Below, one piece after another: positions 1 to 64,000 of a DNA stretch of 64,000 nt; the first letter of the stretch is position 1; every line of letters starts with the position of its first letter. Source of the stretch: Actinomycetota bacterium (GTDB taxonomy: Bacteria > Actinomycetota > UBA4738 > HRBIN12). The stretch is from assembly GCA_035640355.1 (NCBI GenBank), contig DASQWI010000012.1, positions 1 to 64,000 on the forward strand. Direction: 5' to 3'. The position numbers and the translations under genes are program-made. Under the pieces are notes generated by a model. The model was not told the origin of the DNA and ran no database searches. It saw nothing but the letters and a program-made list of their open reading frames with translations.

Positions 1-1
1 C

Positions 2-736
2 GGGATGGACGTCGCGATTCGCGAGGCGGACGTCGCTCCGATGCAGGTACAGGGGCCGAAGGCGAAGGGCGTCATCGGTTCCCTGTTCGGCGACGAGGTT
101 CGCGACCTCCGCTACTACCGGTGCGCCGAGGCGGAGGTCGATGGGATCCCCGTGGTCGTCTCGCGGACGGGCTGGACGGGCGAGGTCGGCTACGAGATCT
201 ACCTGCGCGACTGCTCCCGGGGCGACGACCTGTTCGAGCACGTGCTGCGAGCGGGGGAGCCGTACGGCGCCAGGGTGATCGCACCGAGCGAGGCCCGCAG
301 GATCGAGGCCGGCATCTTCAACTACGGCTCGGACATGCGGATCGAGGACACGCCGTTGCACGTGACCGGTCTCGAGAAGTTCGTTGAGTGGAACAAGGAC
401 CGGCCCTTCCTCGGTCGCGAACGACTCGAGCAGATCCGGGACGACAAGCTCCTCGACCGGAAGCTCGTGGGGATCGAGATCGGCGGCGACCCGATGACCG
501 ATGAGGGCGCATTGAACGACTTCTGGCCGCTCGTCGAGGGCGACGCCACCGTCGGGCGCGTCACAGCGGGTGCGTGGTCGCCACGCTTGAAGAAGAACAT
601 CGGCTACGGCTGGGTTCCGATCCGACGACAGGAACCGGGGTCCGAGCTCGAGGCGGACACGCCTCGCGGCCGCGTCCCGGTGACGGTGGCGCCGTTGCCG
701 TTCCTCGACCCAAACAAGGACGTCCCCAAATCGTAG
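2..736 (+). CDS. GcvT-like folate-dependent (amino)methyltransferase, 3' part
   Basis: The reading frame is open to the left window edge, so the N-terminus is missing; about 244 codons are visible. The segment from VSRTGWTGEVGYEIYL, followed by PSEARRIEAGIFNYG, is characteristic of the GcvT/DmdA/sarcosine-oxidase-alpha C-terminal fold, which passes a methyl or methylene group to tetrahydrofolate. The end has the usual C-terminal barrel, seen in GRVTAGAWSPRLKKNIGYGWV. No glycine cleavage partners (gcvH, gcvP) lie downstream, so a role in glycine cleavage is doubtful. GcvT homologues also act as O-demethylases of methoxylated aromatics (LigM, DesA) or as DMSP demethylase, and an aromatic ring-cleavage gene lies 6 kb downstream. 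The substrate cannot be told from this fragment; the family call is firm. Confidence 0.85.
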   Translation, partial: GMDVAIREADVAPMQVQGPKAKGVIGSLFGDEVRDLRYYRCAEAEVDGIPVVVSRTGWTGEVGYEIYLRDCSRGDDLFEHVLRAGEPYGARVIAPSEARRIEAGIFNYGSDMRIEDTPLHVTGLEKFVEWNKDRPFLGRERLEQIRDDKLLDRKLVGIEIGGDPMTDEGALNDFWPLVEGDATVGRVTAGAWSPRLKKNIGYGWVPIRRQEPGSELEADTPRGRVPVTVAPLPFLDPNKDVPKS

Positions 737-739
737 CCT
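734..739 (+). promoter_or_regulatory. TAGCCT -10-like box for the SAM methyltransferase
   Basis: A TAnnnT hexamer ends 7 nt before the ATG at 747 and overlaps the stop codon of the preceding gene. With no Shine-Dalgarno sequence in between, this fits a leaderless transcript. I see no clear -35 element. Confidence 0.35.
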
Positions 740-746
740 CGCCGGA

Positions 747-1523
747 ATGACCGGTTCCGTCCGCTTCGACCGAGCTGCCGAGTTCTACGACCGGACGCGC
801 GCGATCTCCGATGAGGCGATGGCCCGAACGATGGAGCTCCTGTCCTCCGAGCTCCGTGGACGGGGCCGAGTCCTCGAGGTCGGCGTCGGCACGGGACTGC
901 TCGCCCTCCCCCTGCACGAGCGCCACGTCGACCTCGTCGGCGTGGACATCTCGGCGCCGATGTTGGCCAAGCTCGTGGACAAAGCCGGGGAACGCGCTCC
1001 GTTTCCCCTCGTCCTCGCGGACGCGACGCGATTGCCGTTCCGTGACCATGGGTTTGGCGCCGCGTACCTGCGATGGGTACTCCATCTCATCCCGGATTGG
1101 CCGGGGGTCGTGGCCGAAGTCCTTCGCGCCGTCCGGCCGGGAGGAGTATTCCTGGTGAACCTGGGCGCGTACGGCGGAGAGCGCGACGAGATCAAGGAAC
1201 GCTTTGCCGAGCTCGTCGGGTTGAAGCTCGATCCGATCGGCATTCACTGGGACGACTACGGTGCGCTCGACGCGGTGCTCGTCGAGCTCGGGACTCGGCC
1301 GCGAGAGCTACCGCCGGTGCACGAGGGTGGCGACGACCCCCTTGGACTGTTCTTGGACGGCATCCGCGACAACCTCTACTCATGGACCTGGGTCGTCCCC
1401 GAAGACGATCGCCTCCGCGCGCACGAAGAAGTTCGACGGTGGGCGGCCGAGCGTTTCGGCGACCTGGATGCACCTCGACCGTACGAGCGAGCAACGCGCT
1501 GGAGGGCATTCGATATCCCCTGA
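747..1523 (+). CDS. Class I SAM-dependent methyltransferase
   Basis: A 258-residue protein with a Rossmann-type SAM fold. Motif I (VLEVGVGTG, residues 42-50) binds SAM. It is followed by the acidic VGVDIS strand end, LADATRLPF as motif II/III, and the post-motif region YLRWVLHLIPDW, typical of the Methyltransf_11/UbiE group. These enzymes methylate small molecules or lipids in the cytoplasm; the acceptor is not predictable here. The gene starts 10 nt after the GcvT-like gene but has its own -10-like box and no ribosome binding site, so it may be transcribed separately. The ATG at 747 is the first start that keeps the short N-terminal helix normal for the family. Confidence 0.85.
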   Translation: MTGSVRFDRAAEFYDRTRAISDEAMARTMELLSSELRGRGRVLEVGVGTGLLALPLHERHVDLVGVDISAPMLAKLVDKAGERAPFPLVLADATRLPFRDHGFGAAYLRWVLHLIPDWPGVVAEVLRAVRPGGVFLVNLGAYGGERDEIKERFAELVGLKLDPIGIHWDDYGALDAVLVELGTRPRELPPVHEGGDDPLGLFLDGIRDNLYSWTWVVPEDDRLRAHEEVRRWAAERFGDLDAPRPYERATRWRAFDIP

Positions 1524-1564
1524 GTGTCGGACGTTGAGGCCTCATCGCCGCGGCGAGCGGCAGG

Positions 1565-1570
1565 TATCCT
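1565..1570 (+). promoter_or_regulatory. TATCCT -10-like box upstream of ilvE
   Basis: A TAnnnT hexamer 31 nt upstream of the ATG at 1602, leaving a short leader that contains the GGAGG ribosome binding site (1593-1597). No convincing -35 is seen. Confidence 0.35.
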
Positions 1571-1601
1571 TCCGTCGTTCCGCGTCCTGACCGGAGGCCG
1601 C

Positions 1602-2528
1602 ATGCCGATCACCGAGGTCGACAAGATCTGGATGGACGGCGAGCTCGTGAACTGGCGAGACGCCAATGTTCACGTTCTCAGCCACGCGCTTCATTACGGG
1701 AGCGGCGTATTCGAGGGGATCCGCGCATACGAAACCTCGCGCGGCGCAGCGGTGTGGCACCTCGACGAGCACATGAAGCGCTTCTTCCGGTCCGCGAAGC
1801 TGTATCACATGGAAATCCCGTACTCGCTCGAGGCGATCACCGAAGCTGTCAAGGACGTGATCCGCTCGAACGCCCTGAACGCGTGCTACATCCGCCCCGT
1901 CGCGCTTCGCGGGTACGGCGAGATGGGCGTGAACCCGCTCAACGCGCCGGTGAACGTCTTCGTCGCCGTATGGCCGTGGGGTGCGTATCTCGGCGAGGAC
2001 GCGCTGGAACAAGGCGTGCGGATCAAGATCTCGTCGTGGCGGCGGAACTCACAGAACTCGCTCCCGGCCGCCGCGAAAGCGACCGGTCAGTACATCAACA
2101 GCGTCCTGGCGAAGGTGGAGAGCCTGAAGGCGGGCTACGACGAGGCGATCATGTTGAACGAGTCCGGGTTCATCACCGACGGGTCGGGTGAGAACGTCTT
2201 CATCGTCCGCGATAGCGGCCTCACGACGCCGCCCATTCAGGCAGGATGTTTGGATGGGATCACGCGGCACAGCGTGATGACGATCGCACGCGACCTCGGA
2301 TACGAGGTGCGCGAGGAGAACCTGGTGAGGACGGATCTGTACAACGCGGACGAGGTGTTCTTCACCGGCACCGCCGCGGAGATCACGCCGATCCGCGAAG
2401 TGGACGACCGCGTGGTGGGGGAGGGGCATCGCGGCCCCATCACCAAGGAGCTCCAGGGTGCGTTCTTCTCGGCGACCAAGGGTGAGACCGAGCGGTACGC
2501 GAGCTGGCTCACCTACGTGAACGGGTGA
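1602..2528 (+). CDS. ilvE: Branched-chain amino acid aminotransferase
   Basis: Fold-type IV PLP aminotransferase of 308 residues, which interconverts leucine, isoleucine and valine with their 2-oxo acids using glutamate. Visible family signatures are IWMDGELVNW at the N-terminus, the loop HYGSGVFEGIRAY, the catalytic lysine region PAAAKATGQYINS, the phosphate-cup GSGENVF and VFFTGTAAEITPI near the end. I chose ATG 1602 because GGAGG sits 4 nt upstream and the family normally begins just before the IWMDG strand; a longer in-frame extension to 1524 lacks a ribosome site. The stop overlaps the GTG of the next gene (GTGA), so the downstream aminopeptidase is probably translationally coupled. Confidence 0.94.
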   Translation: MPITEVDKIWMDGELVNWRDANVHVLSHALHYGSGVFEGIRAYETSRGAAVWHLDEHMKRFFRSAKLYHMEIPYSLEAITEAVKDVIRSNALNACYIRPVALRGYGEMGVNPLNAPVNVFVAVWPWGAYLGEDALEQGVRIKISSWRRNSQNSLPAAAKATGQYINSVLAKVESLKAGYDEAIMLNESGFITDGSGENVFIVRDSGLTTPPIQAGCLDGITRHSVMTIARDLGYEVREENLVRTDLYNADEVFFTGTAAEITPIREVDDRVVGEGHRGPITKELQGAFFSATKGETERYASWLTYVNG

Positions 2529-5062
2529 GCGAGGAGGCTCGATACCGCCTCCCGCGGACGGTCGTCCCGCGCCGCTACGACCTCGTTTTCGACCCCGACC
2601 TCGACGCGGAGACGTTCTCGGGTAGCGAGACCGTCGAGATCGAGGTGCGCGAGAACGTCGACGAGGTCGTCCTGAACGCCGCGGAGCTCGACGTCACATC
2701 GGCCGCGCTCGAACGTGACGGAACCAGCATCGCCGTCACCGACGTTCGACTCGACGACGAGACCGAACGCGCCCACTTGCGGCTCGCCGAGGGCGCCGAA
2801 CCCGGCGAGTGGAGCCTGCACATCGCGTTCCGCGGCCGACTGTCGAACCGACTCCGGGGCTTCTACCGCTCGACGTACGTGGACGAGAGCGGCACCACGC
2901 GTGCAATCGCCACGACCCACTTCGAGGCGACGGATGCCCGCCGGGCGTTCCCATGCTGGGACGAGCCCGACCTGAAGGCGGTGTTCGGGGTCACCCTGGA
3001 CGTCGATGACGGCATCCTCGCCATCTCGAACGCGCCGGAGGTCGAGCGCGAGCCGCTCGGCGAGGGTCGGGTGCGCGTGTCGTTCGCGGACACGATGCCG
3101 ATGTCGACGTACCTCGTCGCGTTCATCGTCGGGCCGCTCGAGGCGACCGCGGCGGTCGACGTAGACGGCGTTCCGCTACGCGTCGTGTTCGAGCCCGGGA
3201 GGGGCCACCTGACCTCGTACGCGCTCGAGGTAGGGGCGTTCTGCCTACGGTTCTTCTCGGAGTACTACGGAATCCCGTATCCCGACTCGAAGGTCGACCT
3301 GATCGCCGTCCCGGACTTCGCGCAGGGCGCGATGGAGAACACCGGTGCCATCACGTTCCGCGACAACCTGTTGCTGGTCGACCCGAACAAGGCGACGCAG
3401 CCCGAGCTCGCTGCCGTTGCCGATGTCATCGCCCACGAGCTGGCACACATGTGGTTCGGCAACCTGGTCACCATGCGGTGGTGGAACGGCATCTGGTTGA
3501 ACGAGGCGTTCGCGACGTTCATGGAGATCCTGGCGGTTGACGCGTTCCGCCCGGACTGGGAGCGGTGGACCCACTTCCTCAGGGTGCGCTCGTCAGCGTT
3601 CGACGTCGACGCGCTCGAGAGCACCCGCTCGATCGAGTACCCGGTCGCCTCGCCGGACGACGCCGACGGGATGTTCGACACGCTCACGTACACCAAGGGG
3701 GCCGCGGTTCTGCGCATGCTGGAGCGGTATCTGGGCGCCGAGCGGTTCCGAGACGGCATTCGCAAGTACCTCGCCGACCACCGGTTCGGGAACACCGAGA
3801 CGCACGATCTATGGGACGCGATCGAGATGGCGACCGGCGAGCCCGTGCGGCGAATCATGGACGGCTGGATCTGGCAGGGCGGCTACCCGCTCGTGTCGGC
3901 GGAGCTCGAGGGCGATCTCGTTCGGCTGGCGCAGCGACGCTTCCTGCTCTCGAGCGAAGACGGCGACGCGGCGTGGGACGTGCCGTTGCTCGTTCGGGCC
4001 GCCGGGAAGACCGAACCCGTCCTCGTGGAGCCGAGTGGGGCGTCCGTTCCGGCGCCGGGCGACGGTCCCATCGTCGTGAACGCGGGGGCTCACGCGTTCG
4101 CGCGGGTGCGATACGACCAGGAGCTGCTGGGCCGGATCGCGGCGTCGCTCGACAGCTTGTCCACGGACGAGCGTACGCAGCTCGTCGACGACACCTGGGC
4201 GGCCGTGGTTGCCGGTCGGACGTCGGCCGCGGAGTTCTGTCGGTTCGCCGGCGCGTTCCGCAACGAGGACGAGCTTCCGGTGTGGTCGTCGCTCCTGGAA
4301 GGAATCAGGTGGTGTGACCGGCTGCTCGACGCGGGACCGCGTGAGCACTACCGGGCCTGGGTTCGATCGCTGATGGGTCCGGTGCTCGAGCGGATCGGGT
4401 GGGAACCGCGCCAGGGTGAACGCGACCTGACGCGATCGCTCCGAGGCACGCTGATGAGCGCCATCGCCATCCTGGGAGCCGATCCGAACGCCCAGGCGCT
4501 GGCCCGCGAGGTCGAGCTCCGTGCGCGAGCCGATGGAGACGAAGAGCCATCGCTCGCGGCCGCCTCGATCGTCATCGTGGCCTCGGGCGGTGGGCCCGCC
4601 GAGTACGACGCGTACCTGAAGGCGCGGACGACGGCACGAACGCCACAGGAGCGATTGCGGTACCTGTACGCGCTCGCCGATTTCCGCGACGCGGTGCTGT
4701 TCGAGCGCACGCTGGACCTCTCGCTGACGGAAGAGATTCGTCCGCAGGAGACGCCGTGGGTGCTGACACGTGCGATGTCCAATCGAGAGCAGGGACCGAG
4801 CGCCTGGCGGTTCGTGAAGGAACGGTGGGGGGACATCGTCTCCAGAGTCGCGCCGTCGAACGTCGTGTTCGTCGTGGACGCGCTGCCCTACCTGGCGACT
4901 CCCCAGCTCGTGGACGAAGCCGCGGCGTTCTTCGTCGAGCACCCCATCCCGCAGTCGGCGCTCCAGCTGCAGCAACTGCTCGAACGCCAGCGCGTGAACG
5001 CCGACCTCCGGCGCCGAGCGGTCCCCGAGCTGCAGTCGTTCTTCAGCGCGCCGCCGCAGTAA
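2525..5062 (+). CDS. pepN: M1 family zinc aminopeptidase (aminopeptidase N type)
   Basis: An 845-residue cytosolic metalloaminopeptidase that removes N-terminal residues from peptides. The exopeptidase motif GAMEN is near residue 268, and the zinc site HELAH is near residue 302 (HELAHMWFGN), with the third ligand in WLNEAFA about 20 residues later. An N-terminal beta-saddle domain precedes the thermolysin-like domain, and a long C-terminal part after residue 530 matches the helical ERAP1-like cap. The length is normal for the family. Start GTG 2525 overlaps the ilvE stop by four bases. No signal peptide is visible. The pairing with ilvE suggests peptide and amino-acid recycling, although that is only contextual. 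Confidence 0.93.
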   Translation: MSEEARYRLPRTVVPRRYDLVFDPDLDAETFSGSETVEIEVRENVDEVVLNAAELDVTSAALERDGTSIAVTDVRLDDETERAHLRLAEGAEPGEWSLHIAFRGRLSNRLRGFYRSTYVDESGTTRAIATTHFEATDARRAFPCWDEPDLKAVFGVTLDVDDGILAISNAPEVEREPLGEGRVRVSFADTMPMSTYLVAFIVGPLEATAAVDVDGVPLRVVFEPGRGHLTSYALEVGAFCLRFFSEYYGIPYPDSKVDLIAVPDFAQGAMENTGAITFRDNLLLVDPNKATQPELAAVADVIAHELAHMWFGNLVTMRWWNGIWLNEAFATFMEILAVDAFRPDWERWTHFLRVRSSAFDVDALESTRSIEYPVASPDDADGMFDTLTYTKGAAVLRMLERYLGAERFRDGIRKYLADHRFGNTETHDLWDAIEMATGEPVRRIMDGWIWQGGYPLVSAELEGDLVRLAQRRFLLSSEDGDAAWDVPLLVRAAGKTEPVLVEPSGASVPAPGDGPIVVNAGAHAFARVRYDQELLGRIAASLDSLSTDERTQLVDDTWAAVVAGRTSAAEFCRFAGAFRNEDELPVWSSLLEGIRWCDRLLDAGPREHYRAWVRSLMGPVLERIGWEPRQGERDLTRSLRGTLMSAIAILGADPNAQALAREVELRARADGDEEPSLAAASIVIVASGGGPAEYDAYLKARTTARTPQERLRYLYALADFRDAVLFERTLDLSLTEEIRPQETPWVLTRAMSNREQGPSAWRFVKERWGDIVSRVAPSNVVFVVDALPYLATPQLVDEAAAFFVEHPIPQSALQLQQLLERQRVNADLRRRAVPELQSFFSAPPQ

Positions 5063-5091
5063 GGCGGCTTCGAGGGCTCGCGCAGCGTCGC

Positions 5092-5121
5092 TTGACACGC
5101 TGAAGCGCGCGGCCATACGTT
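5092..5121 (+). promoter_or_regulatory. Promoter upstream of the aldehyde dehydrogenase
   Basis: A perfect TTGACA at 5092-5097, then an 18-nt spacer and TACGTT (TAnnnT type) at 5116-5121. It lies in the 82-nt gap between the aminopeptidase and the aldehyde dehydrogenase. This is one of the few places in the window with a consensus -35 element. Confidence 0.55.
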
Positions 5122-5144
5122 CGGTAGCGAACGACCCACCTGTC

Positions 5145-6617
5145 TTGAGGAGGAGGTTTCGCACGGCCGTCGTCGAGGACGTCGAGGTCTCAACGGAGCA
5201 TTGGATCGGCGGCGAACGGGTCGCCTCGGCATCGACGTTCCAGGACGTGTCGCCGATCGACGAGAGTGTGCTGGCCGAGGTCTCGCGGGGCGGTACCTCT
5301 GAGGTCGATCGGGCCGTCTGGGCTGCGCGCGCCGCAACCGATACGTGGGGCCGAACGTCCGCGATGGAGCGAGCGGCCGTCCTTCACCGGATCGCGGATC
5401 TCGTCGAGGAGCTGGTCGAGCCGCTCGCTGCCGTGGAGACACGAGACAACGGCTCGTTGCTGCGCTCACATCGCAACTCGGTGATGCCGCGCGTCGCGAG
5501 AAACTTCCGCTTCTTCGCAGACCAGCTCACGGAGCTCGACGAGTCGTTCGACATGAATGGTTTCGAGAGCCGCACCGAGTGGGACCCGTCGGGTGTCACC
5601 GCCGTGATCACGCCGTGGAACGCGCCCCTCATGCTGGCCACGTGGCGGGTCGCGCCGGCCCTCGCCGCGGGAAACGCCGTGATCGCCAAGCCGCCCGAGT
5701 GGGCGCCGCTCACCGCGTCGCTGCTCGCCAACATCTCGCGCGAGGCGGGCCTGCCGGATGGCGCGTACAACGTCGTGCAGGGGATCGGCGAGGAGGCCGG
5801 CGCGGCACTCACGCGCCATCCTGGCGTGAACCGAATCGCGTTCACCGGCTCGATCGAGACCGGGAAGATCGTGGCTCAGGCCGCGGCGGAGAATCTCACG
5901 CCCGTCTCGTTGGAGCTCGGCGGTAAGTCGCCGTTCGTCGCGTTCGGGGACGCCGACATGGCGGCGACGGTGAAGCAGGCCGTGAACCAGTTCGACAACG
6001 CGGGACAGGTCTGCCTGGCCGGCACGAGGCTGCTCGTGGAGCGGTCGATGCACGACGAGTTCATCGACCGGTTCATCGAGGCCGCCGGCGCGATCGTGCA
6101 GGGCGACCCGCGCGACGAGGCGACCGACATCGGACCACAGATCACGCGAGAGCACTTCGAGCGTGTGGACGGGTTCGTACAGCGAGCGAAGGCGGAGGGT
6201 GCAAAGGCCATTCTGGGCGGTGGACCGAACGAGGATCTGGGCGGGCTCTACTACCGCCCCACGCTCTTCGTCGACGTGCCGCCCGGCGCCGAGGTGCTCC
6301 GCAAGGAGGTGTTCGGCCCGGTCCTCACGCTGCAGACGTTCGAGGACGAGGAGGAGGCGATCGCGCTCGCGAACGAGACGGAGTACGGGTTGGCGGCGAT
6401 CCTGTACACGGGCGATCGGGAGCGCGCCGATCGCGTCGCCTCCCGTCTCGTGGCAGGAACGGTGTGGGTGAACTGCTTCTTCGTTCGAGACCTTCATGCG
6501 CCGTTCGGCGGCGCGCGATCGTCGGGTGTCGGCCGCGAAGGCGGCGTGTACAGCTTCGACTTCTACGCGGACGTGAAGAACGTCTGTGCGGCGCCATGGG
6601 CGGGGGTAGCACGGTGA
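5145..6617 (+). CDS. Aldehyde dehydrogenase, probably CHMS dehydrogenase (HpaE-like)
   Basis: NAD(P)-dependent aldehyde dehydrogenase of about 490 residues. The oxyanion motif VITPWNAPLM, the general base in LELGGKSPF, the catalytic cysteine in NAGQVCLAG and the C-terminal FGGARSSGVGREGG are all intact. The family closest by eye is 5-carboxymethyl-2-hydroxymuconate semialdehyde dehydrogenase, and the next gene encodes the dioxygenase that makes that aldehyde, which supports the call. The start is odd. The longest frame opens at TTG 5145, but a strong AGGAGGAGG lies inside it at 5148-5156 and no ATG, GTG or TTG follows at normal spacing. An in-frame ACG at 5163 sits 6 nt after it. Promoter elements lie at 5092-5121. 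Confidence 0.88.
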   Translation: MRRRFRTAVVEDVEVSTEHWIGGERVASASTFQDVSPIDESVLAEVSRGGTSEVDRAVWAARAATDTWGRTSAMERAAVLHRIADLVEELVEPLAAVETRDNGSLLRSHRNSVMPRVARNFRFFADQLTELDESFDMNGFESRTEWDPSGVTAVITPWNAPLMLATWRVAPALAAGNAVIAKPPEWAPLTASLLANISREAGLPDGAYNVVQGIGEEAGAALTRHPGVNRIAFTGSIETGKIVAQAAAENLTPVSLELGGKSPFVAFGDADMAATVKQAVNQFDNAGQVCLAGTRLLVERSMHDEFIDRFIEAAGAIVQGDPRDEATDIGPQITREHFERVDGFVQRAKAEGAKAILGGGPNEDLGGLYYRPTLFVDVPPGAEVLRKEVFGPVLTLQTFEDEEEAIALANETEYGLAAILYTGDRERADRVASRLVAGTVWVNCFFVRDLHAPFGGARSSGVGREGGVYSFDFYADVKNVCAAPWAGVAR

Positions 6618-6676
6618 GCGAAGCGAACGTTGTGCGGACCCCCCACCGAGAGTGAGGATGGCGATGGAGGGTGCAG

Positions 6677-7573
6677 ATGGGTGAGGTCGTCGGCGCGGCG
6701 CTCGTCGCGCACGTTCCCACGATCATGCTGCCGGAGGAAGTGCGACTGGAGATCAACGAGGGCAAGGAGATCACACTCGTTCCCGGGCTCCAGCGGATCA
6801 AGTCGGAATGTCTGGATCGTCTTCGGCCCGACACGGTGATCGTGTTCGATACGCACTGGGAGTCGACGTTCGAGCACATCGTCACGTCGCACGACCGGCG
6901 TCAGGGAAAGTTCACGTCGCACGAGCTGCCTCGCGGCATGCGCCAGATCCCGTACGACATGCCTGGTGACCCCGCGCTGGCCAAGGCGATCGCGTCGCAG
7001 GCGGACGGCCGAGACGACATATGGATCCTGGCGAACGACGACCCGTACCTTCCGATCTTCTACGGCACGGTGAACATCTGGACGTTCCTCGGCGATCCGG
7101 AGACGGCATGGATCAGCGTGGCCGTGAACCAGTGCTGCGAGACCGAGGACTTCTTGCTGTTCGGCGAGCTGATCGGGAAGGCCGTCGAGCAGAGCGACCG
7201 ACGCGTGGTGTTGCTCGCGTCCGGCGGGATGACGCACCGGTTCTTCGCGTTCAAGGAGCTCCGCAAGAGAGAGAGCCAGCGTGCGCCCGACAACATCTAC
7301 GACCGGAGGTACTACGACGCCGACATGAAGGTTCTCGACATGATGAAGCGAGGCGATCACGGCCGCGTCGTCGACGGCATGCCGGAGTACAGGAAGGCAT
7401 ACCCGGAGGGGCACTTCGGTCACTACTTGATGATGGCCGGCGCGATCGGCGGCCGATCGTGCACGGCGCCCGGGGAGCAGTTCAGCGAGTACGAGGCCTC
7501 GGTCGGAACGGGACAGGTCCACGTGTGGTTCGACCGCCCGGAGGCCGGCTGGACCGCCCGGGACGTTGCGTGA
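6677..7573 (+). CDS. hpaD: 3,4-dihydroxyphenylacetate 2,3-dioxygenase-type class III extradiol dioxygenase
   Basis: A 298-residue LigB-superfamily ring-cleavage enzyme, which uses Fe(II) and O2 to open a catechol ring next to the hydroxyls. The sequence tracks the E. coli HpaD/HpcB type: VIVFDTHWEST with the metal-ligand histidine, THELP-like SHELPRGMRQIPYDM, LASGGMTHRFF, GMPEYRKAYPEGHFGHY and the C-terminal GTGQVHVWF. I chose ATG 6677 because GGAGG (6666-6670) is 6 nt upstream; a GTG two codons earlier is less well placed. With the aldehyde dehydrogenase 59 nt upstream it would form the first two ring-fission steps of homoprotocatechuate degradation. The later genes (hpaF, G, H, I) are not in this window. 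Confidence 0.87.
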   Translation: MGEVVGAALVAHVPTIMLPEEVRLEINEGKEITLVPGLQRIKSECLDRLRPDTVIVFDTHWESTFEHIVTSHDRRQGKFTSHELPRGMRQIPYDMPGDPALAKAIASQADGRDDIWILANDDPYLPIFYGTVNIWTFLGDPETAWISVAVNQCCETEDFLLFGELIGKAVEQSDRRVVLLASGGMTHRFFAFKELRKRESQRAPDNIYDRRYYDADMKVLDMMKRGDHGRVVDGMPEYRKAYPEGHFGHYLMMAGAIGGRSCTAPGEQFSEYEASVGTGQVHVWFDRPEAGWTARDVA

Positions 7574-7639
7574 GAACGCGATAGCCGCGCGCGACCGGAT
7601 GCGGTAGAAGCAGCGCACGACGACGAGGAGGGGGGAGTC

Positions 7640-9139
7640 GTGGCAGACACGATGATGCCGCCGCCACCACCGGCGACGGCTAGCGGAACGGCGCGCGAGG
7701 AATACGAGCGTCTCGGACAGAAGAAGCTGACGCTGGTCGATGTGCTCGCCCAGTCGGTCGGCTTCATGGGGCCCGTGTTCGTGGCGGCGTTCATCATCCC
7801 GCTGGTCATCGGGTTCAACTTCTCGGGTCGGGGCGCGGGAATCTCGACACCTCTCGCCGTCCTGCTCGCGGGAGCGGGGACGTTCGCTCTCGGCTGGATC
7901 GTCGCTCAGTACGCAAAGCGGATCCACGCGGCCGGATCGCTGTACGACTACGTGTCCGCAGGCCTGGGACGCACGGTCGGGGCGGGCGCGGGGTGGCTGT
8001 ACTACGGGGGAACGATCATCCTCACGACCGGCCTCGGGCTGCTCATCGGCGGGTACGTGCACGACAACCTGTGGCCCGTGCTGTTCGACGCCGAATCACC
8101 GTTGGACGTCTGGGTGTGGGACGTCATCTTTGCGCTGGGTCTGTTCGTGGTGCTGTTTCTCGGGGTCCAGATCTCGACTCGAGTCCAGCTCACGCTGGCG
8201 TTGATCTCGATCGCGGTGCTGCTGACCTTCTTCGTCACGGTGATCGCCGACCTCGGTGCGGACAACGACTTCGGCGTGGTCTTCGATCCCTCGCCGGAAG
8301 GCGGCTTCAGCGGCATCCTGTTCGGCGTCCTCTACGGCGTCCTCGCCTTCGTCGGCTTCGAGACGGCGGCGAACCTGGCGGAGGAGACGGCCGAGCCCAA
8401 GCGCTCGATCCCTCGCGCCGTGCTCGGTGCGGTCTTGATTGTGGCGGTGTTCTATCTGATCGCGGCCTACGTCGAGGTCGCGGGGTTTGGGTTCGATCTC
8501 TCGGTGATCCTGGATCCGGCCGTCGCGAGCGCGCCGCTGTTCGCCCTCGCCGATCCATCGAGCCAGTTCGGCTCCGACTTCTGGCTCAAGATCGTGTTGG
8601 TAGTGGTCTTCCTCGACATGCTGGCCGTCTACATCGGCGCTGCGGTCGCCTCGACGCACGGGGTGTTCGCACTCGCACGCGACCGCCGGCTCCCCGCCAT
8701 GGCAGCGGGTGTATCCCGCAGGTACGGAACGCCGGTTGGCGCGATCGCGTTGTTGATGGTCGTTCAGGCCGTGCTCATCGTGGTGTCGGAAGCGAACGAC
8801 ACCCTCCTCGCGCTCCCCGACTTCCCCCACTACTACTCGGTGTTCGTGTGGTGCGCCACGTTCGGCGGATTCGCGCTGCTGGTCGTCTATCTGCTCATGT
8901 CGATCGGTGCGTTCAGGGAGGTCGCGAACAACCCGAACAAGGCCGGGCTCGTCATCGCGGCCATCTTGGGCATCGCCATCACGGCTGCGGGAATTTGGGG
9001 ATCGTTCTACAAGGTTCCGAGTCCGACCCTGATCGCTCCGTGGTCCGCTCTCATCTGGTTCGCAGTCGGCATCGTGTACATGCTCGCGGTGAAGGGGCGC
9101 GCGCCGGCAAGCGAAGCGCTATCCGAGTTGCGCGGCTGA
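7640..9139 (+). CDS. APC-family amino acid permease
   Basis: A 499-residue integral membrane protein with about twelve hydrophobic segments from residue 35 to the end. The N-terminal LTLVDVLAQSVGFMGPVFVAAF and the segment GFETAANLAEETAEPKRSIPRAV (the conserved FE-x5-EE-x2-P loop) mark the amino acid-polyamine-organocation superfamily, which imports amino acids or amines by proton symport or exchange. The cytoplasmic N-terminus is proline-rich. Start GTG 7640 follows GAGGAGGGG at a normal distance. It sits next to the hpaE/hpaD-like pair, so an aromatic amino acid or amine substrate is possible, but nothing in the sequence shows this. Confidence 0.88.
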   Translation: MADTMMPPPPPATASGTAREEYERLGQKKLTLVDVLAQSVGFMGPVFVAAFIIPLVIGFNFSGRGAGISTPLAVLLAGAGTFALGWIVAQYAKRIHAAGSLYDYVSAGLGRTVGAGAGWLYYGGTIILTTGLGLLIGGYVHDNLWPVLFDAESPLDVWVWDVIFALGLFVVLFLGVQISTRVQLTLALISIAVLLTFFVTVIADLGADNDFGVVFDPSPEGGFSGILFGVLYGVLAFVGFETAANLAEETAEPKRSIPRAVLGAVLIVAVFYLIAAYVEVAGFGFDLSVILDPAVASAPLFALADPSSQFGSDFWLKIVLVVVFLDMLAVYIGAAVASTHGVFALARDRRLPAMAAGVSRRYGTPVGAIALLMVVQAVLIVVSEANDTLLALPDFPHYYSVFVWCATFGGFALLVVYLLMSIGAFREVANNPNKAGLVIAAILGIAITAAGIWGSFYKVPSPTLIAPWSALIWFAVGIVYMLAVKGRAPASEALSELRG

Positions 9140-9147
9140 GATAACCG

Positions 9148-10101
9148 GTGTCCGGGGCGCGAGCGGGGCTCCCGCCCCGGCTCGTTCTCATCCTGTCCGA
9201 GAACTGGACGCTGTGGTCCCCACGAGACCTCGGCGCGCTTGTGAACGCGGCCGTCGAGGCTGAGCAGGCCGGGTTCGACGGCGTGATGGTGAGCGAGCAC
9301 GTCGTGCTCGGACCCGGATCGGACGCCGATGGCGTACCGGAGAACCCGCGCGACTACGCGCTGCCCGGGAACCAGGATCCGTCGATGGCTTGGCCGGATC
9401 CCCTCTTGGTGCTGGCTGCGGTCTCGTCCGTGACGAGAACCCTCCGACTGATCGCGAGCTCGGTCATCGCGCCGCTCCGGCACCCACTCGCGCTGGCCAA
9501 GCAGCTCGCCACGCTCGATCTGTTGTCGCGCGGGCGGCTGGTCGTCCAGCCCACGGTCAGCTGGCACCGCGCCGAGTACGACGCGCTCGGCGTTCCGTTC
9601 TCCAAGCGCGGGGAGCTGCTCGACGAGCTTCTCGAGGTGTGGCGCGCGGCGTGGGTCGATCCCCGGGTGTCGTTCCGCGGGCGCCACTATCGATTCGACG
9701 GGGTATGGGTCGAGCCGAAGCCGCACCGGCCGGACGGTCCGCATCTGTGGTTCGGCAGCACGTCGATGCACAACGCCCTCCTCCGCCGACTCGTGCGCTA
9801 CGGGAGCGGGTTCAACCCGCTGGGCGCGCCGACCGACGAGGATCTCGAGCGGTTGCGCACGGCGATGTCGGCCGCCGGCCGTGGCCTCTCCGAGCTGGAG
9901 ATGGTCGGCGGTGCGCGCGGCCGGTTCCCCGATGCGACCACCGTCGCCGATCTCGACACCGCTCTTTCGACGATCCCTGCTCAGATCCAACGGGGCTTCA
10001 CGACGATCTGCATCAAGCCGTCCCAGTTCATCGACGATCCGCGCGAGATCGGCGCGTTCTGCCGCGACGTCGTCGGGCGCGTTGGCGCCCTGACGTCATG
10101 A
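9148..10101 (+). CDS. LLM class flavin/F420-dependent oxidoreductase
   Basis: A 317-residue TIM-barrel protein of the bacterial luciferase-like superfamily. Family marks are the early strand EAEQAGFDGVMVSEH, the stretch LASSVIAPLRHPLALAKQLATLD (as RLIASSVIAPLRHP), the loop RGRLVVQPTVSWHRAEYDALG, and LLDELLEVWRAAW before RGRHYRFDGV. The subgroup resembles TIGR03619-type proteins, which in actinobacteria usually use coenzyme F420. The substrate is unknown. Start is GTG 9148, 8 nt after the permease stop. Its 3' end overlaps by six bases the convergent SDR gene on the other strand. Confidence 0.82.
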   Translation: MSGARAGLPPRLVLILSENWTLWSPRDLGALVNAAVEAEQAGFDGVMVSEHVVLGPGSDADGVPENPRDYALPGNQDPSMAWPDPLLVLAAVSSVTRTLRLIASSVIAPLRHPLALAKQLATLDLLSRGRLVVQPTVSWHRAEYDALGVPFSKRGELLDELLEVWRAAWVDPRVSFRGRHYRFDGVWVEPKPHRPDGPHLWFGSTSMHNALLRRLVRYGSGFNPLGAPTDEDLERLRTAMSAAGRGLSELEMVGGARGRFPDATTVADLDTALSTIPAQIQRGFTTICIKPSQFIDDPREIGAFCRDVVGRVGALTS

Positions 10102-10899
10102 CGGCGGGGGTGGCTGATCGAACGGGATCGTCGCGATGTCCGCGGCCAGGCCACCCGCATCGGCGACGAGCACCGAGCCGGTAACGATCGATGATTCGTT
10201 GGACGCGAGGAACAGGATGCACGACGCGATCTCGTCGGCGGTCGCCGGCCGGCGCAGCGGCACGGTCGCCGTCGCGAGCGCATACGCCTCCTCGCGCGTC
10301 ATGCCCCGTCGCCCGGCGACCGTGTCCATCTCGTCGTCTCCCATCGGTGTCACCACCCATCCCGGGGCGACGGCGTTCGCTCGGATGCCGTGCGGCCCGA
10401 AGTCGACCGCGATCGATCGGGCCAGGCCGAGGAGCGCGTGCTTGGAAGTCACGTAGGCCGCCGAGTCGGTCGCGCTGACCAAACCCGACGTACTCGACAC
10501 GAGCACGACCGAGCCACCGCCGCGCTCGATCAGGGCGGGGATCGCCGCGCGGACGAGTCGTAGGACGCCTGTCACGTTCACATCGAGCGTCCGTTGCCAC
10601 CGCTCGTCGTCGACGTCGCCCGCGGTGCCGCCGAATCCGGTTCCCGCGTTGCCGACGACGACGTCGAGTCCGCCGAACGTCTCGACCGCGGCCCGGACGG
10701 CGGCGGGCGCGTGCTCAGGATCCGTCACGTCGCCCGGAACGGCGATCGACCCAGTGTCCGCGGCGACCACGTCGAGCGGTTCCTTCCGCCGGCCGGTCAC
10801 GACGACCTTCGCTCCCTCCGCCGCGAACCGCCGGGCCGTGGCCGCGCCGATGCCCGTTCCACCGCCGCTGACGATGGCCACCTTGCCCTCGAGCCGCAT
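10096..10899 (-). CDS. SDR family NAD(P)-dependent oxidoreductase
   Basis: A classical short-chain dehydrogenase of 267 residues. The cofactor motif GGGTGIG is at residues 12-18, NAG at about residue 88, the catalytic serine in LVSSTSG, and the YxxxK pair in AAYVTSKHALLG. The C-terminal SSIVTGSVLVADAGG is also typical. An arginine-rich VVVTGRRKE after the second strand suggests NADP(H) preference. I chose the ATG at 10899 because it places the first beta-strand at the normal position; an upstream extension of the same frame runs antisense to the next gene and is not coding-like. The gene is divergent from the AhpD-like gene and convergent with the LLM oxidoreductase. Confidence 0.9.
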   Translation of the reverse strand: MRLEGKVAIVSGGGTGIGAATARRFAAEGAKVVVTGRRKEPLDVVAADTGSIAVPGDVTDPEHAPAAVRAAVETFGGLDVVVGNAGTGFGGTAGDVDDERWQRTLDVNVTGVLRLVRAAIPALIERGGGSVVLVSSTSGLVSATDSAAYVTSKHALLGLARSIAVDFGPHGIRANAVAPGWVVTPMGDDEMDTVAGRRGMTREEAYALATATVPLRRPATADEIASCILFLASNESSIVTGSVLVADAGGLAADIATIPFDQPPPPS

Positions 10900-10962
10900 C
10901 GCACCGCCTTCGCTACGCTCGGCGGACGATACCCGACGGCACAAGCGAGAACGCGTTCGAGG

Positions 10963-11559
10963 ATGGCGTCGATGGCAAACATGGAACCGCTCCGGCGGGA
11001 GGATCATCCGGAGCTCGAGGAACTGTGGCTGTTGTACGACGACACCATGTCGTTCGTTCCGAACAGCCTGTTCACCATGGCCCGACGCCCGGAGATCCTG
11101 AGTGCGTTCAGCGAGCTGATCACGCAGATCTGGCGGACGGGCACCGTTCCGGTGGGACTCAAGCCGCTCGTAGCGATCGTCGCCAGCACAGCAGCCGGCT
11201 GCCGCTATTGCCAGGCGCACGAGACGGTGGACGCGAAGATGCGCGGGGTCGACGAGCGCAAGATCGCCGAGATCTGGGACTTCGAGCGGTCGCCGCTGTA
11301 CTCGGAAGCGGAACGTGTTGCCCTCCGATTCGCTCGGGACGCCAGCGTGGTGCCGAACGCCGTTACGCCAGAGCACTTCGCCGAGCTCAGACGCCACTGG
11401 GACGACGGCGAGATCGTCGAGATCCTCGCGGTGATCGGGTTGTTCGGATTCCTGAACCGGTGGAACGACTCGATGGCCACCGATCTCGAGGACGTTCCGG
11501 CCGCCTTCGCGAACCGAACCATCGGGGAGCATGGTTGGGACGCGGGCAAGCACGGATGA
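10963..11559 (+). CDS. AhpD/carboxymuconolactone decarboxylase-like protein
   Basis: About 198 residues of all-helical AhpD-like fold. The family redox motif is present as AAGCRYCQAHE (CxxC followed by histidine three residues on), preceded by KPLVAIVAS. Members act as alkylhydroperoxidase-type reductases or gamma-carboxymuconolactone decarboxylases; the intact CxxCxxxH favours the peroxidase type. Three in-frame ATGs (10963, 10972, 10981) are possible; GAGG at 10959-10962 favours 10972. The stop overlaps the ATG of the P450 gene (ATGA), so the two are probably co-translated and may work on the same substrate. Confidence 0.8.
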   Translation: MASMANMEPLRREDHPELEELWLLYDDTMSFVPNSLFTMARRPEILSAFSELITQIWRTGTVPVGLKPLVAIVASTAAGCRYCQAHETVDAKMRGVDERKIAEIWDFERSPLYSEAERVALRFARDASVVPNAVTPEHFAELRRHWDDGEIVEILAVIGLFGFLNRWNDSMATDLEDVPAAFANRTIGEHGWDAGKHG

Positions 11560-12731
11560 CGATCGGCGACAAGATCACGCTGGAGGAGCTCGAACGAGAC
11601 CCCTACCCCATCTACGCCCTCCTCCGGGATCAGGAGCCGGTGAGCTGGGTCCCCGCCGTTCAGCTGTGGCTCGTGACGCGCTATGAGGACGTGCGCACAG
11701 TCGACCTCTCGCCGGAGATCTTCACCGCCGCCACCGATCCCTCGACCCTGAACCGAACGATGGGCGTGAACATGCTCGGATCCGAAGGGCCCGCCCAGGA
11801 GCGCATGAGGCGGATCGTCGAGCCGCCGTTCCGCCCCCGGGACGTGGAGGAACGGACGCAAGGCATGATCCCGAAGCTCGCCCACGAGCTCATCGACGGG
11901 TTCGGCGACCGAGGCGGATGCGACCTGTTCCGTGAGTTCGCCGACCCGATGAGCGTCAGGTCGCTCCGGTTCATGCTCGGGCTCGACGAGATCGCGTGGG
12001 AGGACCTGCTCCGGTGGAACGAGGGGCTGATGCCGGGGTTGGCGAACTTCGAAGCCGATCCTGCCAAGCAGGCGCCGGCCGACGAGGCAAGCGCGGCGAT
12101 GGGGGAGGCGATCGGGCGCGTGCTGGACCGTCTCGAACGCGAACCGGACGGCTCGGTGCTCTCGTGGATGCTCCACCGCTCTGGCCAGGACGCGATGTCA
12201 CGCGACGAGATCGTGGCGAACACGAAGCTGATGCTCTCCGGCGGCCTGCAAGAACCGCGCGACGTGATCGCGCTCGTCGTCTGGGCGCTCGGATCGTACC
12301 CGGAGCAGCTTGCCGAGGTTCGCAGCGATCGAGCGCTGATCAAGCCGGCAGTCGAGGAGACGTTGCGGTGGGCCGGACCGGTCGGCACGTCGACCCGACA
12401 GACGACAGAGACGGTCGAGGTTGCCGGCACCAAGCTCGAGGAGGGCGCGCTGATCGCCGCCGTTCTATCGAGCGCGAACCGCGATCCAAATCGGTTCTTC
12501 GAGCCGGACCGGTTCGACGTCCATCGGGGAGAGGGAGCGCACGTGGCGTTCGGCGTCGGCAACCATTTCTGCCTCGGCGCTTGGTTCGGCCGACACCTCG
12601 CCCGCGTGTCACTCGACATCCTGCTCGATCGTCTGCCGAACCTGAGGCTCGATCCCGATCGTCCACCGACGATCAGCGGTTGGGAATTCCGCGCACCGAA
12701 CTCGACGTGGGTACGGTGGGACCCTCCATGA
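11556..12731 (+). CDS. Cytochrome P450
   Basis: A 391-residue soluble bacterial P450. The heme-thiolate loop FGVGNHFCLGAWFGRH matches FGxGxHxCLG, and the ExxR pair is in VEETLRWAGP. The I-helix normally carries (A/G)GxxT, which delivers protons to bound oxygen. Here it reads MLSGGLQEPRD, with no threonine at the usual place. A GGLQEP-type I-helix marks some actinobacterial P450 groups, so this need not mean loss of function. The ATG overlaps the stop of the AhpD-like gene. No ferredoxin or ferredoxin reductase is encoded nearby, so redox partners must come from elsewhere. Substrate unknown. Confidence 0.92.
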   Translation: MTIGDKITLEELERDPYPIYALLRDQEPVSWVPAVQLWLVTRYEDVRTVDLSPEIFTAATDPSTLNRTMGVNMLGSEGPAQERMRRIVEPPFRPRDVEERTQGMIPKLAHELIDGFGDRGGCDLFREFADPMSVRSLRFMLGLDEIAWEDLLRWNEGLMPGLANFEADPAKQAPADEASAAMGEAIGRVLDRLEREPDGSVLSWMLHRSGQDAMSRDEIVANTKLMLSGGLQEPRDVIALVVWALGSYPEQLAEVRSDRALIKPAVEETLRWAGPVGTSTRQTTETVEVAGTKLEEGALIAAVLSSANRDPNRFFEPDRFDVHRGEGAHVAFGVGNHFCLGAWFGRHLARVSLDILLDRLPNLRLDPDRPPTISGWEFRAPNSTWVRWDPP

Positions 12732-12738
12732 TCCGGCC

Positions 12739-13884
12739 ATGACACGGCAGCCGCGGGAGCCCGCTCGAGCAGAGGTCGTCGGCTCGCTGCTGCGTCCCCG
12801 AGCGCTCCGACTCGCGATCGATTCGTTCTACGAGCCCGGTCACTCAGCGATCTTGCCCGACGAGCGCGCGAAGGACCGAACCGCTCTTGAAGCGCTCGAG
12901 GATGAGGCAATCCGCGACGCGGTGCGCCGGCAGATCGATCTTGGCCTGGATGTCGTCACGGACGGTGAGTTCCGTCGCTGGATGTTCCTGAACTCGTTCT
13001 ACGACGCCGTCGAAGGTTTCCGCACCGACAACATCGTGCACTTCCGAAACGCGCAGGGCGACGACGTGCCGCTGTCGGTGCACGAGATCGTCGACCGGCT
13101 GAAGCAAGTGGATTCACCTGGCGCGCGCGAGGCGGCGTTCATGACGGCAGCGACGGACGGGCACCCGTTCAAGGTGACGTTCCCCGCGCCGTCGATCTTC
13201 GGCCATCCGTTCTCGTACAAGCCCGGGATCACGTCTGGGTACGAGTCGCTCGAGGAGTTCGTTGCGCACGCCGTCGAGATCGAACGCGCGCTCGTCGCGG
13301 ACGCGATCTCGTCGGGTGCCCGGTACGTCCAGTTCGACTTTCCCCTCTATCCGTACTTGGTTGATCCGGCGTGGGTGGCGAGGTTCGAGGAGCACGGCCA
13401 TGATGTCGACACCCTCGTCGATGCCTCCGTCGCAGCCGATACGGCGATCCTCGAGGACATCCCGAACGACATCACGACCGCCCTGCACATCTGTCGAGGC
13501 AACTACCGCTCGTCGTGGATGTGCGAGGGCTCCCTCGAGCCCGTTGCGGATCGCGTGTTCGGGACGCTGCCGTACGACGCGTTCCTCGTCGAATGGGACG
13601 ACCTCGGCCGCGACGGCGGCTTCGAGCCGGTCCGGTACCTGCGGGACGGATCGATCATGGTGATGGGCATCGTGTCGACGAAGACGCCGGCGCTCGAGGA
13701 CGAGGACGATCTCGTCGGGCGGATGGAGGCGGCCGCTGCGTTCGTCGGTGGTGATATGGACCGACTCGCTATCAGTCCCCAATGCGGGTTCGCCAGCGTG
13801 ATGGTCGGCAACGAAATCGACGAGGACGTCCAGTGGCGCAAACTCGCGCTCGTCGCGAGTGTCGCCGATCGCCTGTGGAGCTGA
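12739..13884 (+). CDS. Cobalamin-independent methionine synthase (MetE C-terminal)-like protein
   Basis: A 381-residue protein of the MetE catalytic-domain family, about half the length of full MetE. The N-terminal VGSLLRP, the loop DVVTDGEFRRWMFLNSF, the zinc ligands in LHICRGNYRSSW (HxC) and the later cysteine in SPQCGFAS match zinc-dependent thiol methyltransferases. Stand-alone proteins of this size move methyl groups to or from thiols, often in xenobiotic or methylated-compound metabolism, rather than acting as the main methionine synthase. The gene is 7 nt after the P450 stop and probably in the same transcript. The presence of a folate-type methyltransferase at the window start may be relevant, but no pathway can be drawn. 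Confidence 0.8.
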   Translation: MTRQPREPARAEVVGSLLRPRALRLAIDSFYEPGHSAILPDERAKDRTALEALEDEAIRDAVRRQIDLGLDVVTDGEFRRWMFLNSFYDAVEGFRTDNIVHFRNAQGDDVPLSVHEIVDRLKQVDSPGAREAAFMTAATDGHPFKVTFPAPSIFGHPFSYKPGITSGYESLEEFVAHAVEIERALVADAISSGARYVQFDFPLYPYLVDPAWVARFEEHGHDVDTLVDASVAADTAILEDIPNDITTALHICRGNYRSSWMCEGSLEPVADRVFGTLPYDAFLVEWDDLGRDGGFEPVRYLRDGSIMVMGIVSTKTPALEDEDDLVGRMEAAAAFVGGDMDRLAISPQCGFASVMVGNEIDEDVQWRKLALVASVADRLWS

Positions 13885-13901
13885 TCGAGCAGTCTCGGCG
13901 T

Positions 13902-13907
13902 TAGAGT
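13902..13907 (+). promoter_or_regulatory. TAGAGT -10-like box for the PLP decarboxylase
   Basis: A TAnnnT hexamer ends 7 nt before the ATG at 13915, with no ribosome binding site between them, as expected for leaderless initiation. Confidence 0.4.
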
Positions 13908-13914
13908 CGAACCG

Positions 13915-15342
13915 ATGAGCGACGGCGAACGGCCGCTGCGGCTCGACGTTCCACGCGAGGAGGCGCTCGCCCACGCGGTCGAACTGGTGACCGACGCGTG
14001 GCGTTCGTTCGACCGTTTCCGGCCGGAGGAGCCGGCGCTCGACGACCGTGTTCGCGAGCTGCTGCGCTCTGGCATGCCGTGGGATCCGACGGCGGTGCAC
14101 GAAGCGCTCGAGGACACGGGGAGGATCCTCGATGAGTCGATCGCGCAGCCGAGACCGCGCTACTTCGCGTTCATCGGTTCGAGCGGCCTGGAGATCGGGA
14201 CGATCGGCGACCTCCTCGCGCACACGTACGACATCAACCTCGCCGTCGACGCCCGCGCCGCCACCGAGATCGAGAAGCAGGCGGTGCGATGGGCCGCCGA
14301 GTTCATCGGATATCCGTCTGGTTGCGCGGGCGCGTTCACGAGCGGGGGAACTGTCTCGAATACGAGCGCCCTCGCGGCCGCCCGGGAGTACGCCGTTCCG
14401 GGCAGCCGGCACGACGGCCTGGGAAACACGCGCGTCGCCGTGTACTGCTCGGAGGAGGTTCACTACTCGATCACGCGAGCGGTGGAGATGCTCGGCATCG
14501 GCTCGCGGAACCTCCGTGCGGTCCCGCTCGACAAGGACCGAGGCCTCATCGCGAGCGCTCTGGCCGACGCGATCGACGGGGACGTCGCCGATGGCGTCGT
14601 TCCCATCGCCGTCGTCGCGACCGCCGGCACGACGCTCACCGGCGCGATCGACCCGCTCGAGGAGATCGCCGACATCTGCGCCGAGCGCAACGTGTGGATG
14701 CACGTCGACGGCGCATACGGGCTGCCGGCGGCGCAGCTTCGGCCGGACCTGTTTCGGGGGTTCGAACGAGCGCAGTCCGTCTCCATTGACGCGCACAAGT
14801 GGCTGTACCTGCCGAAGGCGTGCGGGGTCGTCCTCGTTCGGCGTCAGGAAGACCTCATCGCCTCGTTCGCGCACGAGCAAGGCTACCTGCCGCACCAGCG
14901 CCACGACCTCCACGCCGTCGACATCACGTTCGAGTACTCGAGGCCGTTCCGAGCGTTGAAGTTCTGGCTCGCCATGCGCGCGCACGGCGCACGCGCGTTC
15001 CGCGACGCCATCGAACGCAACCTGCGCGAGGCGCAACTGCTGTACGAAGCGCTCGTTGAACGGGACGACTTCGACCCGCTCGGCGAGCCGAAGCTGTCGA
15101 TCGTTCCGTTCCGTCACGTGCCGCCGGGCGTGGACGACCCGAACGCACACAACCAGCGCCTGGCCGAGGCCCTCCAGGCAGACGGCAGATTCTGGATCGC
15201 GAGCGCGCTCATCGACGGCGACGTTTACCTGCGGCCGTGTTTCGTGAACTTCCGAACGACCGAGGAGGACGTGCTCGATCTGGTCGACGTCGCCGCCGAG
15301 ATCGGCGAGCGCCTCCGACGTGGATCGGCGTCAGGGTCCTGA
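13915..15342 (+). CDS. PLP-dependent group II decarboxylase (aromatic-L-amino-acid decarboxylase type)
   Basis: A 475-residue fold-type I PLP enzyme. The catalytic lysine lies in SIDAHKWLYLPKACG. The cofactor aspartate/histidine segment is WMHVDGAYGLPA, and HYSITRAVEMLGIG provides the ring-stacking histidine. These enzymes decarboxylate aromatic amino acids or glutamate to amines in the cytosol. The N-terminal domain-swap region (residues 1-80) is shorter than in animal AADC but normal for bacterial members. A -10-like box lies directly upstream, so it is likely transcribed separately from the MetE-like gene 30 nt before it. Its stop codon is inside the first of two palindromes leading toward purE. 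Substrate specificity is not predictable. Confidence 0.88.
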   Translation: MSDGERPLRLDVPREEALAHAVELVTDAWRSFDRFRPEEPALDDRVRELLRSGMPWDPTAVHEALEDTGRILDESIAQPRPRYFAFIGSSGLEIGTIGDLLAHTYDINLAVDARAATEIEKQAVRWAAEFIGYPSGCAGAFTSGGTVSNTSALAAAREYAVPGSRHDGLGNTRVAVYCSEEVHYSITRAVEMLGIGSRNLRAVPLDKDRGLIASALADAIDGDVADGVVPIAVVATAGTTLTGAIDPLEEIADICAERNVWMHVDGAYGLPAAQLRPDLFRGFERAQSVSIDAHKWLYLPKACGVVLVRRQEDLIASFAHEQGYLPHQRHDLHAVDITFEYSRPFRALKFWLAMRAHGARAFRDAIERNLREAQLLYEALVERDDFDPLGEPKLSIVPFRHVPPGVDDPNAHNQRLAEALQADGRFWIASALIDGDVYLRPCFVNFRTTEEDVLDLVDVAAEIGERLRRGSASGS

Positions 15343-15345
15343 CGC
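15328..15345. repeat. Palindrome copy 1 at the decarboxylase 3' end
   Basis: An 18-bp perfect inverted repeat with 8-bp arms (GCGTCAGG and CCTGACGC) around GT. It contains the decarboxylase stop codon. A near copy follows 43 bp later. The symmetry suits a dimeric DNA-binding protein; there is no T-run, so it does not look like an intrinsic terminator. Confidence 0.55.
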
Positions 15346-15370
15346 CCTCGGTCGCCCCGATCACTGTCCC

Positions 15371-15387
15371 GCGTCAGGGTTCTGACG
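15371..15387. repeat. Palindrome copy 2 upstream of purE
   Basis: GCGTCAGGGTTCTGACG, differing from copy 1 at one position, with 6-bp perfect arms (CGTCAG/CTGACG). It lies 33 nt upstream of the putative purE -10 box, where an activator or repressor could act. Confidence 0.5.
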
Positions 15388-15419
15388 GCTCTTTCGCCAG
15401 CGAGCGGTGCGTGTGCCTC

Positions 15420-15425
15420 TACACT
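15420..15425 (+). promoter_or_regulatory. TACACT -10-like box for purE
   Basis: A TAnnnT hexamer ends 8 nt before the ATG at 15434, consistent with a leaderless purE transcript. Confidence 0.4.
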
Positions 15426-15433
15426 CCCGGGTT

Positions 15434-15925
15434 ATGACCGAGCCGGTCGTGGGCGTTGTGATGGGGTCCGCGTCCGACTGGGAGACGATGCGTCACTGCG
15501 CCGACCAACTTCGCGCGTTCGGAGTGCCGTTCGAGACCCGGGTGCTCTCTGCCCACCGAACCCCCGACGAGCTCGCGTCGTGGATCCGCTCGGCGGAGGA
15601 GCGCGGCGTCAAGGTCTTCGTCGCGGCGGCGGGCATGGCTGCAGCTCTTCCCGGAGTCGTCGCGTCTCAGACGACGCTGCCCGTCTTGGGTGTCCCGATG
15701 GAGTCAAAGCTCCTCGGCGGGCTCGACTCGCTCCTTTCGATGGTGCAGATGCCGGGCGGCATCCCGGTCGGCGTCCTCGCCGTCGGTAAGTCGGGCGCGG
15801 TGAACGCGGCCATCCTGGCGACGCAGATGCTCGGGCTGGCAGACGCCGGTTTCCGCGAGGCAGTAATAAAGCACCGCTCGGCTCAGGCAGAGACAATCCT
15901 GGCCGAGCGCGATCCTTCCATCTGA
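15434..15925 (+). CDS. purE: N5-carboxyaminoimidazole ribonucleotide mutase
   Basis: A 163-residue class I PurE, which rearranges N5-CAIR to CAIR in purine synthesis. The signature GVVMGSASDWETM at the N-terminus, the catalytic histidine in VLSAHRTPDEL, the substrate loop AAAGMAAALPGVVAS and the C-terminal QMPGGIPVGVLAVGKSGAVNAA are intact, and the length matches octameric bacterial PurE. The partner purK is not next to it, which is unusual because purE and purK are often adjacent. The ATG at 15434 fits the family start and lies 8 nt after a -10-like box. Confidence 0.95.
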   Translation: MTEPVVGVVMGSASDWETMRHCADQLRAFGVPFETRVLSAHRTPDELASWIRSAEERGVKVFVAAAGMAAALPGVVASQTTLPVLGVPMESKLLGGLDSLLSMVQMPGGIPVGVLAVGKSGAVNAAILATQMLGLADAGFREAVIKHRSAQAETILAERDPSI

Positions 15926-16095
15926 AATCGCATACGGGACGTGCCCGGATCGAGCGTCGCGGTATCAGGCTCCGGCTCCGCATCCCGGATCGAGATCACG
16001 ATGGCAGCTGTCAGCGCGATGGTGAGGCCGAGATCGACAAGCGTTGCCGCGTCACGGCGCTCGCCCGGATCGGATCGTCGTTCGCATCCGATCAC
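15883..16095 (-). CDS. Possible small single-span membrane protein
   Basis: A 70-codon open frame starting GTG 16095, 32 nt downstream of the SRPBCC gene on the same strand. It has a plausible membrane segment (LGLTIALTAAIVISI) followed by an acidic, proline-containing tail. The last 43 bp run antisense to the end of purE. I do not recognise it, there is no ribosome site, and chance cannot be excluded. Apart from this frame, the 202 bp between purE and the SRPBCC gene show nothing I can name. Confidence 0.25.
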   Translation of the reverse strand: MIGCERRSDPGERRDAATLVDLGLTIALTAAIVISIRDAEPEPDTATLDPGTSRMRFQMEGSRSARIVSA

Positions 16096-16127
16096 CCCAC
16101 GGCGCGACGGGCCGCGGACAGCCGCAA

Positions 16128-16568
16128 TCAGTCCGACACGCTGGCTTCGAGCAGCTGCTTCAATGTGTCGAGGTTCTCGGCCACCGCCGACCTGATCCTG
16201 CCCGCGGCTATGCCGCCGAGAAGGCGGACGGCACCTGTGAACTGGAGGTCGACGGTGTTGGAGAGCCGGGTCCGCCCGTCGCGTTCCTCCATCGTGTACT
16301 CAAGTCGAGCGGGGAAGCGCGCGAGCGTCCCCACCACGGTGATGTGGCGGTCGGGCTCGAACTCCGTAATCGTGAGTTTTTCACGGCTCGGGGCGGGGAT
16401 CGATCGTGTCTGCTCGTAGGTCGTCCCCACGCCGACGTGGCCGGATTTCGTCTTCCGCGTGTCAGTGATCGCATAGTTCCACCTCGGTATGTTCTCGAGG
16501 TCTGCGAGGAAGGCGAAGACTTCTCGCGCGGGCCGATCGATCGTGACCGTGTTCGTGAAGGACGACAT
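16128..16568 (-). CDS. SRPBCC/polyketide-cyclase-type lipid-binding domain protein
   Basis: A 146-residue START-like protein. The N-terminal pattern NTVTIDRPAREVFAFLADLENIPRWN, the central VGVGTTYEQTRSI and the C-terminal helix AENLDTLKQLLEA are typical of the Polyketide_cyc2/SRPBCC group, in which a helix-grip cavity holds a hydrophobic ligand. No enzymatic residues can be assigned. The start is ATG 16568. It is transcribed away from the M15 peptidase gene, so the 117-bp gap probably holds both promoters. Function in this organism is unknown. Confidence 0.82.
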   Translation of the reverse strand: MSSFTNTVTIDRPAREVFAFLADLENIPRWNYAITDTRKTKSGHVGVGTTYEQTRSIPAPSREKLTITEFEPDRHITVVGTLARFPARLEYTMEERDGRTRLSNTVDLQFTGAVRLLGGIAAGRIRSAVAENLDTLKQLLEASVSD

Positions 16569-16671
16569 GCGATGCCTCGTCGTCGCCGTAGACGTCAAGC
16601 GCCAGCATATTGGATCGCGACGGAGATCGAGCCGTCCGCTTACGGCTCGCCTCGTTCCGCCGGCCTGCCGG

Positions 16672-16677
16672 TAGCCT
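16672..16677 (+). promoter_or_regulatory. TAGCCT -10-like box for the M15 peptidase
   Basis: A TAnnnT hexamer ends 8 nt before the ATG at 16686; no ribosome site is present between them. Confidence 0.35.
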
Positions 16678-16685
16678 CTGAGCCC

Positions 16686-17330
16686 ATGCGTGCGCTCGTC
16701 GTCTCGGTCCTCGTTGCGGCGCTCGGGGGAGCCACGCCGGCAGGTTCCGGTGACGCAGGCTACGTGGCGTCGATCTCGCGGATCGATCGCCAGACGCGCC
16801 TGCTGATGACGGGAGGCTCGTGGCGAGCAGGATGCCCCGTCGGGTTCGACGAGCTGCGGCTCGTTCGCATCACGTACTGGGGCTTCGATGCCGAACCGCA
16901 TCGCGGACGCCTGGTGATCCACCGCCGGTGGGCGGATGAGATCGTCGGGGTGTTCCGCCGCATCTACGACCGCGAGTTCCCGATCCGCCGGGTTCGGCTG
17001 GTCGACGAGTACGGCGCGGACGATCTCGAGTCCATGAGGCACGACAACACGGCGGCGTTCAACTGCCGCTCCGTTGCGGGGACCACCGCCTGGTCGATGC
17101 ATGCGTTCGGGAAGGCGATCGACGTCAATCCAGTCGAGAACCCGTACGTCGACGGCTCGCACGTCTCACCGCCGAACGGAGAACCGTACGCCGACCGTTC
17201 GGATGCCCGACCAGGCATGGTCTACGAAGGTGACGTTGTGTGGCGCGCGTTCCACAACATCGGTTGGGAATGGGGCGGCACGTGGCTGTCGGCACAGGAC
17301 TATCAGCACTTCTCCTCGAACGGCAGATGA
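16686..17330 (+). CDS. Secreted M15-family (VanY/D-Ala-D-Ala carboxypeptidase-like) peptidase
   Basis: A 214-residue protein with an N-terminal signal sequence (MRALVVSVLVAALGGATPAG) and a C-terminal zinc peptidase domain. The M15 signature SxHxxGxAxD is present as SMHAFGKAIDVNP near residue 138, and the late ligand region appears as WEWGGTW then DYQHF at the end. Such enzymes trim peptidoglycan stem peptides outside the membrane. Residues 25-100 form the family's substrate-binding part (RRVRLVDEYGADDLESM). The gene stands alone, with its own -10-like box and the PPK2 promoter right behind it. Confidence 0.85.
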   Translation: MRALVVSVLVAALGGATPAGSGDAGYVASISRIDRQTRLLMTGGSWRAGCPVGFDELRLVRITYWGFDAEPHRGRLVIHRRWADEIVGVFRRIYDREFPIRRVRLVDEYGADDLESMRHDNTAAFNCRSVAGTTAWSMHAFGKAIDVNPVENPYVDGSHVSPPNGEPYADRSDARPGMVYEGDVVWRAFHNIGWEWGGTWLSAQDYQHFSSNGR

Positions 17331-17361
17331 GGTGCCTTTTGCGCGCTTCTCGTCCCGGGCT

Positions 17362-17367
17362 TAGATT
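17362..17367 (+). promoter_or_regulatory. TAGATT -10-like box for ppk2
   Basis: A TAnnnT hexamer ends 6 nt before the ATG at 17374. A weak -35 candidate, TTGCGC, lies 17 nt upstream. It fits a leaderless transcript. Confidence 0.45.
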
Positions 17368-17373
17368 CGACAC

Positions 17374-18207
17374 ATGAAGCAGAAGGAGAAGGAGAAGCTC
17401 GAGGAGAAGCGGCCCGACCGCATCACGAAAAAGGCGTATCAGAAGGAGCTCCTCCGTCTCCAGGAAGAGCTGGTGAAGATGGAGGACTGGGTCAAGGCCC
17501 AAGGCACGCGGGTCGTCGTGGTGTTCGAAGGTCGTGATGCGGCGGGCAAGGGCGGTGTCATCAAGCGGATCACCCAGTTCACGAACCCCCGTGTCACGCG
17601 GATCGTCGCGCTCCCCAAACCGACCGAACGCGAACGCACGCAGTGGTACTTCGAGCGCTACGTGGCCGAGATGCCCGCTGCGGGCGAGATCGTTCTGTTC
17701 GACCGCTCCTGGTACAACCGCGCCGGCGTGGAGAAGGTCCTCGGCTTCTGTACGCCTGAAGAGCACCGCCGGTTCCTCCGTCAGTGTCCTGTGTTCGAGC
17801 GCCTGCTCATCGAGGACGGCATCAACCTCATCAAGTACTGGTTCTCCGTGAGCGACGAGGAGCAGGAGAGGAGATTCAAGGCACGCGTGGACGACCGCAT
17901 GCGCCGGTGGAAGCTATCCGAGACCGACCTGTATTCGCGTACGCGGTGGGTGGATTACTCCCGTGCGAAAGACGAGATGTTCGTCCATACGGACATCGCG
18001 GAGGCGCCGTGGTACGTCGTCGCGGCGGACGACAAGCGGAGCGCGCGCCTGAACTGCATCGCGCACCTCCTGTCGAAGGTCCCGTATCAGGAGAAGCCGC
18101 TCCCCGAGATCGAGATCCCGAAGCGGCAGAGCGACGAGGGCTACGTGCGACCGCCGCTGAACATGTACACGTACGTGCCGGACCACGCGGCGTCGCTCAC
18201 AGGTTAG
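17374..18207 (+). CDS. ppk2: Polyphosphate kinase 2
   Basis: A 277-residue P-loop kinase of the PPK2 family, which transfers phosphate between polyphosphate and nucleotides. The Walker A loop FEGRDAAGKGG is near residue 50, the lid module GVIKRITQFTNPR follows, and the Walker B/DR motif FDRSWYNRAGVE is near residue 110. The N-terminus is highly charged (KQKEKEKLEEKR), and the C-terminus ends in a proline-rich MYTYVPDH. Length and motifs fit single-domain PPK2 (class I type, ADP to ATP or GDP to GTP). It heads a run of same-strand genes including a YbhN-type membrane protein 18 nt downstream. Confidence 0.93.
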   Translation: MKQKEKEKLEEKRPDRITKKAYQKELLRLQEELVKMEDWVKAQGTRVVVVFEGRDAAGKGGVIKRITQFTNPRVTRIVALPKPTERERTQWYFERYVAEMPAAGEIVLFDRSWYNRAGVEKVLGFCTPEEHRRFLRQCPVFERLLIEDGINLIKYWFSVSDEEQERRFKARVDDRMRRWKLSETDLYSRTRWVDYSRAKDEMFVHTDIAEAPWYVVAADDKRSARLNCIAHLLSKVPYQEKPLPEIEIPKRQSDEGYVRPPLNMYTYVPDHAASLTG

Positions 18208-18225
18208 ACCGGACGCCGAGAGGTC

Positions 18226-19326
18226 ATGACAGTCACCGACGTCGCGACGCCCAGGAAGTCCGGCCGCAGCAAGCGGACCCGGCGTATCGTCGGCGCGCTC
18301 ATCTCGCTCGTCATCGTCGTCGCGATCTTCGTGTACGCGATTCCCCAGATCGCCGATTACTCCGCGGTCTGGGCGACGATCTCGTCGCTGACACCGGTCG
18401 AGCTGTGGTCGCTGGTCGGCGCGATGGTGTTCAACCTCGTCACCTACTGGCTGCTGAACATGGCCGCGCTGCCCGGACTGAAGTTCGCGCAGTCCGCCGT
18501 GCTCACGCAGACGACCACGTCGGTCGCGAACACCCTGCCGGCGGGGGGCGCTGTCGCAGTCGGGCTGACGTACAGCATGCTCCGGTCGTGGGGCTTCGGA
18601 GGCCAGGACATCGCCCTGTACGTCGGCGTCACGGGCATTTGGAACATCTTCCTCAAGCTCGGCCTGCCGATCATCTCGCTCGCGCTCCTCGCCATCACCG
18701 GTCAGGCCAATGCGGCGCTCGTCCTTGCGGCGTTGGTCGGTCTCGCCGTCCTCGCGGTCGCCGTCGCTTTGTTCGCGCTCGCGCTGTGGAAGAAGGAGCT
18801 CGCGCGTCGGATCGGCGATCGGCTTGGAAGGATCGCGTCCGCGCTCGTCAGGCCCTTCGGAAGGCCGCCCATCACCACGTGGGGCGAGCAGGCAGTGGCG
18901 TTCCGGAAGAGAACGATCGTGCTCGTCGCGCGGCGATGGGTGGCGATCACGCTCACGACCGTCGTCTCGCATCTCGCGTTGTGGTTCGTCCTGCTCCTCG
19001 CCCTACGGCACGTGGGCGTCTCCGAATCCCAGGTCTCGACGCTCCAAGTCCTCGCGGTGTTCGCGTTCGGACGGCTGCTCACCGCGCTGCCGCTGACGCC
19101 CGGCGGACTCGGAGTGGTGGAGCTCGGCTACATCGGTGGACTCGTCGCGGCCGGCGGGAGTCGCCCGCAGGTGGTCGCGGCCGTCCTCCTATTCCGCGTT
19201 CTTACCTACGGCGTCCAGATCCCCATCGGCGGGTTCACGTACCTCATCTGGCGGGCGCGATCGGGGTGGCGACGCGGGAACGACGAAGACGCCGGGAGCG
19301 GGCCCGCGCCTGTCGCCTCGAGCTAG
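18226..19326 (+). CDS. YbhN/UPF0104-type integral membrane protein (LPG synthase TM-domain family)
   Basis: A 366-residue protein with about eight membrane helices, starting after a basic N-terminus (RKSGRSKRTRR). It has the family patterns NTLPAGGAVAVGLTYSMLRSWG and FGRLLTALPLTPGGLGVVELGYIGGL, as in the flippase-like membrane half of MprF and in stand-alone YbhN proteins. No lysyl-transferase domain is attached. Such proteins are thought to move or bind lipids; the substrate here is unknown. A GAGAGG lies upstream of ATG 18226. It sits 18 nt after ppk2 and 4 nt before a binding lipoprotein, so an operon is likely. Confidence 0.83.
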   Translation: MTVTDVATPRKSGRSKRTRRIVGALISLVIVVAIFVYAIPQIADYSAVWATISSLTPVELWSLVGAMVFNLVTYWLLNMAALPGLKFAQSAVLTQTTTSVANTLPAGGAVAVGLTYSMLRSWGFGGQDIALYVGVTGIWNIFLKLGLPIISLALLAITGQANAALVLAALVGLAVLAVAVALFALALWKKELARRIGDRLGRIASALVRPFGRPPITTWGEQAVAFRKRTIVLVARRWVAITLTTVVSHLALWFVLLLALRHVGVSESQVSTLQVLAVFAFGRLLTALPLTPGGLGVVELGYIGGLVAAGGSRPQVVAAVLLFRVLTYGVQIPIGGFTYLIWRARSGWRRGNDEDAGSGPAPVASS

Positions 19327-19330
19327 CGCG

Positions 19331-20254
19331 ATGGGTACGCGCGCCGTAGGGATCGTGTCGATCGTGTTGTCGCTCGCGGCGTGCGGCCCCAATGTCCCGC
19401 AGACGACATCGACGCTGAACGACGACGCGATCACGGTGGCATCGTTCGAGTTCCCGGAGAGCATGGTCCTTGGCGAGATCTACGCGCAGGCGCTCGAAGC
19501 CGAGGGCTTCGACGTGGAGCGCCAGCTGGGCATCGGGCCGCGCGAGTTGGTCGAACCGTCGCTCGAGCGGGGACTCGTCGAGCTCGTCCCCGAATACGCC
19601 GGTTCAGCGCTTGAGTTCCTCGCCGGCGGCGAGAACATCGCAACCTCCGATGAAGAGCTGACACACGCTCGACTGGTCGATGCATTCGCCGAGCGGGGGG
19701 TCGACGTGCTCACGCCCGCGCCGGCCCAGAACCAGAACGGCTTCGCCGTCGCCCAAAAGACGGCCAAGCGCAATGGCCTGGAGGCGATCAGCGACCTGAC
19801 GGCGATCGACGAGGACCTCGCGTTCGGTGGCCCACCCGAGTGCCCCGAACGTCCGCTGTGTCTCGACGGTCTGGAGAGCACCTACGGTCTCGAGTTCGAC
19901 CGATTCGTGACGCTCGACGCGGGCGGTCCGCTCACGGTGTCGGCGCTCCAAGCCGGTACGGTCGACGTCGCGCTCCTGTTCACCACCGATGCCGCGATCC
20001 AAGAGAACGACTTCGTGCTGCTCGAGGACGATCGCGGCCTTCAGCCGGCCGAGAACGTCACGCCCGTCGTTCGAGACGAGGTGATCGAGCGCCATGGTGA
20101 TCGGTTCGTCGGAGTGGTCGACGCCGTGTCGCGGTTGATCACGACGGCGGAGTTGCGCGCGCTGAACGCGAGCGTCGCGCTCGAAGACGCGTCGCCGGAG
20201 CGCGTCGCTGCGACGTGGCTCGCCGAGCATGGGCTGCTCGACGCGAGGGACTAG
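19331..20254 (+). CDS. Glycine betaine/choline-type ABC transporter substrate-binding lipoprotein
   Basis: A 307-residue lipoprotein. The signal peptide ends in a lipobox (LSLAACGPN), so the mature cysteine would be lipidated outside the membrane. The body matches the OpuAC/OsmF type II binding fold: ITVASFEFPESMVLGEIYAQALEAEG at the start, VELVPEYAGSALEF, and the late segment on VTPVVRDEVIERHGD. Known members bind glycine betaine, choline or related quaternary amines. No permease or ATPase gene accompanies it: the gene lies between a YbhN protein and a PAP2-like/kinase fusion. It could serve a distant transporter or a non-transport sensing role. Its lysine, aromatic and aspartate ligand residues cannot be placed with confidence by eye. 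Confidence 0.8.
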   Translation: MGTRAVGIVSIVLSLAACGPNVPQTTSTLNDDAITVASFEFPESMVLGEIYAQALEAEGFDVERQLGIGPRELVEPSLERGLVELVPEYAGSALEFLAGGENIATSDEELTHARLVDAFAERGVDVLTPAPAQNQNGFAVAQKTAKRNGLEAISDLTAIDEDLAFGGPPECPERPLCLDGLESTYGLEFDRFVTLDAGGPLTVSALQAGTVDVALLFTTDAAIQENDFVLLEDDRGLQPAENVTPVVRDEVIERHGDRFVGVVDAVSRLITTAELRALNASVALEDASPERVAATWLAEHGLLDARD

Positions 20255-20319
20255 CATCTCGATCCGGACGATCGACCGAGGGGACGACCACGCGAACGCC
20301 TGAGTCGAGCGCGACGCAC

Positions 20320-21975
20320 GTGGGTGGGCACCGAGCGCTCGCCCTCGGCGACGTGCGCCGTCGCCCGTCGGGTGAGCCTCCGCCTCTACCACGTGAGCTC
20401 GGTCGAAGCGGCAAGTTCTGGCTGGGCATGACGGCGTACTTCCTGTTCGTCCTGATCGCCGTCGTCGTGTTCGACGGCTTCGGTGACGTCTTCGATCGGT
20501 TCAACACCGAGCGGATCCTCGACGTCGCGGCGCTCCGCACGACCTGGCTCACCGACGTGGCCGAGTTCGTCGCCGCGCTCGGCAATCCTTGGACGATCCG
20601 GATCTTGCGCTGGGGCACCATCCTTGCGCTGGTCGTCGTCAAGCGATGGCGCCACCTGTTCGTGTTCCTCGGCGCGATCGTGGTGCTGGAGATCCTCACG
20701 TACCAGATGACGATCGCGCTCGGCCGGCCGCGTCCGCTCGGGGTCGAGATCATCGGCTCGTGGGAAGGGTTCGCCACTCCGTCCCGCCCGGTTGCGTCGT
20801 TCGCCGGCACCCTGGTCGGCGTGCTGTACTCGCTCGTCGTTCCCGGTCGTCCTCGGAACATGGGGAAGTGGATCGCCGGCGTGGCGATCGTCACGCTCGC
20901 CGTGTCGCGCGTGTACCTGGCCGTCGACCGGCCGACAGACGTCGTCTACGCCGGCATCTTCGGGGTTGCCGTCGTGCTCGTGGCGTTTCGCTGGTTCGCG
21001 CCGAACGAGGCGTTCCCGGTCGCATACCGCCGTGGCAAGTCGGCGCACCTGGACGTTGGTGGTCGTCGCGGAGAAGCGATCGTGAAGGCGGTTCGCGAAC
21101 AGGTCGGTCTGACCGTGCTCGACATCAAGCCCGTCGGCCTCGAAGGCTCCGGGGGATCGACGCCGCTCCGTCTCCGCGTCGCGGCCACCGAGTCCGAACC
21201 CGAGCAGTACCTGTTCGCGAAGCTCTACGCGAAGAACCACGTCCGCGCGGACCGCTGGTACAAGCTCGGACGAACGATCCTGTATGGCGCGCTGGAAGAT
21301 GAGACACCGTTCCAGAACGTCCGCCGCTTCGTCGAGTACGAGGACTACACGTTGCGACTGCTCCAGGACTCGGGCCTTCCCACCGCCAAGCCGTACGGCA
21401 TCGTGGAGATCACTCCGGAGCGCGAGTACATGATCGTCACCGAGTTCTTCAAGGGAGCCGTCGAGATCGGGGAGGCCGAGGTCGACGAGCGCGTGATCGA
21501 CGGCGGCCTCCGGCTGATCCGGAACATGTGGGACGCGGGTCTCGCGCATCGCGACATCAAGCCGGCCAACCTTATGGTTCGAGACGGCGAGGTCTTGCTG
21601 ATCGACGTGTTCTTCGTACAGGTTCGGCCTTCGCCGTGGCGACAGGCCGTCGACCTGGCGAACATGATGCTCGTCCTCGCACTCCGGTCCGACGCCAAGA
21701 GCGTCTACGAAGCCGCGCTCGACTACTTCACCGAAGACGAGATCGCCGAGGCGTTCGCGGCTACGCGCGGCGTGGCCAGTCCGACACAGCTGCGGACGGA
21801 GATGAAGCGCGACGACCGGGACCTCCTCGCGGAGTTCCGCGCGCTGGCGCCCGAGCGCGAGCCGATCAGGATCCAGCGGTGGAGCCTCCGCCGCGTCGGC
21901 ATGACGGCGTGGGTGGTTGCGGTGTCCCTGTTCGCGCTTCTGCTCGTGATCAGCAACTGGAACGTGTTCTCGTGA
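20320..21975 (+). CDS. Fusion of a degenerate PAP2-like membrane domain with a protein-kinase-like domain
   Basis: About 551 residues: six predicted membrane helices of PAP2 type, then a kinase-like domain, then one C-terminal helix (TAWVVAVSLFALLLVISNW). The PAP2 motifs are degraded: the KX6RP lysine is threonine (TIALGRPRP), PSGH reads PSRP, and the histidine of SRX5HX3D is aspartate (SRVYLAVDRPTD). All three catalytic residues are therefore missing. The kinase part looks intact: LFAKLYAK (ATP lysine), EYEDYTLRLL (helix C glutamate), HRDIKPANLM (catalytic loop) and LIDVFF in place of DFG. It resembles RIO/KdkA/AarF-like atypical kinases. The start is unclear: GTG 20320 is the first standard codon after the previous stop, while GAGGGG (20278-20283) points at an in-frame ACG at 20290. 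Confidence 0.75.
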   Translation: MGGHRALALGDVRRRPSGEPPPLPRELGRSGKFWLGMTAYFLFVLIAVVVFDGFGDVFDRFNTERILDVAALRTTWLTDVAEFVAALGNPWTIRILRWGTILALVVVKRWRHLFVFLGAIVVLEILTYQMTIALGRPRPLGVEIIGSWEGFATPSRPVASFAGTLVGVLYSLVVPGRPRNMGKWIAGVAIVTLAVSRVYLAVDRPTDVVYAGIFGVAVVLVAFRWFAPNEAFPVAYRRGKSAHLDVGGRRGEAIVKAVREQVGLTVLDIKPVGLEGSGGSTPLRLRVAATESEPEQYLFAKLYAKNHVRADRWYKLGRTILYGALEDETPFQNVRRFVEYEDYTLRLLQDSGLPTAKPYGIVEITPEREYMIVTEFFKGAVEIGEAEVDERVIDGGLRLIRNMWDAGLAHRDIKPANLMVRDGEVLLIDVFFVQVRPSPWRQAVDLANMMLVLALRSDAKSVYEAALDYFTEDEIAEAFAATRGVASPTQLRTEMKRDDRDLLAEFRALAPEREPIRIQRWSLRRVGMTAWVVAVSLFALLLVISNWNVFS

Positions 21976-22541
21976 GGTTCACGAGACCCGCCGTCGTGCT
22001 CGGCGTCTGTCTCGTCCTGCTCGCGAGCTGCGAGTCCCGCCAGCTCCAGCAGGTCACGTGCGAACCGGGCGACGCGAGCCTGATCCTGGTGGCGCAGGCG
22101 GTGCCGACGGCGACGCTCCTCCCGTGCATCGCCGAGTTTCCGGTCGGGTGGATCTTCGGCGGCTCCGAGATCCGGAGCGGGTCCGTGCGCTTCTGGCTCG
22201 ACTCGGACCGAGCGGGACTCCAGGCGCTCGAGGTGCGGCTGAGCAGACAGTGCGACGTCTCGAACGCCGTCGAGGTCACACCAGGCGCCGACGAGGCCGG
22301 CACTCGCCGTTTCGAGGAGCCCATCAGCCTGCCGCCGAGATTCGTCGCCAACCGGTACTACCTGTTCGATGGTGGATGCGTGACCTATCGTTTCGCCTTC
22401 AACGTCAACGCATCGCCCACGCTGTCGTTCGACGTGGACGAGGCCCTCGCTTTCCGCCCCCGCGCCGCGCTCGTGAAGGAGATGCGGGAACAGGTCGGCC
22501 TGGAGCTCTGCGGTGCGGGCGCCAGCCCGTGCCCCGGTTGA
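21972..22541 (+). CDS. Putative lipoprotein of unknown function
   Basis: A 189-residue protein that I do not recognise. The N-terminus MRFTRPAVVLGVCLVLLASC is a clear lipoprotein signal with lipobox LASC. The mature part has several cysteines (including one pair around CEPGDASLI...LPCIAEF and one in QCDVSN, one in GGCVTYRF) and a mostly beta-strand look with FWLDSDRAGLQALEVRLSRQ. The C-terminus ends LELCGAGASPCPG. The GTG start overlaps the stop of the PAP2-like/kinase fusion by four bases (GTGA), so it is translationally coupled to it and is likely a functional partner outside the membrane. Confidence 0.7.
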   Translation: MRFTRPAVVLGVCLVLLASCESRQLQQVTCEPGDASLILVAQAVPTATLLPCIAEFPVGWIFGGSEIRSGSVRFWLDSDRAGLQALEVRLSRQCDVSNAVEVTPGADEAGTRRFEEPISLPPRFVANRYYLFDGGCVTYRFAFNVNASPTLSFDVDEALAFRPRAALVKEMREQVGLELCGAGASPCPG

Positions 22542-22551
22542 TCGACGCTCT

Positions 22552-23232
22552 GTGCTGACGAATCACCGTCGCGCGCTCGCGTACGCCGTCGGGCTGCTGG
22601 TCGCCACGGTCGTCGTGTTCCTGTTGGTGGCGTTCGACTCGACGCTCACGTCCGTGCAGACGGTGGACGACGTGGTCTATCGACGCGCGAACGAGCTCCG
22701 GTTCGGTGTGGCGACCGCGCTTGCGCGGGTGCTGAATGTGCTCGGGAGCGGTTGGGTGCTCATCCCGCTCAGGATCGCGGTGGCGGTGTGGCTCGGAGCT
22801 CGGCGGCGATGGCGGGCGCTGGCCGCGTGGCTGCTGATCTGGTTCGTATCCGAGGTCGCGATCAACCTGTTCAAGGCGTGGTACGAGCGCCCCCGACCGC
22901 CGGGCTCGCTCGTAGCGACGAGGGGGTTCTCGTTCCCTTCGGGACACGCCGTTGCAACGGCAGCGACCGCGATCGGGCTGGTGCTTGTCCTTCTCCCACC
23001 CGGGCATCGTCGCCGGCACTGGGAGGTCTATTCGGTCGTGTTCGCGTTCGTTATGGCGCTTTCGCGCGTGTACCTCAACGCGCACTGGCTCAGCGACGTG
23101 GTGGCGGGAACGCTGCTCGGCGCCACGATCGCGCTCGCGGTCGCGGGGCTCGTCACGGAGGTGCACGACGTGGTGATGAAGCGACGGGCGCGATCAAACG
23201 TGTCGTCGGTCGCCGTTCCCGTGCGGCGGTAG
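22552..23232 (+). CDS. PAP2-family membrane phosphatase
   Basis: A 226-residue six-helix membrane protein with all three PAP2 motifs intact: KAWYERPRP (KX6RP), FPSGHAVAT (PSGH) and SRVYLNAHWLSD (SRX5HX3D). Such enzymes hydrolyse lipid phosphates or pyrophosphates, such as undecaprenyl pyrophosphate or phosphatidic acid, on the outer face of the membrane. Start GTG 22552 lies 10 nt after the lipoprotein stop; the frame can extend upstream only by overlapping that gene. It is the catalytically competent neighbour of the degenerate PAP2-like/kinase fusion. Confidence 0.87.
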   Translation: MLTNHRRALAYAVGLLVATVVVFLLVAFDSTLTSVQTVDDVVYRRANELRFGVATALARVLNVLGSGWVLIPLRIAVAVWLGARRRWRALAAWLLIWFVSEVAINLFKAWYERPRPPGSLVATRGFSFPSGHAVATAATAIGLVLVLLPPGHRRRHWEVYSVVFAFVMALSRVYLNAHWLSDVVAGTLLGATIALAVAGLVTEVHDVVMKRRARSNVSSVAVPVRR

Positions 23233-23236
23233 TACG

Positions 23237-23863
23237 TCAGCCGCTCCCGTCGCGACTCGGCGCGTGAAGGCGCTCGAACGACGCCGCCTCGTCGTCCGAC
23301 ATCCAATCCGGCCGAATGCCGTGGCCGGCGGTCGAGATGTGATTCTCTTCGACCTCTTCGCCGTACTCCCATGCCTCACCGCGTCGGACGGCCAGGAGCG
23401 CGTTGATCTCGCCGGCGTGGTAGTGCCAGTGGCCGGCGACGATCACGAGGATCTGTGAGACGGGGAGTGCGCCGCCCCAGTGAACTGGCCGCGGTTCGTC
23501 GAGGTCGTCGATCCCGTCGAGTGAGACGACCCACGCCGTGTACGAACGCTCGAACCAGTCGACGACCTCGGCGAGGTAGCCCTCGGTGGGCTCGATCGTG
23601 TCTCTTCGATCACGCGGCCAGTCGGTTTCCATCCAGTGACGCGGCTCGGAGTCGAACGCGTAGGAGCGGTAGACGGCGCTCCACGCGGCGACGTGCTTGG
23701 TCAGACCGAGGATCGAGCGGTACCCGCCCGCCGCGAACAGGGCCTCGTCCAGCGAGACGCCGTGGACGTTCTCGACGAAGGCGCGGCGCGCCTCCTCGAG
23801 CATCTCCCGCGCGAGTGTGCGATCCGTCCCCACGTCGCGATGATGCCACGCCCGCCAAGGCAT
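23237..23863 (-). CDS. DinB-family protein
   Basis: A 208-residue four-helix-bundle protein of the DinB/DUF664 group. The candidate metal ligands are a histidine in LTKHVAAWS and the pair in VAGHWHYHAGEINALL. Helix patterns at ERSYTAWVVSLDG and EMLEEARRAF fit. In actinobacteria many such proteins are thiol transferases (mycothiol- or bacillithiol-dependent S-transferases), but no specific role is visible. ATG 23863 gives a normal N-terminus, yet it would overlap the 5' end of the divergent PAP2 gene; a downstream GTG (residue 11) would remove part of the overlap. It is convergent with the previous PAP2 gene, only 4 nt apart. Confidence 0.75.
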   Translation of the reverse strand: MPWRAWHHRDVGTDRTLAREMLEEARRAFVENVHGVSLDEALFAAGGYRSILGLTKHVAAWSAVYRSYAFDSEPRHWMETDWPRDRRDTIEPTEGYLAEVVDWFERSYTAWVVSLDGIDDLDEPRPVHWGGALPVSQILVIVAGHWHYHAGEINALLAVRRGEAWEYGEEVEENHISTAGHGIRPDWMSDDEAASFERLHAPSRDGSG

Positions 23864-24538
23864 AGGGTTCGGTGCGTGTATCGGCGCTGGCGTGTCGACG
23901 GTGCGCTCTTCGCCGTTAGTGTCGTCGTCCTGGCGTTGTCGATGCTCGTGGCGAGGGGCGACGAGGTGCCGGCGTGGGAGGAGACGGTCTTCCGATGGGT
24001 GAACGGGCTCCCCGACTTCTTGTATCCCATCGTGTGGCCGCTGATGCAGTACGGGACGTTCATCACCATCCCCATCGTGTTCGTCCTCGGCCTGCTGGTG
24101 AAGCGGTGGCGCTTCGCCATCGTCTCGCTCGTCGTCGGCGTGGGGATCTACTACCTGGCGAAGGCCGTGAAGCTCGTCGTCGACCGAGGCCGTCCGGGCG
24201 CCGAGCTCGTCGGTGACTTGGAGCTTCGTGGTGTCGGTCGATTCGGCCACGGATTCCCGTCGGGGCACGCGGCGGTATCCGCCGCGCTCGCGGTGATCGC
24301 GTCGGCATACCTCCCGCCTCTGTGGGGCCGGCTTTCGATCGCGCTCGCGGTGATCGTGAGCTTCGGCCGCGTGTACGTCGGCGCGCACTTGCCCCTCGAC
24401 GTGATCGGTGGTGCGGCGCTGGGCGTCGCGGTAGCCGCAGCCGTCAACCTCATCATCGGCGTCCCGACGAACGTGAAGGCACCAGCCCCTCGCACCACCG
24501 CAGAGTCACGCAACCGTGAGGGAACCACCACCGGCTAG
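23840..24538 (+). CDS. PAP2-family membrane phosphatase
   Basis: About 232 residues with six membrane helices. PAP2 motifs: KLVVDRGRP (KX6RP), FPSGHAAVS (PSGH) and FGRVYVGAHLPLD, where the usual serine-arginine is glycine-arginine but the catalytic histidine and aspartate are kept. It should be active on a lipid phosphate. Starts at ATG 23840/23843 overlap the DinB gene on the opposite strand; GTG 23876, before YRRWRVDGALFAVS, would avoid that and keep the first helix. The C-terminal tail is basic and threonine-rich. This is the third PAP2-fold gene within 4.3 kb. Confidence 0.83.
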   Translation: MMPRPPRHRVRCVYRRWRVDGALFAVSVVVLALSMLVARGDEVPAWEETVFRWVNGLPDFLYPIVWPLMQYGTFITIPIVFVLGLLVKRWRFAIVSLVVGVGIYYLAKAVKLVVDRGRPGAELVGDLELRGVGRFGHGFPSGHAAVSAALAVIASAYLPPLWGRLSIALAVIVSFGRVYVGAHLPLDVIGGAALGVAVAAAVNLIIGVPTNVKAPAPRTTAESRNREGTTTG

Positions 24539-24589
24539 CGTTCGCAAGCCAGATAGGCGTCGTCCGACTGGAAAGGAGGAGATAGAGCC

Positions 24590-24976
24590 ATGGAGAGCCA
24601 GGTCCTCGAGGCGTACGAGCGACTCGTGTCCGCGTTTCGCGAAGGCCGATGGGATGACAAGTTCGCGTGCTTCGCCCCCAATGCGACGGTCTTGGACGGC
24701 GCGCAGTGGTTCGGCACGTTGAACGAGTACAGGTCCGCGTGGGAGCGATGGGCAGCGGGGCAGCAGGACGGCTCGGACGTTCTGTCGGTTGAGACCAGCG
24801 TCATGAAGCTCCACATGCTCGGCGACGTAGCCGTCCTGGTGCATTCGATCCAAATGCGCCAGCGAACCAACCAAGGCGAGGAGACGGCTCACGAACGAGA
24901 GACCATCGTGTTCGCCAAGGAGCCCGACGGCAGGTGGCTGGTGGTGCATCAGCATCTGTCGCCCCAACCGGACTAG
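24590..24976 (+). CDS. NTF2-like/SnoaL-type protein (DUF4440 group)
   Basis: A 128-residue single-domain cone-fold protein. The N-terminal helix VLEAYERLVSAFREGRWD, the FAPNATVLDGAQW strand, VAVLVHSIQMRQ and the closing GRWLVVHQHLSPQPD match the SnoaL/calcium-calmodulin kinase association domain family. Some members are isomerases or cyclases; many only bind a small ligand. A strong AAGGAGGAG lies about 10 nt upstream of ATG 24590, one of the best ribosome sites in the window, so the gene is probably well expressed. Specific role unknown. Confidence 0.8.
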   Translation: MESQVLEAYERLVSAFREGRWDDKFACFAPNATVLDGAQWFGTLNEYRSAWERWAAGQQDGSDVLSVETSVMKLHMLGDVAVLVHSIQMRQRTNQGEETAHERETIVFAKEPDGRWLVVHQHLSPQPD

Positions 24977-25025
24977 GTCGTCACGACGTTCGAGGGGCGT
25001 CTGTGCACGTTGCCTTTGAACGCAG

Positions 25026-25316
25026 TTGACTCGTCGCAGCGCGCCTGTCGCTTCCCGCTCCTCTCGTGCGATCGGGACTACAACAGGATTGCGGGTCCGT
25101 TCCCTCTCGAACACATCTATCTGCCTCCCAAATAACGCACGTCGAGGGTTTTGCTCCGAGACCGTCCGCCTCGTCGAGATCGCCAAGCTCCTCGGCGTGA
25201 GCAAGCGACGCGCTCACCAGCTTGCTAGCGAGGACGGCTTCCCCGCTCCGGTGGCCGAAGAGGTTCGAGGTCGAGTGTGGGATCGACGAGAGGTCATGGC
25301 ATGGGCAAATCGATAG
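25026..25316 (+). pseudogene. Helix-turn-helix (AlpA/excisionase-like) coding fragment
   Basis: The second half of this 96-codon frame encodes a good winged/MerR-like HTH: VRLVEIAKLLGVSKRRAHQL, then FPAPVAEEVRGRVWDRREVMAWA. That is the HTH_17/AlpA pattern (helix, turn, recognition helix, a wing with a tryptophan, and a final DxxEVxxWA helix). The first 45 codons do not look like coding sequence and no ATG or GTG precedes the domain at a sensible place; TTG 25026 or TTG 25089 would be needed. It may be a small live regulator with an unusual start, or the remnant of one. A control role for the downstream secreted protein is possible but unsupported. Confidence 0.45.
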
Positions 25317-25433
25317 CGCGCCGAGAAGCGCCGTGGCGCTAACGATGGGCTGGGCTCCTTACATGCGACGCAACACGCGACGTAACCGTTCGCACAGCGC
25401 GCTGCACCCGTTTGCGAGCACGAGGCGGGGGAA

Positions 25434-25453
25434 CCTACGTCGTCTGACGTAGG
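25434..25453. repeat. Perfect 20-bp inverted repeat upstream of the secreted protein gene
   Basis: Arms CCTACGTC and GACGTAGG enclose GTCT, 44 nt upstream of ATG 25498. This could be an operator for a dimeric regulator or a 5'-UTR hairpin. No T-run follows. Confidence 0.5.
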
Positions 25454-25497
25454 GGCGCCCCTCCGGGAAATTGGGATGAGAACCTCGGAGGAGGCGG

Positions 25498-25791
25498 ATG
25501 GTGAGCACACTCAAGCGCATCACGGGTACGGTCGCGGCGAGTGTCTTGCTCGTCCTGGGTGGTGGCGCTCCCGCGCAAGCACAGGTTCAAGACGGGCTCG
25601 TGAATATCGCGATCGGAGACGTGACGATCCTCGAAGACGTCAACGTCGCGGTGGCGGCGAACATCGCCGCGAACGTATGCGGCGTCGTCGTGAACGTGGG
25701 TGTCATTCAGGCAATCGACGTCAACGGCGGAACGTTCGAGTGCGATTTCCGGGCCGGACCGCAGGACATCACGATCACGCAGAACGCGTAG
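25498..25791 (+). CDS. Small secreted protein of an uncharacterised actinobacterial family
   Basis: A 97-residue protein with a cleavable signal peptide (MVSTLKRITGTVAASVLLVL, likely cut after AQA). The mature part is about 67 residues, valine- and asparagine-rich with two cysteines (ANVCGVVV and GTFECDF) that could form one disulfide. The pattern DGLVNIAIGDVTILEDVNVAVAA... ending DITITQN resembles, from memory, small exported proteins of Streptomyces and relatives of unknown function; I could not check this. A strong GGAGGAGG precedes the ATG. An intrinsic-type hairpin lies 29 nt downstream, so it is probably a monocistronic unit. It is not a chaplin by length or motif. Confidence 0.75.
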   Translation: MVSTLKRITGTVAASVLLVLGGGAPAQAQVQDGLVNIAIGDVTILEDVNVAVAANIAANVCGVVVNVGVIQAIDVNGGTFECDFRAGPQDITITQNA

Positions 25792-25819
25792 CCTAGGCAC
25801 CCTTTAGCGGGACTCGGAG

Positions 25820-25850
25820 AGGGCGGGGGCTCTACAAATGCCCCCGCCCT
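25820..25850 (+). terminator. Strong hairpin after the small secreted protein gene
   Basis: A perfect 11-bp GC-rich stem (AGGGCGGGGGC / GCCCCCGCCCT) with a 9-nt loop, starting 29 nt after the stop codon. Only one T follows before mixed sequence, so it is a GC-hairpin terminator without a classical U-run, as is common in high-GC actinobacteria. Confidence 0.65.
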
Positions 25851-25897
25851 TACGGCCGAGAGCCGGCGAGTCGAATATGACTCCTGAGCTGCGAAAG

Positions 25898-25970
25898 CGC
25901 GCCGGGGAGGACTCGAACCTCCGACCCGCTGCTTAGAAGGCAGCCGCTCTGTCCACTGAGCTACCGGCGC
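25898..25970 (-). tRNA. tRNA-Arg (anticodon TCT)
   Basis: Read on the minus strand, a full cloverleaf is present: 7-bp acceptor stem GCGCCGG/CCGGCGC, D-arm with TAGCTCAGTGGACAGAGC, anticodon arm CTGC-CTTCTAA-GCAG giving anticodon TCT, and T-arm GGAGGTTCGAGTCCTCC. CCA is not encoded. It reads AGA codons, which are rare in this high-GC sequence. It lies between the convergent secreted-protein terminator and the histidine kinase gene. Confidence 0.95.
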
Positions 25971-26072
25971 TCATGTACGTGCGCAAAGGCGCTCCACGCA
26001 CGCTCACTGAGCTGCCGCCATGATAGTTGCTCTCGGCCTGACGCTCCGCGCGGAGACCGCGACCGACTGTCC

Positions 26073-28202
26073 TTATGCTGCAGGGATTGGGACCCGACCA
26101 AAGACGTTCGTGCCGCGGCCCGGAACCGACTTGATCTCCAGGCGTCCGCCGAGTGCGGCAAGGCGATCGCTCATGTTCTGCAGCCCCATTCCGAGCGGGG
26201 TCGCCTCCGGGTCGAAGCCTTTGCCGTCGTCGATTACGGACACGTCGATGTCGCCTTCCCACTCGCGCAGTTGGATCGTCACGCTCGACGCCTCCGCGTA
26301 CTTCGCTACGTTCTGGAGCGCCTCGAGCACGAAGAAGTAGATCGCAGCCTCGATATCGGGCGGATACCGCTCGACCCCGTCGAACTCGAACGCGACAGGC
26401 ACTGGCGTCCGCCGCGCCTGCGCTTCGAGGGCCGGCTGGAGTCCACGGTCGGCGAGCAGCGGCGGATAGATCCCCCGTGCAAGGTCCCGAAGGCTGTCCA
26501 AGGCCTCCTGCGCGTCGTGCTCGATCGCCTGAAGTGCCCGGCGTTGCTCCTCGTCTTTCCCGATGAGGTTCTCTGCGAGGCGAACCTTGACTGCCAGCGC
26601 CACCAGTTGCTGCTGTGCACCGTCGTGCAGATTCCGTTCCAGACGGCGGCGTTCTTCGTCTTGTGCGGCTACAAGACGCTGCCGCGACGAACGGAGGTCC
26701 TCGATCAAGCGGAAGTCGTTGAGCACGAGCCCCGCTTGCACGCTCAGCTCCTCGATCAACTTCTCCTCCGCCGGTCGGATCGGGTCCCGCGGCGGCTTCG
26801 ACACGGTGAGCGCACCGAGCAGCTCGTCGCCGTGCCGCACGGGGACGGCAGCGGCCGCGCCGGGAAACGAAGGCAGCTCGCCGTTCACGAGCGGTCTCGA
26901 AGGACCCGGATCGCCTTCGGTCGGCCACGTCGCGTCGGGCCGCAGCGCCGACCGCACGCGGAGCCACACGGTGGCTTGTGTCGCGCCGGTTCCCTCGGCC
27001 AACAATCTCGCCATGCGAGGCAGGATGTCCTCGCCCGCGTAAGCCGCCGCGACGCTTTCGGAGAATCCGGACAGCACCTCGTACGGCGTCGCCCGCTTGC
27101 CGTATACGAGCCGATTCGCCGCGTGTCGCGCTCGCTCTCGCACCGGGTGCGCGGCGACGGCGACGATCGCGGTGGCGATCAGCGCGAGACCCTCGGTGGG
27201 ACCGAATATCGCGCCGATCACGACGACAACCACGACGTAGACGACCGTGATGAACGCGCCGAGCAGGCCGTACACGATCGCCTTCCCGATCAGGACGTCG
27301 ATGTCGTACAGGTGGTATCTGAGCATGGCGACGGCGATCGAGCCGTCGAGCACGACCAGCGAGGCGTTGAAGACCAGACCGGTACTGGCTGTGTCCGCGA
27401 AGATCGCGACGCAGAACGACACGGCGACGACGGCGGCCGCGCTCACGAACCACTTCAGCTGGAGTCGTTCCTCGCCGACCGAACTGCGGAACCGCGCGAT
27501 GAGCGATACGGCGGATGCGAAGACGGCGAGGACGAGCGCCACGACCGATACGGTGACGAGGACCACCGCAATTGTGGCGACGCCTCCCTTCGAGACGGCG
27601 TCCTCGAAGTCGATGAACGGACGCTCCCAGATCGCTGTGGCGAACACCAGCATGCTCGCCGGCGCCAGGACCAAGATCGCAGCGCATACCCACGCGAGCG
27701 GTCGCCAGCGTGCGGAAGGCAGACGACCGGTCGGGAACAACAGGAAGAGCCACGGCAACAGACAGATGGCGATCGGCTCGATCCACGTCCCAAGCCACGC
27801 GACCGCACGCCCCGCCGGGAGCGAGTTCGGGTCGGCCACCAGAGCGTGGAGCGCATACGAGCGCGCGAAGCTCGAGATCGAGAGGGCGGCACCTGCGATG
27901 AGCAGCAGCCAACCAATCGGGTTGTCGCGTCGACGCGACGCAATGACGATGCCGAAGATTGGAACGCAGACGTTCGCCGCGACGTCGAACACACCCCCGA
28001 CGCTCCAGGCGTCCGACACGCGTGGAAGCGTCGTCGACCGGTCGACGAACCGGAAGGCGAGCCCGCCGATCATGAACGCGATCGACGCCAGGCCGACCGA
28101 CCAGGCAACGGTGCGTGCACTGCGTGCCGTCACGGGCCCCTCCACGCTGGATTCTGACTCCAGGCGGGCGACCCTGCACTGGCACTCTTCGTCCCGCGCC
28201 AC
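26073..28202 (-). CDS. Membrane sensor histidine kinase (NarL-partner, HisKA_3 type)
   Basis: A 709-residue sensor kinase. Residues about 25-345 hold roughly ten membrane helices of an uncharacterised sensor. A GAF-like region follows (about 370-500), then the HisKA_3 dimerisation segment with the phospho-acceptor histidine in RRRLERNLHDGAQQQL near residue 523. The ATPase domain has EALQNVAKYA (N box), IDDGKGFDPE (G1) and GMGLQNMSDRL (G2). HisKA_3 kinases normally phosphorylate LuxR/NarL-type response regulators, but none is adjacent on either side. GTG 28202 is used; initiation at a later GTG before TARSARTVAWS would still keep all helices. The gene is divergent from glgE. Confidence 0.88.
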   Translation of the reverse strand: MARDEECQCRVARLESESSVEGPVTARSARTVAWSVGLASIAFMIGGLAFRFVDRSTTLPRVSDAWSVGGVFDVAANVCVPIFGIVIASRRRDNPIGWLLLIAGAALSISSFARSYALHALVADPNSLPAGRAVAWLGTWIEPIAICLLPWLFLLFPTGRLPSARWRPLAWVCAAILVLAPASMLVFATAIWERPFIDFEDAVSKGGVATIAVVLVTVSVVALVLAVFASAVSLIARFRSSVGEERLQLKWFVSAAAVVAVSFCVAIFADTASTGLVFNASLVVLDGSIAVAMLRYHLYDIDVLIGKAIVYGLLGAFITVVYVVVVVVIGAIFGPTEGLALIATAIVAVAAHPVRERARHAANRLVYGKRATPYEVLSGFSESVAAAYAGEDILPRMARLLAEGTGATQATVWLRVRSALRPDATWPTEGDPGPSRPLVNGELPSFPGAAAAVPVRHGDELLGALTVSKPPRDPIRPAEEKLIEELSVQAGLVLNDFRLIEDLRSSRQRLVAAQDEERRRLERNLHDGAQQQLVALAVKVRLAENLIGKDEEQRRALQAIEHDAQEALDSLRDLARGIYPPLLADRGLQPALEAQARRTPVPVAFEFDGVERYPPDIEAAIYFFVLEALQNVAKYAEASSVTIQLREWEGDIDVSVIDDGKGFDPEATPLGMGLQNMSDRLAALGGRLEIKSVPGRGTNVFGRVPIPAA

Positions 28203-28381
28203 GGTGGTGTGGACGACGGGTGTCTGACGACCTCGTGCTGCTCGGCCACGCTCCGCGGTAGGGTCGAGCCGCCCGTGTTGACCGTTGCACCGCCGTCTTC
28301 CCCGGGGGTGAGTCCATAGCCACCGCGCGCGCCGAGGGCCGACGCGCCGCCAAGCCGGGCGGCGACGCCGATGCCGTCCGT

Positions 28382-30331
28382 GTGGTCGTGGAGGGCCTGT
28401 GGCCCGAGATCGACGCCGGACGGTTCCCCGTCAAGCGCGTCGTCGGTGAGGACGTCTGGGTCGAGGCGGATGTGTTCGCCGACGGCCATGACCTTGTCGC
28501 CGCGGTGCTGCGCCATCGGTCGTCAGTCGAGACGAATTGGCGCGAGGTCCGCATGCAAGACATCGGCAACGACCGGTTCCGAGGCTGCTTCACCGTCGAC
28601 GAGCTCGGCGAGTTCCTCTACACCGTCGTCGGATGGATCGACCTGTTCGCGTCGTGGAGGCGCGACCTTCGAAAGAAGGTGGACGCAGGCAGAGACGTGG
28701 CAGTCGACCTTCTCGTCGGCGCCGAACTGATCGCGGCGGCCTCTCGCCGCGCCGAGGGCTCCGACCGCGACGCGCTCAAGGCGGCCGTCAAAGAGCTGAA
28801 GGGCGAACCGGCGGCTGCGCGCGACGCTGCATTCGACGAGGTCCTCCGCGACCTCATGAGCCGGTACCCCGACCGGCGGCACGAGGGCTCGTTCCCGCGT
28901 GAGCTCCGCGTGATCGGCGATCCTCCGCTTGCCCGGTTCGGGGCATGGTACGAGCTGTTCCCCCGTTCGACCGCGTCCGTTCCCGGCAACCACGGAACCT
29001 TCGACGACGTGATCGCCCGCCTCCCGTATATCGAGAAGCTCGGGTTCGACGTGCTCTACCTGCCACCGATCCATCCGATCGCGCACGAGCGTCGCAAGGG
29101 CAAGAACAACGCGGCGATCTCCAAGCCCGATGACCCCGGTAGCCCGTGGGCGATCGGCGCTGCAGAGGGCGGACACACGGCGGTCCATCCCGACCTCGGA
29201 ACGCTCGACGATCTGCAACGGCTCGTCGTCGCGGCGCGCGAGCGCGGCATCGAGGTCGCCCTCGACATCGCGTTCCAGGTCACGCCGGAGCACCCGTGGG
29301 TACGCGAGCATCCCGAGTGGTTCCGCCACCGCCCCGACGGCACGATCCAGCACGCCGAGAACCCGCCGAAGGTCTACGAGGACATCTATCCGATCGACTT
29401 CGAGACGAACGACCGTGCCGCGCTGTGGGAGGCGCTTCGCGACGTGTTTCTGTTCTGGTGTGAGCACGGCGTCCGGACGTTCCGGGTCGACAACCCGCAC
29501 ACGAAGCCGTTCGCGTTCTGGGAGTGGGCGCTCGCCGAGGTGAAGGCGGCGCACCCCGACGCGATCTTCCTGTCCGAGGCGTTCACGCGCCCGAAGGTGA
29601 TGTACCGGCTGTCGAAGCTCGGGTTCACCCAGTCGTACACGTACTTCGCGTGGAAGACCGAGAAGCAAGATCTGACCGACTACCTGATCGAGCTCACGAG
29701 AACCGGTGCGGTCGAGTTCTTCCGTCCCAACTTCTGGCCGAACACCCCTGACATCCTTCACGCGTACCTGCAGACAGGCAGGCGTTCTGCGTTCGCGTCG
29801 CGGCTGGTACTCGCGGCGACGCTCGCTTCGTCGTACGGGATCTACGGTCCGGCATTCGAGCTGATGGAGCACACGCCTCCCGAGCCGGGCTCCGAGGAGT
29901 ACCTCAACTCGGAGAAGTACGAGATCCGGACGTGGGACCTCGACAGGAAGGACAGCCTTGCCCCCCTGGTCACGAGGATCAACGAGATCCGCCGCGAGAA
30001 CCCGGCGCTGCACGACATCCGGCGGTTGCGGTTCCATGGAATCGACAACCAGCAGCTCATCGCGTACAGCAAAACGACCGAGGACTATTCCAACGTGATC
30101 CTCGTCGTCGTGAACCTCGACCCACGGAATCCACAGTCGGGATGGACGAGCCTCGACCTCGGTGAGCTCGGCGTCGGTCCGATGGACTCGTTCGAAGTCG
30201 AGGATCTGCTCACCGGCGCGAGCCACACCTGGCAGGGCTCATCGAACTTCGTGCGGCTCGACGCTGGGGGCGAGCCGGCGCACGTGTTTCGGGTTCAACC
30301 GCGGCGTACCTCCAAGGAGACGGCACGTTGA
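28382..30331 (+). CDS. glgE: Alpha-1,4-glucan:maltose-1-phosphate maltosyltransferase
   Basis: A GH13_3 enzyme of about 649 residues, which extends alpha-1,4-glucan with maltose from maltose-1-phosphate. The N-terminal beta-domain has the family start PEIDAGRFPVKRVVGE and VEADVFADGHD. The barrel shows the nucleophile in FRVDNPHTKP (near residue 368), the acid/base in LSEAFTRPK (near 397), and the GlgE-typical KGKNN and AIGAAEGGHTAVHPDLGT loops. The start is not certain: GTG 28382 or 28388 gives the normal N-terminus, with no clear ribosome site. The stop overlaps the next ATG (TGATG). This is the first gene of the glgE/treS-mak/glgB/glgX operon. Confidence 0.95.
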   Translation: MVVEGLWPEIDAGRFPVKRVVGEDVWVEADVFADGHDLVAAVLRHRSSVETNWREVRMQDIGNDRFRGCFTVDELGEFLYTVVGWIDLFASWRRDLRKKVDAGRDVAVDLLVGAELIAAASRRAEGSDRDALKAAVKELKGEPAAARDAAFDEVLRDLMSRYPDRRHEGSFPRELRVIGDPPLARFGAWYELFPRSTASVPGNHGTFDDVIARLPYIEKLGFDVLYLPPIHPIAHERRKGKNNAAISKPDDPGSPWAIGAAEGGHTAVHPDLGTLDDLQRLVVAARERGIEVALDIAFQVTPEHPWVREHPEWFRHRPDGTIQHAENPPKVYEDIYPIDFETNDRAALWEALRDVFLFWCEHGVRTFRVDNPHTKPFAFWEWALAEVKAAHPDAIFLSEAFTRPKVMYRLSKLGFTQSYTYFAWKTEKQDLTDYLIELTRTGAVEFFRPNFWPNTPDILHAYLQTGRRSAFASRLVLAATLASSYGIYGPAFELMEHTPPEPGSEEYLNSEKYEIRTWDLDRKDSLAPLVTRINEIRRENPALHDIRRLRFHGIDNQQLIAYSKTTEDYSNVILVVVNLDPRNPQSGWTSLDLGELGVGPMDSFEVEDLLTGASHTWQGSSNFVRLDAGGEPAHVFRVQPRRTSKETAR

Positions 30332-33300
30332 TGCGCGACCCGCTCTGGTACCGCGACGCGATCATCTACGAGTTGCACGTGCGCGCGTTCCAGGACTCGG
30401 GCGCCGATGGCATCGGGGACTTCCGCGGTCTCACCCGAAGGCTCAACTACCTCGCCGACCTCGGCGTGACGGCGCTGTGGTTGTTGCCGTTCTACCCGTC
30501 GCCCCTCCGGGACGACGGCTACGACATCGCCGACTACACGTCCGTGCATCCGGCGTACGGGACGGTTCGCGACTTCCGAGCGTTCCTCCGGGCTGCGCAC
30601 GAGCGCGGCCTGCGGGTGATCACCGAGGTGGTCATGAACCACACGTCCGATCAGCACCCGTGGTTCGTGCGTTCGCGCAAAGCCGCTGCCGGCACCGTCG
30701 AGCGCGACTTCTACGTGTGGAGCGACACGAGTGAGCGCTACCGCGAGGCGCGAGTGATCTTCAAGGACTTCGAGTCGTCGAACTGGGCGTACGACCAGAC
30801 GACCGGGCAGTACTACTGGCACCGGTTCTACTCGCACCAACCGGACCTGAACTTCGACAACCCGCACGTGCGTCGCGCGATGTTCGACGTCGTCGAGTTC
30901 TGGCTCGACATCGGCGTGGACGGGCTCCGCCTGGACGCGGTCCCGTACCTGTTCGAACGGCGGGGGACCAACGGCGAGAACCTGCCCGAGACGCACGAGT
31001 TCCTGAAGTCTCTCCGTGCGCACATCGACAGCCGGTATCAGGACCGGATGCTGCTCGCCGAGGCCAACCAGTGGCCCGAGGACGCCGTCTCGTACTTCGG
31101 CGACGGCGACGAGTGCAACATGGCGTTCCATTTCCCGCTCATGCCGCGGATGTTCATGGCCCTTCGGATGGAGGACCGCTTTCCGGTGATCGACATCCTC
31201 GAGCAGACGCCTCCCATCCCCGACAACGCGAGATGGGCGCTGTTCCTTCGCAACCATGACGAGCTGACCCTGGAGATGGTCACCGACGAGGAGCGCGACT
31301 ACATGTACCGGGTGTACGCGCAGGATCCGCAGGCGCGGATCAACTTGGGGATCCGGCGGCGACTGGCGCCGCTGCTCCGAAACGATCGTCGCTTGATCGA
31401 GGTGATCAACGGGCTCCTGTTCTCGCTGCCGGGGACACCGGTCATCTACTACGGCGACGAGATCGGGATGGGCGACAACATCTACCTCGGCGACCGCAAC
31501 GGCGTGCGGACGCCGATGCAGTGGAGCGCGGACCGGAACGCGGGATTCAGCCGAGTGAACCCTCAGCAGCTGTACCTACCCGTCGTCGTGGGACCGGAGT
31601 ACCACTACGAGTCGCTGAACGTCGAGGCCCAGCAGGACAACCCGCGGTCGCTGCTGTGGTGGATGAAGCGACTGATCGCGCTGCGGAAGCGTTCGGCCGC
31701 GCTGTCTCGGGGGACGCTCGAGTTCCTGTACCCGGAGAACCGCCGGATCCTCGTCTTCATCCGTCAGCACGAGGACGAACGGATCCTGGTCGTGGTGAAC
31801 CTCGCGCGCTCGGTCCAGTACGTCGAGCTCGACCTGTCCGCGTACCGAGGCCTGGTGCCGCACGAGCTGTTCGGGGCGACGGAATTCCCCTCGATCGGGG
31901 AGCTCCCGTACTTCCTCACGCTCGGACCGCACTCCTTCTACTGGTTCAGGCTGCAGCCCCAGACGATCGACGTCGATCTCGGCGCGGCGCGTCGTCCTCC
32001 CGAGCTCGAGGTCGCTGGGTCGTGGCGGAACGTGTTCGCCAAGGCGAATCGTCCTGCACTCGAGGAGGCTCTGCCGGCGTTCCTGCTTGGCTCCCGTTGG
32101 TTCGGCGGCAAGGCGCGGAGGATCCGGTCGGCCGAGATCGTCGAAACGATCCCGGTCGGGGACGACTCGCAGATCGTCGGCGTGATCGGGCTCGTGTCGG
32201 TGGAGTACGCGGAGGGCGACCCCGAGACATACGTTCTGCCGCTCGCGTGCGCGTCGGTCGAACGAACGCCGGATCTCCTCGAGTACCAGGCGCGGTCGGT
32301 CCTCGCCCGTCTTCGGACGCGCGAGGGCGAGCGCGCGTTGTTCGATGGGGTCGGCGACCCGAAGGTGGCGCGGGCGTTGCTGGAGGCGATCCGGCGCCGG
32401 CGGCGGCTCGGGGCCGACGGCGCTCGCATCGACGCGGTTCCCACGAAGGCGTTCCGCCGGCTGGCCGGACCACCCGACGACTCGGTCGACCCCCGGCCAT
32501 TGCAGGCGGAACAGAGCAACTCGTCGGTGCTCTTCGGCGACAGACTCGTCCTGAAGCTGTACCGCCGGCTCGAGCAGGGAGTGAACCCGGACCTCGAGAT
32601 CGGACGGTTCCTGACCGACCGCGCGAACTTCGAGCACATCGCCCCGGTCGCCGGTGGGCTCGAGCTCCGAAGGGGACCGGGTCAGCCGCTGACCCTCGGG
32701 ATCCTCCATGGATACGTGCCGAACGAGGGCGACGCGTGGTCGTTCACGCTCGACCGGGTTCGGGGATACCTCGAGGGCGTGCTCGCCCGTGCGGCCGCGC
32801 ACCCCGACCTCAACCCGCCAGAACCGACGCTTCACGACGTCGTGAGTTCCGGCGTTCCCGACATCGCGGTCGAGACGATCGAGTCGTACCTGGAGTCCGC
32901 TCGACTCCTCGGACGTCGAACCGCCGAGATGCACCTCGCCCTGGCGGGCGAGCAGGAGGATCCGGCGTTCGCGCCGGAGCCGGTGACGCCCTTCGAGCAG
33001 CGGTCGCTGTACCAGTCGCTCCGAGGCGTCGCGAACCGCACGATGCTGGTCCTTCGTTCGCACCCCGATCTCGTAGGCGCCGATCAGCTCCTGGCCCTCG
33101 AACGGCCCATCTTCGAACGACTGCGCTCGGTCCTCGATATCCGCATCACCGGTTCGAGGATCCGGATCCACGGCGACTTCCACCTCGGACAGGTTCTGTA
33201 CACGGGGCGCGATTTCGTGATCATCGACTTCGAGGGGGAGCCGGCTCGCTCGATCGGCGAACGCCGAATCAAACGTCTCCCGCTCGTCGACGTCGCCGGC

Positions 33301-33618
33301 ATGGTCCGTTCGTTCCACTACGCCGCCCACGTTGCGGCGCGCGCCGGCGACCTGGTCGAGCCCGAACAGGCGGTTCGGGTCGCCCCGTGGGTGCGCCTGT
33401 GGTACGTCTCGGTGGCCGGCACGTTCCTGCGCGAGTACCTCGACATCGTCGAGAGCACCTCGTTCCACGCGCGCACACGCGAGGAGTTTCGCGTCCTCCT
33501 CGACGGCTACATGCTCGGCAAGGCGCTGTACGAGGTGTCGTACGAGGCGAACAACCGACCCGAGTGGCTCCCCATCCCCGTCACCGGCGTCGTCGAACTG
33601 TTGAAGGAACCTCAGTGA
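30331..33618 (+). CDS. treS: Trehalose synthase-maltokinase fusion
   Basis: A 1095-residue bifunctional protein. Residues 1 to about 550 are GH13 trehalose synthase, interconverting trehalose and maltose, with LRLDAVPYLFER (nucleophile near residue 202), LLAEANQWPED (acid/base near 244) and FLRNHDELTLEM (near 307). Residues about 560-1095 are maltokinase (Mak/Pep2), which uses ATP to make maltose-1-phosphate, with LGSRWFGGKAR at its N-terminal cap, the catalytic loop HGDFHLGQVLY (near 947) and IIDFEGEPARS. The two steps feed GlgE directly, so fusion would channel maltose. ATG 30331 overlaps the glgE stop and has AAGGAGA upstream. Its stop overlaps the GTG of glgB. Such fusions are known in several bacteria. 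Confidence 0.95.
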   Translation: MRDPLWYRDAIIYELHVRAFQDSGADGIGDFRGLTRRLNYLADLGVTALWLLPFYPSPLRDDGYDIADYTSVHPAYGTVRDFRAFLRAAHERGLRVITEVVMNHTSDQHPWFVRSRKAAAGTVERDFYVWSDTSERYREARVIFKDFESSNWAYDQTTGQYYWHRFYSHQPDLNFDNPHVRRAMFDVVEFWLDIGVDGLRLDAVPYLFERRGTNGENLPETHEFLKSLRAHIDSRYQDRMLLAEANQWPEDAVSYFGDGDECNMAFHFPLMPRMFMALRMEDRFPVIDILEQTPPIPDNARWALFLRNHDELTLEMVTDEERDYMYRVYAQDPQARINLGIRRRLAPLLRNDRRLIEVINGLLFSLPGTPVIYYGDEIGMGDNIYLGDRNGVRTPMQWSADRNAGFSRVNPQQLYLPVVVGPEYHYESLNVEAQQDNPRSLLWWMKRLIALRKRSAALSRGTLEFLYPENRRILVFIRQHEDERILVVVNLARSVQYVELDLSAYRGLVPHELFGATEFPSIGELPYFLTLGPHSFYWFRLQPQTIDVDLGAARRPPELEVAGSWRNVFAKANRPALEEALPAFLLGSRWFGGKARRIRSAEIVETIPVGDDSQIVGVIGLVSVEYAEGDPETYVLPLACASVERTPDLLEYQARSVLARLRTREGERALFDGVGDPKVARALLEAIRRRRRLGADGARIDAVPTKAFRRLAGPPDDSVDPRPLQAEQSNSSVLFGDRLVLKLYRRLEQGVNPDLEIGRFLTDRANFEHIAPVAGGLELRRGPGQPLTLGILHGYVPNEGDAWSFTLDRVRGYLEGVLARAAAHPDLNPPEPTLHDVVSSGVPDIAVETIESYLESARLLGRRTAEMHLALAGEQEDPAFAPEPVTPFEQRSLYQSLRGVANRTMLVLRSHPDLVGADQLLALERPIFERLRSVLDIRITGSRIRIHGDFHLGQVLYTGRDFVIIDFEGEPARSIGERRIKRLPLVDVAGMVRSFHYAAHVAARAGDLVEPEQAVRVAPWVRLWYVSVAGTFLREYLDIVESTSFHARTREEFRVLLDGYMLGKALYEVSYEANNRPEWLPIPVTGVVELLKEPQ

Positions 33619-35588
33619 GCCCGAGCCGAGTTCGGCACGACATGTCGCTCCTGACCGACCAGGACCTGTACCTGTTCAACGAGGGAACGCACGCGCGTCT
33701 GTTCGAGCGGCTGGGAGCGCATCCGACGCCAATCGACGGCGAGCCGGCGACGTACTTCGCGGTGTGGGCGCCGGGAGCGGGATCGGTATCGGTGATCGGT
33801 GACCACAACGGGTGGAACCGCACCGCCGACCCGCTTCGCCCTCGCGGTTCGAGCGGTATCTGGGAGGGGGTCGTCCCGGGGGCGACGCACGGCACGATCT
33901 ACAAGTTCCACGTCGCCTCGAGCGACGGCCGCTACCGAGTCGACAAGGGCGATCCGCTTGCGGCGTTCTGGGAGGTACCGCCGCGGACGGGAAGCGTGGT
34001 GTGGGACACGTCGTACGAGTGGCACGACGACGACTGGATGCGGGGTCGCCGCGTTGTCCAGGCCATCGACGCGCCGGCCGCCGTGTACGAGGTCCACCTC
34101 GGGTCATGGATGCGGGACGAAACCGGCCAGATGCTCGGCTATCGCGACACCGGACGTCGCCTCGCCGACCACGTCAAGTCGCTGAACTTCACGCATGTCG
34201 AGTTGCTCCCCGTGATGGAGCATCCGTTCTACGGGTCGTGGGGCTACCAGACGACGGGGTACTTCGCGCCCACGAGCCGGTATGGCGCGCCGCAGGACCT
34301 GATGGCGATGATCGACCTGCTGCATCGCGAGGGCATCGGCGTGATCCTGGACTGGGTGCCGTCGCATTTCGCCTCGGACGAGCACGGGCTGGCGTACTTC
34401 GACGGAACGCACCTGTACGAGCACGCCGACCCTCGTCAGGGGTTCCATCCGGACTGGGGGAGCTACATCTTCAACTACGGCCGGAACGAGGTGCGCTCCT
34501 TCCTGCTTTCGAGCGCGATGCACTGGCTCGAGCGGTACCACGCGGACGGTCTCCGCGTGGACGCCGTTGCGTCGATGCTCTACCTCGATTACTCGCGGCG
34601 CGAGGGAGAGTGGATACCGAACGAGCGCGGTGGGCGCGAGAACCTCCGGGCGGTCGAGTTCCTGCGCTCGATGAACACGACGCTCTACGGAGCACACCCC
34701 GACATCCAGACCATCGCGGAGGAGTCCACCGCGTGGCCGGGCGTCTCGACGCCTGTCGACGCCGGCGGCCTGGGGTTCGGATACAAGTGGGACATGGGGT
34801 GGATGCACGACACGCTGCTGTACTTGTCGAAGGATCCCGTCTACCGCACGCATCAGCACGACACGATCACGTTCCGGATGCTGTACGCGTTCGACGAGAA
34901 CTTCGTCCTGCCGCTCTCCCACGACGAGGTCGTCTACGGCAAGGGCTCGCTGCTGGCGAAGATGCCGGGCGACGACTGGCAGCGGTTCGCGAATCTCCGC
35001 CTGCTTTACGCGTATCAGTTCGCCCAGCCAGGGAAGAAGCTCCTGTTCATGGGCGGCGAGATCGCGCAGACCACCGAGTGGAACCACGAGTCCGGCCTGG
35101 ACTGGAGCCTCCTGCAGCGTGCGCCGCACGAGGGCGTGCGGCGCATGGTTGCAGACGTCGCCGCGCTGTATCGCGACGAGGCGGCGATGCACGAACTCGA
35201 CGCGAGCCCTGACGGGTTCGAGTGGGTGGACGCGTCGGATCGCGCCGCGAGCGTCATCTCCTTCCTTCGCAAGCCTCGGAGGGGACGGCCGGTCCTGTTC
35301 GTTGCGAACTTCACGCCGGTACCGCGGCACCGCTACCGGGTCGGCGTTCCGGTGGGTGGCCGGTGGCGAGAGGTGCTGAACACCGACGCCGAGACCTACG
35401 GCGGGAGCGGGCAGGGGAACTACGGCGGCTTGGAAGCAGACGATGTCGAGATGCACGGGCGGCCGCAGTCGCTGGCCCTCGTCCTGCCGCCCCTCGGTGC
35501 GGTCTTCCTCACGCCGGACGGGGGGTCGGGGGGCCCAAGAAGCGAGCGCGAAGGCGCGAGCGTTGGCCCCCCGGAGGAAGGGTCCTGA
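33615..35588 (+). CDS. glgB: 1,4-alpha-glucan branching enzyme
   Basis: A 657-residue GH13_9 enzyme that adds alpha-1,6 branches. An N-terminal CBM48 is visible (YFAVWAPGAGSVSVIGDHNGWN), then the barrel with VELLPVMEHPFYGSWGYQTTGYF, nucleophile in GLRVDAVASMLYLDYSR (near residue 310), acid/base in TIAEESTAWPG (near 367) and LPLSHDEVVYGKGSL (near 433). The C-terminal tail (GGSGGPRSEREGASVGPPEEGS) is low-complexity and encodes the hairpin before glgX. GTG 33615 overlaps the treS-mak stop (GTGA); ATG 33642 is an alternative start. Confidence 0.95.
   Translation: MSPSRVRHDMSLLTDQDLYLFNEGTHARLFERLGAHPTPIDGEPATYFAVWAPGAGSVSVIGDHNGWNRTADPLRPRGSSGIWEGVVPGATHGTIYKFHVASSDGRYRVDKGDPLAAFWEVPPRTGSVVWDTSYEWHDDDWMRGRRVVQAIDAPAAVYEVHLGSWMRDETGQMLGYRDTGRRLADHVKSLNFTHVELLPVMEHPFYGSWGYQTTGYFAPTSRYGAPQDLMAMIDLLHREGIGVILDWVPSHFASDEHGLAYFDGTHLYEHADPRQGFHPDWGSYIFNYGRNEVRSFLLSSAMHWLERYHADGLRVDAVASMLYLDYSRREGEWIPNERGGRENLRAVEFLRSMNTTLYGAHPDIQTIAEESTAWPGVSTPVDAGGLGFGYKWDMGWMHDTLLYLSKDPVYRTHQHDTITFRMLYAFDENFVLPLSHDEVVYGKGSLLAKMPGDDWQRFANLRLLYAYQFAQPGKKLLFMGGEIAQTTEWNHESGLDWSLLQRAPHEGVRRMVADVAALYRDEAAMHELDASPDGFEWVDASDRAASVISFLRKPRRGRPVLFVANFTPVPRHRYRVGVPVGGRWREVLNTDAETYGGSGQGNYGGLEADDVEMHGRPQSLALVLPPLGAVFLTPDGGSGGPRSEREGASVGPPEEGS
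35528..35572 (+). promoter_or_regulatory. Hairpin at the glgB/glgX junction, next to the glgX ribosome site
   Basis: GGGGGGCCCAA (35528-35538) can pair with TTGGCCCCCC (35563-35572) with one bulged C. The loop holds a further CGCG/CGCG pair. The 3' arm ends directly before the GGAGG of glgX (35573-35577), so folding could limit glgX initiation unless ribosomes finishing glgB open it. Inference from sequence only. Confidence 0.45.
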
Positions 35589-37726
35589 CCTCGCGCGTCT
35601 GGCCCGGTTCGCCTTCGCCGCTCGGCGCGACGTGGGACGGCGAGGGAGTGAACTTCGCACTCTTTTCAGAGCACGCGACGGCGGTCGAGCTCTGCCTGTT
35701 CGAGCGACCGGACGATGCCGCCGAGTCCCAGCGCATCCAGCTGCGCGAACGCACGGATCTCGTATGGCACGCGTATCTGCCCGACGCGCGTCCGGGGACC
35801 CTGTACGGGTTCCGCGTTCACGGGGCGTACGCGCCGCAGGAGGGGCACCGCTTCAACCCGAACAAGCTGCTGATCTGCCCGTACGCGAAGGCGATCACCG
35901 GCACGATCGACTGGGACGACTCGCTCTACGGCTACCGGATCGGCGATCCCGAAGAGGACCTCGCCTTCGACGACCGCAATAGCGCCGGCCACATGCCGAA
36001 GGGCGTCGTCGTGGACACGGCGTTCACGTGGGGCGACGACCGGGCGCCGGACACACCGTGGAATCGAACCGTGATCTACGAGTGTCACGTCCGCGGCATG
36101 ACGATGCGCCACCCCGACGTGCCCCCCGAGCTGCGTGGGACGTTCCTGGGTATGGCGTCCGATCCGATCCTCGACCATCTGCTCTCGCTCGGCGTCACCG
36201 CTGTCGAGGTCCTCCCGGTCCATCAGTTCGTCAGCGAGCGGGCGCTCATCCATCGGGGCCTGGCGAACTACTGGGGGTACAACTCGATCGGCTTCTTCTC
36301 ACCGCATGTCGCGTACGCGACCGGCGGCGGGGGACAGCAGGTCGACGAGTTCAAGTCGATGGTGAAAGCGCTCCACAAGGTGGGCATCGAGGTCATCCTC
36401 GACGTGGTCTACAACCACACCGGCGAGGGGAACCATCTCGGACCGACGCTATCGCTGCGCGGGATCGACAACGACGCGTACTACCGGCTGGAGCCGAACG
36501 ACCGCCGCCGCTACATGGACTTCACCGGCACCGGCAACAGCTTGAACATGATCCACCCGCGAACGATGCAGATGATCATGGACAGCCTCCGCTACTGGAT
36601 CGGCGACATGCACGTCGACGGGTTCCGGTTCGACCTGGCACCGGTGCTCGCGCGGGAGCTCTACGAGGTGAACCGGCTGGGGACGTTCTTCGACATCATC
36701 CAGCAGGACCCGGTGATCGGCCAGGTGAAGCTCATCGCGGAGCCGTGGGACCTCGGGGAGGGCGGGTATCAGGTCGGCAACTTCCCGACGGGCTGGGCGG
36801 AGTGGAACGGGAGGTACCGTGACTGCGTTCGCAGGTTCTGGCGCGGTGACCAGGGGCAGGTGCCCGAGCTCGCCTCTCGATTGTCCGGCTCCAGCGATCT
36901 GTACGCCGCGAGTGGTCGTCGCACCTACGCGAGCGTGAACTTCGTCACCGCGCACGACGGGTTCACGCTCCACGACCTGGTGACGTACGAGCGCAAGCAC
37001 AACGAGATGAACGGCGAAGCGAACCGCGACGGCACCGACGCCAATTACAGCCGGAACTGGGGCGCGGAAGGCGAGACAGAATCGGCGCGGATCAACGCCA
37101 CGCGCGAACGCATGAAGCGGAACTTCCTCAGCACGCTGATCCTGTCGCAGGGCGTGACGATGCTCCTCGCCGGCGACGAGATGGGCCGCACGCAACAGGG
37201 AAACAACAACGCGTATGCCCTCGACAACGAGATCTCATGGGTGGCGTGGGATCTGTCTTCCGAGGACAGAGCGCTCCTCGCCTTCACCCGCGAGCTCCTG
37301 GGGATCTTCCGGTCGAACGCGGTGCTTCGTCGGCGAACGTTCCTCACCGGACGGCCGCTTCCCGGCGGTGAGGCGAAGGACCTGTCGTGGCTCCGTCCCG
37401 ACGGCACCGAGATGACCCAGGGCGATTGGGATGACCACTCGAACCAGGTGCTCGGGATGCTGCTGCACGGCAGAGCGACCGACGAGGTGGACGAACGCGG
37501 ACGCCCCATCTTCGGGAACACCATCCTCATGCTGCTGAACGCGGGGACGAGGTCACGCGCGTTCGCCATGCCACGGATCGAGGACGAACAAGGTGAATGG
37601 CGCGTTCTGATCAACACGGCGCAACCGGGCCGACCTCTCGAGCGGGGGAAGCGGGTCAACGTCAACGTCGTCGCGCACTCCCTGATGTTTCTCAGGTACG
37701 AGAAGCATCGACGCGACGCCTCGTAG
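35585..37726 (+). CDS. glgX: Glycogen debranching enzyme (isoamylase type)
   Basis: A GH13_11 enzyme of about 713 residues, which hydrolyses alpha-1,6 branches. The N-terminus SRVWPGSPSPLGATWDGEG is the family start, the CBM48 follows, and the barrel has NRTVIYECHVRGMTMRH, VIYNHT-like VVYNHTGEGNHLGPT, the nucleophile in GFRFDLAPVLARE (near residue 344), LIAEPWDLGEGGYQVGNFP (acid/base near 384) and TAHDGFTLHDL (near 455). No ATG, GTG or TTG exists near the family start. CTG 35585 lies 7 nt after GGAGG and overlaps the glgB stop as CTGA, just as the other junctions of this operon overlap as GTGA or TGATG. I take CTG as the start. Confidence 0.93.
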   Translation: MTSRVWPGSPSPLGATWDGEGVNFALFSEHATAVELCLFERPDDAAESQRIQLRERTDLVWHAYLPDARPGTLYGFRVHGAYAPQEGHRFNPNKLLICPYAKAITGTIDWDDSLYGYRIGDPEEDLAFDDRNSAGHMPKGVVVDTAFTWGDDRAPDTPWNRTVIYECHVRGMTMRHPDVPPELRGTFLGMASDPILDHLLSLGVTAVEVLPVHQFVSERALIHRGLANYWGYNSIGFFSPHVAYATGGGGQQVDEFKSMVKALHKVGIEVILDVVYNHTGEGNHLGPTLSLRGIDNDAYYRLEPNDRRRYMDFTGTGNSLNMIHPRTMQMIMDSLRYWIGDMHVDGFRFDLAPVLARELYEVNRLGTFFDIIQQDPVIGQVKLIAEPWDLGEGGYQVGNFPTGWAEWNGRYRDCVRRFWRGDQGQVPELASRLSGSSDLYAASGRRTYASVNFVTAHDGFTLHDLVTYERKHNEMNGEANRDGTDANYSRNWGAEGETESARINATRERMKRNFLSTLILSQGVTMLLAGDEMGRTQQGNNNAYALDNEISWVAWDLSSEDRALLAFTRELLGIFRSNAVLRRRTFLTGRPLPGGEAKDLSWLRPDGTEMTQGDWDDHSNQVLGMLLHGRATDEVDERGRPIFGNTILMLLNAGTRSRAFAMPRIEDEQGEWRVLINTAQPGRPLERGKRVNVNVVAHSLMFLRYEKHRRDAS

Positions 37727-37727
37727 G

Positions 37728-39296
37728 ATGAGGCCAATGACGCATTCGGTCGGCTCCTTCGTCGACGGCAGATGGGTCCAAGATGCGCCGGGTGGAACCC
37801 TCGACATCCGTAACCCCGCGCGGCTCGACGAGAGGGTCGCCGAAGCACGTTTCAGTGACGCGACGTCGTTCGTCCAGGCATGCCGTGCCGCTCGAGAGGC
37901 GCAGATGGCGTGGGCGCGCGTGCCGGCGCCCGTTCGCGGGCGCGCCATCCAACAGCTCGGCCGGCTCGTCGAGGAGAACGCAGAGGCGTTGGCGCGGATC
38001 ATGACGCGCGAGATCGGAAAGCCGATCAAGGAGTCGCGCGGCTCGGTTCAGGAAGTCATCGACACGTGCAACTTCTTCGTCTCGGAAGGGCGCCGCCTCT
38101 ACGGGATGACGGTGCCGAGTGAGCTGCCGGACAAACAGCTGTTCACGTTCCGGAACCCAGTCGGCGTGGCGGCGATCGTCACCGCGGGGAACTTCCCGGT
38201 CGCCGTTCCCTCCTGGTATCTCGTGCCGGCGCTGCTGTGCGGGAACGCCGTGGTGTGGAAGCCGGCCGAATATGCGCCGGCCACGTCGCAGGCGCTCGCG
38301 GAGCTATTCGCACACGCCGGCTTCCCGGCGGGCGTGTTCAACATGGTGCTCGCGGACGGCGCCACGACGTTCGAAGGACTCGAGCGTGCCCTCGGCGAGG
38401 GGCTCGTCGACAAGGTCGGGTTCACCGGCTCGACGGAAGTGGGAGGGCGGCTCGGAGAGCTGTGTGGTCGGCACCTTCAGTCGCCGACCCTGGAGCTGGG
38501 CGGGAAGAACCCCCTCCTCGTGATGCATGACGCAGACCTCGACCTCGCCGTCGAGGGCGCGCTGTTCAGCGGGTTCGGCACGGCGGGACAGCGGTGCACA
38601 TCGCTCGGCACCGTCATCGTTGATCGCTCGGTGCACGACGAGTTCCTGTCGCGGTTCGCTCGCGCGGTCGAGACGGCGGCGATCGGCGACCCGTTCGAAG
38701 ACGTGCTGTACGGACCGATGATGAGCTCGCGCTTCTGCGACCGATTCCTCGGGTGGCTCGACTGGGTGCAGCCGCACCACGACCTGTACGGCTCGAGCGG
38801 GACGGGCCGGATCTCGGGTGAGAGCCCTCGCGACGCGTTCGTCGGCGACCCCGACGCCGGCCTCTTCGTTCATCCCACGATCGTCGATGGCGTGACGATG
38901 GAGGACGACCTGTACAAACAGGAGACGTTCGGCCCGATCGTCGGCGTGGCGTCGTTCGACGGCTTCGACCAGGCGCTGGCGCTCGCGAACGGGCACGGCT
39001 ACGGGCTGTCGGCATCGATCTACACGAACGACCCGAAGAACGTGTTCCGGTTCCGCGAGCGGATCTCGGCCGGCATGGTGAGCGTGAACAACTCGACAAC
39101 CGGCGCCGAAGCGCACCTGCCGTTCGGCGGCAACGGGAGGAGCGGGAACGGTTCGCGCCAGTCGGGCGTGTGGGTGCTCGACCAGTTCACGCGGTGGCAA
39201 GCGATGAACTGGGATTACAGCGGACGACTGCAGAAGGCCCAGATGGACGTGCCGGAGCTCTCGGCGGATCTCACGTTCCGGCTCGGCGAGCCGTAG
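37728..39296 (+). CDS. Aldehyde dehydrogenase family protein
   Basis: A 522-residue NAD(P)-dependent aldehyde dehydrogenase. General base in LELGGKNPLL, catalytic cysteine in GTAGQRCTSLGTVIV, and C-terminal HLPFGGNGRSGNGSR. The pattern VTAGNFPVAVPSWYLVPALLCGNAVVWKP and GQRCTSLGT recall ALDH7/alpha-aminoadipic semialdehyde dehydrogenase-like and related bacterial groups; the substrate is uncertain. It starts 1 nt after glgX (ATG 37728; ATG 37737 is nearly as good), so it may be read from the glgE operon, but nothing ties it to glucan metabolism. Its stop touches the next ATG. Confidence 0.88.
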   Translation: MRPMTHSVGSFVDGRWVQDAPGGTLDIRNPARLDERVAEARFSDATSFVQACRAAREAQMAWARVPAPVRGRAIQQLGRLVEENAEALARIMTREIGKPIKESRGSVQEVIDTCNFFVSEGRRLYGMTVPSELPDKQLFTFRNPVGVAAIVTAGNFPVAVPSWYLVPALLCGNAVVWKPAEYAPATSQALAELFAHAGFPAGVFNMVLADGATTFEGLERALGEGLVDKVGFTGSTEVGGRLGELCGRHLQSPTLELGGKNPLLVMHDADLDLAVEGALFSGFGTAGQRCTSLGTVIVDRSVHDEFLSRFARAVETAAIGDPFEDVLYGPMMSSRFCDRFLGWLDWVQPHHDLYGSSGTGRISGESPRDAFVGDPDAGLFVHPTIVDGVTMEDDLYKQETFGPIVGVASFDGFDQALALANGHGYGLSASIYTNDPKNVFRFRERISAGMVSVNNSTTGAEAHLPFGGNGRSGNGSRQSGVWVLDQFTRWQAMNWDYSGRLQKAQMDVPELSADLTFRLGEP

Positions 39297-40529
39297 ATGC
39301 CGGATACGACGCTCATCCGCGCGGGACGACTCGTCGACGTTCTCGAAGGAAACGTGAAGCGGGCGCAGGTGATCTCGGTTCGCGATCAGCGTATCGAGTC
39401 GATCGAACCGGACGGCGGGATGCAAGGAACACGTGTCGTCGATCTGTCGCAGTTCACGGTCCTGCCCGGACTCATCGATTGTCACGCGCACCTGATCGGT
39501 GAGCTCGAGACCGGCCACGGGTACGCCGCGCTGTTGCAGCGCAGCGGAGCGCAGGAGGCCCTCTCCGGGGTTCGCAACGCGCGCGACACGCTCATGGCCG
39601 GCTTTACCAGTGTTCGCGACATCGGCACGTTCCGGGCGTTCGTCGACGTGGCGTTGCGCGACGCGATCGATCGGGGCGACGTGCTCGGGCCGCGAATGAT
39701 GTGCGCAGGTGCGTACGTGACCTGCTCGGGCGGCGGCGGCGACCTGACGGGGCTGCCACCCGACGTAGACGCGATCGTCCCGCGCGATCTGCGGTTCGGC
39801 GTGGCGAACTCGGCGGATGAAGTTCGAAGCGCGGTGCGGCGGATCCTCCACGGCAGCGCCGACTTCATCAAGGTCATCGCGACCGGCGCGGTGCTGACGG
39901 AAGGGACGGTTCCCGGTGCGCCGGAGTTCAGCGAAGAAGAGCTCCGTGCGGCGGTCGAGGAGGCGGCGCTGTACGACACACACGTCGCGGCTCACGCCCA
40001 CGGCGCGGAGGGGATCAAGCGTGCCGTTCGCGCCGGTGCGCGGTCGATCGAACACGGCTCCCTGATGGACGACGAAGCGATCTCGTTGATGGAGGGCGCC
40101 GGCGCATATCTCGTCGCCGACGTGTGGAACGGTGACTGGATCGCACAACAGGGTCACGCGAACGGGTGGTCCTCCGAAGTGCTGCGCAAGAACGACGAGA
40201 CGACCGAGGCGCAGCGGCAGGGGTTCGCGAAGTGTGTCGACGCCGGCGTCAAGATCGCGTTCGGGACGGACAGCGGTGTGTACCCACACGCGATGGCCGC
40301 GAAGCAGTTCGCCTACATGGTGAAGTTCGGCATGACGCCGATGCAGGCCGTGCAGAGCGCAACCGTTGTTGCCGCGGACCTGATGGGATGGCGCGATCGC
40401 GTCGGATCGATCGAGCCGGGGCTGTTCGCTGACGTGATGGCGGTGGCGGGCGACCCACTCGAGGACGTGGACGTGTTGACCGACGTCCGGTTCGTCATGA
40501 AGGGCGGCGAGATCGTCAAAGGCGCCTGA
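39297..40529 (+). CDS. Metal-dependent amidohydrolase (imidazolonepropionase/Xaa-Pro dipeptidase-like)
   Basis: A 410-residue amidohydrolase-superfamily protein. The HxH metal site is in LPGLIDCHAHLIGE, the bridging lysine probably in ADFIKVIATGAV, further ligand histidines in HVAAHAHGAEG and SIEHGSLMDDE, and the catalytic aspartate in IAFGTDSGVYPHAM. The end has the small beta-domain GLFADVMAVAGDPLEDVDVL. Closest relatives by motif are Sgx9260/Cc2672-type carboxypeptidases and prolidases that hydrolyse N-acyl or dipeptide bonds. It follows the aldehyde dehydrogenase without a gap, which suggests one degradation pathway for an amide or amine compound. Confidence 0.85.
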   Translation: MPDTTLIRAGRLVDVLEGNVKRAQVISVRDQRIESIEPDGGMQGTRVVDLSQFTVLPGLIDCHAHLIGELETGHGYAALLQRSGAQEALSGVRNARDTLMAGFTSVRDIGTFRAFVDVALRDAIDRGDVLGPRMMCAGAYVTCSGGGGDLTGLPPDVDAIVPRDLRFGVANSADEVRSAVRRILHGSADFIKVIATGAVLTEGTVPGAPEFSEEELRAAVEEAALYDTHVAAHAHGAEGIKRAVRAGARSIEHGSLMDDEAISLMEGAGAYLVADVWNGDWIAQQGHANGWSSEVLRKNDETTEAQRQGFAKCVDAGVKIAFGTDSGVYPHAMAAKQFAYMVKFGMTPMQAVQSATVVAADLMGWRDRVGSIEPGLFADVMAVAGDPLEDVDVLTDVRFVMKGGEIVKGA

Positions 40530-40551
40530 CGCGTTCGCCCGGCCGTCTCGG

Positions 40552-40557
40552 TAGGCT
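40552..40557 (+). promoter_or_regulatory. TAGGCT -10-like box for the zinc-ribbon protein
   Basis: A TAnnnT hexamer about 30 nt upstream of ATG 40588, leaving a short leader with the ribosome site GAAGGAG. Confidence 0.35.
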
Positions 40558-40587
40558 TGCCTCCCGTCCCTGCCGAAGGAGCGTTCC

Positions 40588-41247
40588 ATGAAAACGTGCC
40601 CGTACTGCGCGGAGGAGATCAAGGACGCCGCGATCCGATGCCGTTGGTGTCTAACGTGGCTGGTCGACGAGATCCCGGCGGGGGCCGAGGGTGCGCGCCC
40701 CAAGATGGAAGAGCGAAGAAGCGGGCTGAAGGATGTGCTGAGGCCGGCGCCGCAAACGACGGTGGTCGTTCAGCCGGTACCGGCGGAGCGTGCCACGCAG
40801 CCCGCCGCGGCCGAGGCGAGACCACCTCAGCCGACGCCGGCTGCGGCGGTACCCGCAGCGCAAGTCCCCACGCCGCAGCCCACGAGCGTCCCCACGCCGG
40901 TGGCTGACTCTTCCGCGGCCCCGGCATCTCAGACGTCATCGCAATCGCAGCCACCGACAGCAGAGCAACCCCCTGCGGCGCAAGACGCGCCAGCAGGCGC
41001 GCAGACCGCAGCGGCTGCCCAGACGGCGCGGCCGACGTCCGACGTCAAGATCGAGTTCACCCACACGGGATCGCAATATCTGCTCGGCTACGGCGCCGAT
41101 TACTTCGGGATCTGGGACAGAAACGCGCCGCAGCAGCCGGTCGAGCGCTTCCCGCGCAACGACCAAGGATGGGTAACCGCGTGGCAGCGGTACGTCTCGA
41201 TGGAAAAGAACTGGATGGACCTCCGGAGCGGCCAGAAGTCGAGCTGA
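40588..41247 (+). CDS. Zinc-ribbon protein with a long Pro/Ala/Gln-rich linker
   Basis: A 219-residue protein of unknown function. The N-terminus is a compact zinc ribbon (KTCPYCAEEIKDAAIRCRWC, two CxxC pairs). Residues about 50-150 are a low-complexity, disordered Pro/Ala/Thr/Gln linker. The last 65 residues form a small conserved-looking domain: FTHTGSQYLLGYGADYFGIWD, then ERFPRNDQGWVTAWQRYVSME. Proteins with this layout occur in actinobacteria, where the C-terminal module resembles a small beta fold with aromatic residues. No membrane segment is visible. A good ribosome site precedes ATG 40588. It stands alone before tRNA-Gly. Confidence 0.7.
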   Translation: MKTCPYCAEEIKDAAIRCRWCLTWLVDEIPAGAEGARPKMEERRSGLKDVLRPAPQTTVVVQPVPAERATQPAAAEARPPQPTPAAAVPAAQVPTPQPTSVPTPVADSSAAPASQTSSQSQPPTAEQPPAAQDAPAGAQTAAAAQTARPTSDVKIEFTHTGSQYLLGYGADYFGIWDRNAPQQPVERFPRNDQGWVTAWQRYVSMEKNWMDLRSGQKSS

Positions 41248-41290
41248 GGAGCGCGAGGCGTCAGATCCCGCTGCTACGCTTCGAATGCAC

Positions 41291-41364
<74 letters not shown>

Positions 41365-41418
41365 CAGTCAAGAGGGGGCCACCACTCTCCTCGTTGATCG
41401 GGCAGGTCGTCAGCTAAC

Positions 41419-41433
41419 GATCCCTTCGGGATC
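41419..41433. terminator. Short hairpin between tRNA-Gly and the CGNR gene
   Basis: GATCCC-TTC-GGGATC, a 6-bp stem with a stable TTC loop, between two convergent genes. It could end transcription in both directions, but it has no T-run and the stem is short. Confidence 0.35.
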
Positions 41434-41452
41434 AGGCGTCGTTCCTGTCAGG

Positions 41453-42064
41453 TCACATCCGGCGGGCCGACTTGTCGCTGGCCTTCCGACGGCGGTACGT
41501 GCGGTTCTTCTTCCGGTTTCCACAGATCGACATCGCGCACCAGCTGCCGGAGCGGTTCTTCGATCGGTCGTAGAACGCCCAGCCGCACTGCCGGCAGCTC
41601 TTGAGCCTCCCGAATGTTTCGGCCATCTGCGCCTCGAAGACGATCGTCAGCAGGCGCGCGATCGAACCGTCCACACCGGATCCCGTGGGCTCGAGTGTCA
41701 TCCCTCCGTGCCGATCGAAGCTGAAGCGAGACACTGCCTCGCCCTCGCGGACGAGCACGATGAGATCACCGTCCCCGAGCGCGGCGCCGTCCCGGTTCAC
41801 GTCGGCGAGCGCATGCAGAGACTCCCGAAGCCGAACCAGTCGGACACGTTCGGACTCCGTGAGCGTGGCATCGGGCTGGAGGAGGCCCCACCGGACGAGC
41901 CATGCTTTGGCCTTCTCGGGGGTACCGAGGCGATCCCATTCCGTTGAGAACTCGTGATTCCACGAGTTGATGAACTTCTGAACGAGATGAAGCCCCTCCG
42001 GCGCCGTGGGCCGGTAGCCGGGCTCGAGATCTTCCCCGAGACGCCGCTTCTCTGCCTCGTTCAT
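41453..42064 (-). CDS. CGNR zinc-finger regulator (ABATE domain protein)
   Basis: A 203-residue protein with the two-part layout of this family. An N-terminal ABATE domain holds INSWNHEFSTEWDRLGTPEKA and runs to about residue 150. A C-terminal zinc finger of the CGNR type follows: CRQCGWAFYDRSKNRSG, WCAMSICGNRKKNRTYRRRK. Such proteins are presumed stress-induced transcription regulators. A TAGAAT -10-like box lies on the minus strand around 42079-42084, 12-15 nt before the ATG. The gene is divergent from an uncharacterised lipoprotein gene, and the 60-bp gap holds promoters for both. Confidence 0.85.
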   Translation of the reverse strand: MNEAEKRRLGEDLEPGYRPTAPEGLHLVQKFINSWNHEFSTEWDRLGTPEKAKAWLVRWGLLQPDATLTESERVRLVRLRESLHALADVNRDGAALGDGDLIVLVREGEAVSRFSFDRHGGMTLEPTGSGVDGSIARLLTIVFEAQMAETFGRLKSCRQCGWAFYDRSKNRSGSWCAMSICGNRKKNRTYRRRKASDKSARRM

Positions 42065-42084
42065 GCCACGACCGGCATTCTATT

Positions 42085-42113
42085 TTGACAGGTTACCGAG
42101 ACCACCATAAGCT
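42085..42113 (+). promoter_or_regulatory. Promoter for the lipoprotein gene
   Basis: TTGACA (42085-42090), 17-nt spacer, TAAGCT (42108-42113). Transcription would begin near 42120, a few bases before ATG 42125. The -35 element overlaps the -10 region of the divergent CGNR gene, so the two promoters probably compete. Confidence 0.5.
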
Positions 42114-42124
42114 GAATGACGGTT

Positions 42125-42802
42125 ATGCCCACCAGCTCGGCGAGTGGTTCCTGGACCACGATGTGGTCACGATGTGCCCCCGCGGCGGCGGCTCTGATCC
42201 TGCTCGTGACATGCACCTCGGAGCCAGAAGGCACCTCACCGGGCGCCGGGGCGTCGGCATCGGTTGCAGACTCGGCGGCGCCGTCACCAACGCGGCGATC
42301 CACCCATCCGCTCTGGTCCGACCCGGTATTCACCCTGGAGCCGCGGGACGAACCCTACGCATACACAACGCCGACGCCGCCCCCGGAACCCACGGCGATC
42401 GACGGGACGTATCTGCGCATCCTCACCCTGCAGGACGTGCGCGGGGTGCTGCCGTTCCGCTGCGCCCGGTGTCCCCCCTACCTCCCGAATGCCGGTGTCA
42501 GCACGCTTGTTCTCTTCCACGGCAACTACTGGCTGAACCACCAGCTGTCGGGATTCAGGGCACTAGGAATGTTCACCCTGCGGAGAGACCGGATCACGTT
42601 GTTCAACGATCCATGGTGCCCACGGGATCGGGGGACCTACCGCTGGACACTTCGGGGCGGGGTGCTGACATTCGAGGCCATCTCGGGTGCGTGCGTCTAC
42701 GAGGGAGCCAGAGCCGATGACCTGTCGAAAACTCCGTGGACGAGGATCAATCCCTGCGCCAACCTGATCGAGCACCTGTGGCCCGGCCCGCTCGCCTGCT
42801 GA
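42125..42802 (+). CDS. Putative lipoprotein of unknown function
   Basis: About 225 residues; I do not recognise the family. A hydrophobic stretch CAPAAAALILLVTC ends in a lipobox-like LLVTC, followed by a Ser/Pro/Thr-rich tether to about residue 65. The folded part has IDGTYLRILTLQDV, a cysteine pair CARCPP, and a beta-rich end (RRDRITLFNDPWCPRDRGTYRW, GVLTFEAISGACVYEG). This could be a lipocalin- or META-like barrel, but that is only an impression. ATG 42116, 42125 and 42161 are possible starts; the promoter position favours 42125. Convergent with azlD, 7 nt apart. Confidence 0.6.
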   Translation: MPTSSASGSWTTMWSRCAPAAAALILLVTCTSEPEGTSPGAGASASVADSAAPSPTRRSTHPLWSDPVFTLEPRDEPYAYTTPTPPPEPTAIDGTYLRILTLQDVRGVLPFRCARCPPYLPNAGVSTLVLFHGNYWLNHQLSGFRALGMFTLRRDRITLFNDPWCPRDRGTYRWTLRGGVLTFEAISGACVYEGARADDLSKTPWTRINPCANLIEHLWPGPLAC

Positions 42803-42809
42803 GGGATCG

Positions 42810-43145
42810 CTAGATGACCGCGCGGGCCGTTGCCGTGGCGGCGGCGGCGATGACCACGACGAACAGCAACCGCGCGTCATAGCTCAGCATCCTCGACGGC
42901 GCCTTGATCATGAGAGCGATCGCCGCGACGAGGATACCGACGACCCGTTCGTCGACGACGAGCGCGCGGCCGGAGCCGAACGTCTGCACCGCCACCAGCG
43001 CGGCCAGCAAAGCCGGCGCGAGTAATCCGACGACACCGGTGAACAGCGGGGGGAGCGGTCGGCCGCCCATCAGCACAGGGCCCACCGCCTTGATGGCGAT
43101 CGTTCCCAGGCCCACGGCCGCAACGACGATCCACGTCGACGTCAT
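42810..43145 (-). CDS. azlD: AzlD-family branched-chain amino acid export subunit
   Basis: A 111-residue protein with four hydrophobic segments, beginning TWIVVAAVGLGTIAIKAVGP and containing PALLAALVAVQTFG and RVVGILVAAIALMIKAPSRM. This is the small partner of AzlC in the LIV-E exporter family, which removes branched-chain or other hydrophobic amino acids. Its ATG overlaps the azlC stop (ATGA), confirming the pair. Confidence 0.88.
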   Translation of the reverse strand: MTSTWIVVAAVGLGTIAIKAVGPVLMGGRPLPPLFTGVVGLLAPALLAALVAVQTFGSGRALVVDERVVGILVAAIALMIKAPSRMLSYDARLLFVVVIAAAATATARAVI

Positions 43146-43834
43146 CGCCGGAGCCCCAGAAGACACGCGGCGCTCGCGGCGATGATCGGGATCCCGGCCG
43201 GCGTGATGGGCGTGAGCGCGAGCGCGATCACCGCCCCGAAGAGCGCCGCCGCGATCGGAGTGCGACCGCGCAGCTGCGGAACGAGGAGGGCCAAGAACAG
43301 CGCGGGGAACGCAGCATCGAGTCCGAGGGTGGCCGGGTCGCCGAGCGCATCGCCCGCGATCGAGCCGATCGCGGTTCCGAGCACCCAGCTCGCGTAGAGA
43401 ACGAGGCCGGCGCCGATCAACACGCGGCTGTTGAACCGCCCATCGCCCTCGGATGCGAGCGCCCACGACTCGTCTACGACGAGCTGGGCCCGCACGAGCC
43501 GCGACCACGACGATCCGGTGAGGTAGGGAGCGACCGAGACACCGATCGGTCCGTACCGAGCGTTCAGGAGGAGCGCCGCGGTGACCGCCGCGGCAACGCT
43601 GCCGGCGTCGCGGATGATCGAGACGGCCGCGAACTGCGCCGATCCGGCGAACGTCGTCGCGGACATGACGATCGGCGCGAGCCACCCGAACCCGGCGCTC
43701 CGCGCCAGGACGCCGAACGAGATCCCGAACCCGCCGACCGCGATTGCCAGTGGCAGAGCGGCGCGTGCGCCGTGCCGGTAGCCCCTCGCCTCAATACCGC
43801 GCTCCCTGCTAACAAGCGACGACCCCTCGCGCAT
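43142..43834 (-). CDS. azlC: AzlC-family branched-chain amino acid exporter large subunit
   Basis: A 230-residue membrane protein with the AzlC pattern: ALPLAIAVGGFGISFGVLA, SATTFAGSAQFAAVSII and LLLNARYGPIGVSVAPYL, then DESWALAS. It forms the exporter with AzlD, encoded immediately downstream. ATG 43834 is chosen because it leaves a short basic N-terminus before the first helix. Upstream lie a possible small membrane protein on the same strand and, in the opposite direction, a MocR regulator that may control this locus. Confidence 0.9.
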   Translation of the reverse strand: MREGSSLVSRERGIEARGYRHGARAALPLAIAVGGFGISFGVLARSAGFGWLAPIVMSATTFAGSAQFAAVSIIRDAGSVAAAVTAALLLNARYGPIGVSVAPYLTGSSWSRLVRAQLVVDESWALASEGDGRFNSRVLIGAGLVLYASWVLGTAIGSIAGDALGDPATLGLDAAFPALFLALLVPQLRGRTPIAAALFGAVIALALTPITPAGIPIIAASAACLLGLRR

Positions 43835-43869
43835 CGTCGCCCGTTTCTTGCTCTGCCGGGTCCGCGGAC

Positions 43870-44154
43870 CTAGCTCGTCTCGGCTCGTCTCCAGTCCCCG
43901 GCCCTCCGCGAGTCGGCGCCGATGGCGGTCGCCGCCAAGCCAAGGATCCCGAGAGCGGACGGTGCGGCGATCCACGTCCAGCCTGCCATCCACGCCGCCA
44001 CCGTGCCGACGAGAACCGATGTCATGGCCAAGCCGGCAAGCCCTTCACGTCCCGCCCGTCGCGATGCCGTCACGGCCGACCTCGTCGAGATGGGTCCAAT
44101 ATGCAGGCCAATCAGCTTGCGCTCCGTCCATCTCGAGGCGGATAATCCGCCCAC
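43870..44154 (-). CDS. Possible small two-helix membrane protein upstream of azlC
   Basis: An open frame of 94 codons on the azlC strand, ending 35 nt before the azlC start. Two hydrophobic segments are plausible (GLAMTSVLVGTVAAWMAG and WIAAPSALGILGLAATAIG), followed by a short polar tail. The start is unclear: GTG 44154, or ATG 44025 for a 51-residue version that keeps both segments. I do not recognise it. The position in a putative azlCD transcript supports it, but the absence of a ribosome site keeps confidence low. Confidence 0.4.
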   Translation of the reverse strand: MGGLSASRWTERKLIGLHIGPISTRSAVTASRRAGREGLAGLAMTSVLVGTVAAWMAGWTWIAAPSALGILGLAATAIGADSRRAGDWRRAETS

Positions 44155-44191
44155 TCAGCGGACCACTCCATGGCCAATCGGGCCAGATTGG
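44106..44191. promoter_or_regulatory. CCAAT-containing repeats upstream of the MocR gene
   Basis: GGCCAATC occurs at 44106-44113 and again at 44172-44179. The second copy is the left arm of an inverted repeat CCAATC-N6-GATTGG (44174-44191), 9 nt before the GTG start. Repeated and inverted boxes like these are what MocR-type regulators usually bind near their own promoter. Confidence 0.45.
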
Positions 44192-44200
44192 ATCGAAAGC

Positions 44201-45700
44201 GTGGCTACAGCGCAGTCCGGGTTCGGGTTCGGGGGAACGAGCCTCGTGCCGTCGCTCGCGGGATGGACGTCGATGGGCTCCGGGCCGCTGTACCGCCGCC
44301 TGGCCGAGGCGATCCGCGGTGCCATCCGACGCTCCGAGATGCCCAGCGGCACGCGTCTTCCGACCGAGCGCGCGCTCGCCGTCGAGCTCTCCGTGAGTCG
44401 GAGCACGGTGGTCGCGGCGTACGACCTGCTCCGCGAGGAGGGGTGGCTCGAGAGCCGCCAGGGGAGCGGCACGTGGGTGCGCCGCCACTCGTCCGTCGTT
44501 CGGTTCGGAGAGGACCGTGCGGGGTTTGTCGGTCGCGCCACCGCGTCGTTCCGCGCGCTGATCGAAGGGCCCGGCGAAGGGGTCGAGTTCACCTGTGCCG
44601 CGCTGACCGCCGGCGACCTGTTTGCGGGTCCGGCCATGGCTCGGGCGCTCGAGGACCTCGACCGGGCCGCTCGCGACGGGATCGGCTATGAGGCGATCGG
44701 GTACGCACCGCTCCGCGCTGCGATCGCCGATCACCTCACTCGACGGTGGTCGATGCCCACGACGATGGACGAGGTCATCGTCACGACGGGTGCGCAGCAG
44801 GCGGTAGGGCTCGCCGCGGCGCTGTACGCGCGCCCCGGTGACGTTGCGCTCGTCGAGGATCCCACGTACCTCGCGGCGATCGACATGTTCACGGCCGCCG
44901 GGCTTCGGTTGCTCCCCATTCCGATCGGTGTCCAAGGCGTTCGCGCCGACCGGCTTCGTGACGCGGCGATCGCGAGCTCACCCCGCCTCGCATACCTGAT
45001 GCCGACGTACCACAACCCGACCGGGGCGCTCATGCCTGCACGCGAGCGGATCGAGATCGCGGCCGCGGCGAACGAGCTCCAGCTCCCGATCGTCGAGGAC
45101 CTCACCGTGGCCGACCTCCCGCTCGGCGACGAGCCACCGCCGCCGATCGGCGCGTTCCAGGGCGACGTTCCCGTGCTGACGATCGGCTCGCTGTCGAAGC
45201 TCCTCTGGGGCGGTCTCCGCATCGGATGGATCCGAGCGCCAGCTCCGGTCGTTCAGCGATTGGCTCGCATGAAGCTCGTGACCGATCACGGGACGTCGAC
45301 GGTGAGCCAGATCGTCGCGCTCCACCTGATGGACGATCTCGACGCCATCCGTGCACGACGGCGAGAGACCGTCCGCGAGCGGAAGGCTATGCTCGAGGGG
45401 CTGCTCGGGGAGTGGCTGCCCCGGTGGACGTGGGATCCGCCAGACGGCGGGCTGTGCCTGTGGGTTCGGATCCCCGTCGGAGACGCGACGTCGTTCGCGC
45501 TCACCGCGACGCGTCACGGTGTGACGGTCGTGCCGGGACCGATGACGTCCGTCGATGGGAAGTTCTCGGATCGGATCCGACTGCCGTTCGTTCTCGATCC
45601 CGATGCGATGCGCGACGGCGTCGAGCGGCTCGCCTCGGCGTGGCGCGAGTACGAGGCCGAGGCCGACGGCGCTCCGCGCGCCGTTCGCATCGTCGTCTGA
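44201..45700 (+). CDS. MocR-type (GntR-HTH plus aminotransferase-like) transcription regulator
   Basis: A 499-residue PLP-binding regulator. The N-terminal GntR winged helix is at GPLYRRLAEAIRGAIRRSEM, PTERALAVELSVSRSTVVAAY, ending EGWLESRQGSGTWV. The rest is a fold-type I aminotransferase-like domain with the PLP lysine in TIGSLSKLLWGGLRIGW and MPTYHNPTGALM. MocR proteins sense PLP or an amino-acid adduct and typically control a neighbouring operon, here most simply azlCD. GTG 44201 is used; it lies directly after the inverted repeat at 44174-44191, so autoregulation is plausible. Confidence 0.9.
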   Translation: MATAQSGFGFGGTSLVPSLAGWTSMGSGPLYRRLAEAIRGAIRRSEMPSGTRLPTERALAVELSVSRSTVVAAYDLLREEGWLESRQGSGTWVRRHSSVVRFGEDRAGFVGRATASFRALIEGPGEGVEFTCAALTAGDLFAGPAMARALEDLDRAARDGIGYEAIGYAPLRAAIADHLTRRWSMPTTMDEVIVTTGAQQAVGLAAALYARPGDVALVEDPTYLAAIDMFTAAGLRLLPIPIGVQGVRADRLRDAAIASSPRLAYLMPTYHNPTGALMPARERIEIAAAANELQLPIVEDLTVADLPLGDEPPPPIGAFQGDVPVLTIGSLSKLLWGGLRIGWIRAPAPVVQRLARMKLVTDHGTSTVSQIVALHLMDDLDAIRARRRETVRERKAMLEGLLGEWLPRWTWDPPDGGLCLWVRIPVGDATSFALTATRHGVTVVPGPMTSVDGKFSDRIRLPFVLDPDAMRDGVERLASAWREYEAEADGAPRAVRIVV

Positions 45701-45774
45701 GCGGCGTCGCAGCCCGGTCGCGCTCGCGGCGCACGGGTCCCCGCACGCTGCCTCGACGGATCTCGGAACCCCGC

Positions 45775-45780
45775 GATACT
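45775..45780 (+). promoter_or_regulatory. GATACT -10-like box for the ccmEFGHI block
   Basis: GATACT ends 9 nt before the ATG of ccmE at 45790. No ribosome site is present in the gap. Confidence 0.3.
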
Positions 45781-45789
45781 GTCGGACGC

Positions 45790-46197
45790 ATGCGCGCGCG
45801 GGTCGTTGTCTTGCTCGTCTTGATCGCCGGGAGCCTGGCGTGGGTCGGAACGCGGGCGCTCTCGGGCAATCTCGTCTACTACGTGACACCGACCGAGCTG
45901 TTGCAGCAACGGCCACCCGCGGGCGAGCGGCTTCGTCTCGGCGGCCAGGTTGTCCCGGGCTCGGTTCACCAGAACGGTGACGGCGTCGACTTCATCGTCA
46001 CCGACGGAACGACCAGGATGACCGTCGTCCATGAAGGTGGCACCCCCGCGCTGTTTCGAACCGGCATCGGCGTCGTCCTCGAGGGCACGTTCGGCAACGA
46101 CGGTGCGTTTCACTCCGACACGATGTTGGTCAAGCACGGCGAGGAGTACCGGCCGCCGGCCCCGGGCGAGACTCCTTCCCCTGCCCTGATCGGCTGA
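45790..46197 (+). CDS. ccmE: Cytochrome c maturation heme chaperone CcmE
   Basis: A 135-residue protein with one N-terminal membrane anchor (VVVLLVLIAGSLAWVGTRAL) and an outward OB-fold barrel. The heme-binding histidine and the following tyrosine are in the C-terminal motif LVKHGEEYRPP, and YYVTPTELLQQ, RLGGQVVPGSV are family marks. It carries heme covalently from CcmC to CcmF. First gene of the plus-strand ccm block, with a 1-nt gap to ccmF. Confidence 0.93.
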   Translation: MRARVVVLLVLIAGSLAWVGTRALSGNLVYYVTPTELLQQRPPAGERLRLGGQVVPGSVHQNGDGVDFIVTDGTTRMTVVHEGGTPALFRTGIGVVLEGTFGNDGAFHSDTMLVKHGEEYRPPAPGETPSPALIG

Positions 46198-46198
46198 C

Positions 46199-48211
46199 GT
46201 GGCCGCGTTCGTCGGAACGGTCTCGCTGGCCATCGCCCTCTCGCTCGCCGCGTACGGCGCCGTCGCTTCCGTCGTCGGGGCTCGGCGTCGCAACGCGTCG
46301 CTCGTCGAGAGCGCGCGCACGACCGCGTACTCGGTGCTCGCGCTCGTGGCCGTGGCGAACGGCGCCATGTTCGTGGCGCTGCTCTCGAACGACTTCTCGG
46401 TGCGCTACGTCGCGACAAACTCCAGCGTGGCCACGCCCACGTTCTTCAAGGTCCTCGCGCTGTGGTCAGCCGACGAAGGCTCGCTGCTGCTGTGGAACCT
46501 CGTGCTCGCGGGGTTCGTGGCGATGGTTGCGTTCCGGTTTCGAGCGCGCAGGCCCGAGACGTTTCCGTGGGCCATCGCGGCGATGTACTGCGTCGTGGCC
46601 TTCTACCTGCTCTTGGTGCTCGGGCCCACGACACCGTTCCAGACCCTCGCGTCGCCTCCGGCCGACGGCCGGGGACCACTGCCGCTGCTGCAGAACCATC
46701 CTCTGATGGCCGCGCATCCGCCCTTCCTGTACCTCGGGTTCATCGGGTTCACCGTCCCGTTCGCGTTCGCCATGGCCGCGCTCGTCACCGGGCGAGTGAG
46801 TGACGAGTGGATGCGGATCACGCGCAGGTGGACGCTCGCGGCGTGGATCTTCCTGACGATCGGGCTCGTCCTCGGCGCGCTGTGGTCCTACGGAGTCCTC
46901 GGATGGGGTGGCTACTGGGCGTGGGATCCGGTCGAGAACGTCGCCCTGCTGCCTTGGCTGACCGGCACCGCGTTCCTGCATTCGGTGATCGTGCAGGAGC
47001 GGCGCGGCATGTTGAAGGTGTGGAACCTCTCCTTGATCGTCGGCACGTTCGCGCTCACGGTGCTCGGCACGTTCCTCACGAGGGGCAGCATCCTGGCATC
47101 GGTCCACGCGTTCGCCGAGTCCATCGTCGGGCCGCTGTACCTCGCGTTCCTCACGCTCGTGCTGCTCGTCGGGTTCGGCCTCATCGCGTGGCGACGCGAC
47201 GCGCTTCGATCGGAGGCTGCGTTCGACACGCCGTTGTCACGCGAGAGCGTGTTCCTGGGCAACAATGTCTTGCTGCTGGCGATCACCGGGACCGTGCTCG
47301 TCGGAACGATCTACCCGCTCCTGGCCGAGGCCGTCCGGGGCACCAAGGTTTCGGTCGGTGGTCCGTACTTCAACCGCAACACGGCGCCCGTTGCGCTGCT
47401 GCTGCTGTTCCTCATGGGCGTCGGCCCGCTGTTGCCGTGGCGCGCGGCGTCGGCCTCGGCGATCGTCCGGCGCCTGCAATGGCCTGCGTGGGCGGCAGCC
47501 GGGACTGCGGTCGCGCTGGCCGTCGCCGGTGGAGGAACCACCGCGACCATCGTGTTCGCGCTCGCCGCGTTCGTTGCAGTGGCTACGGTGTCGGAGATGG
47601 CGCGTGGGGTGCGCGCGCAACGACGCGCACACGCCACGTCGTGGACGGAAGCGACGTCGTCCGCCATCGCACGAAACCGACGGCTGTACGGAGGGCTCGT
47701 CGCCCATCTCGGCGTGCTGTTGATGCTCGTCGGCGTGGCGTGGGCGGCGATCGCCGATACGTCGGCCGAGGTTGCGATCGCCCGAGGCGAGCGCAGACAG
47801 GTCGACGGATACGAGATCCGATTGGATCGGATCTCGTCTCGCGAGGAACCTCACCGCCGCATCGTCCTGGCGCACCTGACGGTGTTCGACAAGACGGGCG
47901 ACGAGGTGGTCCGGCTGCAGCCTTCGCTGAACTTCTACCCCGCATCGTCGGAGCCGATCGGCACCCCGTCGCTCCGCGTCGGAACGCCGTGGAACGGACT
48001 CCGCGACCTGTACTCGTCGTTGGTCGCCGTCGACCCGGAGACCGCGTCGGCGACCATCCGGTTCATCGTCAATCCGGGCATCGGGCTGCTGTGGGCGGGC
48101 GGTTTCGTCACCGCGGCGGGTGGTCTCCTGGCAGCGTTTCCCTCTCGGCGCCGGCGCGTACCCGCGCCGGAGCCGGCGCACCCTCGCGTCCGCGAGGAGG
48201 TGCACGTGTGA
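46199..48211 (+). CDS. ccmF: Heme lyase CcmF
   Basis: A 670-residue membrane protein with about fifteen helices. The tryptophan-rich heme motif is present as GWGGYWAWDPVENVALLPWL, and conserved histidines occur in NHPLMAAHPPFLYLG and TAFLHSVIVQERRG. CcmF attaches heme to apocytochrome c on the outer face. The C-terminal large extracytoplasmic loop (about residues 520-630) is of usual size. GTG 46199 is the start. The stop overlaps the GTG of the thioredoxin-like gene. Confidence 0.95.
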   Translation: MAAFVGTVSLAIALSLAAYGAVASVVGARRRNASLVESARTTAYSVLALVAVANGAMFVALLSNDFSVRYVATNSSVATPTFFKVLALWSADEGSLLLWNLVLAGFVAMVAFRFRARRPETFPWAIAAMYCVVAFYLLLVLGPTTPFQTLASPPADGRGPLPLLQNHPLMAAHPPFLYLGFIGFTVPFAFAMAALVTGRVSDEWMRITRRWTLAAWIFLTIGLVLGALWSYGVLGWGGYWAWDPVENVALLPWLTGTAFLHSVIVQERRGMLKVWNLSLIVGTFALTVLGTFLTRGSILASVHAFAESIVGPLYLAFLTLVLLVGFGLIAWRRDALRSEAAFDTPLSRESVFLGNNVLLLAITGTVLVGTIYPLLAEAVRGTKVSVGGPYFNRNTAPVALLLLFLMGVGPLLPWRAASASAIVRRLQWPAWAAAGTAVALAVAGGGTTATIVFALAAFVAVATVSEMARGVRAQRRAHATSWTEATSSAIARNRRLYGGLVAHLGVLLMLVGVAWAAIADTSAEVAIARGERRQVDGYEIRLDRISSREEPHRRIVLAHLTVFDKTGDEVVRLQPSLNFYPASSEPIGTPSLRVGTPWNGLRDLYSSLVAVDPETASATIRFIVNPGIGLLWAGGFVTAAGGLLAAFPSRRRRVPAPEPAHPRVREEVHV

Positions 48212-48753
48212 ACGCGCGTCGCTGGCGCGTCGTTGCGTTCGCCGCCGTTCCGGTGCTTGCGGTGGTGCTTCTTCTCGCGTCGGGTATCGGCAACGACCCG
48301 CGCGACCTTCCGAGCGAGCTCGTGGCGAGGCGCGCGCCCTCGTTCTCGCTCCCGTCGCTCAGAGGTGACGAGACGATCTCGTCCGCGGATCTGCGCGGTC
48401 AGGTCGTCGTGCTGAACTTCTGGGCGTCGTGGTGCGTTCCGTGCCGAGAGGAGCACGGCGCGCTGGACGCCGCATGGGACCGCTACCGCGAGCGGGGTGT
48501 CGTGGTGCTCGGCGTGAACGTCGAGGACGCGCGCCCGGACGCGCTCCAGTACGTCGAAGAGCTCGGCCCGAGTTGGCCGCTCGTCACCGATCCCGGATCG
48601 CGGACGTCGATCGCGTTCGGCCGGTTCGGCGTCCCCGAGACGTTCGTCATCGCGCCCGATGGGACGATCGTCGCCAAGATGGTCGGCGCCGTCACGTACG
48701 AGTGGCTGGTCGACACGATCGAGCGTGCGCTCCGATCCGAGGCCACGTCGTGA
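48208..48753 (+). CDS. ccmG: Thioredoxin-like thiol-disulfide reductase of cytochrome c maturation (CcmG/ResA type)
   Basis: A 181-residue protein with an N-terminal membrane anchor and a TlpA-like thioredoxin fold outside. The active site is WASWCVPCREE, with the cis-proline in VPETFVIAPDG. It keeps the CxxCH cysteines of apocytochromes reduced. GTG 48208 overlaps the ccmF stop, and its own stop overlaps the next GTG, so it is coupled on both sides. A DsbD/CcdA reductant is not in the window. Confidence 0.92.
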   Translation: MNARRWRVVAFAAVPVLAVVLLLASGIGNDPRDLPSELVARRAPSFSLPSLRGDETISSADLRGQVVVLNFWASWCVPCREEHGALDAAWDRYRERGVVVLGVNVEDARPDALQYVEELGPSWPLVTDPGSRTSIAFGRFGVPETFVIAPDGTIVAKMVGAVTYEWLVDTIERALRSEATS

Positions 48754-49217
48754 AGCGCGCGGTCGCGTTGATCGCGGTTGCCATCGCCGTCGCTATCGGC
48801 GCCACGATCGTCGCCGGAGGCGACGATCCCGGAACCGGAACCGTCGCCGACCGAACCCGCGGCATCGCGGCCGGCCTGCGCTGCCCGGTCTGCTTGAACC
48901 TATCCGTCGCCGATTCGCCGTCGAGGCTCGCCGGCGAGATGCGGGCCGCAATCGCGTCGAGGGTCCGCTCCGGAGAGACCGACGAGGAGATCCGGGCGTA
49001 CTTCGTGGACCGGTACGGGGAGTGGATCCTGCTGGAGCCGACGCGCCGCGGGCTGAACCTGCTGCCCTGGGCGCTCCCGGTCGTCGCCTTGGTTGCGGGG
49101 CTGGCCGTGTGGTTGGCGCTCGTCCGGCGCCGTCCACCGCGCGACGACATGGAAGCATCGCCGAGCGAACGTCGCCGGATCGAGCACGAGCTGCGCGGCC
49201 TCGAGGAGCCGACGTGA
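48750..49217 (+). CDS. ccmH: CcmH/CycL apocytochrome thiol reductase subunit
   Basis: A 155-residue protein. After a signal anchor comes the LRCPVCLNLSVADSPS motif (the CcmH redox pair), MRAAIASRVRSGETDEEI, then YGEWILLEPTRRGLNLLPW, all standard for the family. A second membrane helix (PVVALVAGLAVWLALV) follows. It resolves disulfides between CcmG and apocytochrome. GTG 48750 overlaps the upstream stop. Confidence 0.93.
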   Translation: MKRAVALIAVAIAVAIGATIVAGGDDPGTGTVADRTRGIAAGLRCPVCLNLSVADSPSRLAGEMRAAIASRVRSGETDEEIRAYFVDRYGEWILLEPTRRGLNLLPWALPVVALVAGLAVWLALVRRRPPRDDMEASPSERRRIEHELRGLEEPT

Positions 49218-49248
49218 CCCGGTCCGAGACATCGAATCGGGAGACTCG

Positions 49249-50181
49249 GTGAACCCGGTCATCGCCGCGCTGACGGTCGCGTCCCTATCCGCGGTCGCCG
49301 TGGCCGGAGTCGCCGCCGGTTTCCGGCGCCGCGATCCTGTCTTGATCGAGGGACCGGTGGATCCGCTCGAGGACCGGCGCCTCACGCTGCTTCGGTCGCT
49401 CGCCGACCTGGAGGAGTCATGGAAAAGCGGTGCCCTCGAGGAGACGGAGTACGTCCGGCTTCGCCGCGAGACCGAGGGAAGGATGGCGCGGCTGCTCCGA
49501 CGGATCGACGCTCGCTCGATCGCCGCGCAGAGCTCGGCGATCACACGAGACGGCCGCCGAGCGAGCTTCCGTGCGGCTGTGAGCGATACGGCCACAAGCG
49601 ACGGCGAGGTCGTCCCTGTTCCGGCCTCCGGACGGGTGCCACCGTGGGTCGTGGCCGTGCTGCTCGTGGCCACCGTTGGGTCCGTGGTCGTGACGGGGTT
49701 GCTACGCGACGCGGAACCGGCGGCGTCGCCCGCGGCGCCGAACGCCGCGGGCGATGACCCGTTCGCCTTCTTCGAGGACCGCGTCGAACGCCAGCCAAAC
49801 GACGTCGCCGCGCGACTCGACCTCGCACATCGCTACCTGGACGCCGGTCGTATCGAGGAGGCACTCGCCGAGTACGCCGTTGTGCTCGAGCGCGATCCCG
49901 ACGACGCCGAAGCGAACGCGCACGTCGGCATGATCCTGTACCTCTCCGATCGTCCGGATGATGCGATGAACTCGGTGGATCGGGCCCTCGAGACCGCGCC
50001 GAACTACCCCGAGGCGCTGTTCATCCGGGGCGTCATCCAGCTTTGTGGGCTCGACCGGCCCAATGCTTCGATCGCATCGTTCGAGCGCTACCTCGAGGCG
50101 GCGCCGTTCGGTGCGGAGCGCCCGATCGTCCGGGACCTCATCGCCGATGCCGAGCGAGGCGCTACGGCCCGGTGCCGCTGA
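49249..50181 (+). CDS. ccmI: CcmI/CycH-like TPR protein
   Basis: A 310-residue protein. A short N-terminal membrane segment is followed by a basic, charged coiled-coil-like part (LLRSLADLEESWKSGALEETEYVRL), a second membrane segment (PPWVVAVLLVATVGSVVVTG), and then tandem TPR units from about residue 180, such as LAHRYLDAGRIEEALAEYAVV and ANAHVGMILYLSDRPDDAM. In System I this protein holds the apocytochrome C-terminus. The layout fits CcmI although sequence conservation is low. The stop is only 14 nt from the convergent ccmD stop. Confidence 0.8.
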   Translation: MNPVIAALTVASLSAVAVAGVAAGFRRRDPVLIEGPVDPLEDRRLTLLRSLADLEESWKSGALEETEYVRLRRETEGRMARLLRRIDARSIAAQSSAITRDGRRASFRAAVSDTATSDGEVVPVPASGRVPPWVVAVLLVATVGSVVVTGLLRDAEPAASPAAPNAAGDDPFAFFEDRVERQPNDVAARLDLAHRYLDAGRIEEALAEYAVVLERDPDDAEANAHVGMILYLSDRPDDAMNSVDRALETAPNYPEALFIRGVIQLCGLDRPNASIASFERYLEAAPFGAERPIVRDLIADAERGATARCR

Positions 50182-50195
50182 TCCATAGGACTCGC

Positions 50196-50336
50196 TCAGA
50201 CCCGGCGTCGCGCGGCGACAGCTTCGGCGCGCTCGCGCGCGCGCCGCGCACGGACGAATAGCCGCAGCGCGTACCCGCCCAGCGCCACCGCTGTGATCGC
50301 GTATCCGGCCACGACGTAGCCGATGTTCGATTCCAT
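50196..50336 (-). CDS. ccmD: CcmD-like small membrane protein
   Basis: A 46-residue protein with one membrane helix (YVVAGYAITAVALGGYALRLF) followed by a strongly basic tail (RARRARERAEAVAARRR), the usual CcmD design. It would stabilise the CcmABC heme-release complex. Its ATG overlaps the ccmC stop by one base (TGATG), and the position after ccmC is the standard gene order, which supports the call despite the short length. Confidence 0.82.
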   Translation of the reverse strand: MESNIGYVVAGYAITAVALGGYALRLFVRARRARERAEAVAARRRV

Positions 50337-51073
50337 CAGCGCGCGGCCTCCTCGACCTCGCCGAGCCGCGGCGACAGGGCCTCGCGCGCTGCGCGCTCCT
50401 CGATTCGCCCGACGCGGAGGCGAACCGCCATCAGGTACGCGTACACGATCGTGAACGCGCCGACGGCGACCAGCAGAGCGGTGAGCATCGAGCCCTCGAT
50501 CTGAGGGCCGCCGAGGCGCAACACCGTCGACTGCTGGTGGAGCGACCGCCACCACACCACCGACAGGTGCACGATCGGCACGTCGACGAACCCGACGATC
50601 CCGATCACGGCCGACCACCGGGCGCGTCGCGTTGGGTTGTCAGTGATCCGCCGAACCGCGAGGTAGCCGATATAGATCAGCAGCAGCATCGCCGTCGTCG
50701 TCAGCCGCGGGTCCCACGTCCACCACGTCCCCCACACCGGCTTGCCCCACAGGGCGCCGAGGACGATGGCCAGCGCCGTGAACAACACGCCGATCTCGGC
50801 AGAGGCCGCTGCCACGCGATCCCATCTCGTCCGGCTGGTTCGCAGGTAGGCGACGCTCGAGACGAACACCACGAAGAACGACAGGTACGCGAGCCACGCG
50901 GCGGGGACGTGCACGTACATCAGCCGCTGCACCTCCCCCTGTAGCGCGTCGGGCGGCGCGACGACGAGCGACAGCGTCGCGCTCAGGCCGAGCGCGAGTA
51001 GCGCCGCGACGCCGAGCAACCGTTCGCCGCTCCGAGATGTCGCCGTTCCAAGCCCGCGCGCCGCGATCTCCAC
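50336..51073 (-). CDS. ccmC: Heme exporter/handling protein CcmC
   Basis: A 245-residue six-helix membrane protein. The tryptophan-rich motif is in WGKPVWGTWWTWDPRLTT, and the flanking conserved histidines in YVHVPAAWLAYL and VPIVHLSVVWWRSLHQ. CcmC loads heme onto CcmE outside the membrane. It lies 1 nt after ccmB and overlaps ccmD, so the four minus-strand genes are one operon. Confidence 0.94.
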   Translation of the reverse strand: MEIAARGLGTATSRSGERLLGVAALLALGLSATLSLVVAPPDALQGEVQRLMYVHVPAAWLAYLSFFVVFVSSVAYLRTSRTRWDRVAAASAEIGVLFTALAIVLGALWGKPVWGTWWTWDPRLTTTAMLLLIYIGYLAVRRITDNPTRRARWSAVIGIVGFVDVPIVHLSVVWWRSLHQQSTVLRLGGPQIEGSMLTALLVAVGAFTIVYAYLMAVRLRVGRIEERAAREALSPRLGEVEEAAR

Positions 51074-51074
51074 C

Positions 51075-51746
51075 TCAGTCCTCCATCAGGAAGCCGAACA
51101 CGAGCACGCCGAGTGACAGGAATACGACGTCGAACGCGACGAGGAGGCCAAGCCACCCGATCGCCTCGTCGGTGCGTCCCGTGGCGGCGAGATCGGTGGC
51201 CCGAACGCCGGCGACGAGCACCGGCGTCACCAGGGGAAGGACGAGGGTGGGGAAGAGCGCCTCGCGCGTTCGCGCGGCCTCCGCGAGCACGCCGAACAGG
51301 CCGCCCACTGCCGCGAGCCCAACCGCCCCGAGCCCGAACGCGGCGGCCAGCACGAGTGGACCGCGCACCGTGAGGTCAAACAGCACGACGACGAGCACCA
51401 GCGCACACGCGACGAGCAGCAGAAGTTGCAACGCGACAGCGGCGGCCTTGCCGAGGAACACCGCGGCCTTGTCGATCGGCGCGAGCAGCAACCCCTCGAG
51501 CGCGCCGTCCTCGCTCTCGATCTGGTACGCGCGTCGGGCGGCGATCACCGCCGCGAACAGGACGGCCATCCACAACAGGCCCGGCGCCGTCCGCAGGAGC
51601 ACGTCGCGGCCCGGCCCGAACGCGAAACCGAAGGAGATGAGCAACGTGGCGGCGAAGGGGAGCAACGTCGCAAGCGCGTGTTTGGCCCGGATCTCGGCGC
51701 GAACGTCCTTCGCGGCAATCGTCGCTGCGTGACGGAGGAGCCTCAT
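51075..51746 (-). CDS. ccmB: Heme ABC exporter membrane subunit CcmB
   Basis: A 223-residue membrane protein with six helices and the CcmB features: an N-terminal KDVRAEIRAKHALATLLPF, IESEDGALEGLLLAPIDK (the conserved ED-GLE loop) and FPTLVLPLVTPVLVAG. It pairs with the CcmA ATPase to release heme-loaded CcmE. ATG 51746 overlaps the ccmA stop by four bases. Confidence 0.94.
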   Translation of the reverse strand: MRLLRHAATIAAKDVRAEIRAKHALATLLPFAATLLISFGFAFGPGRDVLLRTAPGLLWMAVLFAAVIAARRAYQIESEDGALEGLLLAPIDKAAVFLGKAAAVALQLLLLVACALVLVVVLFDLTVRGPLVLAAAFGLGAVGLAAVGGLFGVLAEAARTREALFPTLVLPLVTPVLVAGVRATDLAATGRTDEAIGWLGLLVAFDVVFLSLGVLVFGFLMED

Positions 51747-52420
51747 GGCTCCCCCTCGCGAACGATGCGTCCCCCGTCCATGAACAGGACCCGGTCCGCC
51801 AACCCCCGCTGCATCGTGTGGTGCGTCGCGACCACGACGGCGCGACCGTCGCGCGAGGCCTCGCGGATCAGATCGTCGACCGCGTGGTGCGCCTCCGCGT
51901 CGAGGCCGGTATAGGGCTCGTCGAGCAAGAGGATCTGCGGGCGCCGTAAGAGGGTCCTCGCCACCGCCACGCGCTGCCGCATGCCCTGCGAGAAGCCGTG
52001 CACCCGTTCGCCTGCCACCTCGAGGAGCCCCACGCGGTCTAGCGCCCCCTGGATGTCCGCCCCGTCCACGCCGAGGAGCCGGCACCAGAACCGGAGGTTC
52101 TCAGCCGCCGAGAGGTCCTCGTACAGGCGTGTTCTGTGAGACATCAGGTCGGTGTGGCGACGGATCGCGTCGCGCTCGCGGACGAGGTCGTACCCCAGCA
52201 CGGAACCGTGTCCGTACGTCGGGGAGAGCGCGGTCGCCATGATCCGAAGGACCGTCGTCTTGCCGGCGCCGTTCGGGCCGCGGAGCACCAGCACTTCACC
52301 GGGTGCGACGCGAACGTCGGCGCGGACCAGGGCCGGATTCGCGCCGAACAGCCGCGTGACGGCGTTCAGCTCGACGGCCGTGACGGCGCTGCGAGCGCGC
52401 TTCTCGTGGAGGTCGTGCAC
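51743..52420 (-). CDS. ccmA: Heme exporter ATP-binding subunit CcmA
   Basis: A 225-residue ABC ATPase: Walker A RGPNGAGKTTVLR, signature FSQGMRQRVAVAR, Walker B ILLLDEPYTGLD and switch histidine in VATHHT. A family feature is the short length and C-terminus ending soon after the switch. I use GTG 52420; a frame extension to 52441 is possible. A TACAAA box on the minus strand (52433-52428) lies 7 nt before the GTG, and AAGGGG overlaps it, so initiation may be leaderless. First gene of the minus-strand ccm block. Confidence 0.93.
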   Translation of the reverse strand: MHDLHEKRARSAVTAVELNAVTRLFGANPALVRADVRVAPGEVLVLRGPNGAGKTTVLRIMATALSPTYGHGSVLGYDLVRERDAIRRHTDLMSHRTRLYEDLSAAENLRFWCRLLGVDGADIQGALDRVGLLEVAGERVHGFSQGMRQRVAVARTLLRRPQILLLDEPYTGLDAEAHHAVDDLIREASRDGRAVVVATHHTMQRGLADRVLFMDGGRIVREGEP

Positions 52421-52522
52421 GGACCCCTTTGTAGCACCCACGCGCGACGCGCCGCTCCGACGGTGTCGGAGGAGAGGCGGGGACGCCGGCTGGCTACCCC
52501 AGCGCCACTACAATCGGCCTGC

Positions 52523-52597
52523 CGGGATGTGGCGCAGTCTGGTTAGCGCGCGGCGTTTGGGTCGCCGAGGTCGCCGGTTCGAATCCGGCCATCCCGA
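52523..52597 (+). tRNA. tRNA-Pro (anticodon TGG)
   Basis: Cloverleaf with acceptor CGGGATG/CATCCCG, D-arm GGCGCAGTCTGGTTAGCGC, anticodon arm CGGCG-TTTGGGT-CGCCG giving TGG, T-arm GCCGGTTCGAATCCGGC and discriminator A. CCA is not encoded. TACAAT at 52509-52514 is a good -10 box 8 nt upstream. Confidence 0.95.
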
Positions 52598-52701
52598 CGG
52601 ATCGTCGCAACGATCCGCGGCCGGGGCGGGCTCAGAAGCCGCCGAGACCGTTGCGGCGCAACGTGAACCCCGAAATCTCATCGTGGCGCTACTCTGGCGC
52701 C

Positions 52702-53214
52702 ATGCGCCTCCGCTCGTTCTGTGACGAACTCCCGCTCGGCACAATTCGCCGGATGCTGTCGGGGCTGCCGGAGGCACGCGGGTACGACGTCGTCGTGAGG
52801 CCCTTGCGGTATCGGGAGAAGCCGCACCTTGCCGCACAGACCGACTTCGGCGAGCGCACGATCACGCTCCAGGTTCCCGAGCCCTTCTACCCGTTCGGCG
52901 AGGTCGTGGCGTTCGGGGCCAAGCGCCGGGCGAGCCGGTCGATCCGGTTCATCTGGCTGACCGAGGGCGTGACGTTCCGGACGGCGCGCGAGGTGCTCAG
53001 GTTCCTGTACCTCCACGAGTGGATGCACTGGTACCTGCACGTCCACCACGGACGCGGCGGCTCTGCGGAGACGACGTGCGACCGATTCGCCCTGCTGAAC
53101 TACAAGCGCAGGGTGGTCACGATGGCCGACGCCGAGGCGGCGCTCCGCAGAGTGCCGGCCGAGCCGTCTCGGCCGACGGGCGCCGTTGCCGCTCGCCGTC
53201 GCATCGCGCGGTAA
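52702..53214 (+). CDS. Small HExxH protein, possible metallopeptidase
   Basis: A 170-residue cytosolic protein that I do not recognise as a named family. It carries a zinc-peptidase motif, LYLHEWMHWYLHVHHG, near residue 105 (HEWMH), with a candidate third ligand about 16 residues on in SAETTCDRFALLNYKR. That spacing recalls compact gluzincins and SprT/ImmA-like proteins. The first 80 residues contain ERTITLQVPEPFYPFGE, a strand-rich part expected before such a helix. The C-terminus is basic. ATG 52702 lies 8 nt from a GGCGC stretch, with no clear ribosome site. It sits alone between tRNA-Pro and a convergent aminotransferase. Confidence 0.6.
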   Translation: MRLRSFCDELPLGTIRRMLSGLPEARGYDVVVRPLRYREKPHLAAQTDFGERTITLQVPEPFYPFGEVVAFGAKRRASRSIRFIWLTEGVTFRTAREVLRFLYLHEWMHWYLHVHHGRGGSAETTCDRFALLNYKRRVVTMADAEAALRRVPAEPSRPTGAVAARRRIAR

Positions 53215-53238
53215 CCGCCCCGCTCGCCCGGCGTCCCA

Positions 53239-54351
53239 TCACGGGAACGAGAGCGCCGCTCGGTCGAGGCCTTTGATCGTGTGCTCGATGTCGAACCCGA
53301 ACCCGACGCGGAAGCCGTTTCCGAGCCCGAACATCTCGCCGGGAACCAGCAGCACGCTCTGCTGCGTTCGGATGCGATCGATCAGATCCCGCGAGCCGAT
53401 CGGCAGGTCGTACTCGACGTAGGCGATGGCGCCGGCCTTCGGGCGCACGTACGTCAGCGCCGATTGCCCGGCGATCCATTCCTCGAGCCTCGAGAGGTTC
53501 GTCCGAATGATGCCGCGCGTCCGCGCCAGGAGCTCCTCGCGTCGAGCGGGCTCCATCGCGATCTGAGCGAGCGAGTCCGAGAGCATGCCAGGCGTGAGCG
53601 TCGTGTAGTCGTGCCGGATCCACAGCTCGGCGATCGTCTCCTGTGACGCGACCGCCCATCCGACCCGCAGACCAGGAAGACCGAACGCCTTCGACAGTCC
53701 GCTCGTGACGATCACCCGATCGGAACGTCCCCAGAACGTCGGCGTCGTCCGGTCCGTGTCGACCTCGGCCCCCCGGTAGATCTCGTCGGCGACGATCCAT
53801 GCGCCCACGCGTTCGGTCGCGCGAACGAGGGCATCCATCTCGTCGGCGGTGAGCACATGGCCCGTCGGGTTGTTCGGGTTGCACACCATCACCGCCTTCG
53901 TCCGCGGACCGATGGCGCGCTCGAGCGCGTCGACGTCGAGGGACCATCCGTCGCGGCCGGGGACGAGACCGAACGTGCCAGTTGTATCGCCGAAGTGACG
54001 GCCGAGGCCCCAGCCCTGCAGATAGTTCGGAACCATGAACGCCAGACGGTCGCCGGGTTCGAGCAACGACCACAGGGCGACGAGATTCGCCTCCGATCCG
54101 CCGTTCGTGATCGTCACGTTCTCGACGCCCGCCCCGTCGTACCACTCCGCGACGAACGCACGCGTTCGTTCCGAACCTTCGGACAGCGGATAGCCGAGCC
54201 TCGTGTCGAGGAGCGCTCGCCTCGCGTCGTCATCGCGGAGCAGCTCGTCGAGGGAGAGCGGTGACACGCCGCTCTCCGACAGGTCGTACTCGACCTCGTG
54301 CCAGTACAGCGACTGCAGCCGCTCCATCTCGAAGACGTCGATGGTCGCCAA
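53239..54351 (-). CDS. PLP-dependent class I/II aminotransferase
   Basis: A 370-residue fold-type I enzyme. The PLP lysine is in SGLSKAFGLPGLRVGW, with the cofactor contacts CNPNNPTGHVL and VADEIYRG and the C-terminal arginine in GFRVGFGFD. The segment NGGSEANLVALWSLLEPGDRLAF is typical of subgroup I-gamma/HisC-like and MalY-like proteins. The amino donor and acceptor are unknown. It follows the inositol-phosphatase-family gene on the same strand with a 77-nt gap, so co-transcription is possible. Confidence 0.88.
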   Translation of the reverse strand: MATIDVFEMERLQSLYWHEVEYDLSESGVSPLSLDELLRDDDARRALLDTRLGYPLSEGSERTRAFVAEWYDGAGVENVTITNGGSEANLVALWSLLEPGDRLAFMVPNYLQGWGLGRHFGDTTGTFGLVPGRDGWSLDVDALERAIGPRTKAVMVCNPNNPTGHVLTADEMDALVRATERVGAWIVADEIYRGAEVDTDRTTPTFWGRSDRVIVTSGLSKAFGLPGLRVGWAVASQETIAELWIRHDYTTLTPGMLSDSLAQIAMEPARREELLARTRGIIRTNLSRLEEWIAGQSALTYVRPKAGAIAYVEYDLPIGSRDLIDRIRTQQSVLLVPGEMFGLGNGFRVGFGFDIEHTIKGLDRAALSFP

Positions 54352-54428
54352 CCGGTTCTCCCTTCGCGCGGCGCGACGCTACCAACGCCGCCTCCTCCAA
54401 CGCAATGCGGTCGCCCGACGCGCGTGGG

Positions 54429-55199
54429 CTATGCGCCGCGCGCCGAACGTAATCGCCCGACGACGTCGTTGTGCAGCACGCCGTTCGTCGAGAGCACGCT
54501 CCTGCCGTGCGCGAGTGGAGATCCGTCCAGCTGGCTCATGGTCCCGCCCGCCTCCTCGACCACGACTTCGACCGCCGCCCAGTCCCACGTGTTGAGCTCG
54601 CGCTCGACCATCACATCGGCCGAGCCGCGCGCGACGAGCATGTGCGCCCATGCGTCGCCGAAGCCGCGAGTGCGCCGCGCCTCACTCATCAGTTTCTGCA
54701 CCCCGCGCGCGTTCGGCCCGTCGAGCCAGTCCGCCATCCCGCCGAACAGGACGAACGCTCGCGACACCGAGTCGATGCGCGAGACGTGGATCGCGTCGCC
54801 GTTCAATCTGGCGCCTAGGCCTCGCGCGGCCTCGTAGCGCTCGCCGATCGCGGGCATCGACACCACGCCGACGACCGGAACGTCGTCCACGGCGAACGCG
54901 ATCAGGGTCGCCCACAGCTGCACGCCGTCGGCGAAGTTCTTCGTGCCGTCGATCGGGTCGACGATCCAGCGGCGGGATGCATCCCCCTCCGATCCGCCCT
55001 CCTCGCCGAGGACGCCGTCGCGGGGGAACCGCGCGTGCACTGCAGCGCGGATGGCCCTTTCGATCGTGATGTCGGCTTCGGTGACGGGGGTCCGGTCGGC
55101 CTTCTCCCGAACCTCGAACGACCGGCCGAAGTAGGACAACGCGATCCCGTCAGCCTCGTCGGCGAGTTCGTTGGCGAACGAGAGCTCGTTCTCGTACAT
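54429..55199 (-). CDS. Inositol-monophosphatase-family phosphatase (possible histidinol-phosphatase HisN)
   Basis: A 256-residue lithium-sensitive-type Mg-dependent phosphatase. Metal ligands are in GVLGEEGGSEG, WIVDPIDGTKNF (the DPxDGTxNF motif) and the late WDWAAVEVVVEEAGG. The C-terminal half matches actinobacterial HisN (histidinol-phosphate to histidinol), whose key is the short N-terminus FANELADEADGIALSYF and ADRTPVTEADITIE. Myo-inositol-1-phosphatase or CysQ-like activity are alternatives. It diverges from tig; the 77-bp gap carries the tig promoter. Confidence 0.83.
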   Translation of the reverse strand: MYENELSFANELADEADGIALSYFGRSFEVREKADRTPVTEADITIERAIRAAVHARFPRDGVLGEEGGSEGDASRRWIVDPIDGTKNFADGVQLWATLIAFAVDDVPVVGVVSMPAIGERYEAARGLGARLNGDAIHVSRIDSVSRAFVLFGGMADWLDGPNARGVQKLMSEARRTRGFGDAWAHMLVARGSADVMVERELNTWDWAAVEVVVEEAGGTMSQLDGSPLAHGRSVLSTNGVLHNDVVGRLRSARGA

Positions 55200-55260
55200 C
55201 GGCGCGGAGCCTACCGTCGGCCGCTTCCGGTCACGTAACCGGGGTATCGGGCCGGACTGC

Positions 55261-55266
55261 TAGATT
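55261..55266 (+). promoter_or_regulatory. TAGATT -10-like box for tig
   Basis: A TAnnnT hexamer 10 nt before the ATG of tig at 55277, giving a leader of only a few bases. Confidence 0.4.
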
Positions 55267-55276
55267 CGATGTTCGG

Positions 55277-56641
55277 ATGCAGACGACCGTCGAAGAGACC
55301 GACAAGCACAAGGTAAAGCTCACGATCGAGGTTCCGCCGGATGATTTCGGAAGGGATCTCGATCGTGCGTATCGCAAGGTCGCGCGACAGGTCAAGATCC
55401 CCGGTTTCCGCAAGGGCAAGGTTCCGCGGCAGGTCATCGACGCCCAGATCGGGCGGGACGCCGTCCTCGGCGAGTTCCTCGAGGAATCCGTTCCGACGTA
55501 CTACCGTGACGCGATGCGGGAGAACGACCTCGCGCCGATCGCACAACCGGACATCGATCTCCAGCAGGTCGAGGAGGGCAAGCCGCTCGTCTTCACGGCG
55601 ACGGTCGAGGTTCGGCCGCGGTTGCGGTTCGAGGACGCCGACTACAAGGGGATCGAGCTCGACCGCCCGACGAGCGAGGTCACGGACAAGGACGTCGATG
55701 CGATGGTCGACTCACTGCGCGAACGATTCGCCGAGCTCGAACCCGTCGCCCGTCCGGCGCACGACAACGACTACGTCGTCATCGACATTCGCGCCAGCGT
55801 CCACGGCCAGGACGTGGCCGACGCGACACGCCAGGACTACCTGTACGAGGTTGGATCCGGGGAGTTCGGTCCCAAGCTCGACACCGAGCTCGAGGGAAAG
55901 CGCGCCGGCGAGATCCTCAAGGTGAACGACGTGCTTCCCGAGCGCTTCGGCGACGAGGCTGGGCGCGAGGTGTCGCTCCAGGTGTTGGTGAAGGACGTGA
56001 GAGCCAAGAAGCTCCCTGCGGCCGACGACGAGTTTGCCAAGACCGCCTCCGAGTTCGACACGCTGCACGAGCTCCGGGCCGAGCTCGCCAAGCAGATCGC
56101 CCAGAGCAAAGATCGCGCCGCCGACGGCATCATCCGCGACGCGGCCCTGGGCGCGCTGATCGAACGGACGAGGGTCGACCTGCCCGAGAGCCTCGTTGAC
56201 GAGGAGATCGGGCATCGCGTGAGCCACGCGCGCGAGCGGGCGGAACGGGCAGGCACCACGCTCGATCAGTTGCTCGCGTCGCAGGGCTTCGACGAGCTTC
56301 GGTTCCGCGCCGACGCGCGGCAGCACGCCGAACGCGCGATCATCGCGGACCTCGTCCTCGAGGCCATCGCTCGCGCCGAGGACATCCAGGTCACTCCCGA
56401 GGAGCTGGCCGGAGAGATCACAGGACTCGCCGCCGCGCTCGGACGCGAACCGAAAGAGGTTGCGAAGACATTGGAGAGTAGCGGTCAGATCGCATCATTG
56501 GCCGGTGATATCATCCGCTCCAAGGCGCTCGACATCCTCATCGAGCACGCGAACATCCGGCTCAAGGAGGACGGGATCCCGTCCGACGCTTCCAATGAGC
56601 CCTCATCAGAACCGGAACGAGACAAGAGGGAGACGCCATGA
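55277..56641 (+). CDS. tig: Trigger factor
   Basis: A 454-residue ribosome-bound chaperone and peptidyl-prolyl isomerase. The ribosome-docking signature is in [20 protein letters not shown] near residue 40. The FKBP-like PPIase domain (about 155-245) and the helical C-terminal arms ([19 protein letters not shown], then [19 protein letters not shown]) follow. The C-terminus ends in a charged serine/glutamate tail. It captures nascent chains at the exit tunnel. Its stop overlaps the clpP ATG by four bases (ATGA), coupling chaperone and protease translation. Confidence 0.95.
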
Positions 56642-57267
56642 AGGACTACCTCGTCCCCGTCGTCGTCGAGCAGACCGCTCGCGGTGAGCGTTCGTTCGAC
56701 ATCTACTCGCGTCTGCTCAAGGAACGCATCGTGTTCCTCGGCACGCCGGTGGACGACAACGTCGGCAACCTCATCATGGCGCAGCTCCTGCACCTCGAGT
56801 CCGAGGAACCCGACAAGGACATCAACCTGTACATCAACTCGCCGGGTGGGGACATCACGGCGCTGTTCGCGATCTACGACACGATGCAGTACGTCAAGTG
56901 CGACGTCTCGACGACCGTGATGGGACAGGCGGCGTCGGCGGCCGCGGTGCTGCTGCTCGCCGGCACGAAGGGCAAGCGGTTCGCGCTGCCACACTCCCGC
57001 GTCCTGCTTCACCAGCCGCACGGACAGGCAGGTGGGCAGGCGGTGGATATCGAGATCCAGGCGAGGGAGATCATCCGGTACCGCCAGCTCCTTGATCAGC
57101 TGATCGCCGAGCACACCGGCCAGCCGCTGGAGAAGGTCGGCAAGGACACTGACCGCGACTACATCCTCACCGCGCAGGAAGCGGTCGAGTACGGGATCGT
57201 CGACGAGGTCATCACGACCCGCAAGTTGAAGCCGGAACTCGCGGCGGCGGCCGCCGGCGCATCGTAG
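56638..57267 (+). CDS. clpP: ATP-dependent Clp protease proteolytic subunit (ClpP2-like)
   Basis: A 209-residue serine protease. Catalytic serine in [15 protein letters not shown], histidine in RVLLHQPHG, aspartate in [11 protein letters not shown]. The sequence around [21 protein letters not shown] and GQAASAAAV is closer to actinobacterial ClpP2 than to ClpP1. Only one clpP is present between tig and clpX, whereas many actinobacteria have a clpP1-clpP2 pair here. It assembles into the proteolytic chamber fed by ClpX or ClpC. Confidence 0.95.
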
Positions 57268-57326
57268 GATTCGACGGCTAACCAGGCCGGGCGGGGACTC
57301 GGCCGTTCGTTCAGGGGGACGGGGGC

Positions 57327-58592
57327 ATGGCGAGGATCGGCGACTCGGACCTGCTGAAGTGTTCGTTCTGCGGCAAGTCCCAAAAGCAGGTCAAGAAGCT
57401 GATCGCCGGGCCCGGCGTCTACATCTGCGACGAGTGCATCGATCTCTGTAACGAGATCATCGAGGAAGAGCTCTCCGAGACCTCGGAGCTGAAGCTCGAC
57501 GAGCTGCCCAAGCCGCAGGAGATCTACGCCTTCCTGGATGAGTACGTGATCGGACAGGAGACGGCCAAGAAGGTCCTGTCGGTCGCCGTTTACAACCACT
57601 ACAAGCGAATCCAGGTCGGCGCCAAGGACAACGAGGTCGAGCTCCAGAAGTCCAACATCATGATCCTCGGTCCGACCGGCTGCGGGAAGACGCTCCTTGC
57701 GCAGACGCTCGCGCGGATGCTGAACGTCCCCTTCGCCATCGCCGACGCCACCGCGCTCACGGAGGCCGGCTACGTCGGCGAGGATGTCGAGAACATCTTG
57801 CTCAAGCTGATCCAGGCCGCCGACTACGACGTCAAGAAGGCGGAGACCGGGATCATCTACATCGACGAGGTCGACAAGATCGCCCGCAAGAGCGAGAACC
57901 CGTCGATCACTCGTGATGTCTCCGGTGAGGGCGTGCAGCAGGCGCTCTTGAAGATCCTCGAGGGAACGACGGCGTCGGTTCCTCCGCAGGGCGGCCGCAA
58001 GCACCCGCACCAGGAGTTCATCCAGATCGACACGACGAACATCCTGTTCATCTGCGGCGGCGCCTTCGCCGGGCTCGAGAAGATCGTCGAGAGCAGGATC
58101 GGAAGCCGCGGGATCGGGTTCGGCGCAGACGTTCGTCGTGTCGAGGACAAGGATCTCGGCGCGATCCTGCACCAGGTCCTTCCGGAAGACCTATTGAAGT
58201 ACGGGCTGATCCCTGAGTTCGTCGGGCGTCTTCCCGTCATCACCAACGTGCACAACCTCGACAAGCAGGCGCTCATCGACATCCTGACCAAGCCGAAGAA
58301 CGCGCTCGTGAAGCAGTACCACAGGTTCTTCGAGTTCGACGGCGTCGAGCTCGAGTTCACCGACGACGCGCTCGACTCGATCTCCGATCAGGCGATCCTC
58401 CGCGCAACCGGAGCGCGAGGGCTGCGCGCGATCCTCGAAGAGGTGCTGCTGAACACGATGTACGAGCTCCCGTCGCGCAAGGACGTCACCAAGTGCGTGA
58501 TCGACGGCGAGGTCGTGCGCAGCAAGGTCAACCCCACGCTCGTGCCGGTGAAGGAGCCGAAGCGGCGCGAGCGCCAGGAGCGCACGGCCTAA
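57327..58592 (+). CDS. clpX: ATP-dependent Clp protease ATP-binding subunit ClpX
   Basis: A 421-residue AAA+ unfoldase. The N-terminal zinc finger is complete (CSFCGKSQ... then [12 protein letters not shown]), Walker [16 protein letters not shown], pore loop [14 protein letters not shown] (GYVG), Walker [15 protein letters not shown], sensor and arginine-finger regions near [10 protein letters not shown] and [10 protein letters not shown] basic C-terminus ends the protein. It delivers tagged or misfolded proteins to ClpP. It is 59 nt after clpP and ends 6 nt from the convergent cyclase gene. Confidence 0.97.
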
Positions 58593-58598
58593 CGTCGT

Positions 58599-61500
58599 TC
58601 AGGCCAGTTCGCCTCGTATCTTCTCCAACCGCTCGAGTTCGCGTCGCGCACCGCTTCGTTCGAGATCCCGGGTGGCAGCGACGAGCACGGACCGCGCGTC
58701 GTCGAGGCGACCGGAGGACACAAGGGCATCGGCGAGATCGAGCTCCGTCACCGCACGCTCCCACGCCGCGCCGAGGCTAGCGAAGGCCTGACGAGCCTGC
58801 TCGAGCATCGACACCGCGTCGTCGACGTCGTCCTCGTGAAGGGCAGCGCGGCCTTCGAGGCGGTCGAGATGCGCCGGGAGCGCACGCAGGCCCGCCCGCT
58901 TCGCGAACGAGCGCGACGCGGCGAGGAACTGCGGGACCTCAGCCCAGCGCCCCTGTTCGGCGAGCGTCACCGCAACGACCTGGTCGCGCAGCGGCCGTCT
59001 GAGCTCCGTGTGGCTAGAACGGAGACGCTCGAGGAGCTCGTTCACCTCATGCTCCGAGCCCTGCCTCGTCAGGATCCAGACCAGCCAGATCAGGGAAAGC
59101 GTGGGCCATTCGCCGGCCTCGGCGCTCTCTGCATGCCGGCGAAGCAACCCGAGGAGTTCCATGGCGCCGGGGTCTTCGCGCGCGGACAGCACCAACGCCG
59201 CCGAGCCGAACACATGCGCGGTGAAGTAAGGCGGGTCGTCGAACCGTTCGCCGAGCAGGGTGCGGACCCACGGCAGAATTTCGGCCACCACGGCGGACCA
59301 GTTGCCGAGGGCGAACTCGGCGAACGCGCGCCACGACAGACCGTGGAGCTCCATACCGGGTGCCTGGCCCCTCGTGGCGGCTGCCGACCGTTCGGTCATG
59401 CGGACGGCCTCGTGGTAGTCGCCGATCATGGCGAACGTCCAAGCGGCGACGTCGAACATGTCGCCGAGCTCCCACGGATCCTCGAGGGCATCTGCGAGCT
59501 CAAGACGACGGCGGATGTTCGGGACCGATGGACCGTAGAGACCGCGAACCCACCACGCCGTCCCCGCGCCGTCCAGGCTCGCCGATTCGAGATCGGGTCG
59601 CCCGAGCCGCCGCGCCATGTCGGCCGCCCGCTCCCCGTCGGCTGCGGCGTCGTTGCACTCGTCGTCGGTGATGTCTCGGCGTGATCCGAACGCGTACGGA
59701 ACGAACGCCCGGGCCAGCAGCAACCGCACGTGTACCTCGCTGTCGTCCTCGCCGACGTTCTCGAACCCCAGATCGAGATACCGCCGGACCTCGGGCTCTG
59801 TAGGTAGGCGCTTCATCGAGCCGGGCCACCGCATCGGTGCCTCGACGGCAAACGCACACACGCGCGCGATCGCCATCGGATCGTCCGGCGCGTCGGTGGC
59901 GCGCAGATTGGCTGCCTCGCCGAAGGAGGTAAACGCCAGGTCGCCCCGGTAGTCGTTCAGCGCCACTCTGCCCGTCTGCTCCAGAGCGATCGAGCGATCG
60001 TGCGGTTGCGTCGCGATCGCGAGCGCTCGCTCGGCCAAGGCGGCGGCCTTCCCGACGGCGAAACGGCGTCGAGCGTTCTCCGAAGCCTCCATCAGCGCGG
60101 CGAAGGCCTTCGCTCGCAGATACTCCAGCGATCCAGCGTCGGTCTGCGGATCGTCTCGGCGACCGCGATGTGCCTCCTCGTAGTGGTAGGCGAGTAGCTC
60201 GGCGAACTCGTCGCGTCGCTCGCCCGCGGTCGATTCGATCCATTCGGCGACCGCCGAGTGCGCCTTCGCCCTGTCGCGCCGCGGAAGGCTTTCGTATGCG
60301 ACGTCTCTCGTCAGGATGTGCTTGAAGATGAACTCGGGCTCGCCGGCGATAGCCGACGTCAGCCTGCTGGAGACGAGCTCACGTACCTCGAGCCTTTCGA
60401 GCGTGTCGCGGACACGGTCACCATCACCGTTCAGCAGCCGTCCGACCGGCCCCGGCCAGAACACCCGACCGACCACGGCCGCTCTCTGGAGCGCTCGCTT
60501 CTCGACCGGATCGAGGAGATCGATCCTCGCGGCGAGCACGCCCTGAACCGTGTCCGGGATCTCTATGTCGTCGATGTCCGCAGCGGCGCGCCACCGGTCT
60601 CCGTCGCGGATGATGCGTCCCTCGTCGATCAGATGTCTGACGATCTCCTCCAGGAAGAATGGATTGCCTTCGGCGCGCTCGAGGATCCGCGCGTGCACCG
60701 CGGCGGGAAGCTCCTCCACCGCGAGGAGGAAACCGACCAGGATATCGGCGTCGTCGCGAGACAGTGGTTCCAACGAGATCGACGACACGTTGCGCTTGCC
60801 GCCGCCCCAGCCCGGACGCTGATTGGTCACTTCCGGACGAGCAGGACACACGAATACGACGGGCCCGACCACGCGTTCGGCGAGCTCGTCCAACAAGTCG
60901 AGGAGTGCTCCGTCGGCCCAGTGGATGTCCTCTATGACGGTGATGACGGGCCCTCGTGCGCCGAGTCCTGAGAACAGCGAGCGCCAAGCCGCATGGATCT
61001 TCGCGCGGACCTCGCGCGGTTCGACGTCAATGAACGGGAACTCCGGATCGTTCACGCCTACGGTGTATGCGAGAGCCGCAGTGGCCCTGCGCGCGTCGCT
61101 GACGACCTCTGGCGTGAGCAATTCGTCGCCGAGCGCGCGGATCCTCGCCAGCGTCACCTCGGGTGGATCGGTGTCGCGAACGCCGGCGAGTCCCTTCAGT
61201 ATCTCGGCCAGCGGCCAATACGTGACGCCTTCGCCGTAGGGGAGACAGCGACCGCGAACGACAGTCGGCATAGGTTCACGGCGCTCGCTGTCGGTGACGA
61301 ACTCCGCGGTGAGACGGCTCTTGCCCACGCCGGGATCGCCGTAGATCGTCACGAGGTGGGACCGACGTTCCGCGGACGAACGCTCCAACAACGTGCGAAG
61401 TACTGCTAGCTCTTGCTCACGCCCAACCATAGGCGCGCGGAGGCCGGGAACGCCGCGTTCGGGTCGCTCGGGCGCCGCCTCCTCGAGCACAACTGCGGGC

Positions 61501-62198
61501 ACCGGCCTCTCGCGGCCGCGGACATCGTGCTCGGTCGGCTCGCGGAATCGGAACCCACGCGCGGCGCGGGCGGTGCGTTCGGCGACCACGATGGTGTCCG
61601 GTTCTGCGGTCTGTTCGAGGCGGGCGGCGACGTTCACCGCGTCCCCGGTCACCATGGGCTCGCCGGGTTTCGGTTCCGTCGCAGCCAGGACCTCCCCCGT
61701 ATTGACGCCGATCCGTACCTGCAGTACGACGCCGAACCGCTCGTCGAGATCGGCGTTGACTGCTTCGAGCCGCCGCTGCATCCGAAGAGCCGCACGGAGC
61801 GCACGAGCGGGATCGTCCTCGTGCGCGGCCGGCACGCCGAACGCCGCCATGACCGCGTCGCCGATGAACTTCTCGACGGTGCCGCCTTGGCCCTCGATCT
61901 CCTCACGCATCGCGCGGAAGTAGGTCGATAGGACTTCCTGGAGGCGTTCGGGATCCAAATGCTCGCCGAGCGCTGTCGAGCCGGTCACGTCGGCGAACAA
62001 GATCGTGACCAGGCGACGTTCCTGACCCACCGGTACGTCTGACTCGACGAAGGCGCTGCCGCAGCTCGGGCAGAACCGCGCGGCGGGCGGCCGCTCGGCG
62101 CCGCAGACGGGACAAGCCGGGACGAGGGACGAACCACACGACACGCAGAAGCGTGCGCCGTTCGGGTTCTCCGATCCGCACCGCTGGCAGGTCGTCAC
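58599..62198 (-). CDS. Adenylate cyclase/AAA ATPase/TPR multidomain signalling protein
   Basis: A 1199-residue protein. Two N-terminal zinc ribbons (CQRCGSENPNGARFCVSCG and CPVCGAERPPAARFCPSCG) precede a class III nucleotide cyclase domain (about 60-235), whose metal aspartates are in TILFADVTGSTALG and EKFIGDAVMAAFG, with the lysine of purine selection and NVAARLEQ as the transition-state site. A P-loop ATPase of AAA_16/STAND type follows (Walker A YGDPGVGKSRLTAEF near residue 290). The remaining 600 residues are TPR-like helices. No LuxR HTH is seen at the C-terminus, unlike MalT-type regulators. It likely makes cAMP under control of the STAND ATPase and TPR ligand binding. GTG start, with TACACT 6 nt upstream. 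Confidence 0.9.
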   Translation of the reverse strand: MTTCQRCGSENPNGARFCVSCGSSLVPACPVCGAERPPAARFCPSCGSAFVESDVPVGQERRLVTILFADVTGSTALGEHLDPERLQEVLSTYFRAMREEIEGQGGTVEKFIGDAVMAAFGVPAAHEDDPARALRAALRMQRRLEAVNADLDERFGVVLQVRIGVNTGEVLAATEPKPGEPMVTGDAVNVAARLEQTAEPDTIVVAERTARAARGFRFREPTEHDVRGRERPVPAVVLEEAAPERPERGVPGLRAPMVGREQELAVLRTLLERSSAERRSHLVTIYGDPGVGKSRLTAEFVTDSERREPMPTVVRGRCLPYGEGVTYWPLAEILKGLAGVRDTDPPEVTLARIRALGDELLTPEVVSDARRATAALAYTVGVNDPEFPFIDVEPREVRAKIHAAWRSLFSGLGARGPVITVIEDIHWADGALLDLLDELAERVVGPVVFVCPARPEVTNQRPGWGGGKRNVSSISLEPLSRDDADILVGFLLAVEELPAAVHARILERAEGNPFFLEEIVRHLIDEGRIIRDGDRWRAAADIDDIEIPDTVQGVLAARIDLLDPVEKRALQRAAVVGRVFWPGPVGRLLNGDGDRVRDTLERLEVRELVSSRLTSAIAGEPEFIFKHILTRDVAYESLPRRDRAKAHSAVAEWIESTAGERRDEFAELLAYHYEEAHRGRRDDPQTDAGSLEYLRAKAFAALMEASENARRRFAVGKAAALAERALAIATQPHDRSIALEQTGRVALNDYRGDLAFTSFGEAANLRATDAPDDPMAIARVCAFAVEAPMRWPGSMKRLPTEPEVRRYLDLGFENVGEDDSEVHVRLLLARAFVPYAFGSRRDITDDECNDAAADGERAADMARRLGRPDLESASLDGAGTAWWVRGLYGPSVPNIRRRLELADALEDPWELGDMFDVAAWTFAMIGDYHEAVRMTERSAAATRGQAPGMELHGLSWRAFAEFALGNWSAVVAEILPWVRTLLGERFDDPPYFTAHVFGSAALVLSAREDPGAMELLGLLRRHAESAEAGEWPTLSLIWLVWILTRQGSEHEVNELLERLRSSHTELRRPLRDQVVAVTLAEQGRWAEVPQFLAASRSFAKRAGLRALPAHLDRLEGRAALHEDDVDDAVSMLEQARQAFASLGAAWERAVTELDLADALVSSGRLDDARSVLVAATRDLERSGARRELERLEKIRGELA

Positions 62199-62204
62199 GG
62201 GCCG

Positions 62205-62210
62205 AGTGTA
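62205..62210 (-). promoter_or_regulatory. TACACT -10-like box for the cyclase gene
   Basis: On the minus strand TACACT ends 6 nt before the GTG at 62198, consistent with leaderless transcription. Confidence 0.4.
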
Positions 62211-62257
62211 GGCGCGGGCCGGACGTGATCGTGGGCCGAGACCGATATGGCGGTCGA

Positions 62258-62263
62258 TAGACT
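62258..62263 (+). promoter_or_regulatory. TAGACT -10-like box for valS
   Basis: A TAnnnT hexamer ends 6 nt before the GTG at 62270, consistent with leaderless transcription. It lies 48 bp from the divergent cyclase box. Confidence 0.4.
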
Positions 62264-62269
62264 CGCAGC

Positions 62270-64000
62270 GTGAGCTCGACGAGCGAAGCCGGGGCGCGGA
62301 CGAGGACCGTTCCCGACAAGCCCAGCCTGGACGGCCTCGAGGCGAAGTGGGACGAACGCTGGGAGGCCGAGGGCACGTACCGGTTCGACCGCTCGAAGTC
62401 GCGCCAGCAAATCTATGCGATCGACACGCCGCCCCCGACGGTCAGCGGAAGCCTCCACGTCGGTCACGTGCTGTCGTACACGCACACGGACCTCGTCGCG
62501 CGCTTCCACCGGATGCGGGGCGACGAGCCCTTCTATCCCATGGGATGGGACGACAACGGTCTTCCCACCGAGCGGCGCGTTCAGAACTTCTTCAACGTCC
62601 GGTGTGATCCGTCACTCCCGCACGACGCCGACTTCGATCCGTCGGGTTTCCAACCGCGGGAGGAGACGATCCCCATCTCGCGTGGCAACTTCATCGAGCT
62701 GTGCGAGCGCCTCACGGCGGAGGACGAGAAGGCGTTCGAGGCGCTGTTCCGCCGTCTCGGGCTCTCGGTCGATTGGACTCAGACGTACACCACGATCGGG
62801 GACGTCGCTCGAAGGGCGTCACAGCGCTCCTTCGTCCGTCTCGTTCGTGACCGTCAGGCGTACACGGCCGAAGCGCCCACGATGTGGGACGTCGATTTCC
62901 AGACCGCCGTCGCCCAGGCGGAGATCGAGGACCGGGAGGTGGAGGGGCGCTACTTCCGCGTCGCGTTCGACCGGGAGGACGGAACCGGTTCGGTGGATAT
63001 CGAAACCTCGCGCCCCGAGCTGATTCCCGCGTGCGTGGCCCTCGTGGCGCATCCGTCAGACGAGCGCCACTCGCAGCTGTTCGGTTCGACGGTGGTGACG
63101 CCGCTGTTCAGAGTGCCCGTTCCCGTCGTCGCCCACCAGCTCGCCGACCCGGACAAGGGCACGGGCATCGCGATGATTTGCACGTTCGGCGACGTGACCG
63201 ACGTGACGTGGTGGCGCGAGCTCGGTCTGGCCACCCGGGTCGTGGTGCGGCGGGATGGAACCATCGCACCGGGGAGGTTCGGCGAGCCGGGATGGGAGTC
63301 GCTCGACCCGGAGGGGGCGAACGCCGCGATGGCAGAGCTCGCGGGGAAAACGGTCAAGCGGGCGCGCGGGCGGATCGCGGAGTTGCTCGCCGACGCGGGC
63401 AAGCTCGCCGGCGAGCCGAGGTCGATCCGGCATGTCGTGAAGTTCTACGAGAAGGGCGAGCGTCCGCTCGAGATCATCACCAGCCGGCAGTGGTTCGTGA
63501 AGACGATCGAGTTCCGCGACGAGCTACTCGCACGAGGCCGCGAGCTGCACTGGCACCCTCCGTACATGGGTGCTCGCTACGAATCGTGGGTCAACGGATT
63601 GAACGGCGACTGGGCGGCGAGTCGGCAGCGCTTCTTCGGCGTGCCGTTTCCCGTGTGGTACCGACTCGACGAGCGGGGGGAACCGGATCACGGGAATCCC
63701 ATCCTCGCGGACGAGGCGTCGCTTCCGATCGATCCGGCCGACGATGTCCCGCCCGGGTACACGCCGGGACAGCGCGGCGTGCCGGGAGGGTTCGCGGGAG
63801 ATCCCGACGTCATGGACACCTGGGCGACGTCGTCGTTGTCGCCCCAGATCGCGGGGCGATGGGAAGACGATGCCGACCTCTTCGCGCGCGTCTTCCCGAT
63901 GGACCTGCGTCCTCAAGCGCACGACATCATCCGCACGTGGCTGTTCTACACGGTCCTGCGTTCGCATCTTCAACATGGCTCTGTGCCGTGGAGGCACGCG
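62270..64000 (+). CDS. valS: Valyl-tRNA synthetase, 5' part (cut by the window edge)
   Basis: The first 577 codons of a class I synthetase; the frame is still open at the end. The HIGH motif appears as GSLHVGHVLSYTHTDLVA near residue 62, followed by FYPMGWDDNGLPTERRVQNFF, which is the form seen in actinobacterial ValS. The CP1 editing domain runs from about residue 200 to 400, with RYFRVAFDREDGTG and IETSRPELIPACVALVAHP. The KMSKS loop lies beyond the window. GTG 62270 follows a -10 box by 6 nt. Aminoacylates tRNA-Val and clears mischarged threonine. Confidence 0.96.
   Translation, partial: MSSTSEAGARTRTVPDKPSLDGLEAKWDERWEAEGTYRFDRSKSRQQIYAIDTPPPTVSGSLHVGHVLSYTHTDLVARFHRMRGDEPFYPMGWDDNGLPTERRVQNFFNVRCDPSLPHDADFDPSGFQPREETIPISRGNFIELCERLTAEDEKAFEALFRRLGLSVDWTQTYTTIGDVARRASQRSFVRLVRDRQAYTAEAPTMWDVDFQTAVAQAEIEDREVEGRYFRVAFDREDGTGSVDIETSRPELIPACVALVAHPSDERHSQLFGSTVVTPLFRVPVPVVAHQLADPDKGTGIAMICTFGDVTDVTWWRELGLATRVVVRRDGTIAPGRFGEPGWESLDPEGANAAMAELAGKTVKRARGRIAELLADAGKLAGEPRSIRHVVKFYEKGERPLEIITSRQWFVKTIEFRDELLARGRELHWHPPYMGARYESWVNGLNGDWAASRQRFFGVPFPVWYRLDERGEPDHGNPILADEASLPIDPADDVPPGYTPGQRGVPGGFAGDPDVMDTWATSSLSPQIAGRWEDDADLFARVFPMDLRPQAHDIIRTWLFYTVLRSHLQHGSVPWRHA

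Follow-up and report, generated by a model that had tools for sequence, protein, structure and literature searches.

A PAP2-fold membrane domain without its catalytic residues, joined to an intact kinase at a conserved lipid-handling locus of soil actinobacteria

The described proteins closest to the one reported here include the PgpB-type PAP2 phosphatases, the catalytically dead vertebrate PLPPR/PRG proteins and the Rio/Bud32/KdoK cluster of kinases. In Escherichia coli PgpB, replacement of the lysine in the first active-site motif (C1; K97A) leaves the enzyme fully active, whereas replacement of the histidine in the third (C3; H207A) inactivates it, so inactivity can be read from a missing C3 histidine but not from a missing C1 lysine alone (PMC7413402). 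The H207A protein binds phosphate through R104, S161 and R201, with a stabilisation of 17 °C, and a repacking of helices on phosphate binding has been inferred for it (PMC7413402). The PLPPR/PRG members of the PAP2 family are regulatory in lipid-phosphate signalling (PMC9520309), and the KdoK proteins are lipopolysaccharide sugar kinases (PMC1821047). Our literature searches for a PAP2-kinase architecture, whose coverage excluded most subscription papers, returned nothing relevant, and no experiment on any member of the family came to light.

Here we describe such an architecture in a 64,000-nucleotide stretch of actinobacterial DNA, the whole of which we call the window. A bacterial PAP2 pseudo-phosphatase joined to an active kinase would be a simple system for studying sensing by a dead phosphatase, and the family includes culturable genera (Blastococcus, Geodermatophilus and Virgisporangium), which makes it testable.

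The pseudo-PAP2 kinase and its two halves

The gene is one uninterrupted frame on the forward strand (GTG 20320 to TGA 21975; 551 amino acids), and since homology among relatives starts at about residue 11, at a conserved RRRPSGEPPPLPR motif, GTG 20320 is a reasonable start. The gene, its parts and its neighbours are as follows.

18226..19326, + strand: YbhN / LPG_synthase_TM flippase-like membrane protein; conserved neighbour
19331..20254, + strand: OpuAC-type substrate-binding lipoprotein; likely start ATG 19331; lipobox LAAC
20320..21975, + strand: pseudo-PAP2 kinase; RRRPSGEPPPLPR motif 13-25, dead PAP2 domain ~28-235, kinase ~236-520, transmembrane helix 523-550
20401..21024, + strand: PAP2-fold domain without catalytic histidines; C1 T131..R138 P139, C2 P154 S155 R156 P157, C3 R197..D203..D207
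21025..21879, + strand: linker and kinase domain; K301, E341, HRD 410-412, N417, D429, D445
21880..21972, + strand: C-terminal transmembrane helix, predicted from the model; fused relatives run on from it into ExD
21972..22541, + strand: ExD lipoprotein, an unnamed beta domain; GTG start overlaps the kinase stop (GTGA); lipobox LLASC
22513..23232, + strand: canonical PAP2 phosphatase with RP, PSGH and RX5HX3D motifs; likely start GTG 22552; conserved neighbour
23636..24538, + strand: second canonical PAP2 phosphatase (open reading frame; true start probably further in)

The original prediction, made from the letters alone, was of a degenerate PAP2 domain fused to an intact kinase domain, with both folds expected in an AlphaFold model, and both are indeed present. 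In the model of the kinase protein (AF2, 26 sequences; mean pLDDT 80.8, pTM 0.64), the PAP2 part consists of eight helical segments, and a kinase-like arrangement and a single final helix (523-550) follow. Foldseek matched its first half to Bacillus subtilis PgpB (5jki; target TM-score 0.77, rmsd 3.5 Å) and its second half to kinases, with Rio and Bud32/PRPK structures scoring highest of the listed kinases (TM-score on the target, 0.50-0.56); at a pTM of 0.64 it is uncertain how the two halves sit relative to each other. In Pfam, the PAP2 match (residues 116-228) scored 24.5 bits for the protein, just below the 27.2 cut-off, and 27.7 bits, just above it, in a six-frame search; the family profile matched the solved PgpB structure 5jki at E 9e-13. 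Kinase matches of the window protein were weak (Pfam Pkinase, Kdo, APH and RIO1; NCBIfam Bud32). A frameshift splitting two genes is out, as the frame is open here and in nearly all relatives, L066 alone having two frames. We infer that the C-terminal helix runs from inside to outside, which would place the kinase domain in the cytoplasm and ExD outside; the OpuAC-type binding protein is probably outside as well.

The three active-site replacements read from the window protein are as first described: the lysine of KX6RP is T131, PSGH has become PSRP (154-157) and the histidine of SRX5HX3D is D203, with R138, P139, S155, R197 and D207 kept. Relatives came from two overlapping samples, 30 full-length proteins from one genome sample and an Actinomycetota alignment of 82 rows from named genome contigs, for which residues were tallied over 81 relatives. 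The C1 lysine, C2 histidine and C3 histidine were each found in 0/81; in the first sample C1 was never lysine, the C3 nucleophile was never histidine, and the C2 histidine occurred once (PSTH in L067). The replacements are non-random, with the C3 histidine changed to aspartate in 77/81 and the C2 histidine to proline in 76/81. By comparison, free-standing PAP2 proteins encoded at these loci, which served as a control, retain the histidines in 71 of 75 cases (SGH in 73/75, RX5HX3D in 72/75). With the residues gone from all 81 relatives yet kept by canonical PAP2 neighbours, the catalytic-residue loss spans the whole clade, and none of its 81 members has intact PAP2 motifs.

The kinase half presents the opposite picture, just as had been proposed for a clade losing the lysine and both histidines: the window protein has K301, E341, H410-R411-D412, N417 and D429 (with DVFF where DFG is expected), and the ATP lysine, helix-C glutamate, catalytic aspartate, asparagine and metal aspartate are kept in 81/81 relatives, every row that has letters at these positions. 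Judged by the spacing criteria for the Rio/Bud32/KdoK cluster (PMC1821047), K301 and E341 lie 40 residues apart and the metal aspartate D429 lies 16 residues before the helix-F-type aspartate D445. Many positions within the kinase insert are invariant (H307, R309, D311, R312, Y314, R318, Y322, E326, D327 and E328). The RIO1 profile matched 22 of 26 members and Kdo 11 (best E 2.5e-7), the window protein falling below all cut-offs. We rejected a Hanks-type receptor kinase of the PknB kind, as the 16 residues from D429 to D445 leave no extended activation loop; a classical receptor-kinase switch is therefore not expected.

Overall, the PAP2 part is less conserved than the kinase half (mean majority residue 0.55 vs. 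0.75), and its conservation is concentrated in loops. There are 24 PAP2 columns at 90% or more, of which 22 fall in 56 loop positions (11 of 29 positions in the outward, former active-site loops and 11 of 27 in the inward loops) and 2 in the remaining 152, a tally that is descriptive, since the loops were delimited on the model once the columns had been inspected, and whose weight is limited by the generally higher conservation of loops in membrane enzymes. Nine positions (R136, R138, P139, W148, G150, P154, S155, P157 and D203) stand at 94-100%, and the family-specific W148 and G150 are located in a pocket loop. The equivalents of the phosphate-holding residues of PgpB are R138 in 81/81, S155 in 76/81 and R197 in 72/81; among the 81 relatives the C3 arginine is glutamine in 7, the C3 aspartate is glycine in 14, and the C2 glycine is mostly bulky (leucine, arginine, proline and others). 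This pattern argues that the pocket is not simply decaying, and the conserved positions fit a candidate retained binding site; with the pocket loops conserved and the kinase residues invariant, pseudogene decay is out. Because the phosphate-holding arginines and serine are kept, and because PgpB without its nucleophile binds phosphate (PMC7413402), a role for the dead PAP2 domain as a lipid-phosphate sensor is plausible by analogy. The aspartate at the nucleophile position, with its added negative charge, or the bulky replacement of the C2 glycine could close the pocket; in PgpB, G162D abolishes activity, perhaps through blocked entry (PMC7413402).

The ExD partner, the conserved locus and distant relatives

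Many relatives extend past the last kinase helix into a domain of 150-180 amino acids (ExD), which in the window is a gene of its own. In the named loci ExD is fused to the kinase in 20 copies (about a quarter) and is a separate adjacent gene in 60, and it accompanies every intact kinase copy; of the two apparent exceptions, one is a contig-end fragment (L095) and the other a spurious second match to a counted copy (L107). Pattern matching recognised a lipobox in 55 of the 61 separate ExD genes, and three or more of the remaining six look as though they have one that the pattern missed. Mapped on the kinase tree, the distribution of fused and separate ExD implies four switches of state or more, one of them a contig-end artefact (leaving at least about three real ones). 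A Pfam search with 62 ExD members gave no convincing match. The domain has three invariant cysteines (C31, C73 and C115, mature numbering) and a beta-rich model (pLDDT 95), whose structural matches to BT_1490, RseB/MucB and PsbP are weak (TM-scores ≤0.45), and we do not claim a known fold for it. At five split loci (L115, L116, L119, L120 and L145) the ExD match falls in two pieces, as if around an insert of ~60-100 residues.

The YbhN, OpuAC, kinase, ExD and PAP2 genes of the window are tightly spaced, as in an operon, and the same five make up a conserved cassette. The original prediction had pointed to two canonical PAP2 phosphatases and a YbhN protein beside the kinase, which stands, and linkage to such genes is conserved in relatives; it had overlooked ExD, the OpuAC protein and distant PAP2-kinase-flippase fusions. 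With profiles built for the window's neighbours, we found YbhN/LPG_synthase_TM in the fetched flank of 65, OpuAC of 60 and PAP2 (the second PAP2 query) of 55 of 113 kinase copies, a set that includes contigs common to both samples and many contigs that end early. Across the window's genome there are in total 2 YbhN, 2 OpuAC and 4 PAP2 matches; this locus accounts for 1, 1 and 3 of them, respectively, and the linkage of these neighbours to the kinase is far above such a background. The OpuAC gene adjoins the kinase in about half of copies, preceding it in the same orientation in the window's relatives but pointing away from it in Blastococcus and Geodermatophilus, whose YbhN and PAP2 genes come after ExD; no ABC permease or ATPase was seen near the window's OpuAC gene (19331-20254).

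Other genes surround the cassette. A PPK2-type polyphosphate kinase (17374-18207, + strand; TIGR03707, E 5e-111) lies just upstream of YbhN, and as PPK2 is beside the kinase in only 2/113 copies we do not count it as part of the system. The second canonical PAP2 gene lies beyond an antisense mycothiol-S-transferase-like gene (~23260-23850, - strand) that separates it from the first, and a membrane sensor histidine kinase (GAF, HisKA_3, HATPase_c) occupies 26073-28202 (- strand). Elsewhere, extra kinase-profile matches near the first copy, with YbhN, in L094, L100, L101 and L103 suggest local duplication of the cassette.

The dead-PAP2 membrane kinase is carried by many soil actinobacteria: named matches come from Acidimicrobiia MAGs, Geodermatophilaceae, Virgisporangium and Frankiales MAGs, and single records labelled Acidobacteria and Bacillus are probably binning or naming errors. 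Some genomes are multi-copy, with nine matching places in G052 and eight in G066, fragments included. Distant cousins (~20-28% identical) carry PAP2, a homologous kinase and LPG_synthase_TM in a single chain. In these the PAP2 and kinase halves decay in differing combinations, both active sites being intact in L023:688-3285 and L079:3314-5752 and both lost in L026, L033, L174, L177, L178 and L181; an invariant kinase with a dead PAP2 domain is seen only in the present clade.

A proposed mechanism and its relation to described systems

We read the protein as a membrane kinase that is either controlled by the turnover of lipid phosphates in the envelope or a participant in it. Because PAP2, kinase and flippase are fused in the cousins and side by side here, their linked functions point to one lipid process, and the near-obligate outside domain together with the retained pocket suggests that a ligand is sensed or presented on the outward side. 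The folds, the residues lost and kept, the ExD pairing and the conserved locus are observed, and the topology, the ligand, the direction of signalling and the kinase substrate are proposals. We tentatively favour, at a little short of even confidence, a membrane kinase whose PAP2 half is a non-catalytic module that senses lipid phosphate and steers envelope-lipid turnover. The dead pocket, with its phosphate-holding arginines and serine, would bind a lipid phosphate or related anionic lipid of the outer leaflet; ExD would report or present this ligand; a change in helix packing would be relayed from the PAP2 module to the kinase; and the output of the kinase would control or feed the turnover of envelope lipid that the adjacent PAP2 phosphatase and YbhN flippase carry out. 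Counting against this mechanism are the aspartate and the bulky C2 residues in the pocket, the replacements of the C3 arginine and aspartate in some relatives, the weak resemblance of ExD to known structures and the lack of an extended activation loop. In its boldest form the idea is of a new bacterial transmembrane signalling system: the repurposed phosphatase pocket would detect a lipid phosphate, ExD and OpuAC would convey conditions outside the cell, and the Rio/KdoK-like kinase would govern the phosphatase and flippase that remodel that same lipid. This form strikes us as doubtful.

The same genes could instead form a lipid or glycolipid kinase relay, the kinase phosphorylating a lipid-linked substrate inside, YbhN moving it and the canonical PAP2 protein dephosphorylating it outside, with the dead PAP2 domain merely holding the lipid after its phosphatase job had passed to the neighbouring gene. 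Such a relay draws on the distant single chains that unite the three domains, L023 and L079 with both active sites kept, on the adjacency of the same three activities in the window and at many loci, and on the Rio/KdoK-like features of a kinase whose KdoK counterparts phosphorylate lipopolysaccharide sugar (PMC1821047). A relay alone leaves the pairing with ExD and the presence of an OpuAC protein unaccounted for, and several paralogues in G052, G066 and G006 have no YbhN or PAP2 in the fetched flank, although many such contigs are short. We consider a relay possible without expecting it, and weight a regulated kinase somewhat more, most of the evidence being common to both and an intermediate being possible.

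Two further readings concern the PAP2 part itself. Its lower overall conservation would suit a mere membrane anchor that has lost its activity, with conserved positions that are structural and a kinase that acts on proteins; former pocket positions at 94-100% exceed the needs of an anchor, and we hold this to be improbable. Alternatively, the PAP2 part might still be an enzyme that uses D203 as nucleophile on a different substrate, as the prevalence of the aspartate and the retention of the C1 arginine, C2 serine, C3 arginine and mostly the C3 aspartate could suggest. With the C2 histidine replaced by proline in nearly all relatives and the C2 glycine made bulky, this seems very improbable, and we know of no PAP2 enzyme with an aspartate nucleophile.

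The pairing of a dead-PAP2 kinase with an outward lipoprotein, beside lipid-handling genes, suggests an undescribed route by which membrane lipids are sensed or processed from outside the cell. The locus also gives a context and a candidate function to the ExD domain, which is absent from Pfam, and to the PAP2-kinase-flippase proteins, annotated only as lysylphosphatidylglycerol synthase domain-containing proteins, a family that merits its own study. Like the window protein, these PAP2-kinase-LPG_synthase_TM fusions have a PAP2 domain ahead of a homologous kinase whose insert is similar, but their flippase, which corresponds to the YbhN neighbour here, is fused C-terminally and no ExD was seen with them, whereas YbhN is a separate gene in the window, and a Pfam search found no LPG_synthase_TM domain in the kinase protein.

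With the Rio/Bud32/KdoK cluster the kinase shares the insert between ATP lysine and helix-C glutamate and the lack of an extended activation loop; it differs in its Ser/Thr-kinase-like HRDIKPAN loop, in being membrane-bound with a PAP2 domain and in scoring below the Pfam cut-offs. With PgpB-type phosphatases it shares the fold, the C1 arginine, the C2 serine and the C3 arginine and aspartate, but it lacks the C1 lysine and the C2 and C3 histidines and has a kinase attached. Catalytic residues are replaced here as they are in PLPPR/PRG, and a regulatory role may be common to both. Two differences stand out: a kinase is attached, and the phosphate-binding residues, reported to be disturbed as well in PLPPRs, are here mostly kept.
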